Shown: one piece after another, positions 1-64,000 of the stretch | Position numbering within the stretch: the stretch's first letter is position 1 | Layout of the letters: each line of letters opens with the position of its first letter | Assembly: GCF_000613885.1 (NCBI RefSeq) | Contig: NZ_BAJV01000001.1 | Coordinates: 248,001-312,000 of the forward strand | Reading direction: 5' to 3' | Length of the DNA: 64,000 nt | Origin: Asaia prunellae JCM 25354 | GTDB taxonomy: Bacteria > Pseudomonadota > Alphaproteobacteria > Acetobacterales > Acetobacteraceae | Program-made: the position numbers and the translations under genes | The notes under the pieces: generated by a model | Told to the model about the DNA's origin: nothing | Seen by the model: only the letters and a program-made list of their open reading frames with translations | The model's database searches: none

Positions 1-525
1 CCAGAAGAACGAGGCCCAGCGGCTCCCGCGCGTTACCTCACTTACACTATGCAGACTGGTCGAGGGATAGACCACCATGTCACCGGCAGGCAGCTTTACC
101 CTCTGTTCACCGTAGGTATCCTGAATGACAAGCTCCCCACCATCATATTCGTCGGGCCCGGTAATGAAGAGTGTAGAGGACACGTCAGTACGTATCCTGA
201 AACCGGTCTCGGGAACGGGGCGGATCGCATTATCGACATGTGCCCCGAATTTCATACCGATATCGTATCTGTTAAAAAGGGGCGGAAAGACACGCAGCGG
301 AAGGGCCGCGCTGTTGAAGGTGGGATTACGGCCCAGAGCGCGCAGCACAATCTCACCCAGCTCACGCGATTCTGCCGAATCCTGCGGAACCTGCAGGTTA
401 TTCTTTGCCTTGGCCGATTGCTGACCCGCCGTCACCTTGCCATCCAGCCAGGCCGCCCTCTCGAGCGTCTGTCTGCAATACTGCAATTCCTCCGGGGTCA
501 GGACATTGGGAATATGAACCAGCAT
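1..525 (-). CDS. PKHD-type Fe(II)/2-oxoglutarate hydroxylase, YbiX/PiuC family (partial at left edge)
   Basis: The reverse strand is open from an ATG at 525 to the window edge, 175 codons without a stop. The translation carries the double-stranded beta-helix iron site: His96 and Asp98 in [10 protein letters not shown], His159 in STSLHSV, and Arg169, the usual 2-oxoglutarate ligand. These positions agree with the YbiX/PiuC family, whose members are about 225 residues, so roughly 50 C-terminal residues lie outside the window. An AAGGAG ribosome binding site at 533-538 fixes the start. PiuC-type proteins are commonly found beside TonB-dependent siderophore receptors, and here the divergent neighbour is exbB-exbD-tonB, which supports an iron-uptake role. 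The natural substrate of this family is not established. Confidence 0.88.
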
Positions 526-661
526 CGACGCGCTCCTTGGGAAATCGAATTCTTGTAATTGAGAATGAATCTGATTAACACATAAGAGCCACAGGGTTAC
601 AGCCCGTAACAAGAACCGATGCGCCCTTTCAACGGGCAGCCGCAATATCAGGAGAGCCCCC

Positions 662-1414
662 ATGGCTACGCCAGCCGGCGATCTCGCCTCACTCCCGTTT
701 ACACCATGGGAAATGTTCCTTGGTGCCGGTCCTGTCGTGCGGTGCGTCATGCTGCTGCTGATCGTTGCCTGCATTGTCAGCTGGGTGGTCTTCGCAGCCA
801 AGACAGTCGAGATGATCCGCGTGAGAACGGCGCTGGCCAGAACCGAAATGGCTGTTGAAGACGCCGGCTCGCTTGATACCGCACACCAGCTCTGCCCTGA
901 TATCGGCATCGTCAAGGCACTCCTGACGGCGGCGTCGAATGAGTGGATACGGTCGGCCGATGTTCTCGAAGACCGTGAGGGGTTGAAAGAGCGCATCATG
1001 CTGCATCTCGAACGTCTTGAATCAGCTGAAGGCCGACGTCTGATGCGCGGTACCGGCATTCTGGCCACTATTGGCGCTACAGCACCTTTTATCGGCCTTT
1101 TTGGTACGGTCTGGGGTATCATGACCTCTTTCACAGGTATTGCGGCCACCAAGGCAACAAGCCTTGCTGTCGTGGCGCCTGGCATTGCCGAGGCTCTGCT
1201 TGCAACAGCGATTGGACTTGTGGCAGCCATTCCGGCCGTCGTCATCTATAATTACCTCTCCCGCCAGTGTCTCGGCTGCAAAGCGCAGGTAGGCGATCTG
1301 ACCGCGCTGATCCTGCGCCTGGTCTCGCGCGATCTGAGCCGCCTCCATGTGCAGAACGGTAGTGCACGGGTTCTGCCTTTTGCTACAGCCCGCGCAGAGC
1401 AGGTCGGGCGCTAA
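662..1414 (+). CDS. exbB: ExbB/TolQ-family proton channel subunit
   Basis: 250 residues. It has the MotA/TolQ/ExbB layout: a first membrane helix near residues 24-45, a cytoplasmic loop, and two more helices near 129-152 and 172-197. The conserved Gly/Thr-rich stretch [10 protein letters not shown] and the Glu-containing [14 protein letters not shown] typical of the channel are present. ExbB forms the inner-membrane pentamer that, with ExbD, uses proton motive force to energise TonB and outer-membrane receptors. A GGAG lies just before the ATG at 662. exbD follows after 2 bp, so the two are translated from one operon. TolQ is the main alternative, but a TonB-like gene follows rather than tolR-tolA, which favours ExbB. 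Confidence 0.9.
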
Positions 1415-1416
1415 CC

Positions 1417-1851
1417 ATGGCCCTACGCATGCGCCATGCGGATGATACCGCACTCGACGCCCACGAACTGAACGTTACCCCCCTGATTGACGTCATGCTC
1501 GTCCTGCTGGTCATCTTCATGGTGACAGCGCCCCTCAGTACAGTGAATGTGCCGGTCGATCTGCCTTCTTCGACGCAAAAGCCTGCACCGCGCCCGAACA
1601 ACCCGGTTTTTGTTACCGTGAAGGCTGATCACAGCCTTGCTCTGGGTGAAGACGATGTCAGCAACGAAGAGCTGCCAGTCAGATTGATGACGCAGACCAA
1701 TGGCCACAAGGACGAACGTATCTTTCTGCGTGCCGACAAGACAGTCGATTACGCAACACTGATGAAAACCATGGATCTTTTGCGCAAATCCGGTTTTCTG
1801 AAAGTTGCGCTGGTCAATCTGCAGGGTCAGGAGGAGGGTGAGGAACAGTGA
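1417..1851 (+). CDS. exbD: ExbD/TolR-family biopolymer transport protein
   Basis: 144 residues. A short cytoplasmic N-terminus is followed by one membrane helix containing the signature NVTPLIDVMLVLLVIFMV. Its Asp is the proton-carrying residue of ExbD/TolR. A periplasmic domain ends the protein. It starts 2 bp after exbB, and its stop codon overlaps the GTG start of the TonB-like gene (GTGA at 1848-1851), a sign of translational coupling. Confidence 0.9.
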   Translation: MALRMRHADDTALDAHELNVTPLIDVMLVLLVIFMVTAPLSTVNVPVDLPSSTQKPAPRPNNPVFVTVKADHSLALGEDDVSNEELPVRLMTQTNGHKDERIFLRADKTVDYATLMKTMDLLRKSGFLKVALVNLQGQEEGEEQ

Positions 1852-2742
1852 CCGCCCGCGATCTGCGCAACACAATGCCTCTGCCTGCTCACCGCCCCCA
1901 ACTCCGTGCACATGACTCGGTGGGCGTTCTGCCTTTCCGGCAGGTCTATCAGACGCATCTGCAACATGAAGCCCGTCTCGGGCGACGTTACGGTGCTGCG
2001 CCGCTGCCGGCATTACAGTGATCACTGTATTGGCGATCGGGCTGGTTATAACGCTTCCGGGCCATACACCTCCCCCTTTTTCACCGCCCCCTGCCGCGAT
2101 TGCGATCGATCTTGCTCCCGAACCGGCCAGTGTCCCTGCCCCCCCTCAGGAACGCCCACCTGGCCCGCCGCAAATCACGACTCCTGAGCCGCCGGTTCCC
2201 GAAAAACCACCTGAGGTAATGGCGCCTCCGTCACCAGCGCCCCTGCCCCCTGTCCCTGTGCCGGAGAAGATCAAGATCAGACCTGTGCATCACAAAGTCG
2301 CGCCATCGCCGCCGGTGCCCAGGCATTTACCGCCGCCAGTACCGACACAATCCACGACCGATGCGGCTCCCCCTCCATCCGACGCTCCCCCTTCAACCGT
2401 ATCAGCCACGAACGCAAAAGGAGCCCCATCGTCACGCGAAGCCTCCCAGGCCAAGGAAAGCTGGCAGGGCAGGATACTGGCCCGCTTGAGCGCTTCAAAC
2501 GCTACCCCGCCCAGGCCCAGACCGAGCATCAGGAAGGCGTACCCATGCTGCGCTTCACCATGGATCGCAAGGGACATGTGCTCGCCGCTTCTCTCGTGCG
2601 TCCGACAGGCTATGCGTTACTCGACGAGGAAACCCTGGCTCTGATCCGTCGCGCCGAGCCATTGCCCGAGCCTCCCGAGACGATCCCGGGTTCAACGCTT
2701 ACCCTTACTGTTCCGGTCGAGTTCTATCTCGACGGGCACTAA
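1848..2742 (+). CDS. tonB: TonB energy transducer, broken by two frameshifts
   Basis: Three successive frames together give a normal TonB. Frame one starts at GTG 1848 and gives a basic cytoplasmic N-terminus ending ...RRYGAAPLPAL. It stops at TGA 2019. The membrane helix (VITVLAIGLVITLPG) and a long Pro-rich periplasmic spacer with EP/KP repeats follow in the frame open from 2018. The C-terminal TonB domain (LRFTMDRKGHVLAASLV, ending VPVEFYLDGH) is in a third frame. Adding one base near 2013-2018 and one near 2486 (CGCTTGAG where CGCCTTGAG would restore ILARLERFKRYP) yields a continuous protein of about 300 residues. Coding sense is intact throughout, so sequencing error is more likely than real loss. 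The gene would couple ExbBD to outer-membrane receptors. Confidence 0.82.
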
Positions 2743-2776
2743 GCCCGCCCCCGGCAAAGGGTTCAGGCAGCCCTGT

Positions 2777-2808
2777 CTGTGATCACATGCCTGCAAAGGC
2801 GATCACAG
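2777..2808 (+). terminator. stem-loop after tonB, possible terminator
   Basis: CTGTGATC at 2777-2784 pairs perfectly with GATCACAG at 2801-2808, and inside it GCCT-GCAA-AGGC forms a second short stem. Only TTT follows, so this is a weak intrinsic terminator or an unrelated hairpin. It lies 35 bp beyond the tonB stop and before the lipid-transport operon. Confidence 0.4.
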
Positions 2809-2910
2809 TTTACCACCCGGACCTGATTATACCGACAGGCATTCTTGCCAGAGGCGGGGCTTGTCATCAGAATGCCGCGGCATGACGGTATTATACACAA
2901 AGATATCTTT

Positions 2911-4068
2911 ATGGCCCTGACAAAGCCCCCGGTTCCTCACGGCGCAGCGATATCTGATGAATCGCCGGGCTGGCATATCGTCACGCAAGAAAATATTTCC
3001 TGCCTCGTCCTTTACGGCTCTTGGGTCAGCCATAACTCTGCCCTGCCGGAATTTTCGGGCCGCGAAGCCGATCCGGGATCGACCCTGAAATGCGACATAA
3101 CAAAACTGTCGAGCTGGGATACCGGATTTATTGCGTTTCTCTGGGATGTAAGGCGGTTCTGCGATAAGGCGGACATCGTTTTCGATACCGGAGCCCTGTC
3201 TCATCCCATGCAGCAATTGCTGGATCTGTTGCCGGACCAGGAAGCCCCGATAGCTCCAGCCCGTACAGCGAGGTTGCCTTTTCTCGATGCCGTTGGTGTC
3301 AGATCAATTGCTATTCTGGCCGAAGTCGGCACGGTAGCCACACTCGCCGGACGCACGGCCATTGCCGCTTATCGCTCTCTTTTCGGCAAGGCCAGCCTCA
3401 GACGCAACGATCTTCTCAGTGATCTTTTCAACGCGGGTCCCTCTGCACTTCTGATCGTCGGGGTCGTCAATTTTCTGGTGGGAGCCATTCTGGCCTTCGT
3501 AGGTGCGGTACAGCTGCAGAAATTTTCCGCTGGCATTTATGTAGCCAGCCTCGTTGGCATTGCGACGGTGCGTGAGCTGGCCGCTGTCATGACTGCCATC
3601 ATTATGGCAGGTCGTACTGGCGGCGCTTATGCAGCGCGCATCTCAACCATGCAGGGCAATGAGGAAATCGATGCGCTAAAAGTTTTCGGCATCTCGGTTT
3701 CGTCCTATCTCATCTTGCCCGCGGTGCTCTCACTCGTTTTTACCATGCCATTCCTGTATCTTTATGGCTGTCTGATTGGCATGCTTGGCGGCTATTTTGT
3801 CGCCATCTCGATGCTCGATATCACGAGCCTCGGCTATTTTCACCAAACGATCATCGCCTTCGGGGTCGGCCAGTTCATCTTCGGTTTCCTGAAAAGTATT
3901 GTTTTCGGCGCCTTTATCGGGTTAACGAGCTGTCGCATTGGCCTGAAGGCCGGGCGATCCGCTGCTGACGTGGGAATTGCCGCAACCCATGCTGTAGTGA
4001 TCGGTATTGTCGGTATTATTGCACTCGATGCGCTTTTTGCCGTCATCGCCAATAGCGTGGGGATCTGA
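2911..4068 (+). CDS. mlaE: MlaE-family ABC transporter permease with N-terminal STAS-like region
   Basis: About 386 residues from ATG 2911; in-frame starts further upstream (TTG 2845, ATG 2872) would lengthen it, and none has a convincing ribosome site. The first ~110 residues look like a STAS domain, as in the longer, fused MlaE subgroup. The remainder is the permease: several hydrophobic helices with GVVNFLVGAILAFVGAVQLQ, the MlaE-typical VRELAAVMTAIIMAGRTGGAYAA split by the central loop, and QGNEEIDALKVFGIS. It should sit in the inner membrane and form the core of a phospholipid or sterol transporter with the ATPase and MCE protein encoded next. Confidence 0.88.
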   Translation: MALTKPPVPHGAAISDESPGWHIVTQENISCLVLYGSWVSHNSALPEFSGREADPGSTLKCDITKLSSWDTGFIAFLWDVRRFCDKADIVFDTGALSHPMQQLLDLLPDQEAPIAPARTARLPFLDAVGVRSIAILAEVGTVATLAGRTAIAAYRSLFGKASLRRNDLLSDLFNAGPSALLIVGVVNFLVGAILAFVGAVQLQKFSAGIYVASLVGIATVRELAAVMTAIIMAGRTGGAYAARISTMQGNEEIDALKVFGISVSSYLILPAVLSLVFTMPFLYLYGCLIGMLGGYFVAISMLDITSLGYFHQTIIAFGVGQFIFGFLKSIVFGAFIGLTSCRIGLKAGRSAADVGIAATHAVVIGIVGIIALDALFAVIANSVGI

Positions 4069-4072
4069 TCCA

Positions 4073-4843
4073 ATGGCAGAAGATCCCGTCATGACCATGC
4101 AGGATGTTACCCTGGCCTTCGGGCCAAAGGTGATCCAGTCCAATATTTCCCTTTCAGTCAAACGCGGCAGCATTTTCGCTGTCATGGGCGGATCGGGCTG
4201 CGGCAAATCGACGCTGCTCAAGAGCATGATTGGTCTGCTCCGTCCCAGCTCCGGCCAGTTTCATGTGGGTACCCAGGACTACTGGGCGGCAAGCGAGGCA
4301 CAGCGTACGGAAATCAATCACCGTTTTGGCGTTCTGTTTCAGAGCGGAGCACTCTGGAGCTCGATGACAGTCGGCGACAACGTTGCCTTACCGCTCCAGA
4401 TGTTTACCAGTCTTGACCCACGCGCCATCAGACGTCTGGTCGAACTCAAACTGGCTCTGGTTGGCCTGCTTGATGCCATTGATCTGACACCTGCCGAAAT
4501 CAGCGGTGGCATGCGCAAACGTGCAGGACTGGCCCGTGCGCTTGCCCTAGATCCGGATATCCTGTTTTTCGACGAACCCTCGGCCGGTCTGGACCCCATC
4601 ACCTCAGCACGTCTCGATGATCTGATCCTGAATCTGCGCGACGGACTCGGAGCGACAATCGTCATCGTCAGTCACGAGCTTCCCAGCCTGTTCAGCATTG
4701 CTGATGACGGCATCTTTCTTGATGCCATAAGCAAACGTCCGATCGCCTTCGGTTCACCACGCGATCTGCGCGATCACAGCACCGACCCACAGGTCCATGC
4801 CTTCATGAACAGGCAACGCAACGAAGAAGGAAACGCATCATGA
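4073..4843 (+). CDS. mlaF: MlaF-type ABC transporter ATPase
   Basis: About 256 residues from ATG 4073, 2 bp after the permease stop; the frame is open further upstream but that part overlaps the permease. All ATPase motifs are visible: Walker A GGSGCGKST, Q-loop LFQSGALWSS, signature SGGMRKRAGLARAL, Walker B ILFFDEPSAGLDP and the switch His in VSHEL. The SGGMRKR signature is characteristic of the Mla/Ttg2A lineage. The 3' end overlaps the next gene by 4 bp (ATGA). It powers lipid movement between inner membrane and periplasm. Confidence 0.92.
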   Translation: MAEDPVMTMQDVTLAFGPKVIQSNISLSVKRGSIFAVMGGSGCGKSTLLKSMIGLLRPSSGQFHVGTQDYWAASEAQRTEINHRFGVLFQSGALWSSMTVGDNVALPLQMFTSLDPRAIRRLVELKLALVGLLDAIDLTPAEISGGMRKRAGLARALALDPDILFFDEPSAGLDPITSARLDDLILNLRDGLGATIVIVSHELPSLFSIADDGIFLDAISKRPIAFGSPRDLRDHSTDPQVHAFMNRQRNEEGNAS

Positions 4844-5802
4844 ACAGATCAGCGCTTGTCGGTGCGTTCGTTCTCGGAGGGATGGCCCTTATGGTCGCCG
4901 CCTTCGTCTTTTTCGGCAATTTTCATCCTTTTACACATACAGACCGGGCCGTCCTGATTTTTCGAGGCTCGACAAACGGCTTATCTGTTGGCGCCCCTGT
5001 CAATTTTCGCGGTGTGCAGGTAGGCGCCGTTGATCGCATTGCCATCGCATACGAGCCCAAAACGCGCGAAGCGTTTATTCCGGTCTATGTCACACTCAAG
5101 AAAAACGGCATCATGATTGCCGGAGAGAAGCACGGCCATATGCCAGGCCTGACTGAAATGGTGGCACATGGATTGCGAGGGGAAATCAACCTGAAGAGCT
5201 TTGTCACCGGCACCTCCCAGATCGATCTGGATATCTTCCCGGGCACGCCCGCGATCCTGCATCCGGAACTGACCGACGAAACCGAAATCCCGACGCAGAA
5301 ATCCTCGATCCAGGCCATTACAGACACATTTACCCATATGCCCCTGCGTCAGATCGGCGATGATGCGGCGGCTACACTCGCTCTTGTCCATCATCTCGCC
5401 GAAACACTTGATCAGCGGCTACCCGCTCTTGCAGAGAGCCTGCAGGAAACCTCTGATCACAGCCGTGCCACGGTGGATGCAGCCCATGACATGATCGCAA
5501 CACTGCAACCGCAACTGCTGACCACGTTACGAAGCGTCGATCGCCTTGTTGCCGCAGGAACTGAGCAGCTTTCATCTCGCGGCCAGGAGCTGCACTCATT
5601 GCTGCTTACCAGCCGTGAAACCATGTCAAATGCCAACAAGACCATGATCGATCTGCAAAGCATCACCTCGCGCCGTTCGATTGATCGCGCCAATCTGGAT
5701 GCCAGTCTTCGTGACATCGCTGCAGCCGCGGCTGCACTGCGCGGCTTTGCCAATGATGTCGAACGGAATCCGCAACTTCTGCTGACAGGACGCCGCCAAT
5801 GA
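4840..5802 (+). CDS. mlaD: MlaD/MCE-family substrate-binding protein
   Basis: 320 residues. One N-terminal membrane anchor (residues ~5-25) is followed by an MCE domain at ~38-115 with the hallmark GLSVGAPVNFRGVQVGAV. A long helical C-terminal region follows. MCE proteins form a hexameric ring that carries lipid across the periplasm. The protein is longer than E. coli MlaD (about 180 residues), resembling the MCE proteins of systems with extended helical needles. Start and stop overlap both neighbours by 4 bp, so translation is coupled. Confidence 0.88.
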   Translation: MNRSALVGAFVLGGMALMVAAFVFFGNFHPFTHTDRAVLIFRGSTNGLSVGAPVNFRGVQVGAVDRIAIAYEPKTREAFIPVYVTLKKNGIMIAGEKHGHMPGLTEMVAHGLRGEINLKSFVTGTSQIDLDIFPGTPAILHPELTDETEIPTQKSSIQAITDTFTHMPLRQIGDDAAATLALVHHLAETLDQRLPALAESLQETSDHSRATVDAAHDMIATLQPQLLTTLRSVDRLVAAGTEQLSSRGQELHSLLLTSRETMSNANKTMIDLQSITSRRSIDRANLDASLRDIAAAAAALRGFANDVERNPQLLLTGRRQ

Positions 5803-6365
5803 ACATGCGCCCTCTTCTCTCTGCGCTTGCCCTGGGACTGCTTTCGGCCTGCGCCTCGGCACCGGTCCAGTTCTACACCATTGCGCCCAAAGCGAGCGAC
5901 ATGACGCTGCCGCAGAAAAATGCCCCCGTCATCTATGTGCCACGCCTCTCCCTGCCCGACTATCTCGACACACAGGATATCCTTGTGCGTGATGGCAGCC
6001 GCCTTGTTCGCAGCAGTAACGGACGCTGGGCAAGTCGCCTGTCGCAATCCGCGACAGACCTGATTGTCGCCCGCCTGTCGCAGAACTGGCCCCAGAAAAT
6101 GGTGACAGCCTATCCGCCAATCGACACACCTGATGCGCGCCTTGGAATTACGATCGAGCGCCTGGATCTGCTCAAGGAAGGACAGGCAACCCTTCTGGCA
6201 TCATGGAGCGAGTTGCCGCGCGACGAAACCAGCCCTCCTCTGCAGGGACATGCAACCGTCAGTGTGCAGGGAAGTGTTGCAGATGACGCAGCCAAGGCAG
6301 CCCTGTTGCAACAGCTCTTCGAGCGGCTTGCCGACAAGATTGCCACCAGTCTTCCGCCACGCTGA
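5799..6365 (+). CDS. PqiC-like ABC-type transport auxiliary lipoprotein
   Basis: 188 residues with a lipoprotein signal peptide and lipobox (LLSACAS, Cys near residue 18). The mature part begins VQFYTIAP, close to the F/YYxL start of the PqiC/YmbA (DUF330) family. Members are outer-membrane-anchored partners of MCE systems. It overlaps mlaD by 4 bp. The operon thus combines Mla-like permease, ATPase and MCE subunits with a Pqi-type lipoprotein; no MlaC or MlaB gene follows. Confidence 0.82.
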   Translation: MNMRPLLSALALGLLSACASAPVQFYTIAPKASDMTLPQKNAPVIYVPRLSLPDYLDTQDILVRDGSRLVRSSNGRWASRLSQSATDLIVARLSQNWPQKMVTAYPPIDTPDARLGITIERLDLLKEGQATLLASWSELPRDETSPPLQGHATVSVQGSVADDAAKAALLQQLFERLADKIATSLPPR

Positions 6366-6370
6366 AAACA

Positions 6371-6392
6371 GTCGCGGGGTTTATCCCGCGAC
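6371..6392. terminator. hairpin between convergent genes
   Basis: GTCGCGGG (6371-6378) pairs perfectly with CCCGCGAC (6385-6392) around a 6-base loop. It sits in the 35-bp gap between the lipid-transport operon and the leftward porin gene, where a bidirectional terminator is expected. There is no long T-run on either side. Confidence 0.5.
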
Positions 6393-6400
6393 AAGCTCTC

Positions 6401-8257
6401 TTAGAAAGCCGCCTGGATACGGCTGCCTATCGCATTGATCGAGCGCCCTCTGGTATTCACGCTGCCAGCCGTCTGCGAACGGGTTGCATTGATATGGCTG
6501 TATTGCAGCTGAATGCGATAATGCCGGTTGATGTACCAGTTCAGCCCCCCTGACCAGACAGTCTGAACGCCGCCGCGTACCCCGCCGGTTATCGCAGCCG
6601 GAATATCCTTCAGGATGTTGCTGTCAAAATCCATCACGCTCCAGCGTCCAACCAGTTCCAGGGCGCCCCACTGATTGTTCCAGAGATCAAAATCCTCTTT
6701 CGGAGCCGGTGCAGAAAAGGCCGCATCCTTGGGGCTGTAACGGCGCGGCTGACCAAAAAGCGTGTAGCTTCCTGCTACGTAATATCCCTCAAAGCCCAGA
6801 TTGGGCGCGGGCCCCTTGCGTCGTGCGTCGGCCGTACGATCAACCCCGATATGATAATACTCCGCCTGTATCAGAGCCCGGTCATAACGAAAGGCCAGTT
6901 CCGGTCCGACAGCCCATACCTTGCCAACATCGGCGATGGTTCCGCTGGAGATCAGACGCTCATTCGTCAGTCGCGTCTCTGGACGATCACTGAGGGAAAG
7001 GACACGCCCCTGTGATGTCTGGTTACGCTTGAATGACATGGTTGATGACATGCCCAGATGCACATCCATGTGTCTGGTGGCAACCGGGCGACCCGCAACA
7101 CGCAACAACCCACCCATCTGGCTGTCGGAAACCGTCGGATCATTGGTGCGATCACCATAGGTCTGGCCTGTAAGATAGGCCCCGAGATACCAGCGGTTCT
7201 GATGTGTACGACCACCGATGCTCAACCGGGTATCACCAGCAGCAATCAGACGTACGACCTCCGAAACTGACGCACGTTCCATCAGGATAAAGCCGTTTGA
7301 GGACTCCGAATCCTGCATCGTCACACGTGGCTGATAATAGCCGACAGTAAACTGCGAATTGTGAATACCGCTATAGACCATATTGGCTTCGTACAGACCC
7401 GCTGTACCATCGACCGTACGTCCCCATTCAGGAGTAAGATTGGCCAGAAGATTGCCGTAGCGCCATGTCAGGGGCAGACGCAGACGACGTGCGTTTTCAT
7501 TCATTTTGGGGAAGCGGCCCGTCTGCCCCTGCGCCGATCCACCCGAAGAAGGGAAACCGCCTATATCAAGATGCATGACAAGGCCGACCGAAAAGGCATA
7601 GAGCCCGTCACTCGAAGCAATAGTCGGGCGGCCTGCCGGAAAGCCGATCCTGATCCCGCCTATATCGACCGTCTCTGCCGTGCGTGTGGCACGTCGGAAA
7701 TCAGCCAGGGACATGTTCAGACCGTGATCAGGCGGTGGAATCAGATGGGTATCATAAGCGACCTGAGGGTTGGACGGCCTGCCCTCACCTTTGACTGGAG
7801 CCGAAGCAAGCTGAACGGGGCCGGATGTCGCCGGAGCATTCTGTAGCGGAGCAGACACGGGTTTCGACGCGGCTGATGGGGCAGAATTCGCAGGAGCAGG
7901 AGCAGACTGGGCTACTGCCTGGGCTCTATTCGATATGGCAACGCCGGAGTGCTCGGGCCCTGTCCGCCGTGAGGCCTGTAATACACCACGGGGAGCGCGC
8001 ATTCTACTTCCCGCGTCCTCTCCATGAGAAGAATGGGCCTGCGCCAGTTCAAACTGACGTCGCAACGTCCGCTCTTTCGACAATTGACGCCGCAAATCGG
8101 TAATCTGGCTTTGCATCTGGGCGCGCATTTCCAGCATCTCACGTCGCAAGGCGGCGATATCGTCAGACTGGCTTGCTGCGAAGGCAGAGACAGGAAACGT
8201 TGCACTGCAAAGCAGTAGCAGGGTGGTCAAATGGCGCACGCGATAGGCTCGAAACAC
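6401..8257 (-). CDS. OprO/OprP-type (phosphate-selective porin family) outer-membrane porin
   Basis: 618 residues. A signal peptide ends near VSAFAA (~residue 28). Next comes a predicted coiled coil (~30-70, IAALRREMLEMRAQM) and a low-complexity Ala/Ser/Pro linker to ~165. A beta-barrel follows. The C-terminal part (WGALELVGRWS..., GGLNWYINRHYRIQLQYSHI) and the final Phe are typical of the OprO/P family and its trimeric DcaP-like relatives, whose N-terminal coiled coils resemble this one. It should be a trimeric anion or organic-acid channel; substrate cannot be told from sequence. It is transcribed away from an AT-rich leader with inverted repeats. Confidence 0.82.
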   Translation of the reverse strand: MFRAYRVRHLTTLLLLCSATFPVSAFAASQSDDIAALRREMLEMRAQMQSQITDLRRQLSKERTLRRQFELAQAHSSHGEDAGSRMRAPRGVLQASRRTGPEHSGVAISNRAQAVAQSAPAPANSAPSAASKPVSAPLQNAPATSGPVQLASAPVKGEGRPSNPQVAYDTHLIPPPDHGLNMSLADFRRATRTAETVDIGGIRIGFPAGRPTIASSDGLYAFSVGLVMHLDIGGFPSSGGSAQGQTGRFPKMNENARRLRLPLTWRYGNLLANLTPEWGRTVDGTAGLYEANMVYSGIHNSQFTVGYYQPRVTMQDSESSNGFILMERASVSEVVRLIAAGDTRLSIGGRTHQNRWYLGAYLTGQTYGDRTNDPTVSDSQMGGLLRVAGRPVATRHMDVHLGMSSTMSFKRNQTSQGRVLSLSDRPETRLTNERLISSGTIADVGKVWAVGPELAFRYDRALIQAEYYHIGVDRTADARRKGPAPNLGFEGYYVAGSYTLFGQPRRYSPKDAAFSAPAPKEDFDLWNNQWGALELVGRWSVMDFDSNILKDIPAAITGGVRGGVQTVWSGGLNWYINRHYRIQLQYSHINATRSQTAGSVNTRGRSINAIGSRIQAAF

Positions 8258-8304
8258 TCTGAACGGGGCTGGCTGCGCGCAGATATAGATGAAACCCCGA
8301 ATCA

Positions 8305-8356
8305 GTCACTCCTATTTTTAGTGACAAAACTTTCCACGAATAAGAAATATTTTGTC
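8305..8356. promoter_or_regulatory. paired inverted repeats upstream of the porin gene
   Basis: Two overlapping inverted repeats lie 48-99 bp upstream of the porin start. GTCACT (8305-8310) pairs with AGTGAC (8320-8325), and GACAAAA (8323-8329) pairs with TTTTGTC (8350-8356). The surroundings are AT-rich. The first could be an RNA hairpin in the 5' leader and the second an operator; neither role is shown. The rest of 8357-8656 is AT-rich with no gene I can support. Confidence 0.3.
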
Positions 8357-8656
8357 ATTATTTCGTGATATTCAGACTTTGATTATTGTGTCGTGAGATC
8401 TTAGGTTATTTTGGTGACATCAAAGCCGTTGAGACCAAATTCACAAAACCAATTAGTTTCAGAGTACCGTTAGACTCGGACAAAATCTTTATCGATTTTA
8501 GCAGGATTTCTACACTGTAGAAAAATCATCCTTAAATTAAACATCAAACAACACCTTTCCTGAGAAGGGGTTAAACTATACAATCTATTGCATCCGAATA
8601 TACGGTAAAGTCCATAAATTTTAGCAGGTAACATATAAATATTTAACAAGTTTGAT

Positions 8657-8947
8657 ATGATATTGGAATTCACTTCCAGTGATAACCTATATTCAATGAT
8701 GATCCAGAGAACAGAACCAGGAAAAAATAGATATTTTCCTCAGTTTTTTCAATACGGAATGGAGAAAAATCTCTTTGTTGAGTATGATATCAAAAACAAT
8801 AGCCTAGTCTTTTCTAAGGATGATGCAGATGTAGTAACAAGGAGGATATTCGGAGACCTAGAAAAACTCAACCTACCTGAGATCAACGGATATAATACTG
8901 GACATTTCATTACATATTCTATAATTAAAATGGATGGGCTGTTGTAA
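8657..8947 (+). CDS. hypothetical protein, 96 residues, AT-rich
   Basis: An open frame of 96 codons in markedly AT-rich DNA unlike the flanking genes. No signal peptide or membrane helix is seen; the protein is rich in Asn, Asp, Ile and Phe, and I recognise no family. The ribosome site is poor (TTTAACAAGTTTGAT before ATG). AT-rich DNA gives fewer chance open frames because its stops are AT-rich, which is weak support. It could be a small gene of the island or a fragment of a longer one. Confidence 0.35.
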   Translation: MILEFTSSDNLYSMMIQRTEPGKNRYFPQFFQYGMEKNLFVEYDIKNNSLVFSKDDADVVTRRIFGDLEKLNLPEINGYNTGHFITYSIIKMDGLL

Positions 8948-9325
8948 GAGAGGTAACTTATTTATATCTCCCAGACTAGGTCCTATTATCTCTTGAACGA
9001 ATATTAACACTGCACTCATTCGTATGATGCTGTTTTTGTTTCCCGGTGATAAGTGGCGGATCGCGTTTTCAGTCGACTGCACGGCAGCGCAGCACTATAA
9101 TCTGGACATCGAACCGCACTCCACAAAGTGCGATGCCCTATTACGGTCAGTACGCCTGGATATTGTGATTAATCCCCTCCCTTCGGCAAGCGTGCATTTT
9201 CGTACAACGAATTTGGAAAAGACCCGTGAAAAACAAACAGTCTTCCGTTGAAATGGCTTGGGAAACGCCATGTTTCTTTGGAACACAATATCGACTACGT
9301 CCAATGGGTCTGAAGCGGTAAAAGC
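8948..9325. other. no recognisable gene
   Basis: Between the small AT-rich frame and the repeat array. The middle (about 9020-9270) is closer to the chromosome average in composition and has short open frames on both strands, none with recognisable protein similarity or a good ribosome site. It could be remnant DNA of an old insertion, but I see no terminal repeats or transposase motif. Confidence 0.3.
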
Positions 9326-9430
9326 GTGTTGGAAGATAAAATTCTTTCCAAGACTCTGGACTATATCAAAAGCTTTATCTTCGATGACGCCCGATATATT
9401 GATGATTTAAATAAATTTTTGGATAAATGA
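9326..9430 (+). pseudogene. C-terminal remnant of an unknown gene coupled to the first exported-protein gene
   Basis: From a GTG at 9326 the frame encodes a 34-residue tail (ILSKTLDYIKSF, FDDARYIDDLNKFL) and ends with TGA at 9428-9430. That stop overlaps the ATG of the next gene as ATGA, the arrangement of translationally coupled pairs. An in-frame TGA lies just upstream, so only the tail survives. The same tail, partly frameshifted, precedes genes two and three, so it belongs to the duplicated unit. I cannot name the parent protein. Confidence 0.45.
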
Positions 9431-10074
9431 TCATGTTGTCATTATTTACTGTTATGTTCTCAATATTTTCTTTACTAATTTATTCGTCAAAATCATATGC
9501 AGAAGAAACGAAATGCTATTTTCCGGATATTCCTTCGTTTTTCGAGGGGAAAACCCTTCCGAATGGACAGCCTGCAGATCTGTCTTTTGCCGACTATCGG
9601 ACTCTTAACCCTAAAGGAGCTGCATTATTGCTGAACTGTGCTAAAACTTTGTATAAAAACGCAGATTTGTCACAGTTCAACGATGCGTCTCGAAAAAGAC
9701 TTAATCGTACCATGGATACTACTTGGCAGCTTCACAACACAGCCGCAACTGCTCAGAAAGATGGGTATATTGCTTTGGGAGGCAACTCGGATATTGGAGG
9801 TGCCAATGATTTGGGAACGATGATCATCGACTCACATAAGAAATTGGTGGCGATAGGTCTTCTCTTTAACACGAGAGATAGAATCGACGAAAACGAGAAA
9901 AACAATTATTTTTACGCGAATTTTTTATTCATTTATGATTCATCTGATTTTGTAGATAAAAAGTTTATTGCCATAAATGAAATGGATTCTATACTCAATA
10001 TAATAAATGAAAATACTTATGGTACTTTTGTTTTCGGGAACAAATATTTTTTAGGGTCCAGTCTTCGATTATAG
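9427..10074 (+). CDS. exported protein of unknown family, tandem copy 1
   Basis: 215 residues with an N-terminal signal peptide (hydrophobic core ~residues 3-22, cleavage likely after SYA). The mature part opens with CYFPDIPSF and contains LSFADYRTLNP, a helical stretch with a second Cys (LLLNCAKTLYKNA), and YIALGG...ANDLGTMIID, which looks beta-rich. The two Cys may form a periplasmic disulfide. Over the ~119-residue core it differs from copy 2 at about 15 positions. I recognise no family. DNA is AT-rich. An immunity-type or secreted accessory role is speculation from the tandem copies and the coupled upstream remnant. Confidence 0.7.
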   Translation: MIMLSLFTVMFSIFSLLIYSSKSYAEETKCYFPDIPSFFEGKTLPNGQPADLSFADYRTLNPKGAALLLNCAKTLYKNADLSQFNDASRKRLNRTMDTTWQLHNTAATAQKDGYIALGGNSDIGGANDLGTMIIDSHKKLVAIGLLFNTRDRIDENEKNNYFYANFLFIYDSSDFVDKKFIAINEMDSILNIINENTYGTFVFGNKYFLGSSLRL

Positions 10075-10384
10075 AATATACCTTTTAGCTGGTAACATTG
10101 GAAAACCGATGATGCCAAGCGAGCGTGCCTGAAGATTACCGATCTTCACTGACATCATACAGTGAGAGCAACAATACAATTCCGTCAGACCAGAACTTGC
10201 CTCTTGATCAAACAGGGCAATTACTCCTTTTCCCATCACATCACGTACAAAAGGCACTCCTACTGCAGACGATAAGATCCAGTCCGGATATCCTTCCGGA
10301 ACCTCGGATTATATCAAAAGCTTTATTCCCAGTAGCAATAGATAGATATATAGATACTCTAAGAAATGTAGTGGAGTAATAATT
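10075..10384 (+). pseudogene. spacer 1: decayed SIS-gene end and upstream-gene tail
   Basis: No intact gene. The first half (10121-10230) matches spacer 2. Bases 10229-10267 match the SIS gene near 12521-12565, in the same relative orientation as the intact gene (reverse strand). Bases 10268-10379 hold a decayed copy of the coding tail seen at 9326-9430: DYIKSF in one frame, then RYIDTLRNVVE in another, ending TAA 6 bp before copy 2. Confidence 0.6.
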
Positions 10385-11020
10385 ATGATAAAATCGTTTG
10401 TAATCGCATCTATATTGTCTTGTTATGCAATATTTCTATCTAAAACATATGCGGACGATACAAAATGCTATTTTCCGGATATTCCTTCTTTTTCCGAGGG
10501 GAAAACTCTTCCGAATGGACAGCCTGCAGATCTGTCTTTTGCCGACTATAGGACCCTTAACCCTCAGGGAGCTGCATTATTACTTAGATGTGCTAAAACT
10601 TTGTATAAAAATGCAGATTTATCACAGTTCAACGATACGTCCCGAAAGAGACTGGATCGTACCATGAATACTACCTGGCAGGAACATGACACTTCAGCAA
10701 CAGCTCAGAAAGACGGGTATATTGCTTTGGGAGGCAGCTCGAAGATTGGAAGCGCCAATGATCTGGGAACGATGATTATCGGCCCAGATAAAAAACTGGT
10801 AGCGATAGGCCTTCTTTTCAATGAAAAAGATGGCGTCGGCGACAATGAGCCGCTTAATTATTTTTCCTCGAACTTCTTATTTATTTATTATTTTACTCCA
10901 TTTGAAGATAAAAAACCCATTACTATATCCAAGATAAGTATGATAATCGATACTATCAACAAAAATATTTATGATAGATATGTATTGAACAATGAGTATT
11001 TTATAGGATCCAGATTTTAA
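10385..11020 (+). CDS. exported protein of unknown family, tandem copy 2
   Basis: 211 residues. Signal peptide MIKSFVIASILSCYAIFLSK with likely cleavage after TYA. The mature protein begins CYFPDIPSF and keeps both Cys (LLLRCAKTLYKNA), YIALGGSSKIG and ANDLGTMIIG. It is the closest relative of copy 1; the last ~60 residues diverge more than the core. The three copies, the AT-rich base composition and the better conserved core suggest the proteins have been kept, at least until recently, by selection. Function unknown. Confidence 0.7.
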   Translation: MIKSFVIASILSCYAIFLSKTYADDTKCYFPDIPSFSEGKTLPNGQPADLSFADYRTLNPQGAALLLRCAKTLYKNADLSQFNDTSRKRLDRTMNTTWQEHDTSATAQKDGYIALGGSSKIGSANDLGTMIIGPDKKLVAIGLLFNEKDGVGDNEPLNYFSSNFLFIYYFTPFEDKKPITISKISMIIDTINKNIYDRYVLNNEYFIGSRF

Positions 11021-11472
11021 TTGTAAAGCGTATCCGATATCACTGAAAGAGTGATGATGTCATGCCAAACCAGCGTACCTGAAGATCTTCGATCCTCACT
11101 GAAACCCTATAGTGAGAGCAAACATGTAATTCAGTTAGACCAGAACTTTCCTCCTGATCAAACAGGGCAATTACTCCTACTGCCTGGCTTCGGCATGCAA
11201 GGGTGGGCTCATCGGCATTCAATTACCGACAACCCTTTTGCTGTGAAGGCAGGAAGATCCGTGGTGCTGCACCACGATCGCCCCTGACCGTAAAGGAGAC
11301 CGTACTCACCTCTAGACCCAGAAAGATGGTCAGTTTTTCATCACATCACGTACAAACAGCACCTCTTCCGCAGACGATAGAATTCTTTCCGAAGCCTCGG
11401 ATTATATTAAAAGCTTTGGTCCCCGTGATAACAGATATATAGATACCCAAGTAATATATTGGAGTAATAATT
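11021..11472 (+). pseudogene. spacer 2: decayed SIS-gene end and upstream-gene tail
   Basis: No intact gene. It starts with the block shared with spacer 1 (11071-11180). Then comes a block resembling the spacer after copy 3 (11187-11250, CTGG-TTCGG-AT and ATTCA-TTACC-AC islands). Next is a clear decayed copy of the SIS gene's 3' part (11250-11370, aligned with about 12430-12565). The coding tail (DRILSEASDYIKSF, DNRYID) begins at 11373 and runs open into copy 3. About 150 bp of the SIS 3' end are missing here. Confidence 0.6.
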
Positions 11473-12111
11473 ATGATAAAATCAATAATAGCCATATCTA
11501 TGGTGTTTTCTCATATAATATTTCCGTCAAAATCATCTGCAGAAGCAAGAAATTGCTATTTTTCAGACATCCCTTCTTTTATCAAAGGAAAAACCTTGCC
11601 GACTGGAAGGGCCGCCGATCTATCATTTTCCGACTATCGAACATATAATCCCAAACAGGCCGCATTATTACTGAGATGCGCGGAAAATCTCTACAGAAAT
11701 GCTGTTTTCAAGAATTTTGATGAAGAAACGCATAAACGGCTAGATCGCACAATGGCACACGCATGGGAGGATCACAACAGTGGTCCTTCATCAACTATAG
11801 ATGGGTACATTACTTTAGGAGGCAGCTCGAAATCAGGCGCCGATATAGCTCTGGGGACATTTGTTATTGGTCCCGATAAAAACCTTGTTGCTGTGGGATT
11901 AAATCTCAACAACCTTGAAGTGGTTGACGAAGATCATTTCTCCAACGGAGTCTTTTCTGGCTTTGTCTTTATATACGATTACTATTCAGAACACCAAAAC
12001 AAAATAAAAATGCAAACCATGGAAAATATATTGAATTCTATACAAGATAGTTTTGGAGATATCTATCATTATAAAAATGTTTATTTCTTAAGATCTACAA
12101 TAAATCTCTGA
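11473..12111 (+). CDS. exported protein of unknown family, tandem copy 3
   Basis: 212 residues, signal peptide with likely cleavage after SSA. The mature part keeps NCYFSDIPSF, LSFSDYRTYNP, LLLRCAENLYRNA and GYITLGGSSKSG, but is clearly more diverged than copies 1 and 2 are from each other. It is the only copy still followed by an intact SIS gene, so it probably occupies the ancestral position. Unknown function; the two conserved Cys again suggest a disulfide-stabilised periplasmic protein. Confidence 0.7.
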   Translation: MIKSIIAISMVFSHIIFPSKSSAEARNCYFSDIPSFIKGKTLPTGRAADLSFSDYRTYNPKQAALLLRCAENLYRNAVFKNFDEETHKRLDRTMAHAWEDHNSGPSSTIDGYITLGGSSKSGADIALGTFVIGPDKNLVAVGLNLNNLEVVDEDHFSNGVFSGFVFIYDYYSEHQNKIKMQTMENILNSIQDSFGDIYHYKNVYFLRSTINL

Positions 12112-12288
12112 ATGGTGCAATAGGATATCTATCAAGCGCCAGACCAAATGGTCGCAAGACCAGTAAGTGTAACCACTCCCACCTCCTGGGTTCGGTATAA
12201 TAAAGTGAGCTTATCAGTATTCAGTTACCAACTCTCTTTTACTCTTGCAGAAGACAGGGAACAGCCTCTCATCAGGCCTGCTAGAGTA

Positions 12289-12313
12289 GCGGGGAAAATT
12301 TTCCGATCCCCGC
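12289..12313 (-). terminator. hairpin downstream of the SIS gene
   Basis: GCGGGGA (12289-12295) pairs with TCCCCGC (12307-12313); the loop contains the self-complementary GAAAATTTTC. It lies 23 bp past the SIS stop codon on the reverse strand and between convergent genes. No strong T-run follows, so it is only a candidate. The remainder of 12112-12335 is spacer of the repeat array. Confidence 0.4.
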
Positions 12314-12335
12314 CTTTCCCCATGAGGGCTACCAG

Positions 12336-13292
12336 TCAGCTGGCGAGTGTTACGACTTTCGTGAGATGGCGGGGCGCCAGCGTATCCAGTCCGTGTGCCC
12401 GGGCTACATATTCACCCAGAAGCTGCAGAACAGGCAGACAGATCAGCGGCGCCGCGCCATGATCGCCCCCGACCGGAAGAGAGACCGTGCCCGGTCCCCC
12501 AAGACCCAGCACGATGGCCCCTTTTTCCATTACATCACGGGCAAGCAGAGCCTCTTCCTCGCAGGTATCAGGATGATAGAGCATGATAACGAAAGAGCGC
12601 TCATCGATCAGACTGATCGGGCCATGGCGATATTCCAGCGGATGATGGGCCTCACTCTGGCTCAGGCTCATTTCCTGCATTTTCAGAGCGCCTTCACGCG
12701 CAACACCATAATGCGTGCCACCGCCCAGAAACACAAAATGGGAGCGGCCTCGAATCAATGCCACAAGATGAGGATCAGCCGCTTCGAGCAAGGCCGCTGC
12801 GGCTGCGATACTGTCATGGCCAATATGGATCCCTGCATAGCGTAGCCCGGCCATAAGCATGAGACTGGCTGAAGCCGTCATCACGATCCCTTCTTCAGGA
12901 TGGGTCTCGGCTTCGAATACTTCCGAGGAAATCTTCGTCAATGCGCTGCCCGGTGCGCAGGTCACACCAAGAACCTCATGTCCCGAGGCTCGTCCGGCGG
13001 AGGCAGCTGCCAGGGTCTCTGTCGATTCCCCGCTGCGCGAAAGGGCCATCAGCCGGGTTTTCATGCCTGATGGCACATAGGATGAGGCGCGACGCGTCCA
13101 CTCATTTCCTGGTACGGCCCGGGAAAGAAAACCTGCTTCGTTGAGGGCACAGGCAATACTGTCAGCAATATGGACGGAGGTACCACAACCGATAATTGCA
13201 TGCATCTGCCCCTTCTCGGGGGTGGAGTGCGGCTGTGTCAGCGCCCTCCAGAACGAAAACTGTTCGCGGATTCCACGTTCTGTCGCATTCAT
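12336..13292 (-). CDS. SIS-domain sugar-phosphate isomerase/deaminase-like protein (AgaS/GlmS-C type)
   Basis: 318 residues. Two SIS folds are visible. The first holds IIGCGTSVHIAD and the phosphate-binding SRSGEST (~residues 85-91). The second holds FLGGGTHYGVAREGALKMQEM and EAHHPLEYRHGP, matching the GlmS isomerase domain and its AgaS/FrlB relatives. No N-terminal glutaminase domain is present, so it is not full GlmS. Likely a cytoplasmic aldose-ketose isomerase or deaminase acting on an amino sugar phosphate. AGGAAGG precedes the ATG at 13292. It has no obvious amino-sugar operon here; decayed copies of its 3' end lie in the adjacent repeat array. Confidence 0.82.
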   Translation of the reverse strand: MNATERGIREQFSFWRALTQPHSTPEKGQMHAIIGCGTSVHIADSIACALNEAGFLSRAVPGNEWTRRASSYVPSGMKTRLMALSRSGESTETLAAASAGRASGHEVLGVTCAPGSALTKISSEVFEAETHPEEGIVMTASASLMLMAGLRYAGIHIGHDSIAAAAALLEAADPHLVALIRGRSHFVFLGGGTHYGVAREGALKMQEMSLSQSEAHHPLEYRHGPISLIDERSFVIMLYHPDTCEEEALLARDVMEKGAIVLGLGGPGTVSLPVGGDHGAAPLICLPVLQLLGEYVARAHGLDTLAPRHLTKVVTLAS

Positions 13293-13343
13293 CAGCCTGA
13301 CCTTCCTGTAAGACTAAGCGTTTTCTGCACGATCATGACACAA

Positions 13344-13366
13344 GCCCCCACCGCTTCCGAGGGGGC
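13344..13366 (-). terminator. hairpin downstream of the 2-hydroxyacid dehydrogenase gene
   Basis: GCCCCC (13344-13349) pairs with GGGGGC (13361-13366) around an 11-base loop, 40 bp past the reverse-strand stop at 13406. The T-rich tail is short (CTTGTG), so strength is uncertain. Confidence 0.45.
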
Positions 13367-13405
13367 GTTAAAATAATCCTTTTCATCAGGTCAGGTTCTC
13401 ATCGG

Positions 13406-14608
13406 TCAGATGTTTTCTTCCGCTCTCCCGGCAAAACCTGTTGATCCCAGATCCTTGAGCAGGGAGACATCCAGCGAAGCAAGCTCGGCAAGGCCAATCA
13501 GGGCGAGATCACGCCTGAGTTCCGTACCAAGTATGGAAACCGCCTTGTCGAGCCCCGCCCCTCCAGCCAGGGCGCAGGCCTGAAGAAAGGGACGGCCGAG
13601 CATGACTGCGTCAGCACCAAGCGCCATTGCCTTGAGCACATCTCCACCACAGCGAAAACCGCCATCAATAACGACGCTCATATTCCGCGCTGCCTTTCTG
13701 ATTTCAGGCAGAACTTCGAGCGGCGCGACGCTCGAATCAAGCAGGCGCCCGCCATGATCAGAGACGACAATACCATCCACACCGATCTTTGCCGCCTCTT
13801 CGGCATCTTCAGGACGCAGAATACCTTTCAGTATGAGCTTACCATTCCATCGCGCGCGAATATGACGGATGTGATCCCATGTGAAATCAGGAGCCCCTCC
13901 GACCGCCGCAATTTCGTTTGAAAACAGGCCCGGCCCACCCTGAGGGCGAATATTGACAATTCTGGGGTTGCGATCGCGCAGGATCGTGCGACCCAATGTT
14001 CCGAACGTCCAGCCGGGATGGCGCAATGCCCCGATTGTCGAGCGCCATTTAGGACGGATGGGCATGGAATAACCCGCACGCGTCTCGGCAATACGCTGTG
14101 CGCCGACAGGTACATCACAAGTGATCAGCAGCACCGGGTAGCCGGCTTTCTGTACCCGGTCGATCATTCCGTCGATCACAGCGAGATCGCTTGGCAGATA
14201 AGCGGCAAACCACGCGCGCGGGTTGATACGGATGATCTCTTCCAGCGGCGTGAGTGAATTGGCGGAAAGTGCGTAGAACAGATTATGCCTGTGCGCCGCC
14301 GCCGCCTCTATGCGATCGGCATCAAAGCGCGTCATGGCGGCGCCCCCTGTTGGCGCCAGACCAAAAGGCTGCGCATAGTCCTCGCCAAAAAGCGTAATTC
14401 TGGTGTTGAGAGAAGATACGTCACGCAAGCGATAAGGACGCCACAGATAGCGCTGAAATATCGCCCGATTCCGACGCAGGCTGAGCTCGGCCCCCGCACC
14501 GTTGCGAACGTATTCGTAGACTGCCTTGGGCAGATAACGCCTGACGGCCTTTTCGAAATCGCTCAACTGGTAGATATCGTGCAAACGCCGTCTGGCGGTC
14601 ATGGACAT
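13406..14608 (-). CDS. FMN-dependent alpha-hydroxyacid dehydrogenase (LldD-like)
   Basis: 400 residues from ATG 14608. GGAG is 8 bp upstream; the frame stays open to 14695, but that extension lacks a ribosome site. The (beta/alpha)8 FMN barrel is complete: FGLAPTGGAAM, LITCDVP, catalytic His in VVSDHGGRLLDSS, and VIDGGFRCGGDVLKAMALGADAVM broken into the usual phosphate-binding loops. The family oxidises L-lactate, mandelate or glycolate; LldD-type enzymes feed electrons to the membrane quinone pool, but substrate cannot be read from sequence. The motif SDHGGR rather than SNHGGR is a small departure from typical LldD. It lies at the 3' end of a leftward gene run. Confidence 0.85.
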   Translation of the reverse strand: MSMTARRRLHDIYQLSDFEKAVRRYLPKAVYEYVRNGAGAELSLRRNRAIFQRYLWRPYRLRDVSSLNTRITLFGEDYAQPFGLAPTGGAAMTRFDADRIEAAAAHRHNLFYALSANSLTPLEEIIRINPRAWFAAYLPSDLAVIDGMIDRVQKAGYPVLLITCDVPVGAQRIAETRAGYSMPIRPKWRSTIGALRHPGWTFGTLGRTILRDRNPRIVNIRPQGGPGLFSNEIAAVGGAPDFTWDHIRHIRARWNGKLILKGILRPEDAEEAAKIGVDGIVVSDHGGRLLDSSVAPLEVLPEIRKAARNMSVVIDGGFRCGGDVLKAMALGADAVMLGRPFLQACALAGGAGLDKAVSILGTELRRDLALIGLAELASLDVSLLKDLGSTGFAGRAEENI

Positions 14609-15041
14609 CGTCTTTCTCCGAAGAAAGGGAATAGGCAGAAACTGGAACCATCGCGAATAGAACGAGACAGCGCAGCTTTTTGCTTGACCGGCCATGTGTC
14701 ACGTTAAAGTGACTCCTTCTCATAGAAACCCGATGAACAGGAACTCGAACTGTCTTTGAACCCGAGGCTCCCTGGTACGAAATACCTTCAGGAGCAAGGT
14801 TCCAGTTACGCCGATAACTATCTGAAGAACAAAGATGATAGCATTGAAGACACTCTTGCCTGTTTATCTGAGGCTTTAGTGTTTTGCCTGTACACAATTG
14901 CAGACTGACGACTGGTCGATATGCCAGCAGCAAGATAGCTGCTGACATATCGTATCCGTGACATGGCCTGGTCCGGGGACTGGTGGCATGTCGCCACGCT
15001 GTCACGTCGGGGCAGAGACCTGACCGATTTCTCAGGGGATT
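14609..15041. other. 433-bp intergenic region with a long inverted repeat
   Basis: No gene is supported here. The main feature is the 14-bp inverted repeat at 14918-14951, listed separately. The part nearest 14608 must hold the leader of the 2-hydroxyacid dehydrogenase gene; I do not see a convincing -35/-10 pair. Confidence 0.4.
14918..14951. repeat. 14-bp near-perfect inverted repeat with a 6-base loop
   Basis: The arm at 14918-14931 (GATATGCCAGCAGC) pairs with 14938-14951 (GCTGCTGACATATC) with one mismatch, loop AAGATA. It lies 91 bp past the stop of the TIM-barrel gene and 310 bp upstream of the 2-hydroxyacid dehydrogenase start. It has no T-run. It may stabilise the upstream transcript's 3' end, terminate it, or be an operator. 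Confidence 0.5.
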
Positions 15042-15866
15042 CTAGGTAAAGATGAAACGCTCCATATTTTCGCGGCATATCGTCGCTGCATCAAAGATAT
15101 CAGTTTCCCAGCAGGCCGGGCTGAAAAGTTCGGCCGTCCACATGCCATCATATCCGGTCTTCCTGACGGCATCAGTCCAGGCCTGAACATCCATTTCACC
15201 CTCACCCGGCATATAAGCTCTCAGAACCGATTGATCCCACGCCTCACCCGGACGTGGAAGACGTCCATCACAGAAATGAACACCGTAGATCAGCCCGGGA
15301 TCGAGTACAGCAACATCTGCCGGCGTATTACCGGCCGCATAAAGATGCCAGAAGTCAATTACCATACCGATATTGGTTAGCCCTGCCCTGCGGATGATCT
15401 CAAGCCCCTGTTCGAGCTTTCTGAATTTGGTAAAGGCAATCACCTCAATCTGGTAACGCACATTATGCTCCAGACCGATACGACCAATCGCCTCGACGTT
15501 TTCCGTCATGATATCCATGATCGTATCATCAGATTCATGATCTATTCCATTCAGTGCCAGAATTTGCACTGTCGGACAGTCCAGTGCCTCGGCGGCAAGC
15601 GTCAGACGTCTTGCCTCATCAAGCATCTGCTGCTTCTCCTCTCCCTTATGCCGCTCGATTGAGAGCAGGGCATTTACACATCCCGTCGATAGATGGCTGG
15701 CCTTGATGGCATGAGCGAGACGTGACAGGGTACCGCCATTATCCAGATAACGTATCAGCTTGCTGGCCAGAATCTCGAGACTGTCATATCCGGTCTCACG
15801 AGCAACACGTATATCGGTCAGGAGGTTGGAATGATTGGTGGAAACACCATGAAGACCAAGAAACAT
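15042..15866 (-). CDS. sugar phosphate isomerase/epimerase-like TIM-barrel protein
   Basis: 274 residues from ATG 15866. The frame extends to a GTG at 15926, but that overlaps the upstream gene and has no ribosome site. The xylose-isomerase-like TIM barrel (AP endonuclease 2 family) is shown by metal-ligand-type strands VRYQIEVIAFTKF, IGMVIDFWHLYAAG and YGVHFCDGRLPRPG, and the final GMWTAELFSP. Members include hydroxypyruvate isomerase, inosose dehydratase and ketose 3-epimerases; which of these it is cannot be decided. It is downstream of a UPF0303 gene and a sugar porter in a leftward cluster. Confidence 0.82.
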   Translation of the reverse strand: MFLGLHGVSTNHSNLLTDIRVARETGYDSLEILASKLIRYLDNGGTLSRLAHAIKASHLSTGCVNALLSIERHKGEEKQQMLDEARRLTLAAEALDCPTVQILALNGIDHESDDTIMDIMTENVEAIGRIGLEHNVRYQIEVIAFTKFRKLEQGLEIIRRAGLTNIGMVIDFWHLYAAGNTPADVAVLDPGLIYGVHFCDGRLPRPGEAWDQSVLRAYMPGEGEMDVQAWTDAVRKTGYDGMWTAELFSPACWETDIFDAATICRENMERFIFT

Positions 15867-15909
15867 CGTTTTGTCTTTCACTAATTTGTTGGGGATAAAC
15901 CGGCAGGTA

Positions 15910-16386
15910 TCAGCAGGCTGCATCACGCAGGAGGGCCTGGATCGCGCGCACTACCAGAGCATGATCATCCTGTTCGGGCAGACCACTGACCGTAACAGCA
16001 CCGATCACCACGCCATCGACCAGCCTGACGGGAAAACTGCCACCATGATCGCAATAATCGGATTGCTGTATGAAACCCTGCTGTTCCATACGCTGGCCTG
16101 ACAGGCGATTGACCGCACCGACATGCAGACTTGCTTTCCAGCTGCGCAGCACTGTATTGCGCTTGCGCCAGATCCACTCCAGATTTTCCGGACACGAACC
16201 AGGAAGAGCCGCCAGAAAAACCTGCTGCCCGAAAGCAAATACTTCCATGGCAACAGGCGCCTTGTTCTCGATAGCAAGACGTCTGAGTATCATACCCAGT
16301 GCCCAACCATCATCATGGCTGAATTTTGCAAAGCGGCATATTTCTTCTTGCTGGATATAATCGGCAAGAAGCTGGGAATCATTCAT
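15910..16386 (-). CDS. UPF0303/HbpS-like (GlcG-type fold) protein
   Basis: 158 residues from ATG 16386, preceded by GAAGGA. It matches the UPF0303 (YBR137W-like) pattern: an N-terminal helix (LLADYIQQEE), then DGWALGMILRRLAIENKAPVA, the conserved RKRNTV and DYCDHGGSFPVRL. A C-terminal GAVTVSGLPEQDDHALVV follows. Proteins of this fold are often annotated as haem-binding or heme-degrading, but in this family that is not proven. Its place between two sugar genes suggests a metabolic accessory role. Confidence 0.8.
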   Translation of the reverse strand: MNDSQLLADYIQQEEICRFAKFSHDDGWALGMILRRLAIENKAPVAMEVFAFGQQVFLAALPGSCPENLEWIWRKRNTVLRSWKASLHVGAVNRLSGQRMEQQGFIQQSDYCDHGGSFPVRLVDGVVIGAVTVSGLPEQDDHALVVRAIQALLRDAAC

Positions 16387-16420
16387 GATTATTTCCTTCA
16401 GGAAGCAGGAAAGAGTATTG

Positions 16421-17839
16421 CTATCTCTGCCCGCCCAGTATGAGAGCTTCGACTTTCTCCAGTGAAACCCCTTTTGCTTCCGGAACAAATCGAAGTACGA
16501 ACCATGTCGCAACCATGGAACAGGCGACGAAAATCCACATTGAAAATGCCCCGTGGAAATGAGCATTCAGCCAGATATTGGACTGGATCATGGGGAAAAA
16601 CTGGCTCACAAAAAAATTCATGATCCACATACAGGCGACCGAAATACTCATTCCCATGGAACGCAGCCTGTTAGGAAATATTTCGGCGATCAGTACCCAG
16701 GCAATCGGCCCCCAGGACATGCCATACATCACCATGAACAAAAGCATACCGAACAGGGCAAGAAGTCCGCTCGACTGGGTGTAGAGCGCGCCCGAGACTA
16801 CCAGAAGCCCGATAATCATACCGGCCGACCCTATCGCCATGAGGGGCCGTCTTCCCTTGAGATCAATAAACCAGGCACCAATCGCACAGCCTGCCAGTGA
16901 CGCAAAGCCGATCCATATTGTCTGGAACAAGGCTGCTTCCATAGTGCCGCTGGTCGATCGAAGGACCATCGGCGCATAGTACATCATGACATTCACGCCA
17001 GTCAGCTGTTGCAACATGGCAATCATGGCGCCGACAAAAATGATCCATCTGGCGCCGTGTCCCGCCAGCTTTTTCTGTTGCTGACTTGCCTGTTCAGTAT
17101 CGCCCTGAATGGATTGCCGGATTTCCCTGAGCAAAGCATGGGCATGCTTCTCGTTGGAGATCCGGGTAAGTGTCTTCAGGGCTTCCTGATCCCTTCCTGC
17201 CAGAATATGCCATCTCGGAGATTCCGGAATAGTAAAGACGGCAACACAGAAAACAGCACAAGGCACGATTTCAGAGGCAATCATCCAGCGCCAGCCGTAA
17301 TCCCGCAGCCATTCAGCCGCGGCTCCCTTGGCAATGAGATAATTCACGATGAAAACCACGACCTGGCCGCCCACAACAGCAAACTGCTCCATATTCAGAG
17401 CGCGACCACGCATATCCTTGGGAGAGACCTCTGACATATACATGGGCGATACAGCAGATGCGACGCCGACACCGAGCCCGCCTATGATGCGATAAATGAC
17501 AAACCAGACGAATGACGTGGCAAGTGCTGCACCAATGGCAGAGATCGTAAACAAGATGGCACAGACAAACAGAGCCCATCGCCTGCCCAGATGATGCGCA
17601 AGCCAGCCGGAAGAAAAAGCACCGATAATGCAGCCTATTACAACATTGGAGACAGCCCATCCTGTCTGTGCAGGCGAGAGATGAAAATAATCAGTCAGCG
17701 AAGCAATGGCACCGGAAATGACCGAAGTATCATAACCAAAGAGGATGCCACCCAATGCCGCAACAGCACATATTCTGAGTACGTAACCGACATCATGTCG
17801 CTCGGACTGAACCAGAACCAGGGATTTGAAACGGAACAT
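16421..17839 (-). CDS. MFS sugar porter (sugar:H+ symporter)
   Basis: 472 residues from ATG 17839, with CAGGAG upstream; the longer open frame to 18007 overlaps the leader. Twelve membrane segments are recognisable with sugar-porter signatures: FGYDTSVISGA in helix 1, GRRWAL in loop 2-3, PESPRW after helix 6, QQLTGVNVMMYYAP in helix 7, and the C-terminal FVPEAKG. Resembles XylE/GalP-like transporters for pentoses, hexoses or inositols. Epimerase-like genes on both sides suggest that its substrate is an unusual sugar or polyol handled by them. Confidence 0.88.
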   Translation of the reverse strand: MFRFKSLVLVQSERHDVGYVLRICAVAALGGILFGYDTSVISGAIASLTDYFHLSPAQTGWAVSNVVIGCIIGAFSSGWLAHHLGRRWALFVCAILFTISAIGAALATSFVWFVIYRIIGGLGVGVASAVSPMYMSEVSPKDMRGRALNMEQFAVVGGQVVVFIVNYLIAKGAAAEWLRDYGWRWMIASEIVPCAVFCVAVFTIPESPRWHILAGRDQEALKTLTRISNEKHAHALLREIRQSIQGDTEQASQQQKKLAGHGARWIIFVGAMIAMLQQLTGVNVMMYYAPMVLRSTSGTMEAALFQTIWIGFASLAGCAIGAWFIDLKGRRPLMAIGSAGMIIGLLVVSGALYTQSSGLLALFGMLLFMVMYGMSWGPIAWVLIAEIFPNRLRSMGMSISVACMWIMNFFVSQFFPMIQSNIWLNAHFHGAFSMWIFVACSMVATWFVLRFVPEAKGVSLEKVEALILGGQR

Positions 17840-17916
17840 GGACTCCGCTCCTGCCAGCCTGCCAAGACAGGCCAATAGAGATAAAACGACCGAAATTCCA
17901 GGAAACGCGAAGCCGG

Positions 17917-18813
17917 TCAGAGGCTGCGTTTTCTGAGTTCGCGTCGCATGGTTTCGAGCATGAAGCGTGAGGAGTCCTCTGCACGTTCTTCCCAGGCAAA
18001 GACGCAAGAAGAGAGAACGCCATCAAAGCGGATTTCGGCGAGCGTATCAAAAAACGCTGTCCAGTCGATTTCGCCCTGACCGATATCGAGATGCTGATGC
18101 ACGCGCACTTTCGAGCCCGGCGGGTTGACGATGTAGCGCAGCTCCGATGATTTGCGGTGATCGAACGTATCGGCCACACGAATATGCACGAGAATATCGG
18201 CCGCCTCACGCAGCATCGACGCCATGTCCTCGCCATAGAAAAAGGTATGGGGCACGATATAGGACATTCTGACCGCGTCAGAGCCGATATTGCGGATGAT
18301 ATCAACAGCAGGATGGAAGGTTTCCACCCAGTCTTCCGGATGGGGCTCGAGAGAGAGGGTGATGCCCGAACGCTCCAGAACGGGCACCAGGTCATCCATC
18401 GATCGCCAGAAGGCCGCCTCGCAGGTTTCGGGAGTGGCGACACCGGGTGGCAGACCCGATGAGCGCTCGGGCGAGGTGCCACGTCCGAACTCCGAGACCA
18501 TCAGGGGGCATTCCATTTCCGATGCGATCTCGATGGCCCGTTTCCAGTAGCGTATCGCGACCTGACGTTCCTCCTCGATCGGGCTCGACCAGCGATACAT
18601 GGGCTGCAGGGTGGAAAGCTCGGTGCCGTTGTCACGCAGGGCCGCCTTGAAGTCGCGTATGCGTTGTGATGTCGCGCGCGGCATGACCCACCAGTCCAGA
18701 AAATCGGCGCGGGGTGACAGTTCGATGCCATCAAAACCATAGCCCGATACCGTTCTGGCAATCTCGGGCAAGGAAAGATGGCGTTGCATATAGGGGTCGA
18801 GAACCAGTTTCAT
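17917..18813 (-). CDS. sugar phosphate isomerase/epimerase-like TIM-barrel protein
   Basis: 298 residues from ATG 18813, preceded by GGAAG; the frame is open to 18867. It shows FDGIELSPRADF near the N-terminus, ITLSLEPHPEDWV, VRMSYIVPHTFF and IDWTAFFDTLAEIRFDGVLSS, the strand pattern of xylose-isomerase-like barrels. It is only distantly like the other barrel at 15042. It is first in a leftward run with the sugar porter 77 bp downstream, so they are probably cotranscribed. Confidence 0.82.
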   Translation of the reverse strand: MKLVLDPYMQRHLSLPEIARTVSGYGFDGIELSPRADFLDWWVMPRATSQRIRDFKAALRDNGTELSTLQPMYRWSSPIEEERQVAIRYWKRAIEIASEMECPLMVSEFGRGTSPERSSGLPPGVATPETCEAAFWRSMDDLVPVLERSGITLSLEPHPEDWVETFHPAVDIIRNIGSDAVRMSYIVPHTFFYGEDMASMLREAADILVHIRVADTFDHRKSSELRYIVNPPGSKVRVHQHLDIGQGEIDWTAFFDTLAEIRFDGVLSSCVFAWEERAEDSSRFMLETMRRELRKRSL

Positions 18814-19432
18814 GATCTGCTTCCTGCTCACTGACAGAAAGGCCCCTGGTGATGGGATAAGCTTCACAGAATGGGTCAGGCGTTTCTAAAGTCGGTCAAA
18901 ATCCGGAATGATACGACTGACGACCACAAGTAATTAATAGTCATTATCAACTACTTCTTTTCGACAGAACATGATCTCATGACGGGATCATGCAAACCGG
19001 TTAATCAACGACACCTATTGACCATTCTGCACCCGGGACCTTGTCTGTTATACTTAAACACAATGTAACGTCTAAAAAGATATAGATCACCTTTCCACCC
19101 TCCCATTGCCCACGAAACGGTGAGTTCGGCCAGAATGTACCTTCCTGACCGTTTCACTTCAAAAAATGCCAGATTCAGCGGTAGCTGCTCTCGCGAAATC
19201 TTCTCTATCCGTGACGATTCCTCTTTCAGGACCCTGCAGGCAGACGGAATCATGCGTCGTATCAAAGAAGACAAACAGCATATTCGAAAATGATCACGAA
19301 GCCGTTATATGCCGGTTTCTGAAGGTTTCCCTTCAAGAAGCCACCCGTAAATTACCGAAAAGACAGGTAAGTCCCTACCAAATCTTAACAAGCCAATACT
19401 CTTGGAATATTGGACATATCGGAGTGAGCGGC
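18814..19432. other. 619-bp divergent intergenic region
   Basis: This separates the leftward epimerase-porter genes from the rightward OprB-dehydrogenase operon, so it must carry promoters for both. A possible extended -10 for rightward transcription (TGTTATACT) lies at 19046-19054, without a clear -35. A 52-codon frame lies at 19135-19293 and is listed separately. Confidence 0.35.
19135..19293 (+). CDS. possible small protein, 52 residues, unknown
   Basis: ATG at 19135 to TGA at 19291-19293; the frame is also open upstream through a GTG at 19120. The product is basic at its C-terminus (IMRRIKEDKQHIRK) and has no membrane helix or family I recognise. No good ribosome site is visible. It may be a leader peptide, a decayed regulator fragment, or chance. 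Confidence 0.2.
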   Translation: MYLPDRFTSKNARFSGSCSREIFSIRDDSSFRTLQADGIMRRIKEDKQHIRK

Positions 19433-20866
19433 GTGAGATATACTGGACTCAAGAAGTCCTTATTCTGCGCATTGGGTTTTCTGTCTTGTGCTGATGCATT
19501 CGGACAAAGTTACACCGCGCATCGGAATGAGCTGCAGACCAATCTGCAGATCCAGCCTCTCAAGGATCTCACACTGACCCGCATTCTGGGGCTGGGCCCT
19601 GCCGAAATCCATGACCCCCTGCCCCCGGAAGATACGCAGCATTTCTTCGAACATGGCTACGGTGATCTGAGACGCGCGCTGATAAAAAGAGGGGTAACAA
19701 TTGATATGGAATACTGGCCCCAGTTTTTTGCCAATCTGGCGGGCGGGCTAGATCAGAAACAGGATTATGCGCATCAGATCAGTTTTCTCGCCAACACTGA
19801 TCTCGACAGGATTTTCGGATGGAAACATGCGTCTCTTGTTTTCAGCGGTGCCGAACGCGCCGGAAGACGCCTCTCCACGGATGTGTTTGCCGATGACGTC
19901 TATAATCCTGCCCAGATTTATGGCGGTGGCGGCAATGTCCTGTTCCATCTCGTCTATTTCTATTTCCAGAAAAGCTGGGACGATGAACGTTTTCGCTGGA
20001 TCATCGGACGCTACGCCACAGGACCTGATTACGACGCCTCAATGCTACTGTGCACATTTGGTGGCGGCGCCGTATGCAGTCAGCCGCGCCTGACCACGAC
20101 GATCAATGGCTATGCTTCCTGGCCGAGCACGGCCTGGGGCACCAATCTCAAATTCCGTCCGACAAAAGATACTTATGTCGTCCCCGGTATATTCACCTCC
20201 GAGGCGCAACATGGCGGCACAGCTGGAACCAACTGGAATTCTGCGACAGGTGTCTCGCTTTACAACGAGATCGGATGGGAGCCCGAGCTGGGGCGCAACC
20301 GTCTGAGCGGCCATTACAAGATCGGCATGATGTGGGATTCCAGTCCACACGCCTATAACCGTCTTGTGACTGATCCCGCTCCACCTGGTTCTCGCAAGGG
20401 TCAACTCATGGAATGGGTGGCAATGGACCAGATGCTGTGGCGTCACGGCACCTATGCGACAGCAGGGCTGATCGCCCTTGCCGGATATACCCACACGACC
20501 GCCTCAATCGCCCCTCTTTCGGACCAGTGGTATGTCGGCATGGTCGATTTTGGCATGATACGGTCGCGACCTTATGACGGGTTCGGTTTTCTTTTCACGA
20601 GCATGCGTTATGGCGCCAACGTCCAGGCACGCTATCAGCCTTATTACAATGTCGCACCGGCCATGATCACTATGCCAGGTCTAGGTGGCGGATTTCAGAC
20701 GCCTCTTGTTTCCTCGCGCCAGGCTGTCATGGAAATACTCTACAGGGTTCATATTTCCCGAGGCTTATATTTCTCCCCCGAATTCCAGTATTTCTGGAGG
20801 CCGGGCGGCACCGGTCGTGTCAAAAGCGCTCCAATACTCGGATTTGATCTGCGGGTTTTCTTCTAG
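19433..20866 (+). CDS. OprB-family carbohydrate-selective porin
   Basis: 477 residues from GTG 19433, chosen because GGAG sits 8 bp upstream and a signal peptide (LKKSLFCALGFLSCADAFG) begins right after. The frame is open further upstream but is not coding-like. The barrel shows the OprB pattern: DMEYWPQFFANLAGG, FLANTDLDRIFGW, YFYFQKSW...IIGRYATG, and the last strand ending LGFDLRVFF with a terminal Phe. It should admit sugars or sugar acids into the periplasm. It directly precedes the three dehydrogenase subunits and probably supplies their substrate. Confidence 0.87.
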   Translation: MRYTGLKKSLFCALGFLSCADAFGQSYTAHRNELQTNLQIQPLKDLTLTRILGLGPAEIHDPLPPEDTQHFFEHGYGDLRRALIKRGVTIDMEYWPQFFANLAGGLDQKQDYAHQISFLANTDLDRIFGWKHASLVFSGAERAGRRLSTDVFADDVYNPAQIYGGGGNVLFHLVYFYFQKSWDDERFRWIIGRYATGPDYDASMLLCTFGGGAVCSQPRLTTTINGYASWPSTAWGTNLKFRPTKDTYVVPGIFTSEAQHGGTAGTNWNSATGVSLYNEIGWEPELGRNRLSGHYKIGMMWDSSPHAYNRLVTDPAPPGSRKGQLMEWVAMDQMLWRHGTYATAGLIALAGYTHTTASIAPLSDQWYVGMVDFGMIRSRPYDGFGFLFTSMRYGANVQARYQPYYNVAPAMITMPGLGGGFQTPLVSSRQAVMEILYRVHISRGLYFSPEFQYFWRPGGTGRVKSAPILGFDLRVFF

Positions 20867-20915
20867 TCCGATGGACTTCTTCCGACACATTCTTAAATCA
20901 AAAAGCAGGTTTTCC

Positions 20916-21646
20916 ATGGCTCATGCTTCTTCCATGCGGCTTGATCGCCGCTCTCTTCTTGCCGGGGTAGCCTGTTGACAGGATATGCCGGGACCGCAAA
21001 AGCCGGTGTTGTCAAAGAAAAGCTCCCTTGGGAGCCGGGAAGTCTGAATGCGCCGGTTCATGGGGTGGACCCTAACGGACCGACCTACCTGACCCCGGTT
21101 GAGCGACGCCTGCTTACGGCCATTGCCGATCGGATCATTCCCTCCGACGAGCTGAGCATCGGTGGCGCCGAAGCCGGTTGCGTGACCTTTATCGATCGGC
21201 AGCTCGCCGGACCTTACGGTCGTGCTGCATCCATGTACATGCGAGGACGTTTCGTTAAAGGAACAACACAGCAGGGCATACAATCCGCCATGACCCCTGC
21301 CGAGCGTTACCGCAAAGGGCTGCATGAGCTCGCCTTGTTCTGTCAGCGCGACACGGGCAAAGCTTTTGAGGCACTACCGCCTGAGAAACAGGATGATATT
21401 CTCTCGCGTCTCGAAAATGGCCGTATCGCCTTTCCCTCGATCGACAGCCGGATATTTTTCGAACAGATTCTGCAAAATATGCGGGAGGGCTACCTGGCCG
21501 ATCCGATCTATGGCGGCAATCGCGATATGGCGAGCTGGAAAATGCTTGGCTTTCCCGGTGCCCGCTATGATTACCGCGATTACATGGACATCAAAAATCA
21601 GGACCTTGGGCTTGCACCACTCAGCCTGCGCGATCGCACGATCTGA
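20916..21646 (+). CDS. dehydrogenase small subunit (gluconate 2-dehydrogenase subunit 3 family), one frameshift
   Basis: Starting at ATG 20916 (or 20934), the N-terminus has a Tat-like signal (LDRRSLLAGVAC) and then stops at TGA 20976. The rest is open from 20975: TGYAGTAKAG, then PVERRLLTAIADRIIPSDEL, the hallmark of gluconate 2-dehydrogenase subunit 3, to MLGFPGARYDYRDYMD. Adding one T in TGTTGACA (20973-20978) restores a single protein of about 242 residues. The small subunit helps export and assemble the FAD subunit on the periplasmic face. It is followed after 32 bp by the large subunit. Confidence 0.87.
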
Positions 21647-21678
21647 GACGCTCCGAACAGGATTGAAAGACGATAGTA

Positions 21679-23451
21679 ATGACAAGAAAACGCCCGAAAG
21701 CAGATGTCGTCATCGTAGGGCTGGGCTGGTGTGGATCTCTGGCAGCCGAAGAACTGACTCGTGCAGGGCTGGATGTCGTCGCAATCGAGCGCGGCCCCTG
21801 GGTCGAGCCTGCGATTGATTTCGCTCCTGGTGTCGACACGGACGAGCTCCGCTGGGATACACGCCGCTCCATGCTCCTGCCGCCGGCTATCGAAACAACG
21901 ACTGTGCGTAACACACGCTTTCAGAAAGCGTTGCCAATACGGGACTGGAGTATCAATGAATGGGGATATAACGCTGGAGGATCTGGCACCCATTGGGCGG
22001 CAATGGCCTGGCGGTTCACCCCTTTCGATTTCCAGCCCTATTCCATGACCGTATCGCGCTATGGCGCAAAACAACTGGCCGAAGGGCTGATTGTACAGGA
22101 TTGGGGTGTCACGTATGACGAGCTGGAGCCCTATTACGATCGTTTTGAAAAAATTGCTGGCATCTCTGGCAAGGCTGGCGTTCTCAATGGACAGATCATG
22201 CAAGGGGGCAATCCGTTCGAGGGATCCAGAAGCAGCGAATATCCCCTGCCCCCTCTCAAGACCACACATCTGACAGATCTGTTCTCCGAAGCCAGTAATG
22301 CACTCGGTTATCATCCTTTCATGGTACCTGCAGGCAACACGTCAGAAGCTTATACCAACCCCCTGGGCATACGTATGGCGCCCTGTACCTATTGCGGTTA
22401 CTGCCTGTATTACGGCTGTGGCAACTGGTCGAAATCCAGCCCGAATGCCTGTATCTTTCCGGCTCTGGTACAAAGAAGCAATTTTACAGTTCTCACCGAC
22501 TCAGCTGTTCTGAAAGCAACTCTCGCTCCCGATGGCAAGACGGCTACCGGCGTGATCTTCTGTGACAAGAAAGGTGATCAGTGGGAGCAGCCCGCTGATA
22601 TCGTTATTTTCTCGGCATTCCAGATGCAGAATGTACGCCTCCTCCTGCTCTCTGGCATTGGTAAACCTTATGACCCGGCAAAGCGGGAAGGCGTAGTCGG
22701 CCGCGCCTATTGTTTCCAGACCGTGTCCGGCGCCAACCTTTTTTTCCAGGACAAGAAGTTCAACCATTTTGCCGGAGCTGGCGCCCTTTCGGCGCAGATC
22801 GATGACTTCAATGGCGATAACTTCGATCATTCCGGTCTGGGTTTCATCGGGGGAGCGGGCATTCTGGTCGTCTCACGTGGATCACGACCGATCGGAAATG
22901 CAGATTTTCTGGAGCCCAATACGCCACGCTGGGGAGCAGCATGGAAAAAAGCCTACAAAGACGCATTCCAGAACGCGACAGGAATTTTCGGCCAGGGAAC
23001 AAGCTATTCCCATGACGAGGCCTATCTCGACCTGGATCCCGAATATACGGATCAGTATGGCCAGCCGCTGCTACGCATGACCTTTGAATACAACACAAAT
23101 GATCGACGTTCAGCACAGTTCATAGAAGACAAAAGTGTCGAGATCGGCCGGAAAATGGGAGCCAAAACAGTTATTGGCACCAATTCTGCGGCTTCATCCT
23201 TCACGCCCTATAACTTTGCCTCAGATCACACCATCGGTGGTGCTGTCATGGGAACGGATCCCAGGACCAGCGTACTCAATCGCTATCAACAGGTCTGGGA
23301 TGTACATAACGTCTTTGTTCTGGGTGCCTCATCCTTCCCGAACAATGCGGGTTACAATCCGACTGGCACCATCGGCGCCCTGGCGCTCTGGACTGCACGC
23401 GCCATTATCGATCAATACCTGAAAAACCCGGCACCGCTGGTGAAAGCCTGA
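21679..23451 (+). CDS. FAD-dependent GMC-family dehydrogenase large subunit (gluconate/2-ketogluconate/sorbitol dehydrogenase type)
   Basis: 590 residues. The FAD-binding GLGWCGSLAAEEL is near residue 14 and a Glu (AIERGPW) follows. The substrate domain ends with TIGGAVMGTDPRTSVLN and FVLGASSFPNNAGYNPTGTIGALAL, the GMC C-terminal signature. A Cys cluster at about 236-256 (CTYCGYCLYYGC plus one more Cys) matches the cluster that binds 3Fe-4S in related FAD dehydrogenases. There is no signal peptide; it should be carried out with the Tat-tagged small subunit. Substrate cannot be fixed: gluconate, 2-ketogluconate, sorbitol and glucose enzymes share this architecture. Confidence 0.9.
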   Translation: MTRKRPKADVVIVGLGWCGSLAAEELTRAGLDVVAIERGPWVEPAIDFAPGVDTDELRWDTRRSMLLPPAIETTTVRNTRFQKALPIRDWSINEWGYNAGGSGTHWAAMAWRFTPFDFQPYSMTVSRYGAKQLAEGLIVQDWGVTYDELEPYYDRFEKIAGISGKAGVLNGQIMQGGNPFEGSRSSEYPLPPLKTTHLTDLFSEASNALGYHPFMVPAGNTSEAYTNPLGIRMAPCTYCGYCLYYGCGNWSKSSPNACIFPALVQRSNFTVLTDSAVLKATLAPDGKTATGVIFCDKKGDQWEQPADIVIFSAFQMQNVRLLLLSGIGKPYDPAKREGVVGRAYCFQTVSGANLFFQDKKFNHFAGAGALSAQIDDFNGDNFDHSGLGFIGGAGILVVSRGSRPIGNADFLEPNTPRWGAAWKKAYKDAFQNATGIFGQGTSYSHDEAYLDLDPEYTDQYGQPLLRMTFEYNTNDRRSAQFIEDKSVEIGRKMGAKTVIGTNSAASSFTPYNFASDHTIGGAVMGTDPRTSVLNRYQQVWDVHNVFVLGASSFPNNAGYNPTGTIGALALWTARAIIDQYLKNPAPLVKA

Positions 23452-23454
23452 TCC

Positions 23455-24768
23455 ATGATCGATCGCAACTTTCTTATTGCATCGCTGAGCGGTGTCCTGT
23501 TTCTGATGTTTCCTATCAAGGCAGGAGCTCAGGACGCACAGGCTGTTGCAAGAGGCCAATATCTTGCCCGGGCTGCCGATTGTGTAGCCTGTCATACAAA
23601 CCCTGCAGATAACAGGGCATTCGCAGGCGGCTATGCTCTTCAGACCCCGTTTGGCAAACTGCTCACCTCAAACATTACCCAGGATATTGAAACCGGCATT
23701 GGCGGTTGGACCGAGGCCGAATTTTCCAGAGCCGTGCGTGAGGGTATCGGCAGACAGGGGCAGCATCTTTACCCTGCCATGCCTTATCCATCCTACACAA
23801 AGCTCACTGATGCAGATGTTCATGATCTCTGGCTCTACATGAAAACAATTACCCCGGTGAAAAACAGGGTCGTCAGTAATCAGCTTCCTTTTCCCTTCAA
23901 TATACGGGCGGCCCTTATCGTCTGGAATCTCTGGAATTTCCGGAGTGGACGCTATGTCGACGATACTTCGAAATCCAAAGCCTGGAACCGGGGTGCCTAT
24001 CTGGCCGAAGGACTTGAGCATTGCAACTCCTGCCACACACCGAAAAATCTTCTGGGTGGCGACAAAAGCAGCCAGGCCTATAGGGGTGCATCACTCCAGG
24101 GGTGGTATGCGCCTGATATTACCAACAGCCACACCCTGGGCATTGGCAGCTGGCACAAGGACGATCTCAAAACCTATCTGAAAACCGGCAGTGTCGGCCC
24201 CTATGTCGCATCCGGACCAATGGGTGAAGCCATCGAGAACAGCACACAATATTTACGGGACGGGGATCTTGAGGCCATTGCCACCTATTTCAGTGACATA
24301 AAGGGCCAGGAGGCTTCTCTGCCTGCATCATTACCGGCATCTGACCCACGAATGCATCAGGGTAAAGCCGTCTACGAGATGGCCTGTGCCGCTTGCCATC
24401 GTTCCGATGGCCGCGGCGTCAGTACGATGATCACAGGTTTCCCTGCAAATCGCGCCATACTGGCACCGGTCAAGGACTCAATTCTGCATACGATCCTCGC
24501 AGGGGGGCGCGGAGCCATGACTCATGAGAACCCGACAGGTGCGGCCATGCCTTCTTTTTCCTGGTCCCTTTCGGACGAACAGATTGCTGCTGCCGCCACC
24601 TATATCCGGAACAGTTGGGGGAACAATGCCTCTGCTGTTACCCCGGAGGAAGTCAAAGCCATGCGCAGGACTCTACAATTCCGCCAGGTTGGTCCTGTCC
24701 CTGATGACTGGAGCCTGAGTGGTGAATCAAAACCTGATCTGTCAGCTCATCCCGCAATGCATCCTTAA
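23455..24768 (+). CDS. triheme cytochrome c subunit of the membrane dehydrogenase
   Basis: 437 residues with a signal peptide (cleavage near KAGAQ). Three haem c motifs are visible: CVACH near residue 43, CNSCH near 189 and CAACH near 311. The C-terminus lacks an obvious long membrane helix but is amphipathic, as in related subunits. It passes electrons from the FAD subunit to ubiquinone at the outer face of the inner membrane. It starts 3 bp after the large subunit's stop, completing the small-large-cytochrome order known in acetic acid bacteria. Confidence 0.92.
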   Translation: MIDRNFLIASLSGVLFLMFPIKAGAQDAQAVARGQYLARAADCVACHTNPADNRAFAGGYALQTPFGKLLTSNITQDIETGIGGWTEAEFSRAVREGIGRQGQHLYPAMPYPSYTKLTDADVHDLWLYMKTITPVKNRVVSNQLPFPFNIRAALIVWNLWNFRSGRYVDDTSKSKAWNRGAYLAEGLEHCNSCHTPKNLLGGDKSSQAYRGASLQGWYAPDITNSHTLGIGSWHKDDLKTYLKTGSVGPYVASGPMGEAIENSTQYLRDGDLEAIATYFSDIKGQEASLPASLPASDPRMHQGKAVYEMACAACHRSDGRGVSTMITGFPANRAILAPVKDSILHTILAGGRGAMTHENPTGAAMPSFSWSLSDEQIAAAATYIRNSWGNNASAVTPEEVKAMRRTLQFRQVGPVPDDWSLSGESKPDLSAHPAMHP

Positions 24769-24794
24769 AGGCGGGATAACGAGGGAGACGTATA

Positions 24795-25813
24795 ATGGCC
24801 GCAAAAATCAGGATCGAGGATATTGCCTCACAGGCCGGAGTTTCCATTTCCACTGTTGATCGGGTTATCAATGGTCGTGGAGGCGTGCGTCTCAATCGTG
24901 AAATCAGGGTACTCGATGCTTTGCATAGTCTCGAAGCGGCAAGTGTCTTCAAGCCGGCCTATGCAAGACAGATCCGTGTCGCGGTAATCCTCCAGCATAC
25001 GGAAGACCCGCTCCATGATGGTCTCAAGCGCAGCTTTCTGGATATAGGGATTCAGCATCGTTCTCTGAATATCCATTATTACATCCACCATTTCGCGATT
25101 GCCGAAACACAGAATATTGCTGCTTTCCTCCAGGTTGCCCGCAAAAGCTATGATGCCGTTATTGCCTCGGTGCCAAACGAGACGCTTGTCAGACGTGAGA
25201 TACGCAGGCTCTCAGCCTCATGCCTGTCGTGCTGTTACTGACCGATATTCCCAATACGTCCCGTCTGGCCTATGTCGGAATTGATAACATGCAGGCTGGC
25301 CGGGTGATTGGCACCTTGATGGGCCGCTATCTCGGTCCTCAGCCCTGTGCTGCTCTCTGCCTCTCAGGCTTCGATTCCATGGCTGCCCATGTACAGAGGC
25401 GTGAAGGATTTCATGCGGCACTGAGAGCGCGCTTTCGCCATATAAGACTTGTTGATGTGCCTGAAAGCACTTTTGATCGCGCAGAACGCGCCGCAGATAT
25501 TCTCTATCATCTTCTCGCCAGCCATCCGGATATACGCGGCATTTATAATGCCGGCGCCGGAGGCGCCCCTCTGGTCGAGGCCATACGCAAGCGCGGCCGC
25601 ACACATGATACGGTCTTCATCACGCATGAATTGACGCCTGATCGCACTGAATTGCTGAAAGAAGGCTGTATCGACGCCCTGATCGATCAGGATCCGCTCG
25701 AACAGGTCACCCGTGCATCCCGTTTGATCGCCTCCCATTTCCGGCGATTACCCCCCTCGCCAGTACAATCCCCTACCCTGCTCCGCATTTTCACACCGGA
25801 GATGATCTCCTGA
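24795..25813 (+). CDS. LacI-family transcriptional regulator, one frameshift
   Basis: The N-terminal helix-turn-helix (IRIEDIASQAGVSISTVDRV, residues ~5-25) and first half of the sugar-binding domain are in one frame to 25241. The second half (VVLLLTDIP, YVGIDNMQAGRVIG, GIYNAGAGGAPLVEAI) is open from 25220. One added base near 25205-25225 joins them into a normal protein of about 340 residues. It follows the cytochrome gene by 26 bp and precedes the mutarotase by 17 bp, so it may sit in that operon. The effector-binding domain is of the ribose/periplasmic-binding-protein type. Target sites are unknown. Confidence 0.85.
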
Positions 25814-25830
25814 TCACTGGAGTTGCTGCC

Positions 25831-27006
25831 ATGACAAGAATGATTACTTTCAGATCTGTAAGGCGTGTTGCGCTGTCAGGACTTTTTTCTGTATTCACAA
25901 ACATACTTGCGACTTCTGCGATAGCCGGAACCGTCACCTCGGAGAACTGGGGACATACACCAGATGGCCAGACAGTTCGCCGGTTTGTTCTGAGCAATAC
26001 ACACAAAATGACTGTACGTATCCTTACCTATGGCGGGACAATACAATCCATAGAGGCTCCCGATCGCAACGGCATATCGAAAAACATCGTACTCGGCTTC
26101 GGAGACCTCGATCATTATCTGCATGACGTACGTGAAGGTCAGCTTTATTTCGGAGCGATGATTGGTCGCTATGCCAATCGTATCGCCCATGGACAGTTCA
26201 CACTGGATGGCCAGACATATCATGTGCCCATCAGTCTTGCCCCTCATGCCCTCCATGGAGGAAAGGAAGGATTTGACAAAAAAACATGGACCGCAGCCTC
26301 CTGGTCAGAAGACAAGGATACCGCCCGGCTCAGGCTGGAGCTGACCAGTCCGGATGGTGATCAGGGTTTTCCAGGCAAACTCAAGGTCAGTGTCGATTAT
26401 GTACTCGGCAATGATAACAGTCTGACCCTGCACTTCCATGCGACAACCGATCGCCCTACTGTTGTCAGCCTCACCAGTCACAGTTTCTGGAATCTTGATG
26501 GTGAAGATGCAGGATCTGTCGAAAACCAGATTGTGCAGATCAACGCAGACCGTTTCACACCAACAGATCCGACCGGCATTCCTACAGGAAGCCTGACACC
26601 TGTAGAAGGAACCCCTTATGACTTCCGTAAACCGCAGCCTATCGGCGCCCATCTACGTGACGCTTATCCGCAGATAAGACAGGACCATGGTTACGACAAG
26701 AATTTCGTACTCAATGGTAAAAGCGGTAGCGATCCTCGCCTGGCAGCGACAGTTTACGCGCCTGAAACCGGACGCGTTCTCGATATCCTGACAACACAAC
26801 CCGGCCTGCAGTTCTATACATCCAACGGTCTTGACGGACATTATTACGGCATAGGGGGCAAGGCCTATCGCCAGACAGATGCGATTGCTCTTGAAACCGA
26901 GGCTTTCCCGGACTCCCCTAACCACCCTTCTTTTCCGAACGTCGTATTGAGGCCCGGAGAAGCTTATGATGCGACGACGGTTTTCAAATTCTCTTCGAGA
27001 AAATGA
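25831..27006 (+). CDS. galM: exported aldose 1-epimerase (mutarotase)
   Basis: 391 residues, of which the first ~32 form a signal peptide (LSGLFSVFTNILATSAIAG). The GalM fold is clear: YGGTIQSIEAPDRNG, GRYANRIAHGQF, HALHGGKEGFDKK with the active-site His, SLTSHSFWNLDG with the second His, DHGYDKNFVLNG, and LETEAFPDSPNHP holding the catalytic Glu. It interconverts alpha and beta aldose anomers. Export places it in the periplasm, where the three-subunit dehydrogenase works; anomer supply to that enzyme is a plausible role. GGAG lies 8 bp before the start. Confidence 0.9.
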   Translation: MTRMITFRSVRRVALSGLFSVFTNILATSAIAGTVTSENWGHTPDGQTVRRFVLSNTHKMTVRILTYGGTIQSIEAPDRNGISKNIVLGFGDLDHYLHDVREGQLYFGAMIGRYANRIAHGQFTLDGQTYHVPISLAPHALHGGKEGFDKKTWTAASWSEDKDTARLRLELTSPDGDQGFPGKLKVSVDYVLGNDNSLTLHFHATTDRPTVVSLTSHSFWNLDGEDAGSVENQIVQINADRFTPTDPTGIPTGSLTPVEGTPYDFRKPQPIGAHLRDAYPQIRQDHGYDKNFVLNGKSGSDPRLAATVYAPETGRVLDILTTQPGLQFYTSNGLDGHYYGIGGKAYRQTDAIALETEAFPDSPNHPSFPNVVLRPGEAYDATTVFKFSSRK

Positions 27007-27112
27007 TCTCCTCCCGGACGGTGGGAAAATCTGCCTACCGGAAAATCATGCTACCAGCCAGTTCCTGTGCGGAGAGGTGTCGTCTCTCTCCCCACAGGGT
27101 AAAAAGCAAATC

Positions 27113-28063
27113 CTACCGGCTACCGGGACGTGTCTGGCGGCTGATAAAAATAGCCAGAAGAATAATGGCGCCTTTGATGACATTCTGCACATAGGGCGAA
27201 ATATTCATTAGGTTCAGTCCGTTGTTGAGAACACCCAACAGCAGCGCTCCGATAAGAGTGCCGATGATCGAACCTCTTCCCCCTGAAATCGCCGTTCCGC
27301 CCAGAACCACCGCTGCAATGGCATCCAGTTCGAATCCCATACCCGCATTGGGCTGACCGCTCATCAGACGCGAGCTGAGCAAGATACCGGCAATGGCTGC
27401 GGTCACCCCGCTTATGAGATAGACAATCACCTTGTAACGTCGGGCATCTATACCCGAAAGGCGCACTGCATCCTCATTCCCACCGATTGCAAAGATATAG
27501 CGACCGACAGGCATTTTCTGCAGCATGACATAGGCAATCAGAAAAGTCAGAGCCATGATCACGATGGGAGTCTGCACCCCGAGCATTCTGCCCCGCCCGA
27601 GAAACCCGAACCAGTCAGGCAGTCCGGTCACCGGATAACCATTGGTGTAAATCAGCCCCAACCCGCGCGCGATGCTCATCGACGCCAGAGTGACAATAAT
27701 GGGCGGCATACGCAGTCGTGCAATGCACAAGCCATTACCAAGTCCGAATACCATCCCTGCCCCGATACCGGCTGCAATTGCCAGCCCCCCGGAAACGCCA
27801 CTGGCCAGAAGCCCTGCCGTCAGCGTACCAGTAAGGGCCATGGTTGCCCCGACAGAAAGATCGATACCTCCGGTAAGAATGGCAAAGGTCATGCCAACCG
27901 AGATAATCGCATTGATCGAGACCTGACGACCTATATTTTCCAGATTTCCCAGAGACAGAAAACGACTGTTCAGGAACATCATGCCGATCACAACGACGAT
28001 GAGGCCAATCGTCGGCAAAAATGCCGTAGAGCGTCGTGAAAGCGTAAAAAGAGACTCACGCAT
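27113..28063 (-). CDS. sugar ABC transporter permease (RbsC-like)
   Basis: 316 residues from ATG 28063, which overlaps the last codons of the ATPase gene and has GGAG upstream. Hydrophobic throughout, with the RbsC/XylH signatures [32 protein letters not shown], and [20 protein letters not shown]. It forms the membrane channel of a ribose/xylose-class importer. It is the last gene of the leftward transport operon. Confidence 0.9.
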
Positions 28064-29607
28064 GGATCGACTCTCCATGAGCGACGGGTTTTGCAAGGCT
28101 TGCTGTTGCATGGCGCATGATCTCCTCAGCGTTCAGCGCATCTCCTTCGAGAATGGTCGAGATGGCGCCACGATAGAAAACGGCGACGCGGTCGCACATT
28201 CCGACGATTTCAGGGAGCTCGGACGAGATCATGATGATCGCATAGCCCTCTTCGGTCAGATTCCGCATCAAACGATAGATTTCTGCTTTTGCACCGACAT
28301 CGATACCGCGTGTCGGCTCGTCGAAAATCAGGATCGGACAGCGACGATTGAGCCAGCGCGCAATCACCACCTTCTGCTGGTTTCCTCCACTCAGGGTAAC
28401 CGTGGCGGTTTCATCACCAGGAGCCTTGACCTGAAGAGCCTGCATGAGCGAGAGGGTTTTCTCATGCTCCTTGCTCCGGTCTATCAGGCCCGATTTGCCT
28501 GTGTATTGATCAAGATTATTGATCGATACGTTCTCGCGTATGCTGAAGGACAGTATAAGCCCCTCGGTCTTGCGGTTTTCAGGCAGAAGCCCGATCCCGG
28601 CTCTGAGAGCCGCTGCAGGATCGGACAGGGTGATTGCCTGCCCATCCATCGTAACGCTTTTTCCCGGACAGGGCAGCGCGCCGATGAGAGCCAGAGCGGT
28701 CTCGGTCCGGCCTGATCCGACCAGTCCTGCAAATCCGAGAATTTCTCCGGCATGCAGATCGAAATCACTGGTTGGTGCATCGCCACGGCTGCGCAGATGA
28801 CGCGCCTCAAGACGCACGACCCGGCTGGCATGCGCCGCTTTGGGCGGAAAACTGTTCTCGATGCGGCGACCCACCATCATCTCAACCAGATGATCCATAC
28901 TGCATTCGGCCACACTGGTCAGACCGACATTGGCGCCATCACGCAGAATGGTAATGCGATCGCATATCTCGAAGATTTCCTCGAGATGATGCGAAACAAA
29001 AATAATACCTATTCCATCATCACGCAGCTGTCGCATGACACGAAACAGCAAATCCGCCTCGTTGGGGGTAAGAGGTGCCGTTGGCTCGTCAAGAATGAGA
29101 ATACGCACATCAAGCGAGAGTGCTTGGCAATCTCGACGAATTGCTGTTCGGCCACGCTCAGACGTCCAACCGGTACGGACAGATCAATGTGAACACCAAT
29201 GCGCTCGAACAAGGCCGCTGCCTGTCTGACCATGAACGCTCGGCGGCTCAAACCGAAAGCGTTACGACTTTCACGTCCAAGAAAGATATTATCGACAGCA
29301 TCCAGATCAGGGACCAGGCTGAATTCCTGAAAAACGATGCCGATCCCCCTGGCGATTGCATCGCGATAGCTCGAAAACCGGCACTCCTCTCCTGCCAGAA
29401 GCATCACGCCCTCATCCTGGCTCTGGATACCACCGATAATCTTGATGATTGTCGATTTCCCGGCACCATTCTCACCCAGCAGGGCGTGGATCTCTCCACG
29501 CACCAGTCAAGAGAAACGCCTTTGAGCGCCTTTACACCGGGAAAGCTTTTGGTAATGCCCTGCAGCTTCAGAAGCGGCGGGGCAAAAGGAGAATCAGTTT
29601 CTGTCAT
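28056..29607 (-). CDS. sugar ABC transporter ATPase (RbsA-like, two nucleotide domains), two frameshifts
   Basis: Three frames add up to one CUT2-class ATPase of about 517 residues. The start MTETD (ATG 29607) runs to GVSLDW. After a shift near 29510 comes Walker [12 protein letters not shown] and [16 protein letters not shown]. After a second shift near 29120 (one G missing in AAGGCACTC) comes [13 protein letters not shown] and the complete second domain with [23 protein letters not shown] and [12 protein letters not shown]. Each shift is repaired by adding one base. It couples ATP hydrolysis to import with the neighbouring permease and binding protein. Confidence 0.87.
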
Positions 29608-29649
29608 GATGCCACGCTGCCTCTTCATGATGCTGGGCCTGATGAAATC

Positions 29650-30564
29650 TTACCAGCTGAAGCTCTGCGCCCCCTTGGCATCGACCAGCTGCACATCAAC
29701 CGGCACGGTGGCAGGCGGCACTGCACCCCAGTATTTCGCCAGAGCCATGGCCAGAGCCAGACGAACCTGCTGACGCGGGAATTGCGCTGCTGTACCAATG
29801 AAGTGTGAACCCGGCTTGGCGATAGCCTTGATCGCCTCGGGAGCTCCATCCACACTGACAAGCTTCACATCGTGTCCGCTCGCCTCAATGGCTGAAAGCA
29901 CTCCCAGCGATCCGTTGTCATTGACGCTGAAGATCCCTTTCATATCGGGATTGGCCTGCAGCATGTTCTCGCGACTGTCAGGGCCTGATCACGCTCCTGC
30001 TTGCCATTTTGTGTGCTTACAATCGAGATACCCGGGAACTTGACGAGGGCTGCCTTGCATCCCTTGACACGCTCCAGGATCGGCACCACGGGAATACCGT
30101 CAATGATGCCGACATCTCCCTTGCCGATGGTCTGCCCCAGATAGGTACAGGCCTTGAAACCGGCATCATAGTTCTTGGAACCGACAAATGCATCTATCGG
30201 CGTTGGCCTGGGCATCGACTGACACAATCGGAATGTTCTTGTCGTGTACTGTTTTCACAATGGACGCAACACCAACGGAGTCCGTCGGATTGATCAGTAC
30301 GACCTGTACACCCTGCTGAACCATATCCTCGATATCACTGACCTGTTTGGACACGTCATGATGGGCGTCACTGATGACAAGTGTTGCACCGATGGACTTG
30401 GCTGCATCCTGAAGCGCGTCTTTCATCGTCACGAAATAAGGATTGTTCATTTCCTGAAACGACACGCCAATCTTGAGAGGTTCGGCGGCCTGTGCGTTGA
30501 CTGCAGCACAGGCGGAACCGGCGATGAAAGTCGTTGCGAGAAGCGTCTTGAGCATCTTGTTCAT
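29650..30564 (-). CDS. periplasmic sugar-binding protein of the ABC importer, two frameshifts
   Basis: ATG 30564 begins a signal peptide (LLATTFIAGSACAAVNAQA). The mature protein reads EPLKIGVSFQEMNNPYFVTM..., QGVQVVLINPTDSVGV, DAFVGSKNYDAGFKA, then FSVNDNGSLGVLSAIEA and VSVDGAPEAIKAI: the full RbsB-like type I fold. The shift near 29975 is repaired by one added base (CCTGAC to CCTGGAC gives DSRENML). The shift near 30215 goes the other way, needing one base removed or two added. The protein binds a monosaccharide or polyol; ligand unknown. Confidence 0.85.
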
Positions 30565-30674
30565 TTTGAACTCGTATCGAAATGGGCTTTGCTGCCCGGT
30601 GCAGTTTTCCTGCCCTGCTGACAGGGCATGACTTATCAAGGAAGGCTCGCGGAAAATGCGCGATCAGGTCTGGA

Positions 30675-31444
30675 TCAGATTGCGGTATAACCGCCATCAA
30701 CGAAGATCTCCTGCCCGTTGATCATCCCCGAGGCAGGGGTGGCGAGGTAAAGCACCAGATCGGCCACTTCCTGAGGAGTAGCGACACGACCTGCGGGAAT
30801 TTCTCGAGAAAACGCTGAAGCTTGTCACCTACGCCCCAGACACGCTCGCCCATGGGCGTCCACACCACAGTAGGACAGACCGCATTGGCTTGAATATTAT
30901 GGGGCGCCCATTCAGCAGTCATGACTTTCGTCAGCCCGTTTAGCCCGGCCTTGGAAGCAACATAGGGGCCATGTTCGGTCAGGGCGACAGTACTGGCCAT
31001 CGAGCTGATATTGATGATCTTGCCACCGCCCGATGCGATCATACCCGGCACCAGCGCCCGTGCCATAAGCCAGGGGGCACGCAGATTGAGGTTGAGAATG
31101 GAATCCCATTCCTCGACGCTCTGTTCGGTCAGCGATTTGGGTATGCTCATACCCGCATTATTCACCAGGATCGTTGCCTCACCGAGCTCAGACCTGATAC
31201 GTGCGACCACATCCTCTGCTGCCGCAGCGTCGAGCAGATCGGCAGCAACAGCAAGGCAGTTACGCCCCTGAGCCGCAACGAGCGAGCGTGTCTCATCCAG
31301 CAAGGCCTCGTCGCGCGCAACGGCGACAATATCAGCTCCTGCCGCGCTCAGGGTCTCACAAATGGTGACACCAAGCCCACGGGACGCGCCTGTGACGACG
31401 GCGACCTTGCCAGCAAGCGAAAATCGGTTCGAAAGATTGGTCAT
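30675..31444 (-). CDS. short-chain dehydrogenase/reductase, one frameshift
   Basis: The N-terminal NAD(P) site VVTGASRGLG, the NNAG motif (ILVNNAGMSIP), catalytic Ser (INISSMAS) and YVASK are all present. The upstream frame ends wrongly after EKFPQVV. Adding one A near 30803 gives PAGRVATPQEVADLVLYLA...GMINGQEIFVDGGYTAI and a stop at 30675. That is a standard SDR of about 256 residues. It is 5 bp downstream of the AraC-type regulator and 110 bp upstream of the binding-protein gene. Probably oxidises or reduces the imported sugar or polyol. Confidence 0.87.
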
Positions 31445-31449
31445 AACGG

Positions 31450-32418
31450 CTACAGGCCTCCTGAAAGCGACGCATCCTTGCGTGGAACGGGATTGGGTGA
31501 GGCAATCTGCTGTGATTGCTGACGGAACTGGCGCGGGGTACAGCCTCGCAGCCCCAGAAACACACGATTGAAATTGGACAGATTGCTGAAGCCTGCCTCC
31601 CGGCAGATATCAGTGATCGCCATAGGCGTAGTGGTCAGCAGATGACAGGCATGACCAATACGCAGCTTCTGCATGAAACCCATGAACGTCTCGCCTGTCA
31701 CAGTCCTGAACTGACGCGAAAAGCCGGAGGCTGTCATGCCGATCGAGGCCGCAATCGTCTCATGCCGGATCGTGGCAGGATCAGCGGTCAGAAGCTGGCG
31801 TACCAGGCGATTGATACGCGCCGCTCCCGGAGCGGAGACACCGACCGGCAAGGTGCCATCACGACAGCTGGCCAGACATCTCCAGGGTGATTGTGAAAGC
31901 GACACCAGCAGAGAGAGACACGACCCAAGTTTCTGGGCATTGCTCTGAACACCCAGTGCTTTCAGGGCCTGTCCGTTGAGATTAGCCTGAATACCGGTAA
32001 ATTCGAGACCATGTATGGAATCTGCCAGCATGTGGGCCAGCCCGGCAAGCTCGGGGCACAGGGCCATCATACCGTCGATCCAGCTCTGGCTGAACTGAAG
32101 AACGACATCACGACCGTGGATTACCTCCCCTTCTGAAAGGGGACTGAACCAGGCATGAGGCAAATCCGGCCCCACAAGAACAAGCTGACCAGCTTCGAAC
32201 GGACCTATGTAATCACCGATCATGGCCCGGCCAGCCCCTTGCGTGATGAGATGCAGCTCATATTCGGGGTGATAGTTCCAGCAGGCGATTGCAGCAGGAT
32301 AATCGTGCTGATGCCACCGGAAACTGCCTGTTTTCTGCTCGGGTATCACCTCCAGTACAGCAGGACTGCGCGCGCGTCGCGAGCCCTGCCCCATGGAAAT
32401 GCCATTCAGGAATGACAT
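31450..32418 (-). CDS. AraC-family transcriptional regulator
   Basis: 322 residues. The N-terminal cupin-like sensor contains FRWHQHDYPAAIACW and HPEYELHLITQGAG. The C-terminal double helix-turn-helix contains IGMTASGFSRQFRTVTG and ICREAGFSNLSNFNRVFL, then GCTPRQFR. Such proteins usually activate sugar genes on binding a sugar. It sits inside the leftward polyol/ABC cluster, between the SDR and the zinc-type dehydrogenase, so it is the likely local regulator. Confidence 0.9.
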   Translation of the reverse strand: MSFLNGISMGQGSRRARSPAVLEVIPEQKTGSFRWHQHDYPAAIACWNYHPEYELHLITQGAGRAMIGDYIGPFEAGQLVLVGPDLPHAWFSPLSEGEVIHGRDVVLQFSQSWIDGMMALCPELAGLAHMLADSIHGLEFTGIQANLNGQALKALGVQSNAQKLGSCLSLLVSLSQSPWRCLASCRDGTLPVGVSAPGAARINRLVRQLLTADPATIRHETIAASIGMTASGFSRQFRTVTGETFMGFMQKLRIGHACHLLTTTPMAITDICREAGFSNLSNFNRVFLGLRGCTPRQFRQQSQQIASPNPVPRKDASLSGGL

Positions 32419-32445
32419 GGGATAATTCCTATCGAGACAGTCAGG

Positions 32446-33481
32446 TCAGAGCGTTATCTGCAGTTTGACGTCTTCAGGCCGGCCTTCAGCGGCCCTTTCA
32501 AACGCCATAATGCTGTCCCGGAATGGAAAACTCGCTGAGATGAGGGGGTTGAGGTCGATACTGCCCGAGGCGATCAGTGCAATAGCCCGGTCATAGACAT
32601 GAGCGTAACGAAAGATCGTCTCGACAGTCAGTTCTTTTGCCTGAGCCGCAACAATATCGAATGCGACTTTCCGGGGGGGCATACCCACAAGCACCAGACG
32701 TCCGCCCGGGCGGGTGCAGTCCAGCGCATCCTGATAGGCACTTTCAAACCCGCTTGCCTCGAATGTCACATCCACGCCCCAGCCCGCGCCACAATGGCAG
32801 ACACGATTTCGGAAGGTTTTTCATTGGCCAGATTGATCGGGACGATGTTTCTGTAAGCGTTGGCGATTGCAAGTTTGGGTGCCGAATAATCACTGATGAA
32901 AACCTGACTGGCTCCTGACGCCAGCGCCGCAAGTGCCGTCATGATGCCAATCGGACCTGCTCCGGTAACCAGGCAGACATCACCCGGCTGCAAGCGCGCC
33001 TTCACACAGGCGTGCACCCCTACTGCCAGCGGTTCCACCATGGCGCCTTCAGCGAAACTTACCTGATCAGGCAGCCTGAAAGTATAGGCAGCCGGATGAA
33101 CACAGAGGGGGTCAGACAACCATGGATTGGCGGCGTTGCCCAGAAGCGCACCGCAGGGTCTATATTGTACTGGCCGAGACAGGCTGCGCGCGATTGTGCA
33201 TCGGGAATACCCGGCTCCATGCAGACACGGTCGCCAACCCTAAGGCCTGTGACTGCCGAGCCGATCTCGGTAATCGTACCCGACGCCTCATGCCCAAGAA
33301 CCATGGGTTCACGCACAACAAACGGGCCAATTGCCCCATGGGTGTAATAATGCACATCGCTGCCGCAGATCCCGACCGTGTGGATGGCAATACGTACATC
33401 CTCGGGACCAAGCGCCTCGTCGAGCGCAATGTCTCTCAGCGACAGAATGCCGCGCTCTTCAAGAACCAGGGCTTGTGCCAT
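32446..33481 (-). CDS. xylitol/polyol dehydrogenase (medium-chain, zinc family), two frameshifts
   Basis: Three frames form one MDR enzyme of about 345 residues. [14 protein letters not shown] and VLGHEASG carry catalytic zinc ligands. [16 protein letters not shown] is typical of bacterial xylitol dehydrogenases. [19 protein letters not shown] (NAD site) and [14 protein letters not shown] follow. Shifts lie near 33100 (GTGTTCAT for GTGGTTCAT) and near 32777 (four G for five on the reverse strand); one added base repairs each. The four structural-zinc cysteines are mostly absent ([13 protein letters not shown]), as in the xylitol subgroup. It begins the leftward cluster and probably makes a ketose from an imported pentitol. 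Confidence 0.87.
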
Positions 33482-33642
33482 CTTGTCATTTTCCTCTCAG
33501 GCATGCCGGGAGGCTACCAACCCCCTGGCCCTGATCGCTGAATATAACAGGACAATCCCACATAATAGATACGAACTTAACAAAAACCGGTGATTTCTTG
33601 CGGTAAACTAACACCACTCCGTGAGCAGAATTTGCAAGGGAT

Positions 33643-33663
33643 CGGGAAAAGCGATTTTTCCCG
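33643..33663 (-). terminator. stem-loop after the TonB-dependent receptor gene
   Basis: CGGGAAAA (33643-33650) pairs with TTTTCCCG (33656-33663) around a 5-base loop, 21 bp past the receptor's stop on the reverse strand. The flanking G/C bases can extend the stem. No T-run follows. Confidence 0.4.
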
Positions 33664-33683
33664 TCCCCCACATCAGACCCATT

Positions 33684-36184
33684 TCAGAATTGTGCAGCAA
33701 TTGTGCCGAAAAACTCTCTTGGCGCCGCAACAAAGAGATTGGCGTTGTCATCTCCCGAGACAGAGGCTGCACCATAGACACCGCCGATATAGTCACCGTT
33801 GAAAAGATTGGTGACCCCGATGGAGAGCTTCATACCACGCGCAAACAGAATCTTTCCGAAATCATAACTGGCATTGATATTGGATGTCCAATAAGCCGGT
33901 ATGTATTGATCGTTTGTATAGGTCATGGCACGACGGCTTGTATATGTTGTGTTGAAGTTAAAACTAGCGCGACGCCATGTATAGGTTACATTCGCCTTGT
34001 ACATGAATTTTGGATAATAGACCTGATGCTTTCCTTTTATACTGATCGTCGTGCATTATAGGGCAACGCCGAATCCTCATAGGTCGCATTGTTCCAGCTG
34101 AAGCTGTTTGTGATTTCGAGGCCTTTGACGGGTCGGATCGTGCCAAGAACATCAGCACCATTCATCGTCTCATGCCCGACGTTCAGAAACGCCGCATAGA
34201 TGTTATTTGTCGGTCCGCTGGTAATAGCCGCAAGCCGGTTGATGTAGTCGGTATGGTAAAAATCGGCACTACCAGAGAAGAATTCTGAGTTGAAACGATA
34301 GCCGATCACATAGTTCCAGGTACGCTCAGGACGTAATGTATTCTTGCTGGCATCGAACACCGATTGTGCGGGATTGGAAGAAGAACCAAGGCCACCCCAT
34401 GGATTGCCCGAACTGGATTGCTGACCAAAATCATAGGCACGCATGTTTTCGGCAATATCCCAGTAGAGTTCGTGGTGACTACCGAAATGCCAGTCCCAGT
34501 TGAAATGGGGCAGGAATGCATTCGATGCTGTAAGGCTGCCTGAAGCCGGATGGCTGTAATACGTCCCCCAGCTATCAGCGAGCGCTGCTGTCTGATCGAA
34601 ACTTGTTCCCCCATGCGTGGTCTGGGTAAGCGATTTGAAACCGCCAGTCAGTGTCATTCCCCTGGCAAGATGCCAGACATCCTGGATATAGAACTGAAAG
34701 GTATTGGTATTGAAGGCATCCGCGTACCAGGTAGTCGCCTGAGAGGCATAATAATCACTCTTGGAATTATGAGCAGCATCCTGACCATCCTCATAGAGCC
34801 GCATCGGATAATTGAACCGGTCATTTTCATACCAGAGCCCGGTCTGGATGGTGTGATTCCGCAGCTTGATATCGAAACTCTGCGTCATGCCAAGCCGTCG
34901 GACATCTGGATGCCCTGCCTGATCGGCCATCAGCACGCCGGATGAAGGTGAGACCAGAAAGGGATTGGTTCCCTGATAAACGCCATTGGAAATATGACCA
35001 TACGCCAGGATATGGGAGGTGACATTCGAGGCAAAGTCAAAATCAGCACGCACAGCCGAAAGATAATTGCGCTGCTCCTGCGTACCATCATAAGCAAAAT
35101 CACCAACTTCATCATTGGTAATCCCGGCCGGCAGTCCGGGCGGAATACCTCCATTCTGGGCGTAATAGGCATACTGCTTGGCTTTGTCGTAATCCGGCTT
35201 GAGATAAGTCGTATTGCGTCCCAGAAGGCGCCACATGTTCTTGGTGAGACTCATGAAATTATACTGGTCAAAATTCGAATAATCGAAAATGGCCGTGATT
35301 TTCCCATGCTCGCCAACCGGCTGCACAAGCTTGAAATTCGCCTGGTGTTCCTGCTGGTCACCGTAACCTTTCCAGAGATCCTGCGCCGTACGCGCATAGG
35401 AGGCATAGAATTTCGTGCCGGTCTGGTTGAGAATACCGCTGTCTGCGCGGGCAAAAGTACGAAACAGATCAAAACTGCCAAATGTCTGGCTGACCCGCCC
35501 GCCCGCCTTGTCCAGAGGATCGTCTGTCGTGAAGGTAATAGCGCCCCCCAGCGTCTGGGCCGAGGGCATTTCAACCGCTCCAGCCCCCTGCGTAAGCGTC
35601 ATACCGGCAATATTTTCCTGGATCGCCATCTGGTCGACACCGAGGCCGTTCCAGTTATGAAAACCCTGCGTCCCCATGGGTATCCCATCCATTGAGACGC
35701 CAAGCTGCGACTGATTGAAACCACGAATATAAAGCGTATTGGCAACCGTATCGAGGCCAAACGCGTCATCTGAGGCGAAATTGGCCCCCGGTGTCGTGAG
35801 TGCCAGAATCTGCATGGGACTGGTGCCCGCCGTAAAATGATCCATGGTCTGACGTGTAACCATTTCGGTCGCACCATGAGACGCAATACGATGGGCAGAA
35901 ATAACCATCGACTCACTGGACCGGGCCTCGATATCCCGTCGGTTCTTAGCGTGAGACGGAATGACGCGACCACCGGCAGGGACCACACGACCAGGCCTGG
36001 CCTTTCTGTCCCCGAGCCTCGCGGGATGGTTTAGCGAGGCCCTTGTATGATGCGGCACATTTCCGGTGCTTTTGCCCAGCGCTGACTGGGGAATTACGAG
36101 TGTCGCCAAACCGTACAAAGCTGAAACACAAAACAATGCCCGTTTGACGTCAAGGATAGGTCGCCCCTTGCCATGCTGACTCAT
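33684..36184 (-). CDS. TonB-dependent outer-membrane receptor, one frameshift
   Basis: ATG 36184 has GGAGG about 10 bp upstream. A signal peptide (cleavage near QSALG) is followed by a plug domain: PGANFASDDAFGLDTVANTL, LYIRGFNQSQLGVSMDGIPM, then AQTLGGAITFTTDDP. A long barrel follows, with strands such as FQFYIQDVWHLARGMTLTGG. The main frame stops at 34037. The barrel continues in another frame (HQVYYPKFMYKANVTYTWR, then KLSIGVTNLFNGDY) and ends with Phe at 33684. One base added near 34044-34054 joins them (about 834 residues). It imports a bound ligand using TonB. Divergent from a fructanase, so a fructan-related ligand is possible; a siderophore cannot be excluded. Confidence 0.87.
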
Positions 36185-36398
36185 TCTGAACCGGCCTCCG
36201 CAAATTGTTTCCCATCAATACGGAAACGACTCCGCATCGTTCTGATTACGTTATGTATTACAAAGTATGAATGCAACGAGATTCATGGAACATGTCATAG
36301 CCCGGACCTTGGCAGGTTTTCAGTCCTCGCGGATTTGGCAGCAAGCTTACCCCAGGCTTATGCTACTTCTCTCCTGAACAGAGATGAGGAAGACCCGC

Positions 36399-38105
36399 AT
36401 GGTGAAGCGTCACGTGTCCCCCAGGTTGAGTCGACGCACGGCACTGGCCTCCCTCGTCGCAACAGGCAGTGGCGTCGTCGGATTGTCCATTGCCCGTGCC
36501 TCCGAACCGGGCCCACAGACAGCCCCTCTCGCTCCGGCAGACGAGCGCAAGGGAGAACCGAATACGTCGCATCCCTCACCGGCGGATCAGCCAGGCGCGA
36601 CCTCTCATCCTGTTATCAGGACCCAGGCCGATGCTTTCTATCGTCCGACAGTGCATTACTCCCCGGAGCGGGGCTTCATGAATGATCCGAACGGACTGAT
36701 TCATGATGGCAGGATCTTTCATCTCTATTATCAGTACGATCCGTTTGCGCCTTATGCCGGCCATGTTCACTGGGGTCATGCCACAAGCCCGGATCTCCTG
36801 ACCTGGGAAGACCAGCCTGTCGCACTGAACGAGACACCACAGGGAGAAGCCTATACGGGTTGTGCTGTACTGGACGCACGCAACAGCTCCGGCCTGTTTT
36901 CTTCGGATCAGGGTGGGCTGGTTGCCCTCTATACCCGCGCAACGCCGCAAAAACAGACGCAGTTTCTTGCTATCAGCAATGATGAAGGCAGAAGTTTCAA
37001 GGATATTGCACAAAACCCGGTGCTGGATATCGGCAGCAACTCCTTCCGCGATCCCAAAGTGATCTTTCATAAACCAACAGTTCAGTGGGTCATGGTCGTG
37101 GCAAAAGCGCGGCTGCATCAGATTGCATTCTACGCCTCGATCGATCTGAAACGTTGGACGCATCTGAGCGATTTTGGCCCTTCAGGTCTGTTCGGTGTCG
37201 ATTATGAATGTCCCAATCTGATTGAAATCCCGGTTGAAGGAGGAGGATCGCGCTGGGTGTTGTTCATCTCGGTCAATCCGGGTGGCCCGACAGGAGGCAG
37301 TATCACCCAGTATTTCGTCGGCCATTTCGATGGCAGCCGCTTCACCCCCGATGATACGGTGATTGGTCTGACCGATTTCGCCAAAGATGCCTACGCGCTG
37401 CAATGCTATGAGAACATGCCGGGCGACGAAGCCGTTTCAATTGCCTGGCTCGGCAACTGGCAATACTGTCAGGAACTGCCAACCCAGAGCTGGCGTGGCT
37501 GCATGACCCTGCCTCGGGTCATGACCCTCCGCCACGACGCGGCGGGATGGTTGAGACTTGCGCAGGCTCCCAGGGGAATTGAGGCCCTGCGTGAGGAGGC
37601 TGTGCCTTTTGCCTGTCCCAAGCTCACTGCTGGTTCCAGCAATTCGGTACCCCTGCCTCCCGGCGCCGCAATAGAGCTCATTCTGAGTGTGACAGTCGAC
37701 CAGATGGCACCTGATCTTCCTCTGGGGGACAAGGGGCGCACAGGGCGTTTCGTTATCGTGTTCGGCAATGATCAGGGAGAGACACTCACGATCGGCTTTG
37801 ATGCCTTCAGCGGGCAACTCTGGATAGACCGCGCCGATCTCAATGGTTTCAAGCAGCCTTTCTTCACCGGCCAGTTCTCAACAGCGCTCAACCCCGATGA
37901 CCGCCATTTTGACGTACGACTCATACTCGATGCCTGCACACTCGAGGTATTTGCCAATGCCGGTCTCTCGGTCGGTACAGCACTCCTCTTTCCTGCCAAT
38001 CCCCTCACCTTCCTCAAACTTGAAGCAACCGGTGCCGGCGCAACGCTCGATCGATTGATGCTTTACCGCCTCAGGAAAGTCATGCCGCGCGAGACGGCCC
38101 TGTAA
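36399..38105 (+). CDS. exported GH32 fructan/sucrose hydrolase (levanase-like)
   Basis: 568 residues from ATG 36399 (AGGAAG upstream; an ATG at 36384 has no ribosome site). The N-terminus SPRLSRRTALASLVATGSG resembles a Tat signal. The five-bladed GH32 propeller shows the nucleophile Asp96 in FMNDPNGLIHDG, the stabiliser in FRDPKV, and the acid/base Glu in YECPNLIEIP. The C-terminal sandwich follows (LEVFANAG). This should release fructose from levan, inulin or sucrose in the periplasm or outside. Exolevanases of acetic acid bacteria are the closest functional analogues; the exact substrate is inferred. Confidence 0.88.
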   Translation: MVKRHVSPRLSRRTALASLVATGSGVVGLSIARASEPGPQTAPLAPADERKGEPNTSHPSPADQPGATSHPVIRTQADAFYRPTVHYSPERGFMNDPNGLIHDGRIFHLYYQYDPFAPYAGHVHWGHATSPDLLTWEDQPVALNETPQGEAYTGCAVLDARNSSGLFSSDQGGLVALYTRATPQKQTQFLAISNDEGRSFKDIAQNPVLDIGSNSFRDPKVIFHKPTVQWVMVVAKARLHQIAFYASIDLKRWTHLSDFGPSGLFGVDYECPNLIEIPVEGGGSRWVLFISVNPGGPTGGSITQYFVGHFDGSRFTPDDTVIGLTDFAKDAYALQCYENMPGDEAVSIAWLGNWQYCQELPTQSWRGCMTLPRVMTLRHDAAGWLRLAQAPRGIEALREEAVPFACPKLTAGSSNSVPLPPGAAIELILSVTVDQMAPDLPLGDKGRTGRFVIVFGNDQGETLTIGFDAFSGQLWIDRADLNGFKQPFFTGQFSTALNPDDRHFDVRLILDACTLEVFANAGLSVGTALLFPANPLTFLKLEATGAGATLDRLMLYRLRKVMPRETAL

Positions 38106-38149
38106 CAAGACCCCACCAACACTGTCACCGACTGGAGTTTCTGCCACAA

Positions 38150-38584
38150 ATGTCTTTTGTCACCTGTCTTGTCGTCATGCTCGGGGGCGCCCTAGGCACC
38201 CTTGCGCGTTATCTGATGACACTCGCGACCGCCCCCTATAGCCGTACCATGCCCTGGGGGACGATCCTGGCCGTCAATACGGTCGGATCTTTTGTTATCG
38301 GCTTCTTCGGCACGCTCACTCTCGCCCATGGACGCTTTCCGGCCTCGGAAAACATGCGTCTTTTCGTGATGGTCGGAATCTGTGGCGGCTATACGACCTT
38401 CTCATCCTTCAGTCTGCAGACGCTCGACCTGTTACGCGCTGACGCCTGGGGGCGGGCCGCACTCAATATCGCCCTTTCAGCCCTGCTTTGCCTGGGCGCC
38501 GTATCGTTGGGTCATCAGGCTGCTTCCAGACTCAATGCAGGCGCCTTCCAGATCGCACAGAATGAAACCGAGGAAGACGCCTGA
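38150..38584 (+). CDS. crcB: fluoride ion channel CrcB/Fluc
   Basis: 144 residues, four membrane helices. Fluc signatures are present: GGALGTLARYLM, NTVGSFVIGFFGTL with the pore Asn, and GGYTTFSSFSLQT with the Phe-box phenylalanines. It exports fluoride. The 44-bp gap before it is too short for a fluoride riboswitch. It ends 7 bp before the convergent class V enzyme gene, with no obvious terminator between. Confidence 0.92.
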   Translation: MSFVTCLVVMLGGALGTLARYLMTLATAPYSRTMPWGTILAVNTVGSFVIGFFGTLTLAHGRFPASENMRLFVMVGICGGYTTFSSFSLQTLDLLRADAWGRAALNIALSALLCLGAVSLGHQAASRLNAGAFQIAQNETEEDA

Positions 38585-38591
38585 ATACCCC

Positions 38592-40049
38592 TCAGGCGGA
38601 TAGTGCCTCGAAACGGGCTGTCTGCTCATCACAGCGGTAAAAATCCGCCATCGGATAGGGCTGGCGGGCGAGAGTTGCGACAGCGTCAATCACACGATCC
38701 ACTTTTTCGTCGCTCATCAGCACACTGAAATTGAGGCGTGTCCAGCCCGGTTTCTCGATTTCCTGTCCGGAAAGGATAGCCTGACGCAAAAGGGCGGAAG
38801 CAGAAGCATCAATGGACAGGAGACGATGGGCGTAAGGACCGGCACAGGCGCAGCCACCACGCGCCTGAATACCATAGCAATCCGACAGCAATCTGGTGAA
38901 AAGCTGCTGATGAACATAGCCGCCGCGCTGACGATCCCGTATACGCATGGAGAAAATCGGCAGAGCAGGACTGTTTTTCGAAATACCGATCAGTTCGATT
39001 TCCGGTACCTTGCGCCAGGCATCGAGAGCACGCTCACGCAATTCGGCATGGCGTGAATTCATGAACTCCTGCCCGATAGCCTCCTTGACGAGAAAGGCCA
39101 TAGCCGCCCGGATATCACCGACGACATTCGGAGTACCCGCTTCTTCCCGATCGCTCACGCAACCGGAATAATCATGCCCCCAGGGTGATACAAAGCGCAC
39201 CGTACCTCCACCGGGCAGGCTGGGGCGGGTAAGGGCCACAGCTTCGTCACGAACGATCATGACACCTGAAGCTCCGGGTCCGCCAATGAACTTGTGGGGC
39301 GAGATAACAACTGCGTCTTTCTGAGCATCCGTTCCCGCAGCCATATCGATGGCAAGATAGGGACCCCCACCCGCAAAATCCCAGACTGAACGCGCACCAT
39401 ATGCGTTGAGGAGACGCGTTACGGCATCCACATCTGTCAGAATACCAGTGACATTTGAAGCAGCAGAAAACGCCCCGACAACCAGACGAGCCGGGTCTGT
39501 CCCTGCCAGAATACGCTCCAGCATTACAAGGTCAGGCCCACCTTGCGGCCCCTCCTCGATCTCGACAATTTCGGCGCCACTCTCCCGCCAGGGCAATATA
39601 TTGGAGTGATGTTCATACGGCCCGATCAGGACCAGCGGTTTCTTCTTTTCGGCTACTGCGTTGGTGACACCCATCAGGTTGACAAGACGATTGATTCCGG
39701 CTGTGGCTCCCGAACCGGTGAAAACCACACTAAAACTCTCCGGTGCCTTGCAAAGACGCCCAATATGCCTGCGTGCCGAGGCGCGGAGACGGGTCATCAT
39801 ACGACCACAATACGAAGCCTGAGTATGGCTGTTGGCGTAATAGGGCAGCACCTGGGTCAGCATGAAGCTCTCGATCTGATGCAATGCCCGTCCCGAGGCC
39901 ACATAATCGGCATATAACAAGGGATGATCACCAAATGGGCCCGGTACCGCTATCCCCTCACCAATCACGCCTTGCCTCAGGGCATCAAACCCCTTTTCCG
40001 TATCGAGGGACCGGGCAAAATCGGCAAGACAGGTCTCGGGATCGAACAT
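38592..40049 (-). CDS. class V aminotransferase-fold PLP enzyme (cysteine desulfurase-like)
   Basis: 485 residues from ATG 40049 (GGAG 8 bp upstream; the frame extends to 40175 without a ribosome site and would overlap the AsnC gene). The PLP Lys lies in VVISPHKFIGGPGASG. Other landmarks are FTGSGATAGINRLVNL, the histidine pair in GPYEHHSNILPW, and ARGGCACAGPYAHRL, which places Cys residues where SufS/NifS carry the reactive Cys. It is longer (~80 residues) than SufS and has no suf genes around it, so its substrate is uncertain. Its regulator is probably the divergent AsnC-type gene. Confidence 0.8.
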   Translation of the reverse strand: MFDPETCLADFARSLDTEKGFDALRQGVIGEGIAVPGPFGDHPLLYADYVASGRALHQIESFMLTQVLPYYANSHTQASYCGRMMTRLRASARRHIGRLCKAPESFSVVFTGSGATAGINRLVNLMGVTNAVAEKKKPLVLIGPYEHHSNILPWRESGAEIVEIEEGPQGGPDLVMLERILAGTDPARLVVGAFSAASNVTGILTDVDAVTRLLNAYGARSVWDFAGGGPYLAIDMAAGTDAQKDAVVISPHKFIGGPGASGVMIVRDEAVALTRPSLPGGGTVRFVSPWGHDYSGCVSDREEAGTPNVVGDIRAAMAFLVKEAIGQEFMNSRHAELRERALDAWRKVPEIELIGISKNSPALPIFSMRIRDRQRGGYVHQQLFTRLLSDCYGIQARGGCACAGPYAHRLLSIDASASALLRQAILSGQEIEKPGWTRLNFSVLMSDEKVDRVIDAVATLARQPYPMADFYRCDEQTARFEALSA

Positions 40050-40166
40050 CGGGCAGTCTCCAACTGGTGATCCGGCAAGATTAGAGCGGCCGAAGCATAA
40101 AAACTCTCCTTTTCTCCTCGTATTTCGTGTTATTTTTCTATCACATGATCTGTTTTCAGGATTTTT

Positions 40167-40616
40167 ATGGATCAAATTGACAAATCCATCCTGCGTACCC
40201 TTCAGAGGGACGCGTCACTGTCCCAGCGTGAACTTGCTGACAAAGTCGGGCTTTCGCAAAACGCATGCTGGCGCCGTCTCCACACACTCCGGGCAAACGG
40301 CGTTATCAAGGGTGAGACCTTGCGTCTCTCCCAAGAAGCCATCGGGCTGGGCGTGACAGTGTTTGTCATGGTCCGTACGCGCTATCATTCCCGCGAATGG
40401 CTCAGCCACTTTAGGGAAGCCGTACTGTCTATCCCTCATATTGTCGATTTCCACCGGCTGGCCGGCGATTACGACTATATGCTCAAGATCGTGGCAAAGG
40501 ACATGAATGCCTTTGACGGCATTTACCAGATCCTGATCAGTAAGGTCGAACTCGACACAGTGACCTCCTATCTCTCCATGGAAGCCATTGCTGATAGCCG
40601 GGACATGCCCGTCTGA
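40167..40616 (+). CDS. Lrp/AsnC-family transcriptional regulator
   Basis: 149 residues. DQIDKSILRTLQRDASLSQ and ELADKVGLSQNACWRRLHTL form the N-terminal helix-turn-helix. The RAM domain follows with FHRLAGDYDYMLKIVAKD. These small regulators respond to amino acids. The gene is divergent from the PLP enzyme gene with 117 bp between, the usual layout when an Lrp-type protein controls its neighbour. Confidence 0.9.
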   Translation: MDQIDKSILRTLQRDASLSQRELADKVGLSQNACWRRLHTLRANGVIKGETLRLSQEAIGLGVTVFVMVRTRYHSREWLSHFREAVLSIPHIVDFHRLAGDYDYMLKIVAKDMNAFDGIYQILISKVELDTVTSYLSMEAIADSRDMPV

Positions 40617-40620
40617 TATG

Positions 40621-40646
40621 AAAAAGCGGCGGCATTCTGCCGCCGC
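40621..40646 (-). terminator. intrinsic terminator of glgX (bidirectional hairpin)
   Basis: GCGGCGGCA (40626-40634) pairs perfectly with TGCCGCCGC (40638-40646), loop TTC. On the reverse strand the stem is followed at once by TTTTT (40625-40621), a textbook intrinsic terminator for glgX, whose stop is at 40657. It also lies 10 bp after the AsnC-type gene. Confidence 0.85.
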
Positions 40647-40656
40647 CCCGTTTACC

Positions 40657-42789
40657 CTATTTTTCTTCCGGCTTGGTAATAAGCTCGAACAGCAGAACTG
40701 ATCTTCCGGTGACCGTATAGACCTGCTTTTGCGCGAAACGCTCTTCTTCGAGGGTGTCCCCGTCATCAGGACGATTGGTATCAAGCAGAAGCTTCCATTC
40801 CTCCCCTTCGGCTTCGGGCAGTGTAAACTGCACGACATCATGCCAGCTGTTCAGGATAAGCAGTAATGTTGCATCAGCGCCGCGACGCTTGATGCCGCTC
40901 TGTTGCGCCCGCCCGTCAAGCATAAGACCGAAGCACTGGGCCTGCGACCATTCATCCTGTTGCATGACCCCGCCCGAAGCACTTACCCAGCTCAGTTCCT
41001 TGACATCCAGCTCGGGATTATAGGCTTCCGTCAGGAAGCGCGAGCGACGAAGAATCGGGAAGCGTCGACGCAGAGCCAGAAGACGCCGGGTGAATTTGGA
41101 AAGACTGGCTCCTTCTTCACTGATACTCCAGTTGACCCAGGATATGTCGTTGTTCTGACAATAGGCGTTGTTGTTACCTCCCTGGGTTCGACCGAATTCA
41201 TCTCCTGCCAGGATCATCGGCGTTCCCTGAGAAAAGATCAGGGTTGCCAGCATGTTGCGACACTGACGCCACCGCACTTCATTGATGGCCTCATCATCTG
41301 TCGGTCCTTCGACACCGTAATTGCAGGAACGATTATCCGAAGTACCGTCTTTCCCGTCCTCGCCATTCGCCTCGTTGTGTTTCTCATTGTAGGAAACACA
41401 GTCAAGCAGCGTAAAGCCATCATGTGCCGTGATGAAATTCACACTCGCCCAGGCCTGTCGCCCGGAATGATTGAACATGTCCGGGCTGCCCAGCAGACGC
41501 GGGGCAAGGACATCGGCCTTGGCCTCGCCTCGCCAGTAATCACGCACCGTATCACGGTACTTGTCATTCCATTCAGCCCAGCCAGGTGGGAAATGCCCGA
41601 CCTGATAGCCCCCCGGGCCTACGTCCCAGGGTTCGGCAATCATCTTGAGATGGGTCAGGGTCGGATCCTGCCGGCAAATTCTCAGGAAGCCGGAATCACT
41701 ATCGAAACCATCAAGCTCACGCGCAAGAATTGTTCCAAGATCAAACCTGAATCCATCAACTCCGATCTCGTTTGCCCAGTAACGGAGACTGTCAGTGACA
41801 AGTTGTATGGAAGCAGATTTTGTCAGATTGAACGTGTTACCCGTTCCGGTATCATTTATATAAAATCTTTTGTTGTCTGGCATGAGACGGTAGTAGGAAG
41901 CATTGTCGAGCCCCTTGAAAGAGAGAGTCGGGCCCAGCTCATTGCCTTCTGCCGTGTGATTGTAGACAACGTCCATGATCACTTCAATCCCGGCCTCGTG
42001 ATAGGCCGCAATCATACGACGTACCTCTGAGAGCGCATCATCCTGATCGGCCGCATAACGGGCATCGGGCGAGAAATAACCGATGGTATTGTAACCCCAG
42101 TAATTGGTCAGTCCCTTGTCGACGAGATATTCGTCAGCCACAAAGCTCTGGATAGGCAAAAGCTCAATTGTGGTAATGCCGAGCGATTTCAGATGCTCAA
42201 TGACATGGCGGTTACCCAGACCGGCATAGGTTCCCCTCAGGCGTCGTGGCACACGGGGATGGTTGAGCGTATATCCCCTGACGTGGGTCTCATAGATGAC
42301 CGTATCAGTCCATCTCGTTTTCAACGGTCGAAGGTTCTGCGCCGCAGGATCGGTAATGACGCATTTGGGTATGAATGCTGCGCTGTCACGATCATCGAAG
42401 CTGAGATCCTTGTCGGCGTGGCCCAGCTGATAGCCGAAAAGGGCGGGATCCCAGGTAATCTCGCCGAAATATTCGCGAGCGTAAGGATCAAGCAGCAACT
42501 TGTTCGGATTGAAGCGATGGCCTGCATCCGGTTCGTAAGGACCGTGAACGCGGTAGCCATAAAGCTGACCGGGGCGCAGATCCGGCACCCAGCCGTGGAA
42601 AACCTGGTCTGTATATTCCGGCAGTCTGATCCGGTCTGTCTCTTTCTCGCCATTCTGGTCAAACAGGCAGATATCGACAGCGGTGGCATTGGCCGAGAAA
42701 ACGGCAAAGTTAACGCCCTTCCCATCATAGACGGCACCACGCTCGGCAGGGCTTCCTTCTTTCAGGCGTTTTTCAAAAGAATCACTCAT
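40657..42789 (-). CDS. glgX: glycogen debranching enzyme GlgX
   Basis: 710 residues with GGAAAG before the ATG. An N-terminal CBM48 (PAERGAVYDGKGVNFAVFSA) precedes a GH13 barrel. Catalytic residues are visible: Asp in VDGFRFDLGTILARE, Glu in MIAEPWDVGPGGY, and Asp in ITAHDGFTLLD. YQVGHFPPGWAEWNDKYRD is typical of GlgX/TreX. It removes alpha-1,6 branches from phosphorylase-limited glycogen. It is divergent from glgA with 202 bp between, so promoters of both arms of the glycogen cluster lie there. Confidence 0.93.
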   Translation of the reverse strand: MSDSFEKRLKEGSPAERGAVYDGKGVNFAVFSANATAVDICLFDQNGEKETDRIRLPEYTDQVFHGWVPDLRPGQLYGYRVHGPYEPDAGHRFNPNKLLLDPYAREYFGEITWDPALFGYQLGHADKDLSFDDRDSAAFIPKCVITDPAAQNLRPLKTRWTDTVIYETHVRGYTLNHPRVPRRLRGTYAGLGNRHVIEHLKSLGITTIELLPIQSFVADEYLVDKGLTNYWGYNTIGYFSPDARYAADQDDALSEVRRMIAAYHEAGIEVIMDVVYNHTAEGNELGPTLSFKGLDNASYYRLMPDNKRFYINDTGTGNTFNLTKSASIQLVTDSLRYWANEIGVDGFRFDLGTILARELDGFDSDSGFLRICRQDPTLTHLKMIAEPWDVGPGGYQVGHFPPGWAEWNDKYRDTVRDYWRGEAKADVLAPRLLGSPDMFNHSGRQAWASVNFITAHDGFTLLDCVSYNEKHNEANGEDGKDGTSDNRSCNYGVEGPTDDEAINEVRWRQCRNMLATLIFSQGTPMILAGDEFGRTQGGNNNAYCQNNDISWVNWSISEEGASLSKFTRRLLALRRRFPILRRSRFLTEAYNPELDVKELSWVSASGGVMQQDEWSQAQCFGLMLDGRAQQSGIKRRGADATLLLILNSWHDVVQFTLPEAEGEEWKLLLDTNRPDDGDTLEEERFAQKQVYTVTGRSVLLFELITKPEEK

Positions 42790-42991
42790 TGGTTTCTTTC
42801 CATCCTGACCCAGTATCCCGGCGTTTTCGCAAGCCGATCCGGGATAACGAGACGCCTAACGTCCAAGCCGGGAAAAGAGGCGATAACATAAACGCGAGGT
42901 CTTGACGATTTCAGCTTTCAGACGTTTCATAAGTATTGCCAGCATTAAAATGCCGCTAATTCTTAGGCTTACCAAAAAAACGAGGCCCGCC

Positions 42992-44635
42992 ATGGCTACT
43001 GATCAGATCGTTGCGCTTCCGACAGATCTGCAGCTTCTCTCTGTCACATCAGAGATGTTCCCGCTCGTGAAGACGGGCGGACTGGGCGACGTTGCAGCCT
43101 CACTTCCGACTGCCCTGCGTCATCATGGTGTACGAACCGTGACGATTTTGCCCGGGTATCCGGCAGTCATGAACGCCCTGACGCACAGAACAGAAGTCTT
43201 CGTGTTTCACGACATGCTTGGCTACCGGACTACCCTCTGGGAAGGAACGGCCCATGGCCGCCATCTCTATGTCGTTGACGTTCCGGAACTTTATGACCGG
43301 GAGGGAGGCCCCTATCTCGGGCCGGACGGCCGAGACTGGCCTGACAATCACATGCGATTTGCCGTATTGTCGCGCGTTGCGGCTTGCATCGCCCAGGGGT
43401 GTCTGCCGAGCTGGCGTCCGGATGTGGTGATGACCCATGACTGGCAGGCCGGCCTGGTTGCTGCCTACCTGCGTTATGACCAGCTCCCCGCTCCTCCGGT
43501 AGCCCATGTCATCCATAATATGGCTTTTCAGGGCCTGTTTCCGCGTGAAGTTCTGTCACGGATCGGATTGCCGGGCCATGCTTTTACATTCGACGGTGTC
43601 GAATTTTATGGCAAGGTCGGCTATCTCAAGGCCGGGCTCCAGATCGCTGGGCGTCTGATCACCGTTTCACCAACCTATGCTGAAGAGATCCAGACCGAAC
43701 AGAATGGTATGGGACTGGAAGGACTTCTCAGGTCACGCTCGGCTGATCTCAGCGGCATTCTGAATGGCATCGATCTGCATGAGTGGAACTCGCTGACGGA
43801 TCCGGCTGTCATCTTCCCTTATGCTATTGGCGATATTGCAGGACGACGGGCAAACAAGCGGGTCTTCCAGGCCGAGTTCGGGCTTCCTCAGGACTCGAAT
43901 GCCATGTTGCTGGGTATTGTCAGCCGCCTGACGCGCCAGAAAGGTGTAGACATTCTGGCTGAAATCGCACCGAGGCTCTTTCAGGCCAATATACAGCTTG
44001 CTGTGGTCGGGGTGGGTGATCAGGAAATCATGCAATCATTCCGCACCCTGCAGCTGGCTTATCCGCGTAACCTTGTCTGCCATCTGCGTTACGACGAAAT
44101 CTTGGGCCATCGCCTGCATTCTGCTGTTGACGCCTCACTGGTTCCGTCCCGTTTCGAGCCTTGTGGTCTGACCCAGCTTCATGCCTTGCGCTATGGCTCT
44201 GTTCCCATAGCCGCCCGCGTCGGGGGTCTGACTGATACAATTGTCGATGCGAATGCCGCTGCGATAGAGGAAGGCGTAGCCAATGGCATTCTGTTCTCAC
44301 CGACAGAGCCTGATGCCCTTTATCGCGCCATCATGCACGGCAAGAAACTCTTCAGGCAGAAATCCGTCTGGGCCCGCCTTCAGCGCAACGGCTCACTGCA
44401 TGATGTCTCCTGGCACGGCAAAGCTGCACATTACGCACGGTTGTTGATGGAAATGGCAGGAAGAGCTCCGGTGAGGGCCTTTGGCGAAAATGACATTGCC
44501 CCGAGACTGAGCGATATGGGCATGCCGTTCTCCCCCAGTTCTGCTTTCACCCGTACAGCAAGAATGCCCCAGAGCAGGCCCCGTAACCCGGGCCTGGGGC
44601 GAACAGAGTCACCCCGGTTTGGCGCGGCATCCTGA
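42992..44635 (+). CDS. glgA: glycogen synthase GlgA
   Basis: 547 residues from ATG 42992, with GAGG upstream (an open extension to 42902 is not needed). GT5 hallmarks: the ADP-glucose-binding VKTGGLGDVAASLP, HDWQAGLV, HNMAFQG, GILNGIDLHEWN, GIVSRLTRQKGVDIL, and PSRFEPCGLTQLHALRYGSVP with the catalytic Glu. It extends the alpha-1,4 glucan. A ~60-residue tail beyond the GT5 core ends rich in Arg and Pro. No glgC is in the window, so ADP-glucose must be made elsewhere. Confidence 0.93.
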   Translation: MATDQIVALPTDLQLLSVTSEMFPLVKTGGLGDVAASLPTALRHHGVRTVTILPGYPAVMNALTHRTEVFVFHDMLGYRTTLWEGTAHGRHLYVVDVPELYDREGGPYLGPDGRDWPDNHMRFAVLSRVAACIAQGCLPSWRPDVVMTHDWQAGLVAAYLRYDQLPAPPVAHVIHNMAFQGLFPREVLSRIGLPGHAFTFDGVEFYGKVGYLKAGLQIAGRLITVSPTYAEEIQTEQNGMGLEGLLRSRSADLSGILNGIDLHEWNSLTDPAVIFPYAIGDIAGRRANKRVFQAEFGLPQDSNAMLLGIVSRLTRQKGVDILAEIAPRLFQANIQLAVVGVGDQEIMQSFRTLQLAYPRNLVCHLRYDEILGHRLHSAVDASLVPSRFEPCGLTQLHALRYGSVPIAARVGGLTDTIVDANAAAIEEGVANGILFSPTEPDALYRAIMHGKKLFRQKSVWARLQRNGSLHDVSWHGKAAHYARLLMEMAGRAPVRAFGENDIAPRLSDMGMPFSPSSAFTRTARMPQSRPRNPGLGRTESPRFGAAS

Positions 44636-44670
44636 TATAATTTTCTTTTCGAGGCGAGACACTCCATTCC

Positions 44671-46901
44671 ATGACCGATACTGACCTGCCTCAACTGCCC
44701 ACCTCTTCACTCAAACCCCAAGAAATAATATTGATCGATGAAATTGTAGAAGGACGTATTCACGATCCTTTTGCCTATCTCGGGCGCCATCGCGAGGGGC
44801 GCAGCAATATCGTACGCGTTTTCTATCCTGATGCGGTCGAGGTTCGTCTCATTACCGAACGCAGGAACAAGCCGCCGCTCGAAAAGAAAATGGACAGGAT
44901 TGATGACAGGGGTATTTATACTGCGTCTATCAGTGCCCAGTCCCCGCGTTACAGTCTGCGCATTCTCTGGGCCGATGGCTGGCAGGAGACGCATGACCCC
45001 TATAGCTTCGGCACCCTGATTGGCGATCTCGACCTTTACCTGTTTGCTGAAGGCAATCATCGCGATATCGACAAAATCATGGGAGCCCATATCTGCGAGA
45101 TTGATGGTGTTACCGGTGTGCGATTTACTGTCTGGGCTCCCAATGCCCATCGCGTCTCGGTTATTGGCGATTTCAATATCTGGGATGGTCGGCGCCACCC
45201 GATGCGGCTGCGTCACAGCGCTGGTATCTGGGAATTATTCGTCCCTGGCATAGGATCAGGAGAGCGATACAAATTCGAAATAATGGCCCAGGGCGGTGTC
45301 ATTCTCCCAGCCAAAGCGGATCCTTACGCCCGTTATGCCGAACTGCCTCCGGCGACTGCTTCGATCGTAGCCCCCCCTCTGGAGCATCAGTGGCAAGATC
45401 AGGAATGGATGGCAAAACGGGCAGAACGACAGGCGCTTAATGCACCAGTATCGATCTATGAACTGCATGTTCCGTCATGGCAGCGCCGCAATTCCCCGAC
45501 AGGCTATATCAGCTGGAATGATCTGGGTGATCAACTGATCCCTTATGTCACTGATCTAGCTTTACCCATATCGAACTGATGCCGATTACCGAATATCCGT
45601 TCTCCGGTTCCTGGGGTTATCAGCCCCTAAGCATGTACGCCCCGACTTCCCGTCATGGAACACCCGCTGAGTTTGCTCATTTCATCGATCGATGCCATCA
45701 GGCCGGGATTGGCGTAATCATGGACTGGGTTCCGGCCCATTTCCCGGCAGACGCCCATGGGCTGGCCCTGTTTGATGGTACGCATCTCTACGAACACTCT
45801 GATCCAAGAGAAGGTTATCATCAGGACTGGCATACACTGATCTATAATTTCGGACGCACTGAAGTCCGTAATTTTCTGACAGGCAGCGCGCTATACTGGC
45901 TACGTAATTTCCACCTGGACGGGCTGCGCGTGGATGCTGTTGCCTCTATGCTTTACAGGGATTACAGCCGAAAGGATGGTGAATGGTGCCCCAATATCTA
46001 TGGTGGGCGCGAGAATCTCGAAGCTGTCGGCTTCATGCGGGAGCTTTCAGGCATCATCCGTGATTATTGCCGTGATGCCGCACTGATTGCGGAAGAATCA
46101 ACAGCTTGGCCAGGTGTTACTGCCCCGGCTGAAGTGGGAGGTCTCGGGTTCCGCTTCAAATGGAACATGGGCTGGATGCATGACACCCTGCGCTATATGC
46201 AGCACGATCCGCTCTGGCGCTGCCATCACGGCTCGGACATCACTTTTGGCATGGTCTATGCCTATACCGAGCATTTCGTCCTGCCGCTCTCTCATGACGA
46301 AGTTGTACATGGCAAGGGATCACTTCTGTCGCGCATGCCGGGCGATGACTGGCAGCGTCATGCCAACCTCCGTGCCTATTATGCCCTGATGTGGGCCTAT
46401 CCCGGCAAAAAGCTGCTTTTCATGGGCGGTGAATTGGCCCAGTGGGAGGAGTGGCACAATGACCGCGAGCTGGCCTGGCACAGGCTTCATGACGATCTGG
46501 GTCGAGGCGTTCATGATACGTTACAGAGTCTCAACAGAATATATCGTCAGGAACCAGCACTCTCGGCTCATGATTATGCTCATGACGGTTTTCGGTGGGT
46601 AATCGCCGATGACACAACAAACACCGTCTTCGCATGGCTGCGACAGGCGCCCGGCGCCTCTCCTGTCCTTGTCGTATGCAACATGACACCTGCAGTGCAG
46701 CACGGATATCGTATCGGGGTGCCGACAGGCGGGGCTTGGGTAGAGCGCGTGAATACTGATGAGAAGAGATATGGAGGATCGGGTATTACAAATGAGGGAT
46801 TCATTCAGACACGGGAAGAATCTTCTCATGGCATGGAACATTCTCTTGCCCTGACGCTTCCTCCTCTCGCTGTTCTGTATCTTACACCCAAAGGCAGCTG
46901 A
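44671..46901 (+). CDS. glgB: 1,4-alpha-glucan branching enzyme GlgB, one frameshift
   Basis: The first frame (to 45579) contains the N-terminal domain and CBM48 ([20 protein letters not shown]), then [11 protein letters not shown]. The second (from 45579) gives [21 protein letters not shown], the nucleophile Asp in [16 protein letters not shown], the Glu in [12 protein letters not shown] and [13 protein letters not shown]. One G missing at about 45559 (CTAGCTTT for CTAGGCTTT) restores the canonical [16 protein letters not shown]. Full length about 743 residues. It adds alpha-1,6 branches to GlgA's product, 35 bp downstream of glgA. Confidence 0.92.
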
Positions 46902-46925
46902 GTTTTCCTTATCAAGGAGGCACCG

Positions 46926-48677
46926 ATGCAGCAGAGATATCTATACCAGCCCCAGTTCGGTGCGACCCTGCAAAGCGATGGAACAACCCGTTTCACGCTT
47001 TGGGCACCTTCGTGTGAAACGGTTTCGATCCAGATCGAAAATGATGTGTCGCGACCCATGCACCGTGACACCGACGGCATCTTCACCCTCGCAGTCAACT
47101 GCCCTCCGGGAACGCGCTATCGCTATCTCGTACGCGATGATCTCGCTGTTCCCGATCCTGCCAGCCGCAGCCAGCCAGAAGGCGTACATGGCCCAAGCGC
47201 TGTAACCGACCCGAAAGCCTATCTCTGGCAGACCCCTGACTGGCAGGGTCGCCCCTGGAACGAGGCCGTAATCTATGAATTACATGCCGGACTGCTCGGT
47301 GGTTTTGATGGAGTGTCCCAACGCCTCGATGAACTCAAGGCGCTGGGAATTACTGCCATAGAAATCATGCCGGTCAACAGCTTTGGGGGTACGCGCAACT
47401 GGGGCTATGACGGCGTACTGCCTTATGCGCCAAGCTGTGCCTATGGTGAACCGGATAGCCTGAAGCGGCTTGTCGATACGGCACATCAGAAGCTGATGGT
47501 CATCCTTGACGTGGTTTATAACCATTTTGGCCCGGACGGTAACTTTCTGCATGAATATGCAGAAGCGTTTTTCGATAACGAGAACAATTCGAGCTGGGGC
47601 GTCGGAATAGCGTTCGCAAAACCTCAGGTTGCCAATTTCTTCATTGACAACGTACTTTACTGGCTCATGGAATTCCGCTTTGACGGCGTCCGTATCGATG
47701 CAGCTTCTGCCATCACCGATCACGCCTGGTTCGGGAAACTAAGAGAGCGTGTCGCCCGACAGATCGAACCAGGACGCCATGTCCATCTGATCCTCGAGAA
47801 CGAGAACAATGATTCCGGCCTCCTGCGCGACGGTTTCACTGCCCAGTGGAATGATGATGGCCATAATGTGCTGCATGTCATGCTGACTGGTGAAACAGAG
47901 GGCTATTATGAGATGTTTGCCGATAATCCGACAAGCATCCTCGCCCGCGTCCTCCATGAAGGCTTTGCCTATCAGGGCGAGGTTAATCCTTATTCGGGCA
48001 AAAAACGCGGGATGCCCAGCGGCGATCTTGCAACAGACAAATTTATCCTTTTCCTCCAGAACCACGACCAGACCGGAAACCGTGCGCTGGGGGAAAGGCT
48101 GATCTCGCTCGCCAGCCCCGAGCCACTACACGCGGCTTACGCATTACTCCTGCTCAGCCCAATGATACCCATGCTTTTCATGGGAGAGGAATGGGGCTGT
48201 CGCTCACCTTTCCTGTTCTTCTGTGATTTTCACGACGAGCTGGCTAATGCTGTTCGCGAAGGCCGTCGCAAGGAGTTCGCCAAGTTCTCAGCCTTTCAGG
48301 ATCCCGAGAAACGCAAGACGATCCCGGATCCGAATGCGCTGTCAACCTTCGACAGGTCCAGACCAGATCGCAAAGAGCGCGATACACCAGAAGGCCGTAT
48401 CTGGCTCGAGCGTACACGGAGCCTGCTGGCATTACGCAAGCACTGGATCGCACCTTATCTGACACAGGCCCACAGCCTGAATGCGACGGTAATCGGAGAC
48501 AGATCCATATTGGCGCGATGGAAACTCGATAACGGATCGGTTCTTTCAATCGCCCTCAATCTCTCCAATCACGAAACATGCAGAATCAGCGAACCAGGCA
48601 GGCTTCTCTATAGCTCTGCCAGCAGGCGGGCAGTAGAAGAACTTCCCCCTGGCAGTCTTGTCGCCGGTCTGGAGTAA
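46926..48677 (+). CDS. treZ: malto-oligosyltrehalose trehalohydrolase TreZ
   Basis: 583 residues with a strong AAGGAGG before ATG 46926. Landmarks: FGATLQSDGTTRFTLWAPSC (N-terminal domain), VIYELHAGLLGGFDG, VNSFGGTRNWGYDGVLPYAP, DVVYNHFGPDGNFL, the nucleophile Asp in FDGVRIDAASAI, Glu in ILENENND and Asp in LQNHDQTGNRALGER. It releases trehalose from the reducing-end-isomerised chains made by TreY, which is encoded next, 5 bp on. Confidence 0.93.
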   Translation: MQQRYLYQPQFGATLQSDGTTRFTLWAPSCETVSIQIENDVSRPMHRDTDGIFTLAVNCPPGTRYRYLVRDDLAVPDPASRSQPEGVHGPSAVTDPKAYLWQTPDWQGRPWNEAVIYELHAGLLGGFDGVSQRLDELKALGITAIEIMPVNSFGGTRNWGYDGVLPYAPSCAYGEPDSLKRLVDTAHQKLMVILDVVYNHFGPDGNFLHEYAEAFFDNENNSSWGVGIAFAKPQVANFFIDNVLYWLMEFRFDGVRIDAASAITDHAWFGKLRERVARQIEPGRHVHLILENENNDSGLLRDGFTAQWNDDGHNVLHVMLTGETEGYYEMFADNPTSILARVLHEGFAYQGEVNPYSGKKRGMPSGDLATDKFILFLQNHDQTGNRALGERLISLASPEPLHAAYALLLLSPMIPMLFMGEEWGCRSPFLFFCDFHDELANAVREGRRKEFAKFSAFQDPEKRKTIPDPNALSTFDRSRPDRKERDTPEGRIWLERTRSLLALRKHWIAPYLTQAHSLNATVIGDRSILARWKLDNGSVLSIALNLSNHETCRISEPGRLLYSSASRRAVEELPPGSLVAGLE

Positions 48678-48682
48678 CGCTT

Positions 48683-51313
48683 ATGACCCCCCTTCCTTTT
48701 GCCGCCACGCTTCGACTGCAGTTCCACCGTGAATTCACCTTCGACCATGCCATTCCTCTTGTCCCGTATTTCCGAAAACTTGGAATAAGCCATCTCTATG
48801 CTTCCCCACTTCTGGCCTCCACACCAGGTTCGATGCATGGGTATGATACGGTCGATTGTCACCTTATCGACCCTGATCGTGGCGGCATCGATGGATTACG
48901 TCGCCTCGTCTCCAGATTGCGTCAGGAAGGAATGGGGCTGATCCTCGATATTGTACCAAATCACATGGGTGTAGGCCCCGATAATGGCTGGTGGATGGAT
49001 GTCCTGCGGCTTGGCCAGCGCAGTGCCTACGCACAACATTTCGATATCACCTGGCAACCGGCTGATCCTGACCTGCATCACAAGGTCCTGCTGCCCTTCC
49101 TCGGTTCTCCCCTGGGCGACATTATTGAGGCTGGTGAACTGGTACTGGCGTTCAATGAAGAAACAGGTCATGCCGAGATCCATTATGGCGATCAGCGTTT
49201 CCCCCTGTCGCCAGAGAGCGAAAAAGCCCTGCTCGGCGAGGCGAAATATCATGGCAGCCTGCCTGTAACTCCGGCTTTTCTAACGACAGAGACCGGTAAA
49301 AATCTGACGAAAAAGCTTCATTCCCTGCTGGATCCTCACACCAAGTCAGGGCGCGCCCGGATAGAAGCACTTCTTGATGCTCAACACTACCGACTTGCCT
49401 GGTGGCGGGTTGCAGGCGACCTCATCAACTGGCGACGCTTTTTCGATGTGACGTCTCTGATCGCCCTGCGTATGGATCGGCGTGAGGTCTTTGATGACGC
49501 CCATCGGCTGGTGTTCGAATTGTACCGTGAAGGCTGATTGACGGATTACGGGTAGACCATGTTGATGGTCTTGCGAGACCTGCTGAATATTGCTCTCGTC
49601 TGAGGGGCAGGCTTGACGCCCTGCGTCGGGAACGACCCGTGCCACTTCAGAGCCAGGCACCTTTCCTTATCGAGAAAATCCTGCAACGAAACGAAATTCT
49701 TCCGCTCGAATGGCCCGTCACTGGCACGACCGGCTATGATTTTCTGGAGCAGGTTGACCTTCTGTTGCACCATCCCGGTGGTGAGGCCCCCATCACCGAA
49801 CTCTGGTCGGAATTTGGCCCTGTCGATTTCGAGGAGGTCGAACATGTCGCCCGGCATGAAAAACTCGATACATCCTTCTATGGTGAATTTGAAACGCTGG
49901 TAGCTCTTCTCGCAAAAGAATTCCCGACAGAACGGGACCTTACACCTCACGCCCTTGGCTCGGCGCTGCGTGCGCTCCTCACGGTCTTTCCGGTCTATCG
50001 CAGTTATTTCGCCGATGGCGGTGACTCTGGTGCCGATTTCCGCGCCATCGACAAAGCCCGGCTTGAGGCACAGCATATGCTGCCTGTCTACCAGCACGAA
50101 ATTCTGGATCAGCTCTGTCAGTATCTTGCTGATGCGCGCATCGATACCGCTGAGCGTCAGGATATCCTGGAGCGTTTTGAACATCTCACTGCACCACTAA
50201 CGGCCAAGGCAGGTGAGGATACCGCTTTCTATCGTTATGCGCGTCTGCTTTCACGCAATGATGTCGGCTGCAGCCTGATCGTTTTTCAGCACCGGCTTCT
50301 TATTTCCACAGGATGAACAAGGAACGTCTTTCCAGCCATCCCCAAGCCCTTCTGACAACAGCCACTCATGATCACAAACGTGGGGAGGATGGACGCACCC
50401 GTCTCATGGTTCTGAGCGAACCAGAGTCAGAATGGTCTCACACTGTCAGAAAATGGCTCAGAAACTCGCAATCCTTTCTGGAAAAAACTTCGCATGGCCC
50501 TTCACCTGTTCCGGCCGATGCCTATTTCATCTTCCAGACCCTCATTTCTTCCTGGCCGCATGAAAAAAGCGAGATGCAGGCTTATCCTGAACGCCTCGAA
50601 GCCTATCTCACAAAGGCTTTGCGTGAATCTGGAGAGCGGACCAACTGGAGTCATCCGGACGAAGCCTATGAAGAAGCCTGTCTCGCTTTTGCAAGAACCT
50701 GTATCACTGGTGAATTTCACATAGAGATCGCTACCTATGTCAATCGCATCGAAAATGCTGCAGCGCTGAACAGTCTCTCCCAGACGCTGCTGCGCATGAC
50801 CAGCCCCGGCGTTCCTGATCTCTACCAGGGGCGTGAAGGATGGGATTTCAGCCTTGTAGATCCTGATAACCGACGGCCCGTCGATTATGAACGCCGCGAA
50901 CGGATGCTGGCAGAAGGGCAGAGTTTCGAGGAGAGCTGCCACGAGTGGAAAACCGGCCGGGCAAAACAGGCCCTGATCGAGACAGTACTCAACCTCCGTC
51001 TAAAACAGCCTGACCTGTTCGAGAAAGGGCATTACAAATCTCTGGAAGCGACTGGTCCTCTTGCCACCCATATCGTCGCATTCGAACGCGAGTCCTCGTC
51101 AGGAGCATATCTCGTGATTGCTCCCCGCCTGACAATGGCACTTTCCCCTAATAACGACCTCAGTACCCTCCATGGAGACTGGGCCAGCACGACCCTTCCG
51201 ACACAGGCAGATGGCGCAGTCTCCTGCATCAGGCGCCACTTTCTGATAACCCTGTATTCTCACTGTCTTATCTCAACGGGACCATTCCTATCGATATTCT
51301 CGTCAGAGAGTGA
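48683..51313 (+). CDS. treY: malto-oligosyltrehalose synthase TreY, three frameshifts
   Basis: Four frames build a TreY of about 877 residues. The start has ATLRLQFHREFTFDHA and LYASPLLASTPGSMHGYD. After a shift near 49535 (GGCTGATT for GGCCTGATT) comes LIDGLRVDHVDGLARPAEY with the catalytic Asp, then LPLEWPVTGTTGYDFL with the Glu. After a shift near 50274 (AGCCTGATC for AGCCCTGATC) comes TTATHDHKRGED and VPDLYQGREGWDFSLVDPDN. A last shift near 51220 gives the normal C-terminus (...PIDILVRE) ending at 51313. One added base repairs each. TreY converts the reducing end of maltodextrins to a trehalose unit. Confidence 0.92.
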
Positions 51314-51330
51314 TTAGAATTTTTATGGAT

Positions 51331-51357
51331 AAGGGGCGGTGAAACCGCCCCTTTTTC
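51331..51357 (+). terminator. intrinsic terminator of the glgA-treY operon
   Basis: AAGGGGCGGT, a short loop (GAAA region) and ACCGCCCCTT form a GC-rich stem followed by a T-run (CTTTTTCTTT, to ~51358). It lies 18 bp after the restored treY stop. That position supports ending treY at 51313 and separates the trehalose genes from the glycosyltransferase operon. Confidence 0.9.
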
Positions 51358-51512
51358 TTTGCACCGTCCGTTTTCGAAGAAAAACCAATCCCGGGCAAAA
51401 TGTTCTTTTTCCTGTTCTGAGCTTATTTTTCACCAATTGTGTTTTACCTCCACCCCTCTGGCAACTGCACCTCCACGCGTGACGTTCTATGACCCTGTCA
51501 ATGAGGTGATGC

Positions 51513-52901
51513 GTGCACATAGTTCATATAGCGCTGGGCGGCTGTCTGCGCGCGCCTCCTGTCCGTTATGGCATCACTCCCGACACAGGGGGACATATCG
51601 CTTACGTATTAAATGCCGCCCTGTCGCAGGCTTTGCTTCCGGAAACCAGTCACGTCACAATTGTAACAAGACGATTTCGAAATGAACGCCTCGGACTGAT
51701 TCATGACCAGGAAATCGAACACCTGTCCGACAAGATAACGATCCTCAGGATCGGGGAAGCCGGAGCTCCTTATTGCGAGAAGGATGCTCTCAGTGCCTGT
51801 CTACCCGCCCTTGCTGAATCGCTACGTCGTCATATGGCCCGACCCGACTGTCGTTTCGATATCGCCCATGTGCACTTTGCCGATGCAGCTTCTATTGGCC
51901 TTTCACTGGCGGCCCTAACGAACCTGCCCGTTATCTACACGCCTCATGCACTGGGTATCGACAAGCTTCAGGCAGGTGGTGCAGACTGCAAAGCTCTTCG
52001 TGACAGGATTGCTTGCGAGACAAATGCCATTCAGCACGCAGATGGCCTCATTGTCTCGACACGAAATGAAGCAGATTTTCAAGTGCCACGTTATGGTGTG
52101 ACATCAGCCAGCGCAAAAACACGTGTCATAGCTCCTGGTGTCCCCCCGCTTTCAAAAGCTGGTGCGGAACAAGGCGCGCGCTTTCTGCATGGTATGCTGG
52201 CCTCGCCAGAACGCCCCCTGCTTCTTGCAATTGCCCGACCGGTCGAAAAGAAAAATCTCGTCTCGCTCGCACAGCTCTACGCACAGGATGAGGAACTCAG
52301 AAAACGCGCAAACCTCGTCATCCTGAGTGGTCAGCACGCACTTCTTCATCCCGGCTCGGAAGAAGCGCGTGTGGTAGCAGACCTTGAAGCTATCAGATCT
52401 GACAATGACCTCGGTAAACACTTTGCTCTTCCATCCAGCCATGATGCAGATGACGTCGCGGGCCTCTATCGTCTAGCTGCCATGACCGGGGGTGTTTTCG
52501 TCAACCCGGCTCATCACGAGCCCTTTGGTCTGACCCTGCTCGAGGCGGCTTCCGCAGGACTGCCGGTAGTTGCTACCAATCAGGGCGGCCCTGTCGATAT
52601 ACTTACGCGTTTCGGCCACGGACTGCTTGTTTCGCCCGGCTCAAGAGAGGCTCTGGGTGAAGCCCTCCATCGTATTCTTTCCAGACCGGAGCTGCGGGAA
52701 CGCCTGGCTGCGGCCGCAGCAGGCGCCACCGCCCTCATGGGCTGGGAAAGCTATGCCCGGGCATCCATCCAGTTCTACCGTTCAGCCATTGCAGCCAGAC
52801 TGCGCAGTCCACGATCTACCCGTACCACGCTACGCAATATCGTATCATTTCTGGCCCCATCAGGACATGAGGGCATGACAGCCCCGGGAGCCTCTTTATG
52901 A
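51513..52901 (+). CDS. GT4-family glycosyltransferase (sucrose-phosphate-synthase-like)
   Basis: 462 residues from GTG 51513, with GAGGTGA upstream. The N-terminal Rossmann domain begins MHIVHIALGGCLR and includes DTGGHIAYVLNAALSQAL, the donor-side motif seen in sucrose synthases and sucrose-phosphate synthases. HVHFADAASIGL and YTPHALGIDK follow. The C-terminal domain has LLAIARPVEKKN and the EX7E-type NPAHHEPFGLTLLEAASAGLPVVATNQGG. It starts a four-gene set whose starts and stops overlap. It could make sucrose-like or glucosylglycerol-like compounds; this is not determinable from sequence. Confidence 0.85.
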   Translation: MHIVHIALGGCLRAPPVRYGITPDTGGHIAYVLNAALSQALLPETSHVTIVTRRFRNERLGLIHDQEIEHLSDKITILRIGEAGAPYCEKDALSACLPALAESLRRHMARPDCRFDIAHVHFADAASIGLSLAALTNLPVIYTPHALGIDKLQAGGADCKALRDRIACETNAIQHADGLIVSTRNEADFQVPRYGVTSASAKTRVIAPGVPPLSKAGAEQGARFLHGMLASPERPLLLAIARPVEKKNLVSLAQLYAQDEELRKRANLVILSGQHALLHPGSEEARVVADLEAIRSDNDLGKHFALPSSHDADDVAGLYRLAAMTGGVFVNPAHHEPFGLTLLEAASAGLPVVATNQGGPVDILTRFGHGLLVSPGSREALGEALHRILSRPELRERLAAAAAGATALMGWESYARASIQFYRSAIAARLRSPRSTRTTLRNIVSFLAPSGHEGMTAPGASL

Positions 52902-54030
52902 CCCGACCCATCGGCTATTTCGTTCATCACCAGGGACGAGGCCATGCCGAAAGATGCCTGGCAATTGTCAGCGCACTCCCTGTTACACGTCCGGTCGTCA
53001 TATTCTGTGCCCGTGCGGATCTTTTCCCCGCCTTGCCTCCCCATATCCGCCTTGTCATCATTCCCTCCCTGTTTGAGGCGACAGGCGAGGAAAATGTGGC
53101 ACTCGCTGATATACCTACCCCTCGCACATTGCATTGTGCACCGCTGGGCTGGCCGGGCATAAGAAAAGCCATGGGGCAGATCGTAACCTGGTTTGCCGAG
53201 CTGACCCGGCCCTGATGATCTGCGATGTTTCCGCCGAGATCGCCCAGCTCAGCCGATTGTGCAGCGTGCCCCATATCAAGGTACTCCAGCATGGCGATCG
53301 TAGCGATGAAGGCCACCACGCCGCTTATGACGGCGCCATCGGGCTGCTCGCCCCGTTTTCCGAACGTCTTGCACAGCCGGAATGGCAGGGGGAGCTACGC
53401 GATCGTATCTTTTATGCTGGCGGTCTGGGCAAAGCTGATAGCTTGCCTGAACGCGAAATCGCCCGCCAGCGTCTTGGCCTGGACGCCCATCGCGAAATCA
53501 TTCTGGTAATGACCGGTAGTGGTGGCACCGGTTTTACAGTCGCACCTATTGCTGTCGGCGCCCGGTCACGACCTGCTGCTCTCTGGATCACAATCGGCCC
53601 CATGACGCGCGACTGGCATGCGACCGAACCCGGCAATCTGGTTCATCATGGCTGGATTGAGCAAGTAGCCGATTATATCGCTGCAGCTGATTGTGTTATC
53701 GCCAGCACGGGCAACACGACATGCCAGCAGATTCTTGCAGCAGGCAAGCCCTGGCTTGCCATCCCTGAATGGCGTTATTTCGACGAACAACATCGCAAGG
53801 CAGCCTGTCTGGCCGCCGCTGGTATGGCCATTACTCGTCCTCATCTGCCGAGTTCCGCCCTGGCTTGGAATTGCGCGCTCGCCGAAACCTATAGCCGTCA
53901 CGATCCCGAAACCCAGCGCGCGGCCATTGATGATCTCCCCTCGGAACGTACGGCGCTGTGGATCGAGGAACTGATCGAACACTTCTGGAACGACCACCCC
54001 AACCCCGTCCGGGAAGTTACTCTGCCATGA
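52898..54030 (+). CDS. GT28/MurG-like glycosyltransferase, one frameshift
   Basis: Overlaps the previous gene by 4 bp (ATGA). Residues 4-19 (PIGYFVHHQGRGHAER) are the N-terminal glycine/histidine loop of GT1/GT28 enzymes. The first frame ends at 53215; the rest is open from 53134. One C added in the CCC run at 53210-53212 gives TRPLMICDVSAEIA and a protein of about 377 residues. The C-terminal donor domain has LVMTGSGGTGFTV, VHHGWIEQVADYIAAADCVI, and STGNTTCQQILAAGKPWLAIP, typical of GT28. The acceptor is unknown. Confidence 0.8.
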
Positions 54031-54959
54031 ATACCCTCTCTGTTCTTACTTTGGCCAAAGGACGCTCCTCCCATCTGGCCAATATGATGCTCGGCCTCGC
54101 CAGGCAGAGCGTGCTACCTCATGAATTTATCATCGCGGTCATGCAGGACAGCCTGTACGAAAATCTGCCTGACATGCCCTTTCCGGTGCGTCAGATACAG
54201 ATAGATTCCTCCGCCTTGCGTCTTTCCACTGCGCGTAACCATGCGGCCCGGCTTGCCACTGGCGATGCTCTGGTTTTTCTTGATATTGACTGCATTCCGG
54301 CGCCGGAATGCCTTCATGACTATCAACAGGGCCTTGTCACCCATGACGGACTGCTTATGGGAGAAGTCATGTATCTTCCCGCAGGGACAGCGGAGCCGGG
54401 ATGGGACTATCACCGCTTCGAGCAAAACTGCGCGAAACATTCAGACCGACGTGGCCCGCCGGAAGACGGTGTTGAGCCCTGTACGGATTACCGATGCTTC
54501 TGGTCACTGAATTTTGCCATACGTCGTGACCGTTTTCTTTCTTCCGGCGGATTTGATGAAAACTACATCGGCTATGGCGGTGAAGACACTGACTATGCCA
54601 AAGGTTTTACCCTTTCTGGAGGCATGCTGGCCTGGCTGAAAGGTGCCCGTGTCTATCATCAGCACCATGCCCATCACATGCCTCCGGTACATCATATCGC
54701 TACTGTCGTACGCAATGCGGAACATTTCGAAAAGAAATGGGGCTATCGCACAATGGGGCACTGGCTGCATGCTTTCCGCCTGATGGGACTGATCGATGAT
54801 ACACCCGGCAGGCCCATCCGCATCCTGCGTCAGCCTGATGATGAGGATTTCGCTCTGACCGGCCAGCAAAGCCACCAGCCCTACGCCAATACCGCTTCGG
54901 TCATCCGTATCCTCGAACAGAGACTGGCGGCGACCACCCCTAGTCTTGCAGCCGAATGA
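54027..54959 (+). CDS. GT2/galactosyltransferase-like glycosyltransferase
   Basis: About 310 residues from ATG 54027, overlapping the previous stop by 4 bp. The GT-A fold is shown by VLTLAKGRSSHLANMM, ALVFLDIDCIPAPE (DxD motif) and WSLNFAIRRDRFLSSGGFDE followed by YGGEDTDYAKGF. This last stretch matches the C-terminal subdomain of beta-galactosyl/N-acetylgalactosaminyl-transferases (Glyco_transf_7C). A His-rich segment (YHQHHAHHMPPVHH) follows, close to where these enzymes bind metal. Product unknown. Confidence 0.83.
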   Translation: MNTLSVLTLAKGRSSHLANMMLGLARQSVLPHEFIIAVMQDSLYENLPDMPFPVRQIQIDSSALRLSTARNHAARLATGDALVFLDIDCIPAPECLHDYQQGLVTHDGLLMGEVMYLPAGTAEPGWDYHRFEQNCAKHSDRRGPPEDGVEPCTDYRCFWSLNFAIRRDRFLSSGGFDENYIGYGGEDTDYAKGFTLSGGMLAWLKGARVYHQHHAHHMPPVHHIATVVRNAEHFEKKWGYRTMGHWLHAFRLMGLIDDTPGRPIRILRQPDDEDFALTGQQSHQPYANTASVIRILEQRLAATTPSLAAE

Positions 54960-56037
54960 CCACACGCCGTCGTATCGCGCTCGTCGCACATCCGCGGCAT
55001 CCAATTGCTGAACCTTTCAAGGGCGGGATGGAAGCCCACAGTTTTCATCTTGCCAGAGGCTTATGGCGCGTGGCCATGAGGTGACGCTTTTCGCCGCGGG
55101 AGACAGCGACGCCCGTTTCACAATTGATCCGCTTCTGCCCGTTCATTACGACCGTGACTTCCCCTGGGAAAATGCCCGGCCTGATCCAAGACTTTATCCG
55201 GTTCTGGATGCTGCTTTCGGGGCAGCACGTCATCGCATTTTTGGCGGCAGCTTTGACGTGGTGCATAACAACTGCCTCCACCGTTTCATCATGCAGGAAG
55301 CAGCGAAAGGCAGCCTGCCTTGCGTGACATCCCTCCACATACCTCCTTTTGACGCCATCCATGGTATCCTTCGTGAAAGTCTTTCGACCACCCATCATGC
55401 GACCGTCACCTCGCAGCGTCAGACCCTGTGCTGGTGGCCTGAGGGCGCCCCTCATACAGCCGAAATTGTTCATAATGGCATTGATCTGACCCTGTGGCCC
55501 TGGTCGGAGGAAAAAGGGAACCACGCTTTATGGTGTGGGCGTCTGACGCCAAACAAAGGACCACACCACGCCATCAGAGCTGCAAAGCTCTGCGGCATCG
55601 GACTTCGTCTTTTTGGCCCCAAGGAAGACGAAGCCTATTTCGACCAGGAAATCGCCCCGTTGCTTGACGAAACCATAAGCTATGGCGGTGTGGTGGAAGG
55701 AGCAGCCCTGTCGCAGGAAATGCGCCATGCCGGGCTGCTGTTTTTCACGCCATGCTGGGATGAACCGTTCGGACTGGTCGCGATAGAGGCTATGGCCAGC
55801 GGCTTGCCCGTTGCAGCATTCGACCAGGGAGCTGCACGGGAAATCATCGGTGAAGATGCTGGCTGCTTTGCCCCGCCTTACGACGAGGCTGCGCTTGCCA
55901 ATGCGGCTCTAAGAGCCCTCGAAATAGACAGACTTGTCCCACGACAGCGGGTTGAACAGTGCTTCAGCCTCTCGCGCATGATCGATCGCTACGAAGCGCT
56001 TTACGAAAAAGTCATTGCGTCACACAGGATACAATGA
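54956..56037 (+). CDS. GT4-family glycosyltransferase, one frameshift
   Basis: ATG 54956 overlaps the previous stop (ATGA). The first frame gives MTTRRRIALVAHPRHPIAEP and GGMEAHSFHLARGL, the glycine-rich donor loop, then stops. Adding one base near 55060-55063 continues as ARGHEVTLFAAGDSD. The rest has VHNGIDLTLWPW, LWCGRLTPNKGPHHAI, GVVEGAALSQEMRHAG and TPCWDEPFGLVAIEAMASGLPVAAFDQG (EX7E). About 360 residues. It closes the four-gene glycosyltransferase set and is convergent with a small membrane-protein gene. Confidence 0.83.
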
Positions 56038-56079
56038 CTTCTGATACCTCTCCGAAAGATGTCAGAGCTTTTTTGCCTC

Positions 56080-56346
56080 TCAGGAGACGCTCATATTGTA
56101 AACGGCATACATGGCCCAAAACAATGTCGCACCCAAGGCCCACCAGTTCGTATGGAAATGATCCTCAAGATCAACAGAAGTGCCAGCAATGGCCCATGCC
56201 AGGCAAACATGAAACATCAGGATGCCTACAACCATGGCAATCATGCGATAGCGGAGGCGTCGTTGGGCGGCCTTTTCCTGGGCATCCAGTGACGGGTTGA
56301 TCAAGGAAGGATTATCCAGCGAAAGATTGGCAATTTCAGCGTTCAT
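56080..56346 (-). CDS. small two-helix membrane protein, unknown
   Basis: 88 residues from ATG 56346, chosen because AGGAG precedes it; the open frame beyond that is not coding-like. After a polar N-terminus with an NPSL repeat (DNPSLINPSLDAQEKAAQ), two membrane segments follow (MIAMVVGILMFHVCLAWAIA and WWALGATLFWAMYAVYNM), separated by an acidic loop. I recognise no family. Convergent with the last glycosyltransferase gene, 42 bp apart. Confidence 0.6.
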   Translation of the reverse strand: MNAEIANLSLDNPSLINPSLDAQEKAAQRRLRYRMIAMVVGILMFHVCLAWAIAGTSVDLEDHFHTNWWALGATLFWAMYAVYNMSVS

Positions 56347-56741
56347 CCTGACTCTCCTGCGCAAGACGTATACTCCAGATCGGCATACAGCATCACGCCT
56401 GCTCAAACATCGATACCACTCCCTCTTACATACCCTGTCGGATAAACCGGCCTGATAACGGAAGCGGCTTCTGTCTCTTTTATGGATAGACGCGTCCCTG
56501 TTAGCAAGAAATTGTATGAGTGAGAGAAACCACACAAAAAATTCTTTGTCGTGAGACCAGCCTCATAGACAAGGACAAATGCATACAAAGCTGGATAAAC
56601 AACCATACAATATATTAGTAATATACTAACTCACTGAATATTATATGTTTTACGCTCTCTTTTTCGTGATCAACAATCGCAGTTGTTTCGAATGAAAATT
56701 TAGTAATAATCAGGACTCATGAAGTTTTTGCAGTCTTCCAC
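56347..56741. other. 395-bp AT-rich intergenic region with a palindrome
   Basis: No gene supported. It becomes strongly AT-rich after ~56560. A perfect palindrome TATATTA-G-TAATATA lies at 56611-56625. The region holds the promoter of the small membrane protein and the 3' end of the MocR-type gene. No strong terminator hairpin is evident. Confidence 0.4.
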
Positions 56742-58145
56742 TCAGACAATATCCGAAAAACCCCCTGCCGGGCGATAATCCAGAACGGAACGCAGGTTTG
56801 TCAGAGAGTCACGTAGTGTCCCTGTATCAGAGGCACTGCCAAGAGCTATACGGACTGCCGCAGGCGGATTACCACTTACTGCAAATACCGAACTGGGCAC
56901 GAGAGCGAGACCCTGACGACGGGCAAAAGCCACAAAATCCGCGCTGCTCCACCAGTCCGGCAAGGTCAACCAGACATGAGGGCTGGGTGCCTTGTCGGGC
57001 ACACGCATACCCATGATCTGACGCAAGACCGCATGACGCTGCGTCAGCTCGTCTCGTATGCTGTGCAGACAGTGCTGTGCCAGTCCGGTCTCGATCCAGC
57101 GTGATACAATCGCATCAAGAATGCCTGCCTTGGCAAGACAGAGTGCCCTTACTCCCGAAGTAATGCGTCGGGTCATTTCCGCCCCCGGCAACACGATATA
57201 GGCCGTGCGCAGACCGGGGCTTAACACTTTTGACAAGGTCGCCACATAGATAACGCGGGTCGGATCAAGCATGGCCAGCGTCGGTGGGGGAGATTTGAGC
57301 AGAAGACTGTATGGATCGTCTTCAACGATGTGGATCTGATGGCGGCGGGCGATAGCAAGAATGGCCTCACGACGCGACACCGACCAGGTGGCAGTCGTCG
57401 GATTTTGCAGGGTAGGGGTACAATAAAGCACCCGAGGGCAATGACGCGCGCATAATTCGTCCAGCGCCTCGGGAATCATACCTTGCTCATCATGATCAAC
57501 ACCAAGCAGCACGTAACCGAACTGGGCAGCAATCGATCGTATGCCAGGATAAGTGAGGATATCGGTCACAATGGCTTCGCCCGATCGCACGAGCGATGTC
57601 ATGATCGCCGCAAGAGCAACCTGGGCACCGGGAACAATCAGCATTTCGCTAGCCCGCCGTCTGCCCAGAACCGGCTGAAGCCATTGCATGCCGAGTTGCC
57701 GATCCTGCTGTGTTCCCCCCGTTACCCGATAGGACATAAGGGATTGCGCATCCTGCTGCCTGAAAATCGCTCCTATTTCACTCTGAATCATTGCCTGAAT
57801 GCCCGGGTCTTGCGGCAGGGGCGGTGAATTCATTGTCAGATCGAGGACGCTGGCCCCTGTATTACGCCATGTCCCACCGCCAGCATTGATCTTGACAAAT
57901 GTTCCCCGTCCGATCGTCGCATCAAGCAGGCCACGTTTCTGGGCTTCGGCAATAGCACGCGTCACCGTGCTCAGATTGGTTCCGAGATGGGTAGCAATCA
58001 CTCTCTGGGGTGGAAGTTTTTCCCCTTCCTGAAGCTCGCCCTTGCGTATGGATTGAGCGATGGCCTCGACGATAGCGAGATAGAGTGCGCCTGTATCTCT
58101 GCTTATCGCGTGCTTCCATCCTTCGAGACAAGCCTCAGCTGCCAT
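56742..58145 (-). CDS. MocR-type regulator (GntR helix-turn-helix fused to aminotransferase domain)
   Basis: 467 residues. A GntR winged helix at ~15-85 (YLAIVEAIAQSIRKGELQEG, VIATHLGTNLSTVTRAI) is fused to a fold-type I aminotransferase domain. That domain includes VLYCTPTLQNPTTATWS and IVEDDPYSLL. The PLP Lys is in YVATLSKVLSPGLRTAYIV. MocR proteins are regulators, usually not active transaminases, that often control a divergent operon. Here that is the organosulfur operon starting at 58413, 267 bp away. Confidence 0.9.
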   Translation of the reverse strand: MAAEACLEGWKHAISRDTGALYLAIVEAIAQSIRKGELQEGEKLPPQRVIATHLGTNLSTVTRAIAEAQKRGLLDATIGRGTFVKINAGGGTWRNTGASVLDLTMNSPPLPQDPGIQAMIQSEIGAIFRQQDAQSLMSYRVTGGTQQDRQLGMQWLQPVLGRRRASEMLIVPGAQVALAAIMTSLVRSGEAIVTDILTYPGIRSIAAQFGYVLLGVDHDEQGMIPEALDELCARHCPRVLYCTPTLQNPTTATWSVSRREAILAIARRHQIHIVEDDPYSLLLKSPPPTLAMLDPTRVIYVATLSKVLSPGLRTAYIVLPGAEMTRRITSGVRALCLAKAGILDAIVSRWIETGLAQHCLHSIRDELTQRHAVLRQIMGMRVPDKAPSPHVWLTLPDWWSSADFVAFARRQGLALVPSSVFAVSGNPPAAVRIALGSASDTGTLRDSLTNLRSVLDYRPAGGFSDIV

Positions 58146-58315
58146 ACTGCTTTTCCTCTGCTCAGGCAGAATGCCCCTTTCTTACTAACGCGACTTTGCC
58201 CGATCTGAAACGGTCTCCCACGGATACCGTCCCTGCTTCCCCGGCAGAAACATTCTTCTCGGTACCCAATTGAACTATCAATAATAGTGTTATTTATAAA
58301 CAACCATATTCCCTG

Positions 58316-58345
58316 TTGACATATAGCCACCTTCTGAACTGTTAT
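58316..58345 (+). promoter_or_regulatory. candidate promoter of the organosulfur operon, with inverted repeats
   Basis: TTGACA (58316-58321), an 18-bp spacer and TGTTAT (58340-58345) form a plausible -35/-10 pair, 68 bp before the first gene. Nearby inverted repeats could be operators for the divergent MocR-type protein: ACTAT-CAATA-ATAGT just upstream (about 58274-58288) and GTTAT...ATAAC overlapping the -10. Confidence 0.4.
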
Positions 58346-58412
58346 GAAATAGTAATAACGTTTCGGCGATGTGAAATCGTCTTTCACCCCCATTAAACAA
58401 TGGAATAGTCTG

Positions 58413-59606
58413 ATGATTTTCACTAAAATTTATAGTTTAATAAGCAAGAATGCTGCCGAACGTGACCGGGAAAGAACACGTCCTTATCAGGCGGTTGCCT
58501 CGCTTGCCAATGCAGGTTTCGGCCGGTTGCGTCTCGGGCGGGAGCAGGGCGGTTTCGGTCTGAGCCTGTCGGAAAGCTTTGTGCAATTGCGCGAACTGGC
58601 GCGTGCCGATTCAAACTTGCCACAGATTTTCCGCGCCCATTTTGCCTTTGTCGAAACCTTGCGCACCGGCCTGCCTCAGGCCGAAACCTGGCAGGGCCTG
58701 ATACGCGACAACAAGATCTTTGGCGCAGCCATGGCCGAGCGCGCCAATGAAACAAGTGTGACAACCGAAGTAACACAAGGGGCAAACGGTCTTGTCCTTA
58801 ACGGTCGCAAATATTACTCTACCGGCTCCCTTTATGCTGACTGGATTATTGTCTGGGCGACATTCAGTAGCGACAGGGTACGTGTGCTTGTTCCAGCCAC
58901 CGCTGAAGGTGTCACAAGGCTGGATGACTGGGATGGTTTTGGTCAGCGCCTGACCGGTAGCGGCACCACCCTGTTTGAGCAGGTGGCACTCACCCCTGAG
59001 CAGATTATCGAACGTGTCCCAGCTGATACACCACCCAGCCAGCCTTTCCTGGGGGCTTACTACCAGCAGTTTCACAACACCACACTGGCAGGTATTGCCC
59101 AGGCGATACTACAGGATGCTCTGGAATTCGTCCGTCCGCGCGAACGCGTTTTCGGTGTACCGGGCAAGGTCAGCCAAAGACACGACCCGATCGTCCAGAG
59201 CGTGATCGGCCGTCTGTCCTCTCTCGCTTATTCCACCGCCGTGCTCGCCGATCAGGGCGCACGGACGCTTGAAGCCATCGAGCCGCACTTTCTTGCTGGC
59301 GCGCATGATGACGATGCCATCGAGCAGGCCCAGGAGCAGATTTTCAAGGCTCAGCAGATCATCACCCAGCAGACACTCGAAGCCGCCACAGCACTTTTCG
59401 AGGTTGGAGGCGCCTCAGCCACTTCCGAGACCCTCGATCTCGACCGCCACTGGCGCAATGCCCGTACCCTCGCTTCGCACAATCCGGCAGCGCAACGTCA
59501 GCGCGAACTCGGGGATGTCGCGCTGAATGGCACTCGCCTCTGGACACCCTATCGAGACGGTTTGCGACGACTGGCCGAAACCCGTCGCGCAGGAGAAGCC
59601 GCATGA
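58413..59606 (+). CDS. acyl-CoA-dehydrogenase-fold flavin monooxygenase (SfnB/DszC-like)
   Basis: About 397 residues from ATG 58413; a GTG at 58371 is possible. The fold is shown by GFGRLRLGREQGGFGLSLSE, FGAAMAERANET, GLVLNGRKYYSTGSLYADWI (the central beta domain), and the C-terminal helices ending LDLDRHWRNARTLASHNPAA, characteristic of the DszC/SfnB branch rather than true acyl-CoA dehydrogenases. That branch uses reduced flavin to oxygenate sulfur compounds. It overlaps the next gene by 4 bp. In this operon it probably attacks a sulfone or sulfonate precursor. Confidence 0.82.
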   Translation: MIFTKIYSLISKNAAERDRERTRPYQAVASLANAGFGRLRLGREQGGFGLSLSESFVQLRELARADSNLPQIFRAHFAFVETLRTGLPQAETWQGLIRDNKIFGAAMAERANETSVTTEVTQGANGLVLNGRKYYSTGSLYADWIIVWATFSSDRVRVLVPATAEGVTRLDDWDGFGQRLTGSGTTLFEQVALTPEQIIERVPADTPPSQPFLGAYYQQFHNTTLAGIAQAILQDALEFVRPRERVFGVPGKVSQRHDPIVQSVIGRLSSLAYSTAVLADQGARTLEAIEPHFLAGAHDDDAIEQAQEQIFKAQQIITQQTLEAATALFEVGGASATSETLDLDRHWRNARTLASHNPAAQRQRELGDVALNGTRLWTPYRDGLRRLAETRRAGEAA

Positions 59607-61134
59607 CATTGTCCTCGCGCCAGCCGGATCATGCTCTGACCGGCCCCCGCAAGACCCTGCACGTCAATCTTTTCGAAATGGCCTGTGTGAGCCATATCGT
59701 GCACGGCATGTGGCGTGAGGAACGCAACAACCGTCACCGCTTCGGCGAAATGGCCTATTGGCTGGATACCGCCAGACGCGCCGAAGCCGCCGGAATGGAC
59801 GCGATTTTCCTGGCGGATGTGATTGGTATTTACGACCGTTTTGGCGGGCTCGATGCCTCTTTGCGTCTCGGGCTGCAAATTCCCAATCTCGATCCGCTGT
59901 CGCTTATCCCCGCCATGGCGGCGGTCACCGAAACACTTGGTTTCGCCGCGACATTTTCGACCACCTATGAACCTCCCTTTTCCTTCGCCCGACGGATGAG
60001 CACGCTCGATCTGCTGACCAATGGTCGCGTGGGATGGAATGTCGTCACCTCATATCTGCCAAATGCCGCCCGCAATTTCGGGCTCGATGGTGAGCTTGAA
60101 CATGACAGCCGCTATGACCGCGCCGACGAATATCTGGATGTGCTTTACAAGCTCTGGGAAGGAAGCTGGCAGGAAGATGCGGTTATTCAGGACCGTGAGT
60201 CAGACCGCTACGCCGACCCCTCGCGAGTGCGCCACATCAATCATGAAGGCACGCATTTTCGCGTCGAGGGGCCGCATCTGGTCCAGCCCACGCCCCAGCG
60301 TACACCTGTTCTGTTTCAGGCCACCGGCTCCGCTCGCGGACTGAAAACCGCCGCACGTCATGCAGAGGCAATCTTTATCGGTGGCCGCACCCAGGAAGAA
60401 GTACGTACCCATATCGCAAGAACCAGAGCAGAAGCGGCGGCGCAGGGGCGCGATCCAGCCGAGCTAAAATTCTATGTGATGGCCGGGCTGATTGCCGGCC
60501 ATACCGAAGAAGAGGCACAGGCCAAACTGGCTCGCTATCGCGCCTATTACAGCGTTGAAGGAGCCTCGTGCACGCTCAGGCAGAAATCGACCTGCGCCAG
60601 TTCGACCCGTCCATCACCATCGGTCAGGCCCTGGCGGAAAGCGGGCGCAGCCTTGGTAATATGGGACGACGCTTTGGTACCGAATTGACCGTCGGCGCTG
60701 CGCTTGAACAGATCGCCAGCTTCGATGAAGGGCGATTTTTTGCTGTTGGTACGCCGGAGCAGATCGCTGATGCACTCGAAATCTGGCTCGATGAAGACGG
60801 AATCGATGGCATCAATCTGCGCCAGTATCACAGTTTTGAAACGCTCGATGATTATGCGGCGCTGATCGCACCTGAGTTGCGTCGCCGTGGCCGCCTGCCC
60901 GCTCTGGCACAGCCCGGTGAAACGCTGCGCCATCGCCTGACCGGGCGTGACCGTCTGCCAGACAGCCACCCAGCGGCGCTCCATCGTACGAGCCATGCTG
61001 GCGCACCTGCCCCAGAAACCTGTCTCCATTCTGAATCACGCGCGGCTACTCCGAACGCGAACTCCGCAGTTTCAATCTCCCCGATTTCAAACGCCCCGGT
61101 TGCAAACGCCCGGAAAGAAAGTGCCCTGTCATGA
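59603..61134 (+). CDS. LLM-class flavin monooxygenase (NtaA/SnaA/DszA family), one frameshift
   Basis: Starts as ATGA overlap. The first frame has [54 protein letters not shown] and [20 protein letters not shown]. It runs out after YYSVEGAS. The frame open from 60568 continues with [33 protein letters not shown] and [16 protein letters not shown]. One base added near 60566 joins them (about 510 residues). The last ~50 residues, after PDSHPA, are low in complexity and unlike the family, perhaps from another error. DszA-type enzymes cleave C-S bonds with FMNH2. Confidence 0.83.
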
Positions 61135-62327
61135 CCACGATCCCGTTCAACGCTGCACCCGCCCCTGGCGCCCCCGAGAAGATCAATGTGCTTTGGTTTC
61201 TGCCTACCCATGGCGACAGCCGTTACCTCGGCACGAGCGAAGGCGGAAGAGCGGTAGATCTGCCCTACCTGCAACAGATTGCGCGCGCAGCAGATTCGCT
61301 CGGCTATTACGGTGTTCTGCTTCCGACAGGGCGAAGCTGTGAGGATAGCTGGGTTGTGGCTTCAGCGCTCGTTACCTCGACCGAACGTCTGAAATTTCTC
61401 GTCGCTGTGCGCCCGGGCCTGCAATCTCCGACCCTGGCCGCGCGGATGACATCAACACTCGACCGGCTTTCAGGCGGACGACTGCTGATCAATGTCGTGA
61501 CGGGTGGCGATCCGCGTGAGAATGGTGGCGACGGTCTGTTCCATGATCATGCCACACGCTACGCCATCACAGACGAATTTCTCGATATCTACTCACGTCT
61601 GCTGCGTGGCGAGACCATTGCCCATGAGGGTCCGCACTTCCATATCGAGGATGGCCGTCTGCTTTTCCCGCCGCATCAGGAAAATGGCCCCCCCCTGTAT
61701 TTTGGTGGCTCTTCGGATGTCGGCATTGATATTGCCGCAAGACGGGTCCAGAAATACCTTACCTGGGGCGAGCCCCCGGCACTGGTGCGTGAAAAGATCA
61801 GCCGCGTACGTGAGGCAGCGGCCAAAGCCGGGCGCGAAGTCAGTTTCGGTATCCGCTTTCATGTCATTGCACGCGAGACAACTGAGGAAGCGTGGCAAGA
61901 AGCAGATCGCCTTATCTCGAAACTCGATGATTCGACCATTGCAGAGGCACAATCCGTTTTCTCGCGCCTCGACTCAGTCGGACAGGCGCGCATGAGCGCG
62001 CTGCATGGCGGCCGTCGCGACAAGCTGGAAATCAGCCCCAATCTCTGGGCCGGGGTCGGTCTCGTGCGTGGTGGCGCAGGTACAGCACTCGTTGGCGATC
62101 CCGCTACCATTGCCGAGCGTATGGATGAATACAGACGTGCCGGGTGTGACAGTTTCATCCTCTCCGGCTACCCGCATCTTGAGGAAGCCTATCGCTTTGG
62201 CGAGCTGGTCCTTCCCCTCCTGCCCACCGCTCATCCTGTGCGTACCGTGCAGGCAAGCAGCAATATGGGGCCGTTCGGCGAAACCATCGCCGGAAGCCAT
62301 CGACCGGGCCGGGTTTCCTCGTCATGA
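61131..62327 (+). CDS. ssuD: FMNH2-dependent alkanesulfonate monooxygenase (SsuD-like)
   Basis: 398 residues. Clear SsuD pattern: [21 protein letters not shown] at the start (split around the HGDxRYL motif), [54 protein letters not shown] and [15 protein letters not shown], and near the end [20 protein letters not shown]. SsuD releases sulfite from alkanesulfonates. It overlaps both neighbours by 4 bp. No ssuE reductase or SsuABC transporter is in the window. Confidence 0.9.
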
Positions 62328-63745
62328 CGACTGTTAATGATACCACCCCCGTCATCATCATCGGTGGCGGCGCAACCGGGGCCATGGTGGCATGGCACCT
62401 GCTGCGTCATCGCCCCGATCTGGGCCGCCATGGCGTGACCATTATCGAGCCGCGAGAGCTGCTTGGCGCGGGTCAGGCCTATGGCACGCATGATCCGCAA
62501 CATCGCATCAACGTGCCCGCCTCACGCATGAGCATGCAGACGGATAAACCGAGCGATTTTCGCGACTGGCTGGATCTCGATGCGATTGCGGCCATCGACC
62601 CTGACGCATTTCTGCCATCCGGCGACCTCTACCCGTCGCGGGCGCTCTTCGGCCGCTATCTCGCGGCACGCCTCGCCCCCTATCTGGAGACGGGTCGCCT
62701 GCGTCATCTGCGTGGCAAGGCCGAGGATATTACACGTGAAGACGATTTATGGCACGTCACCCTCGAAGACGGAGTGGCTCTGGCTGCACGACACCTGGTG
62801 CTTGCCACCACGCATCCAGCGCCGTCCCTGCCTTCTGCTCTGGCACCACTGGCAGATGACGCCCGCATCATAAGCAATCCCTGGCATGGTGACGCGCTGT
62901 CGGGCATTGCGCCGAATGATCGCGTTGCCATTATCGGCACCGGTCTTACCATGGCTGATATTGTAGCAAGCCTCACAGCTCGCGGTCACAGAGGTGAAAT
63001 CCTGGCGTTTTCCAGACGGGGACTTCGACCGCGCGCCCATGCGGCGCAGGCTTCGGCATTGTCCGACATATTGCGACTCATCCCCTCCCCGACGGCGCTC
63101 GGGCTGCTGCAGCGCATCCGCTCCGCCCTGCACGACCATCAGGATCTCTCGTGGCATGAGATCATTGATGCTGTACGCAAACAGGGACGCGGTCTCTGGT
63201 GCGCCCTGAGCGATACCGAACGCCGCAGACTGATCCGTCATCTGCGCCCGTTCTGGGACGTACATCGCTTTCGTATTGCCCCGCAGGTCGATCATATCCT
63301 TGAGACCCGGCTGAAGGAGGGACGCCTCAACCTCAGAGCTGCCCGTCTTCTGTCAGCAGCAATTAGACCCGAAGGGGTCAGCCTGTCACTCAGGCCACGC
63401 CGTGGCACGGAAGAAACCCAAATCGTCGATCATGTCATCAATACGACAGGCCCTGATCACGCCGGGATCGTCAATCGTACACCCTATCTTAAGGCTCTTG
63501 CCGATGCAGGTCTGCTTGAAACCGATCATGTCGGCCTGGGGCTACATACCGGCCCGGATCATCACGCCCGTGTCGGTACGCGCAGCATTTTCGGCCTGAT
63601 GATTGCAGGTCCGCTGTCACGCGGACAGTTCGGTGAATTGATGGGGCTGCCCGAAGTAACCGAAAACGCCCAGTCCGTTGCGGGTAGTCTCGCCGCGCTG
63701 GTACCGCAAACCCCCGTCCTTTTTTCTGACGAGGTGCGGTCATGA
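62324..63745 (+). CDS. FAD/NAD(P)-binding oxidoreductase (FAD-NAD-binding_9 type)
   Basis: 473 residues. [20 protein letters not shown] is the dinucleotide fold at the N-terminus. Next comes [20 protein letters not shown], typical of the HI0933-distant FAD/NAD(P)-binding_9 family (hydroxyacylglutathione/siderophore-type members). A second site [17 protein letters not shown] lies near 205-221. Its position inside the monooxygenase operon, overlapping both neighbours by 4 bp, suggests it acts on the same substrates or supplies reduced cofactor; that is inference. Confidence 0.8.
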
Positions 63746-64000
63746 GCGCCGTGCCGACCGACACCGCCAATCGTCCGGTCATACGTTCTGCCGAGGACAT
63801 TGCTGCCCTTGTCAATCAGGGGCCAACAGGACGGGGTCATGCCAATATCATCGTCATGCTCGCACTTGGCGGTGTGTTTCTCGATGCCTATGATCTGACA
63901 ACTCTCTCCTATGGCATTGGGGATGTGCAGAAATATTTCGGCCTGTCCGGGTCGGAAACCGGCATGGTTGCTGCTGCCATGAGCGCAGGTACGATCATTG
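63742..64000 (+). CDS. MFS transporter (partial at right edge)
   Basis: 86 codons, open to the window end. After a polar N-terminus, the first helix (IIVMLALGGVFLDAYDLTTL) carries the Asp-containing motif common in aromatic-acid and metabolite MFS carriers. A second helix (ETGMVAAAMSAGTII) begins. It starts by ATGA overlap with the oxidoreductase, so it is likely the importer of the operon's organosulfur substrate. Confidence 0.8.
   Translation, partial: MSAVPTDTANRPVIRSAEDIAALVNQGPTGRGHANIIVMLALGGVFLDAYDLTTLSYGIGDVQKYFGLSGSETGMVAAAMSAGTII

Follow-up and report, generated by a model that had tools for sequence, protein, structure and literature searches.

Three AT-rich genes for exported-looking proteins follow each other in a single island of the 64-kb stretch of Asaia prunellae DNA analysed here (the window), which raises the question of what they encode and how they came to be three (Table 1). 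The GC content of the island is 0.388 as compared to 0.542 for the window, the lowest-GC 4-kb stretch of which begins at 8001 (in 500-base steps); AT-richness of the genes had been pointed out in an earlier, sequence-only reading. Alignment to five relatives breaks at 8170-8287 on the left side and restarts at 12331-12349 on the right side. Scans for promoters and terminators yielded nothing beyond consensus matches and are left out of the interpretation.

Table 1. Features of the island and its flank (window coordinates).
Feature	Coordinates	Strand	Basis or remark
AT-rich island	8288..12335	.	between porin and SIS genes
Putative second orphan immunity gene, 96-aa ORF	8657..8947	+	BLASTP to L096:2393-2770(-)
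Toxin 3'-end remnant before copy 1	9359..9430	+	end of P0001: E=0.001 (60 residues), 3e-4 (25 residues)
Predicted immunity gene copy 1, 215 aa	9427..10074	+	family member by self-comparison and alignment
Decayed SIS 3'-end fragment, spacer 1-2	10213..10268	-	40/56 to 12507-12564
Toxin-tail remnant before copy 2	10301..10342	+	last 25 residues, E=0.039; frame broken after remnant
Predicted immunity gene copy 2, 211 aa, apparent hybrid	10385..11020	+	informative sites; switch near 10440
Decayed SIS 3'-end fragment, spacer 2-3	11213..11373	-	119/157 to 12400-12564
Toxin-tail remnant before copy 3	11394..11441	+	E=7e-5 (60 residues), 9e-6 (25 residues)
Predicted immunity gene copy 3, 212 aa, most diverged	11473..12111	+	protein identity, tree
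SIS-domain gene, intact	12336..13292	-	PF01380, E=8e-23

The three genes are tandem paralogues, as initially proposed. In the DNA self-comparison the copies are in register at 9487, 10439, and 11527, the latter two matching the first to 88% and 67% (300 nt), and BLASTN self-matches of the region, down to E=6e-170, include repeats common to the spacers. At the protein level, copy 2 shares 67% identity with copy 1 and 47% with copy 3. The two cysteines noted before as conserved, C28 and C69 (copy 2 numbering), are invariant in all six aligned family members. Sequence inspection reveals a hydrophobic, export-like N-terminus in all six as well; of the signal peptide ascribed to each copy, the hydrophobic N-terminus stands, and export itself is presumed. 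No Pfam family was matched by the three copies at E<=1, NCBIfam returned one chance match for copy 1 (E=0.08), and copies 2 and 3 had no match in PADLOC. Copy 2 matched nothing among plasmids and phages, nor did the family alignment match any viral contig.

In both spacers there are decayed fragments of the adjacent SIS gene, seen also as repeats in the self-comparison, and both fragments end at base 12564, which specifies the breakpoint formerly placed near 12565. In local alignments of 56-134 columns, the fragment before copy 3 is 78% identical (99/127) to the SIS gene of this genome, but just 61-69% identical to its counterparts in eight further genomes of the genus. Self-comparison and SIS fragments hence support the suggested tandem duplication of one segment with one breakpoint.

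A function is suggested by another acetic acid bacterium (G016), whose single orthologue starts on the last stop-codon base of a 1229-aa ORF (TAATG). The encoded protein carries a C-terminal pesticin (T4-lysozyme-like muramidase) domain (Pfam Pesticin, PF16754, E=7e-19; 68.7 bits compared to a gathering score of 25.8), matches pesticin structures (phmmer, E=3e-7), and has a DUF4214-like repeat protein as its carrier. It is part of the only intact toxin-immunity pair of this family known. The export-like N-terminus of the putative immunity protein fits a toxin acting in the periplasm.

When the last 60 residues of this toxin were compared to the whole 64 kb, each copy was found to be preceded by one of the three best matches (E=7e-5, 7e-5, and 0.001; next match 0.78). 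The last 25 residues recovered the same best three (E=9e-6, 3e-4, and 0.039; next match 0.14), and none of 300 shuffled 60-residue tails reached at least 26 bits in the 150 bases before any copy. The TGA of the first remnant overlaps the ATG of copy 1 (ATGA), and the open frame of this remnant starts at approximately 9314 (by eye). Position 9326, from which the sequence-only reading had started the region, falls within it. In case of copy 2, the 60-residue match (E=7e-5) is partly due to chance, its alignment (10250-10342) extending into SIS-derived bases; this tail repeats the other two with 79% and 63% over 62 nt. The direct succession of toxin and immunity gene seen in G016 and, as a remnant, at copy 1 was not observed at one of the two A. 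lannensis members. One of these members has no upstream toxin tail, and the other is situated 274 bases from its contig start, with no tail within them.

No pesticin domain was found in the genome studied here (95% complete, 38 contigs), nor was a match to the carrier, in one of the searches run without a positive control. Due to this degree of completeness the toxin could sit in missing sequence. Considering the overlap with the pesticin toxin in G016, the tails upstream of all three copies, and the lack of a toxin body, the three genes most likely form an orphan array encoding periplasmic immunity proteins directed at a muramidase of the pesticin type, the toxin body having been lost and the segment duplicated. 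For the "unknown exported protein", a periplasmic immunity function is hence predicted.

Strong matches to these proteins occur in only 3 of 397 genomes of the taxonomic family, and four partial matches (E 0.015-0.036) are weak and treated as chance. A search of genome contigs matched only an A. lannensis contig, and an additional search around G016 only G016 itself. Other Acetobacteraceae pesticin/lysozyme loci show a related arrangement: an exported-looking protein is encoded directly after the pesticin/lysozyme gene in five of six stretches (by eye), with places in G016, G021, G235, G399, and G413, as well as the second place in G240, lying outside these six. A pesticin ORF is also present in A. 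lannensis. One partner is an LprI lysozyme inhibitor (PF07007, E=4.5e-8), and three have a weak, sub-threshold Ivy match together with a CQPHAC motif. Profile comparison of the window family with these partners was weak (probability 23%), and direct BLASTP of copy 2 against an Ivy-motif partner gave no match. The predicted structure of the Ivy-motif partners (pLDDT 51) was not used.

The copies themselves probably adopt an Ivy-like lysozyme-inhibitor fold, as judged from a moderate match of the predicted model (pLDDT 76, built on six sequences). Ivy proteins occupy the top two VIA-align rows, 4ps6 with Z 7.6 (119 aligned residues, 3.3 A) and 1xs0 with Z 6.3, and the row after them has Z 5.1; all these values are below 8, a range flagged by the tool as commonly reached. 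Ivy had been named as the fold to test ahead of this comparison. Foldseek against the PDB and viral models returned nothing at E<=0.001 (best E=0.06), sequence profiles of the window family and of the other pesticin partners found no Ivy chain in the PDB, and the Ivy profile PF08816 did not match the three window proteins. CKPHDC, the inhibitory motif of Ivy (PMC3660660), is absent from all six members in the alignment.

Such a predicted fold would also be expected of inhibitors directed, like classical Ivy, against lysozymes of the (insect) host, or against lysozymes and lytic transglycosylases of the cell itself, rather than against a toxin. The genus lives in insects. According to PMC3660660, Ivy also controls bacterial lytic transglycosylases. 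This explanation is nevertheless unlikely, given the toxin tails before all three copies and the overlapping toxin gene in G016, an occurrence too restricted for a housekeeping inhibitor, and the missing Ivy motif.

With respect to the history of the orphan immunity array, copies 1 and 2 form the closest pair in self-comparison and tree, as previously stated, but copy 2 is not simply a duplicate of copy 1, resembling copy 3 in its 5' part and copy 1 in the remainder. Sites common to copies 1-2 versus copies 2-3 number 13:41 in the interval 10291-10440 and 224:59 in 10441-11174 (Fisher p=1.2e-14, with sites taken as independent, the cut chosen after the table had been seen, and the last two bins of 4 and 3 sites omitted). 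Copy 2 thus looks like a hybrid of the kind expected from unequal crossing-over between copies 1 and 3. Copy 3 is located outside copies 1 and 2 in the tree (97/95 support), in accordance with its designation as the oldest split, but its branch is long and its place among the other members unsure. Its identity to copies 1 and 2 is 46-47%, whereas these two share 53-66% with members from other species. Due to this divergence, in-place duplication after the species split requires either fast evolution of copy 3 or replacement by a foreign allele.

Selection on the copies is, by sequence, mostly purifying. Whole-gene dN/dS is 0.31 for copies 1-2 and 0.27 for copies 2-3, and does not exceed 0.31 in 11 of 15 pairs for which it was computable; a value of 1.13 is reached solely in the 25 codons of the signal stretch, between copies 2 and 3. 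Since dS is saturated in the other 4 of 15 pairs, positive selection at single sites is still conceivable. The diversifying selection suggested at the outset is therefore unsupported over the whole gene. If the exported protein had some unrelated function and had been amplified for dosage or diversification, with the toxin tails present by chance or hitchhiking, this would account for three copies being kept and for a signal stretch (28-40% identity between copies) and a C-terminal third (27-46%) that are more variable than the N-terminal part of the mature protein (54-86%). We regard such an amplification as very improbable, since three tail matches in the same relative place stand out from the rest of the 64 kb and from the shuffled tails, and in view of the low whole-gene dN/dS.

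A further putative orphan immunity gene, located in the same island (8657-8947), is similar to the gene after a DUF4214 carrier (BLASTP E=4e-15, 37% over 67 aa). Its homology to the C-terminus of that family continues in another frame to approximately 8976, so that the gene is frameshifted. Its PADLOC match is due to chance (E=0.02). Similar immunity clusters occur in two genomes of the genus, and the carrier toxin was found in neither of them. Whether an ORF fragment at 8383-8520 could be the end of another toxin gene was also considered; its sole overlapping match in the whole window (E=1.5) is no better than chance, and hence no such tail is claimed. Although this frameshift and the reduction of the toxin to tails could indicate a decaying relic, in which toxin and immunity genes are both being lost and the copies have no current role, this is about as improbable as the amplification, because the three ORFs are full-length (211-215 codons) with dN/dS of about 0.3 or less, despite synonymous saturation in some pairs, while the linked copy 2 tail and SIS pieces are broken.

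For the toxin-immunity pair, delivery by a type VI secretion system (T6SS) was rejected, since the sheath gene (VipB, PF05943) was found in none of nine genomes checked, including G016 and the one studied here; among 14 control genomes E. coli was positive. Two reports count against this: a DUF4214 protein cluster in Serratia is described as correlating with T6SS presence (PMC12165300), and software-predicted routes for the Asaia bogorensis secretome include type VI (PMC12502724).

For the orphan immunity array we propose that toxin and immunity gene originally formed one overlapping operon, as still present in G016. Here the toxin body would have been lost, with the last few dozen codons left before the immunity gene, and the segment from toxin tail through immunity gene to the SIS 3' end (to 12564) would have undergone tandem duplication at its site. 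The middle copy may be the product of a subsequent unequal crossing-over involving copies 1 and 3. The Ivy-like inhibitors would bind incoming muramidase in the periplasm and protect a cell no longer making the toxin, and there was presumably a selective reason for keeping three copies. It is tempting to speculate further, albeit with less than even confidence, that acetic acid bacteria employ T6SS-independent polymorphic toxins, composed of a DUF4214-like repeat carrier and exchangeable toxic ends, and that neighbours keep islands of the matching immunity genes free of toxin. In the present island, a new lysozyme-inhibitor lineage, Ivy-like in fold but without the Ivy motif, would act specifically on a toxin of the T4-lysozyme type, and the array would grow and mix specificities by unequal crossing-over, giving rise to hybrid immunity genes.

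Several known systems resemble this arrangement. Ivy (PF08816), to which the top two structural matches belong, is likewise a lysozyme inhibitor, but the window family lacks a Pfam match and the CKPHDC motif, and its predicted target is a T4-lysozyme-like toxin. Pim is the immunity protein of Yersinia pestis pesticin. Orphan immunity arrays as such are already known; what looks new is the family, its assignment as Ivy-like, and the expansion of the array by duplication in which a hybrid can be traced, with Pim and TsiV3cp lying outside the sequence comparison. A probable function, linked to a cell-wall toxin, is thereby given to a family without Pfam or PADLOC match or meaningful NCBIfam match, and antagonism in acetic acid bacteria, in the genomes checked, need not depend on a T6SS.

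In case of VgrG3cp/TsiV3cp, likened here by description, a pesticin-like muramidase is neutralised by the product of the directly downstream gene; VgrG3cp is described as a T6SS-delivered VgrG (PMC9927483), whereas the G016 carrier is a DUF4214-kind repeat protein and no sheath gene was found. The pesticin-like ends of WHIX effectors also adjoin genes for signal-peptide proteins, some with a DUF1311/LprI lysozyme-inhibitor domain, but these effectors belong to the T6SS (PMC12135965), for which no sheath gene was found in the genomes here. Xanthomonas XAC2609 (X-Tfe) and XAC2610 (X-Tfi) likewise combine a lysozyme-like effector with a periplasmic, lysozyme-inhibitor-like immunity protein, predicted to insert a loop into the effector active site; as described, they differ in the GH19 enzyme, a beta-propeller fold like PliI, and a T4SS (PMC10933484). 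Orphan cdiA-CT/cdiI modules resemble the window in having detached toxin 3' ends beside immunity genes, and one orphan cdiI was reported functional; their toxin C-terminal domains are kept, however, and those tested were functional (PMC3150448), whereas only the last residues remain in the window. In orphan arrays of the Vibrio cholerae T6SS clusters, immunity genes are likewise retained after toxin loss and thought to protect against kin still using the toxin; the arrays are ascribed there to successive effector displacement, duplication having been considered and rejected (PMC5361080). In the window, from a genome in which no T6SS sheath gene was found, SIS breakpoints and hybrid copy document growth of an immunity array by tandem duplication, the very route rejected in that study for its own case.

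The three tandem exported-protein genes (copies 1, 2, and 3), left without a function by the sequence-only reading, are very probably orphan immunity genes. Matches to them (E<=0.1) occur in 7 of the 397 family genomes and are strong in three, namely the A. prunellae genome with three copies, A. lannensis (G002) with two loci, and an acetic acid bacterium (G016) with a single gene. In case of G016, the gene starts at the final base of the stop codon closing a 1229-aa ORF, the C-terminal end of which is a pesticin domain (E=7e-19; solved pesticin structures were also matched). Searched against the whole 64 kb, the last 60 residues of this toxin match directly upstream of all three genes (E 7e-5, 7e-5, and 0.001; next place 0.78), and none of 300 shuffled tails reached at least 26 bits at these places. 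The match of copy 2 extends upstream into bases derived from the SIS gene; when only the last 25 residues are used, the three best places are unchanged (9e-6, 3e-4, and 0.039, the last one for copy 2; next 0.14), and the toxin tail before copy 2 is apparently weaker than its 60-residue E value implies. The tails before the three genes are DNA repeats of each other, and at copy 1 the tail frame still closes with a stop codon overlapping the gene start. No pesticin domain was found in a search of the A. prunellae genome.

The genes are situated in an AT-rich island (GC 0.388 compared to 0.542 for the window) flanked by a porin gene and a SIS-domain gene. For four of five relatives fetched (L055-L058, not L059), the porin-SIS interval is occupied by one other gene, which we take to be catalase-like; it gave no Pfam match, and no tblastn match in the window or in the overlapping 19.5-kb stretch L020.

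Features of the island and its flanks (window coordinates)
Feature	Position	Strand	Remark
Porin gene	6401-8257		Porin_O_P
AT-rich island	~8288-12335		
Putative orphan immunity gene, second family	8657-8947		
Copy 1	9427-10074	+	
Copy 2	10385-11020	+	
Copy 3	11473-12111	+	
SIS-domain gene	12336-13292		

Sequence comparison confirmed the three genes, both spacers, and the decayed SIS-gene fragments within them as first described, as well as a single breakpoint, since the SIS pieces in both spacers stop at the base equivalent to 12564. The mechanism proposed there, stepwise duplication of one segment, is refined here: the duplicated segment would run from the toxin tail before an immunity gene through to position 12564 in the SIS gene. 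The longer SIS piece is nearest to the SIS gene of its own genome (78% compared to 61-69% for SIS loci from eight further genomes in the genus); the duplication therefore most likely occurred in situ within this lineage. Awkward for this reading is copy 3, which shows 46-47% identity to copies 1 and 2, whereas these two show 53-66% to members from other species; judged from these identities, copy 3 must have diverged rapidly or undergone replacement. Copies 1 and 2 are indeed the closest pair (97/95 support), and copy 3, presumed to be the oldest split, falls outside their grouping, but on a long branch that makes its placement unsure.

Copy 2 looks like a hybrid of copies 1 and 3. In the three-unit alignment, its sites agreeing with only one other copy favour copy 3 between 10291 and 10440 (41 versus 13) and copy 1 between 10441 and 11174 (224 versus 59). 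The switch at 10440/10441 is sharp (Fisher p=1.2e-14, with sites taken as independent, the last two bins of 4 and 3 sites excluded, and the cut picked after the table was seen). Since the copy-3-like stretch takes in non-gene bases, the switch is not solely due to selection at the protein level. Unequal crossing-over between copies 1 and 3 would yield a middle gene derived from copy 3 in its 5' part and from copy 1 in the remainder, and the SIS piece, present before copies 2 and 3 and absent before copy 1, fits such an event. Alternatively, fast change at the 5' end of copy 1 could produce the same pattern.

Whole-gene dN/dS is 0.31 for the pair of copies 1 and 2 and 0.27 for copies 2 and 3; for copies 1 and 3, synonymous sites are saturated. 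For the first two pairs, constraint is strongest in the mature N-terminal part (0.16 and 0.09), weaker in the C-terminal third (0.31 and 0.53), and weakest in the signal stretch of 25 codons (0.52 and 1.13). A model of copy 2, built from six sequences (pLDDT 76.3, pTM 0.76), gave no convincing Foldseek match; in VIA-align 2, with Ivy set beforehand as the fold to test, two Ivy proteins ranked on top (Z 7.6 and 6.3), followed by an acetyltransferase (5.1). An Ivy-like fold is thus somewhat favoured by the model and kept tentative, because Z values under 8 are common according to the program's own note. As neither the Ivy family profile nor its motif was found in the three-copy family, the family is kept outside Ivy.

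The pesticin domain of G016 was matched at 12 places in 10 of 397 genomes (E<=0.01). Six stretches besides G016, covering seven places, were inspected by eye, with G235, G399, G413, and one G021 place left out. An exported-looking protein directly follows the lysozyme-like ORF in all of them except L060. One of the five partners is an LprI lysozyme inhibitor (E=4.5e-8), those in L061, L062, and L064 have a CQPHAC motif in common and match Ivy weakly, below the threshold (E 0.19-0.22), and the one in L063 carries the related motif CxxHxC and gave no Pfam match. In L060 of A. lannensis (9656-10141, minus strand), the pesticin domain comes right after a signal-peptide-like start, with the tail in a different frame; this ORF may be an exported lysozyme or a relic of toxin-immunity recombination. 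Toxin and immunity seem to be fused in L061 (7356-8882, minus strand), where a single 508-aa ORF holds a pesticin domain and then the Ivy-motif partner. In L063 and L097 (G021), a pesticin-domain ORF and a carrier-type ORF adjoin apparent phage tail genes (by eye).

The carrier part of the G016 toxin, its first 998 residues, has relatives in 22 of 397 genomes, with none in A. prunellae, G002, or G007 of the same genus. Four carrier ORFs, out of 11 stretches from 11 carrier-bearing genomes, were scanned with Pfam. One combines DUF4214 with a CDI nuclease end (E=1.7e-10) and is followed by CdiI (2.5e-11), another ends in Tox-REase-5 (2.6e-9) and lacks a DUF4214 match, and the remaining two have DUF4214 with unnamed ends. 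Due to these varied ends on related proteins, the G016 type looks like a polymorphic-toxin carrier. A T6SS sheath gene was absent in all nine genomes tested, including A. prunellae and G016 (the control worked).

Putative orphan immunity genes of other types were also encountered. The second gene of the island, putatively of this kind, is related to a gene after a DUF4214 carrier toxin in G326 (E=4e-15); it has a frameshift near its end, with homology to ~8976, and its family occurs in 4 of 357 genomes. G007 contains a row of three such places, one of them interrupted by a stop codon (L108:6573-7450, minus strand, and a third at G007:C17:16825-16977), close to a gene of a third immunity type, which has 48% identity to the gene following the Tox-REase-5 carrier. 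In G002, three tandem CdiI-like genes with 89-93% DNA identity (L018:6643-8540, minus strand) share a 19-kb stretch with one member of the three-copy family. Two of the three were scanned and matched Pfam CdiI below the cut-off (E 0.006-0.007), and one shows 34% identity to each of two carrier-adjacent CdiI-like genes (E 2e-23 and 2e-25).

No earlier report of this case was found in the open-licence literature, mostly at the level of titles and abstract openings. Orphan immunity genes (PMC5361080, PMC3150448, PMC10539506) and pesticin-like effectors whose immunity gene lies downstream (PMC9927483, PMC12135965) are already known, a DUF4214 cluster is reported to accompany T6SS in Serratia (PMC12165300), and for the immunity arrays of Vibrio, duplication was weighed as the source and rejected (PMC5361080).
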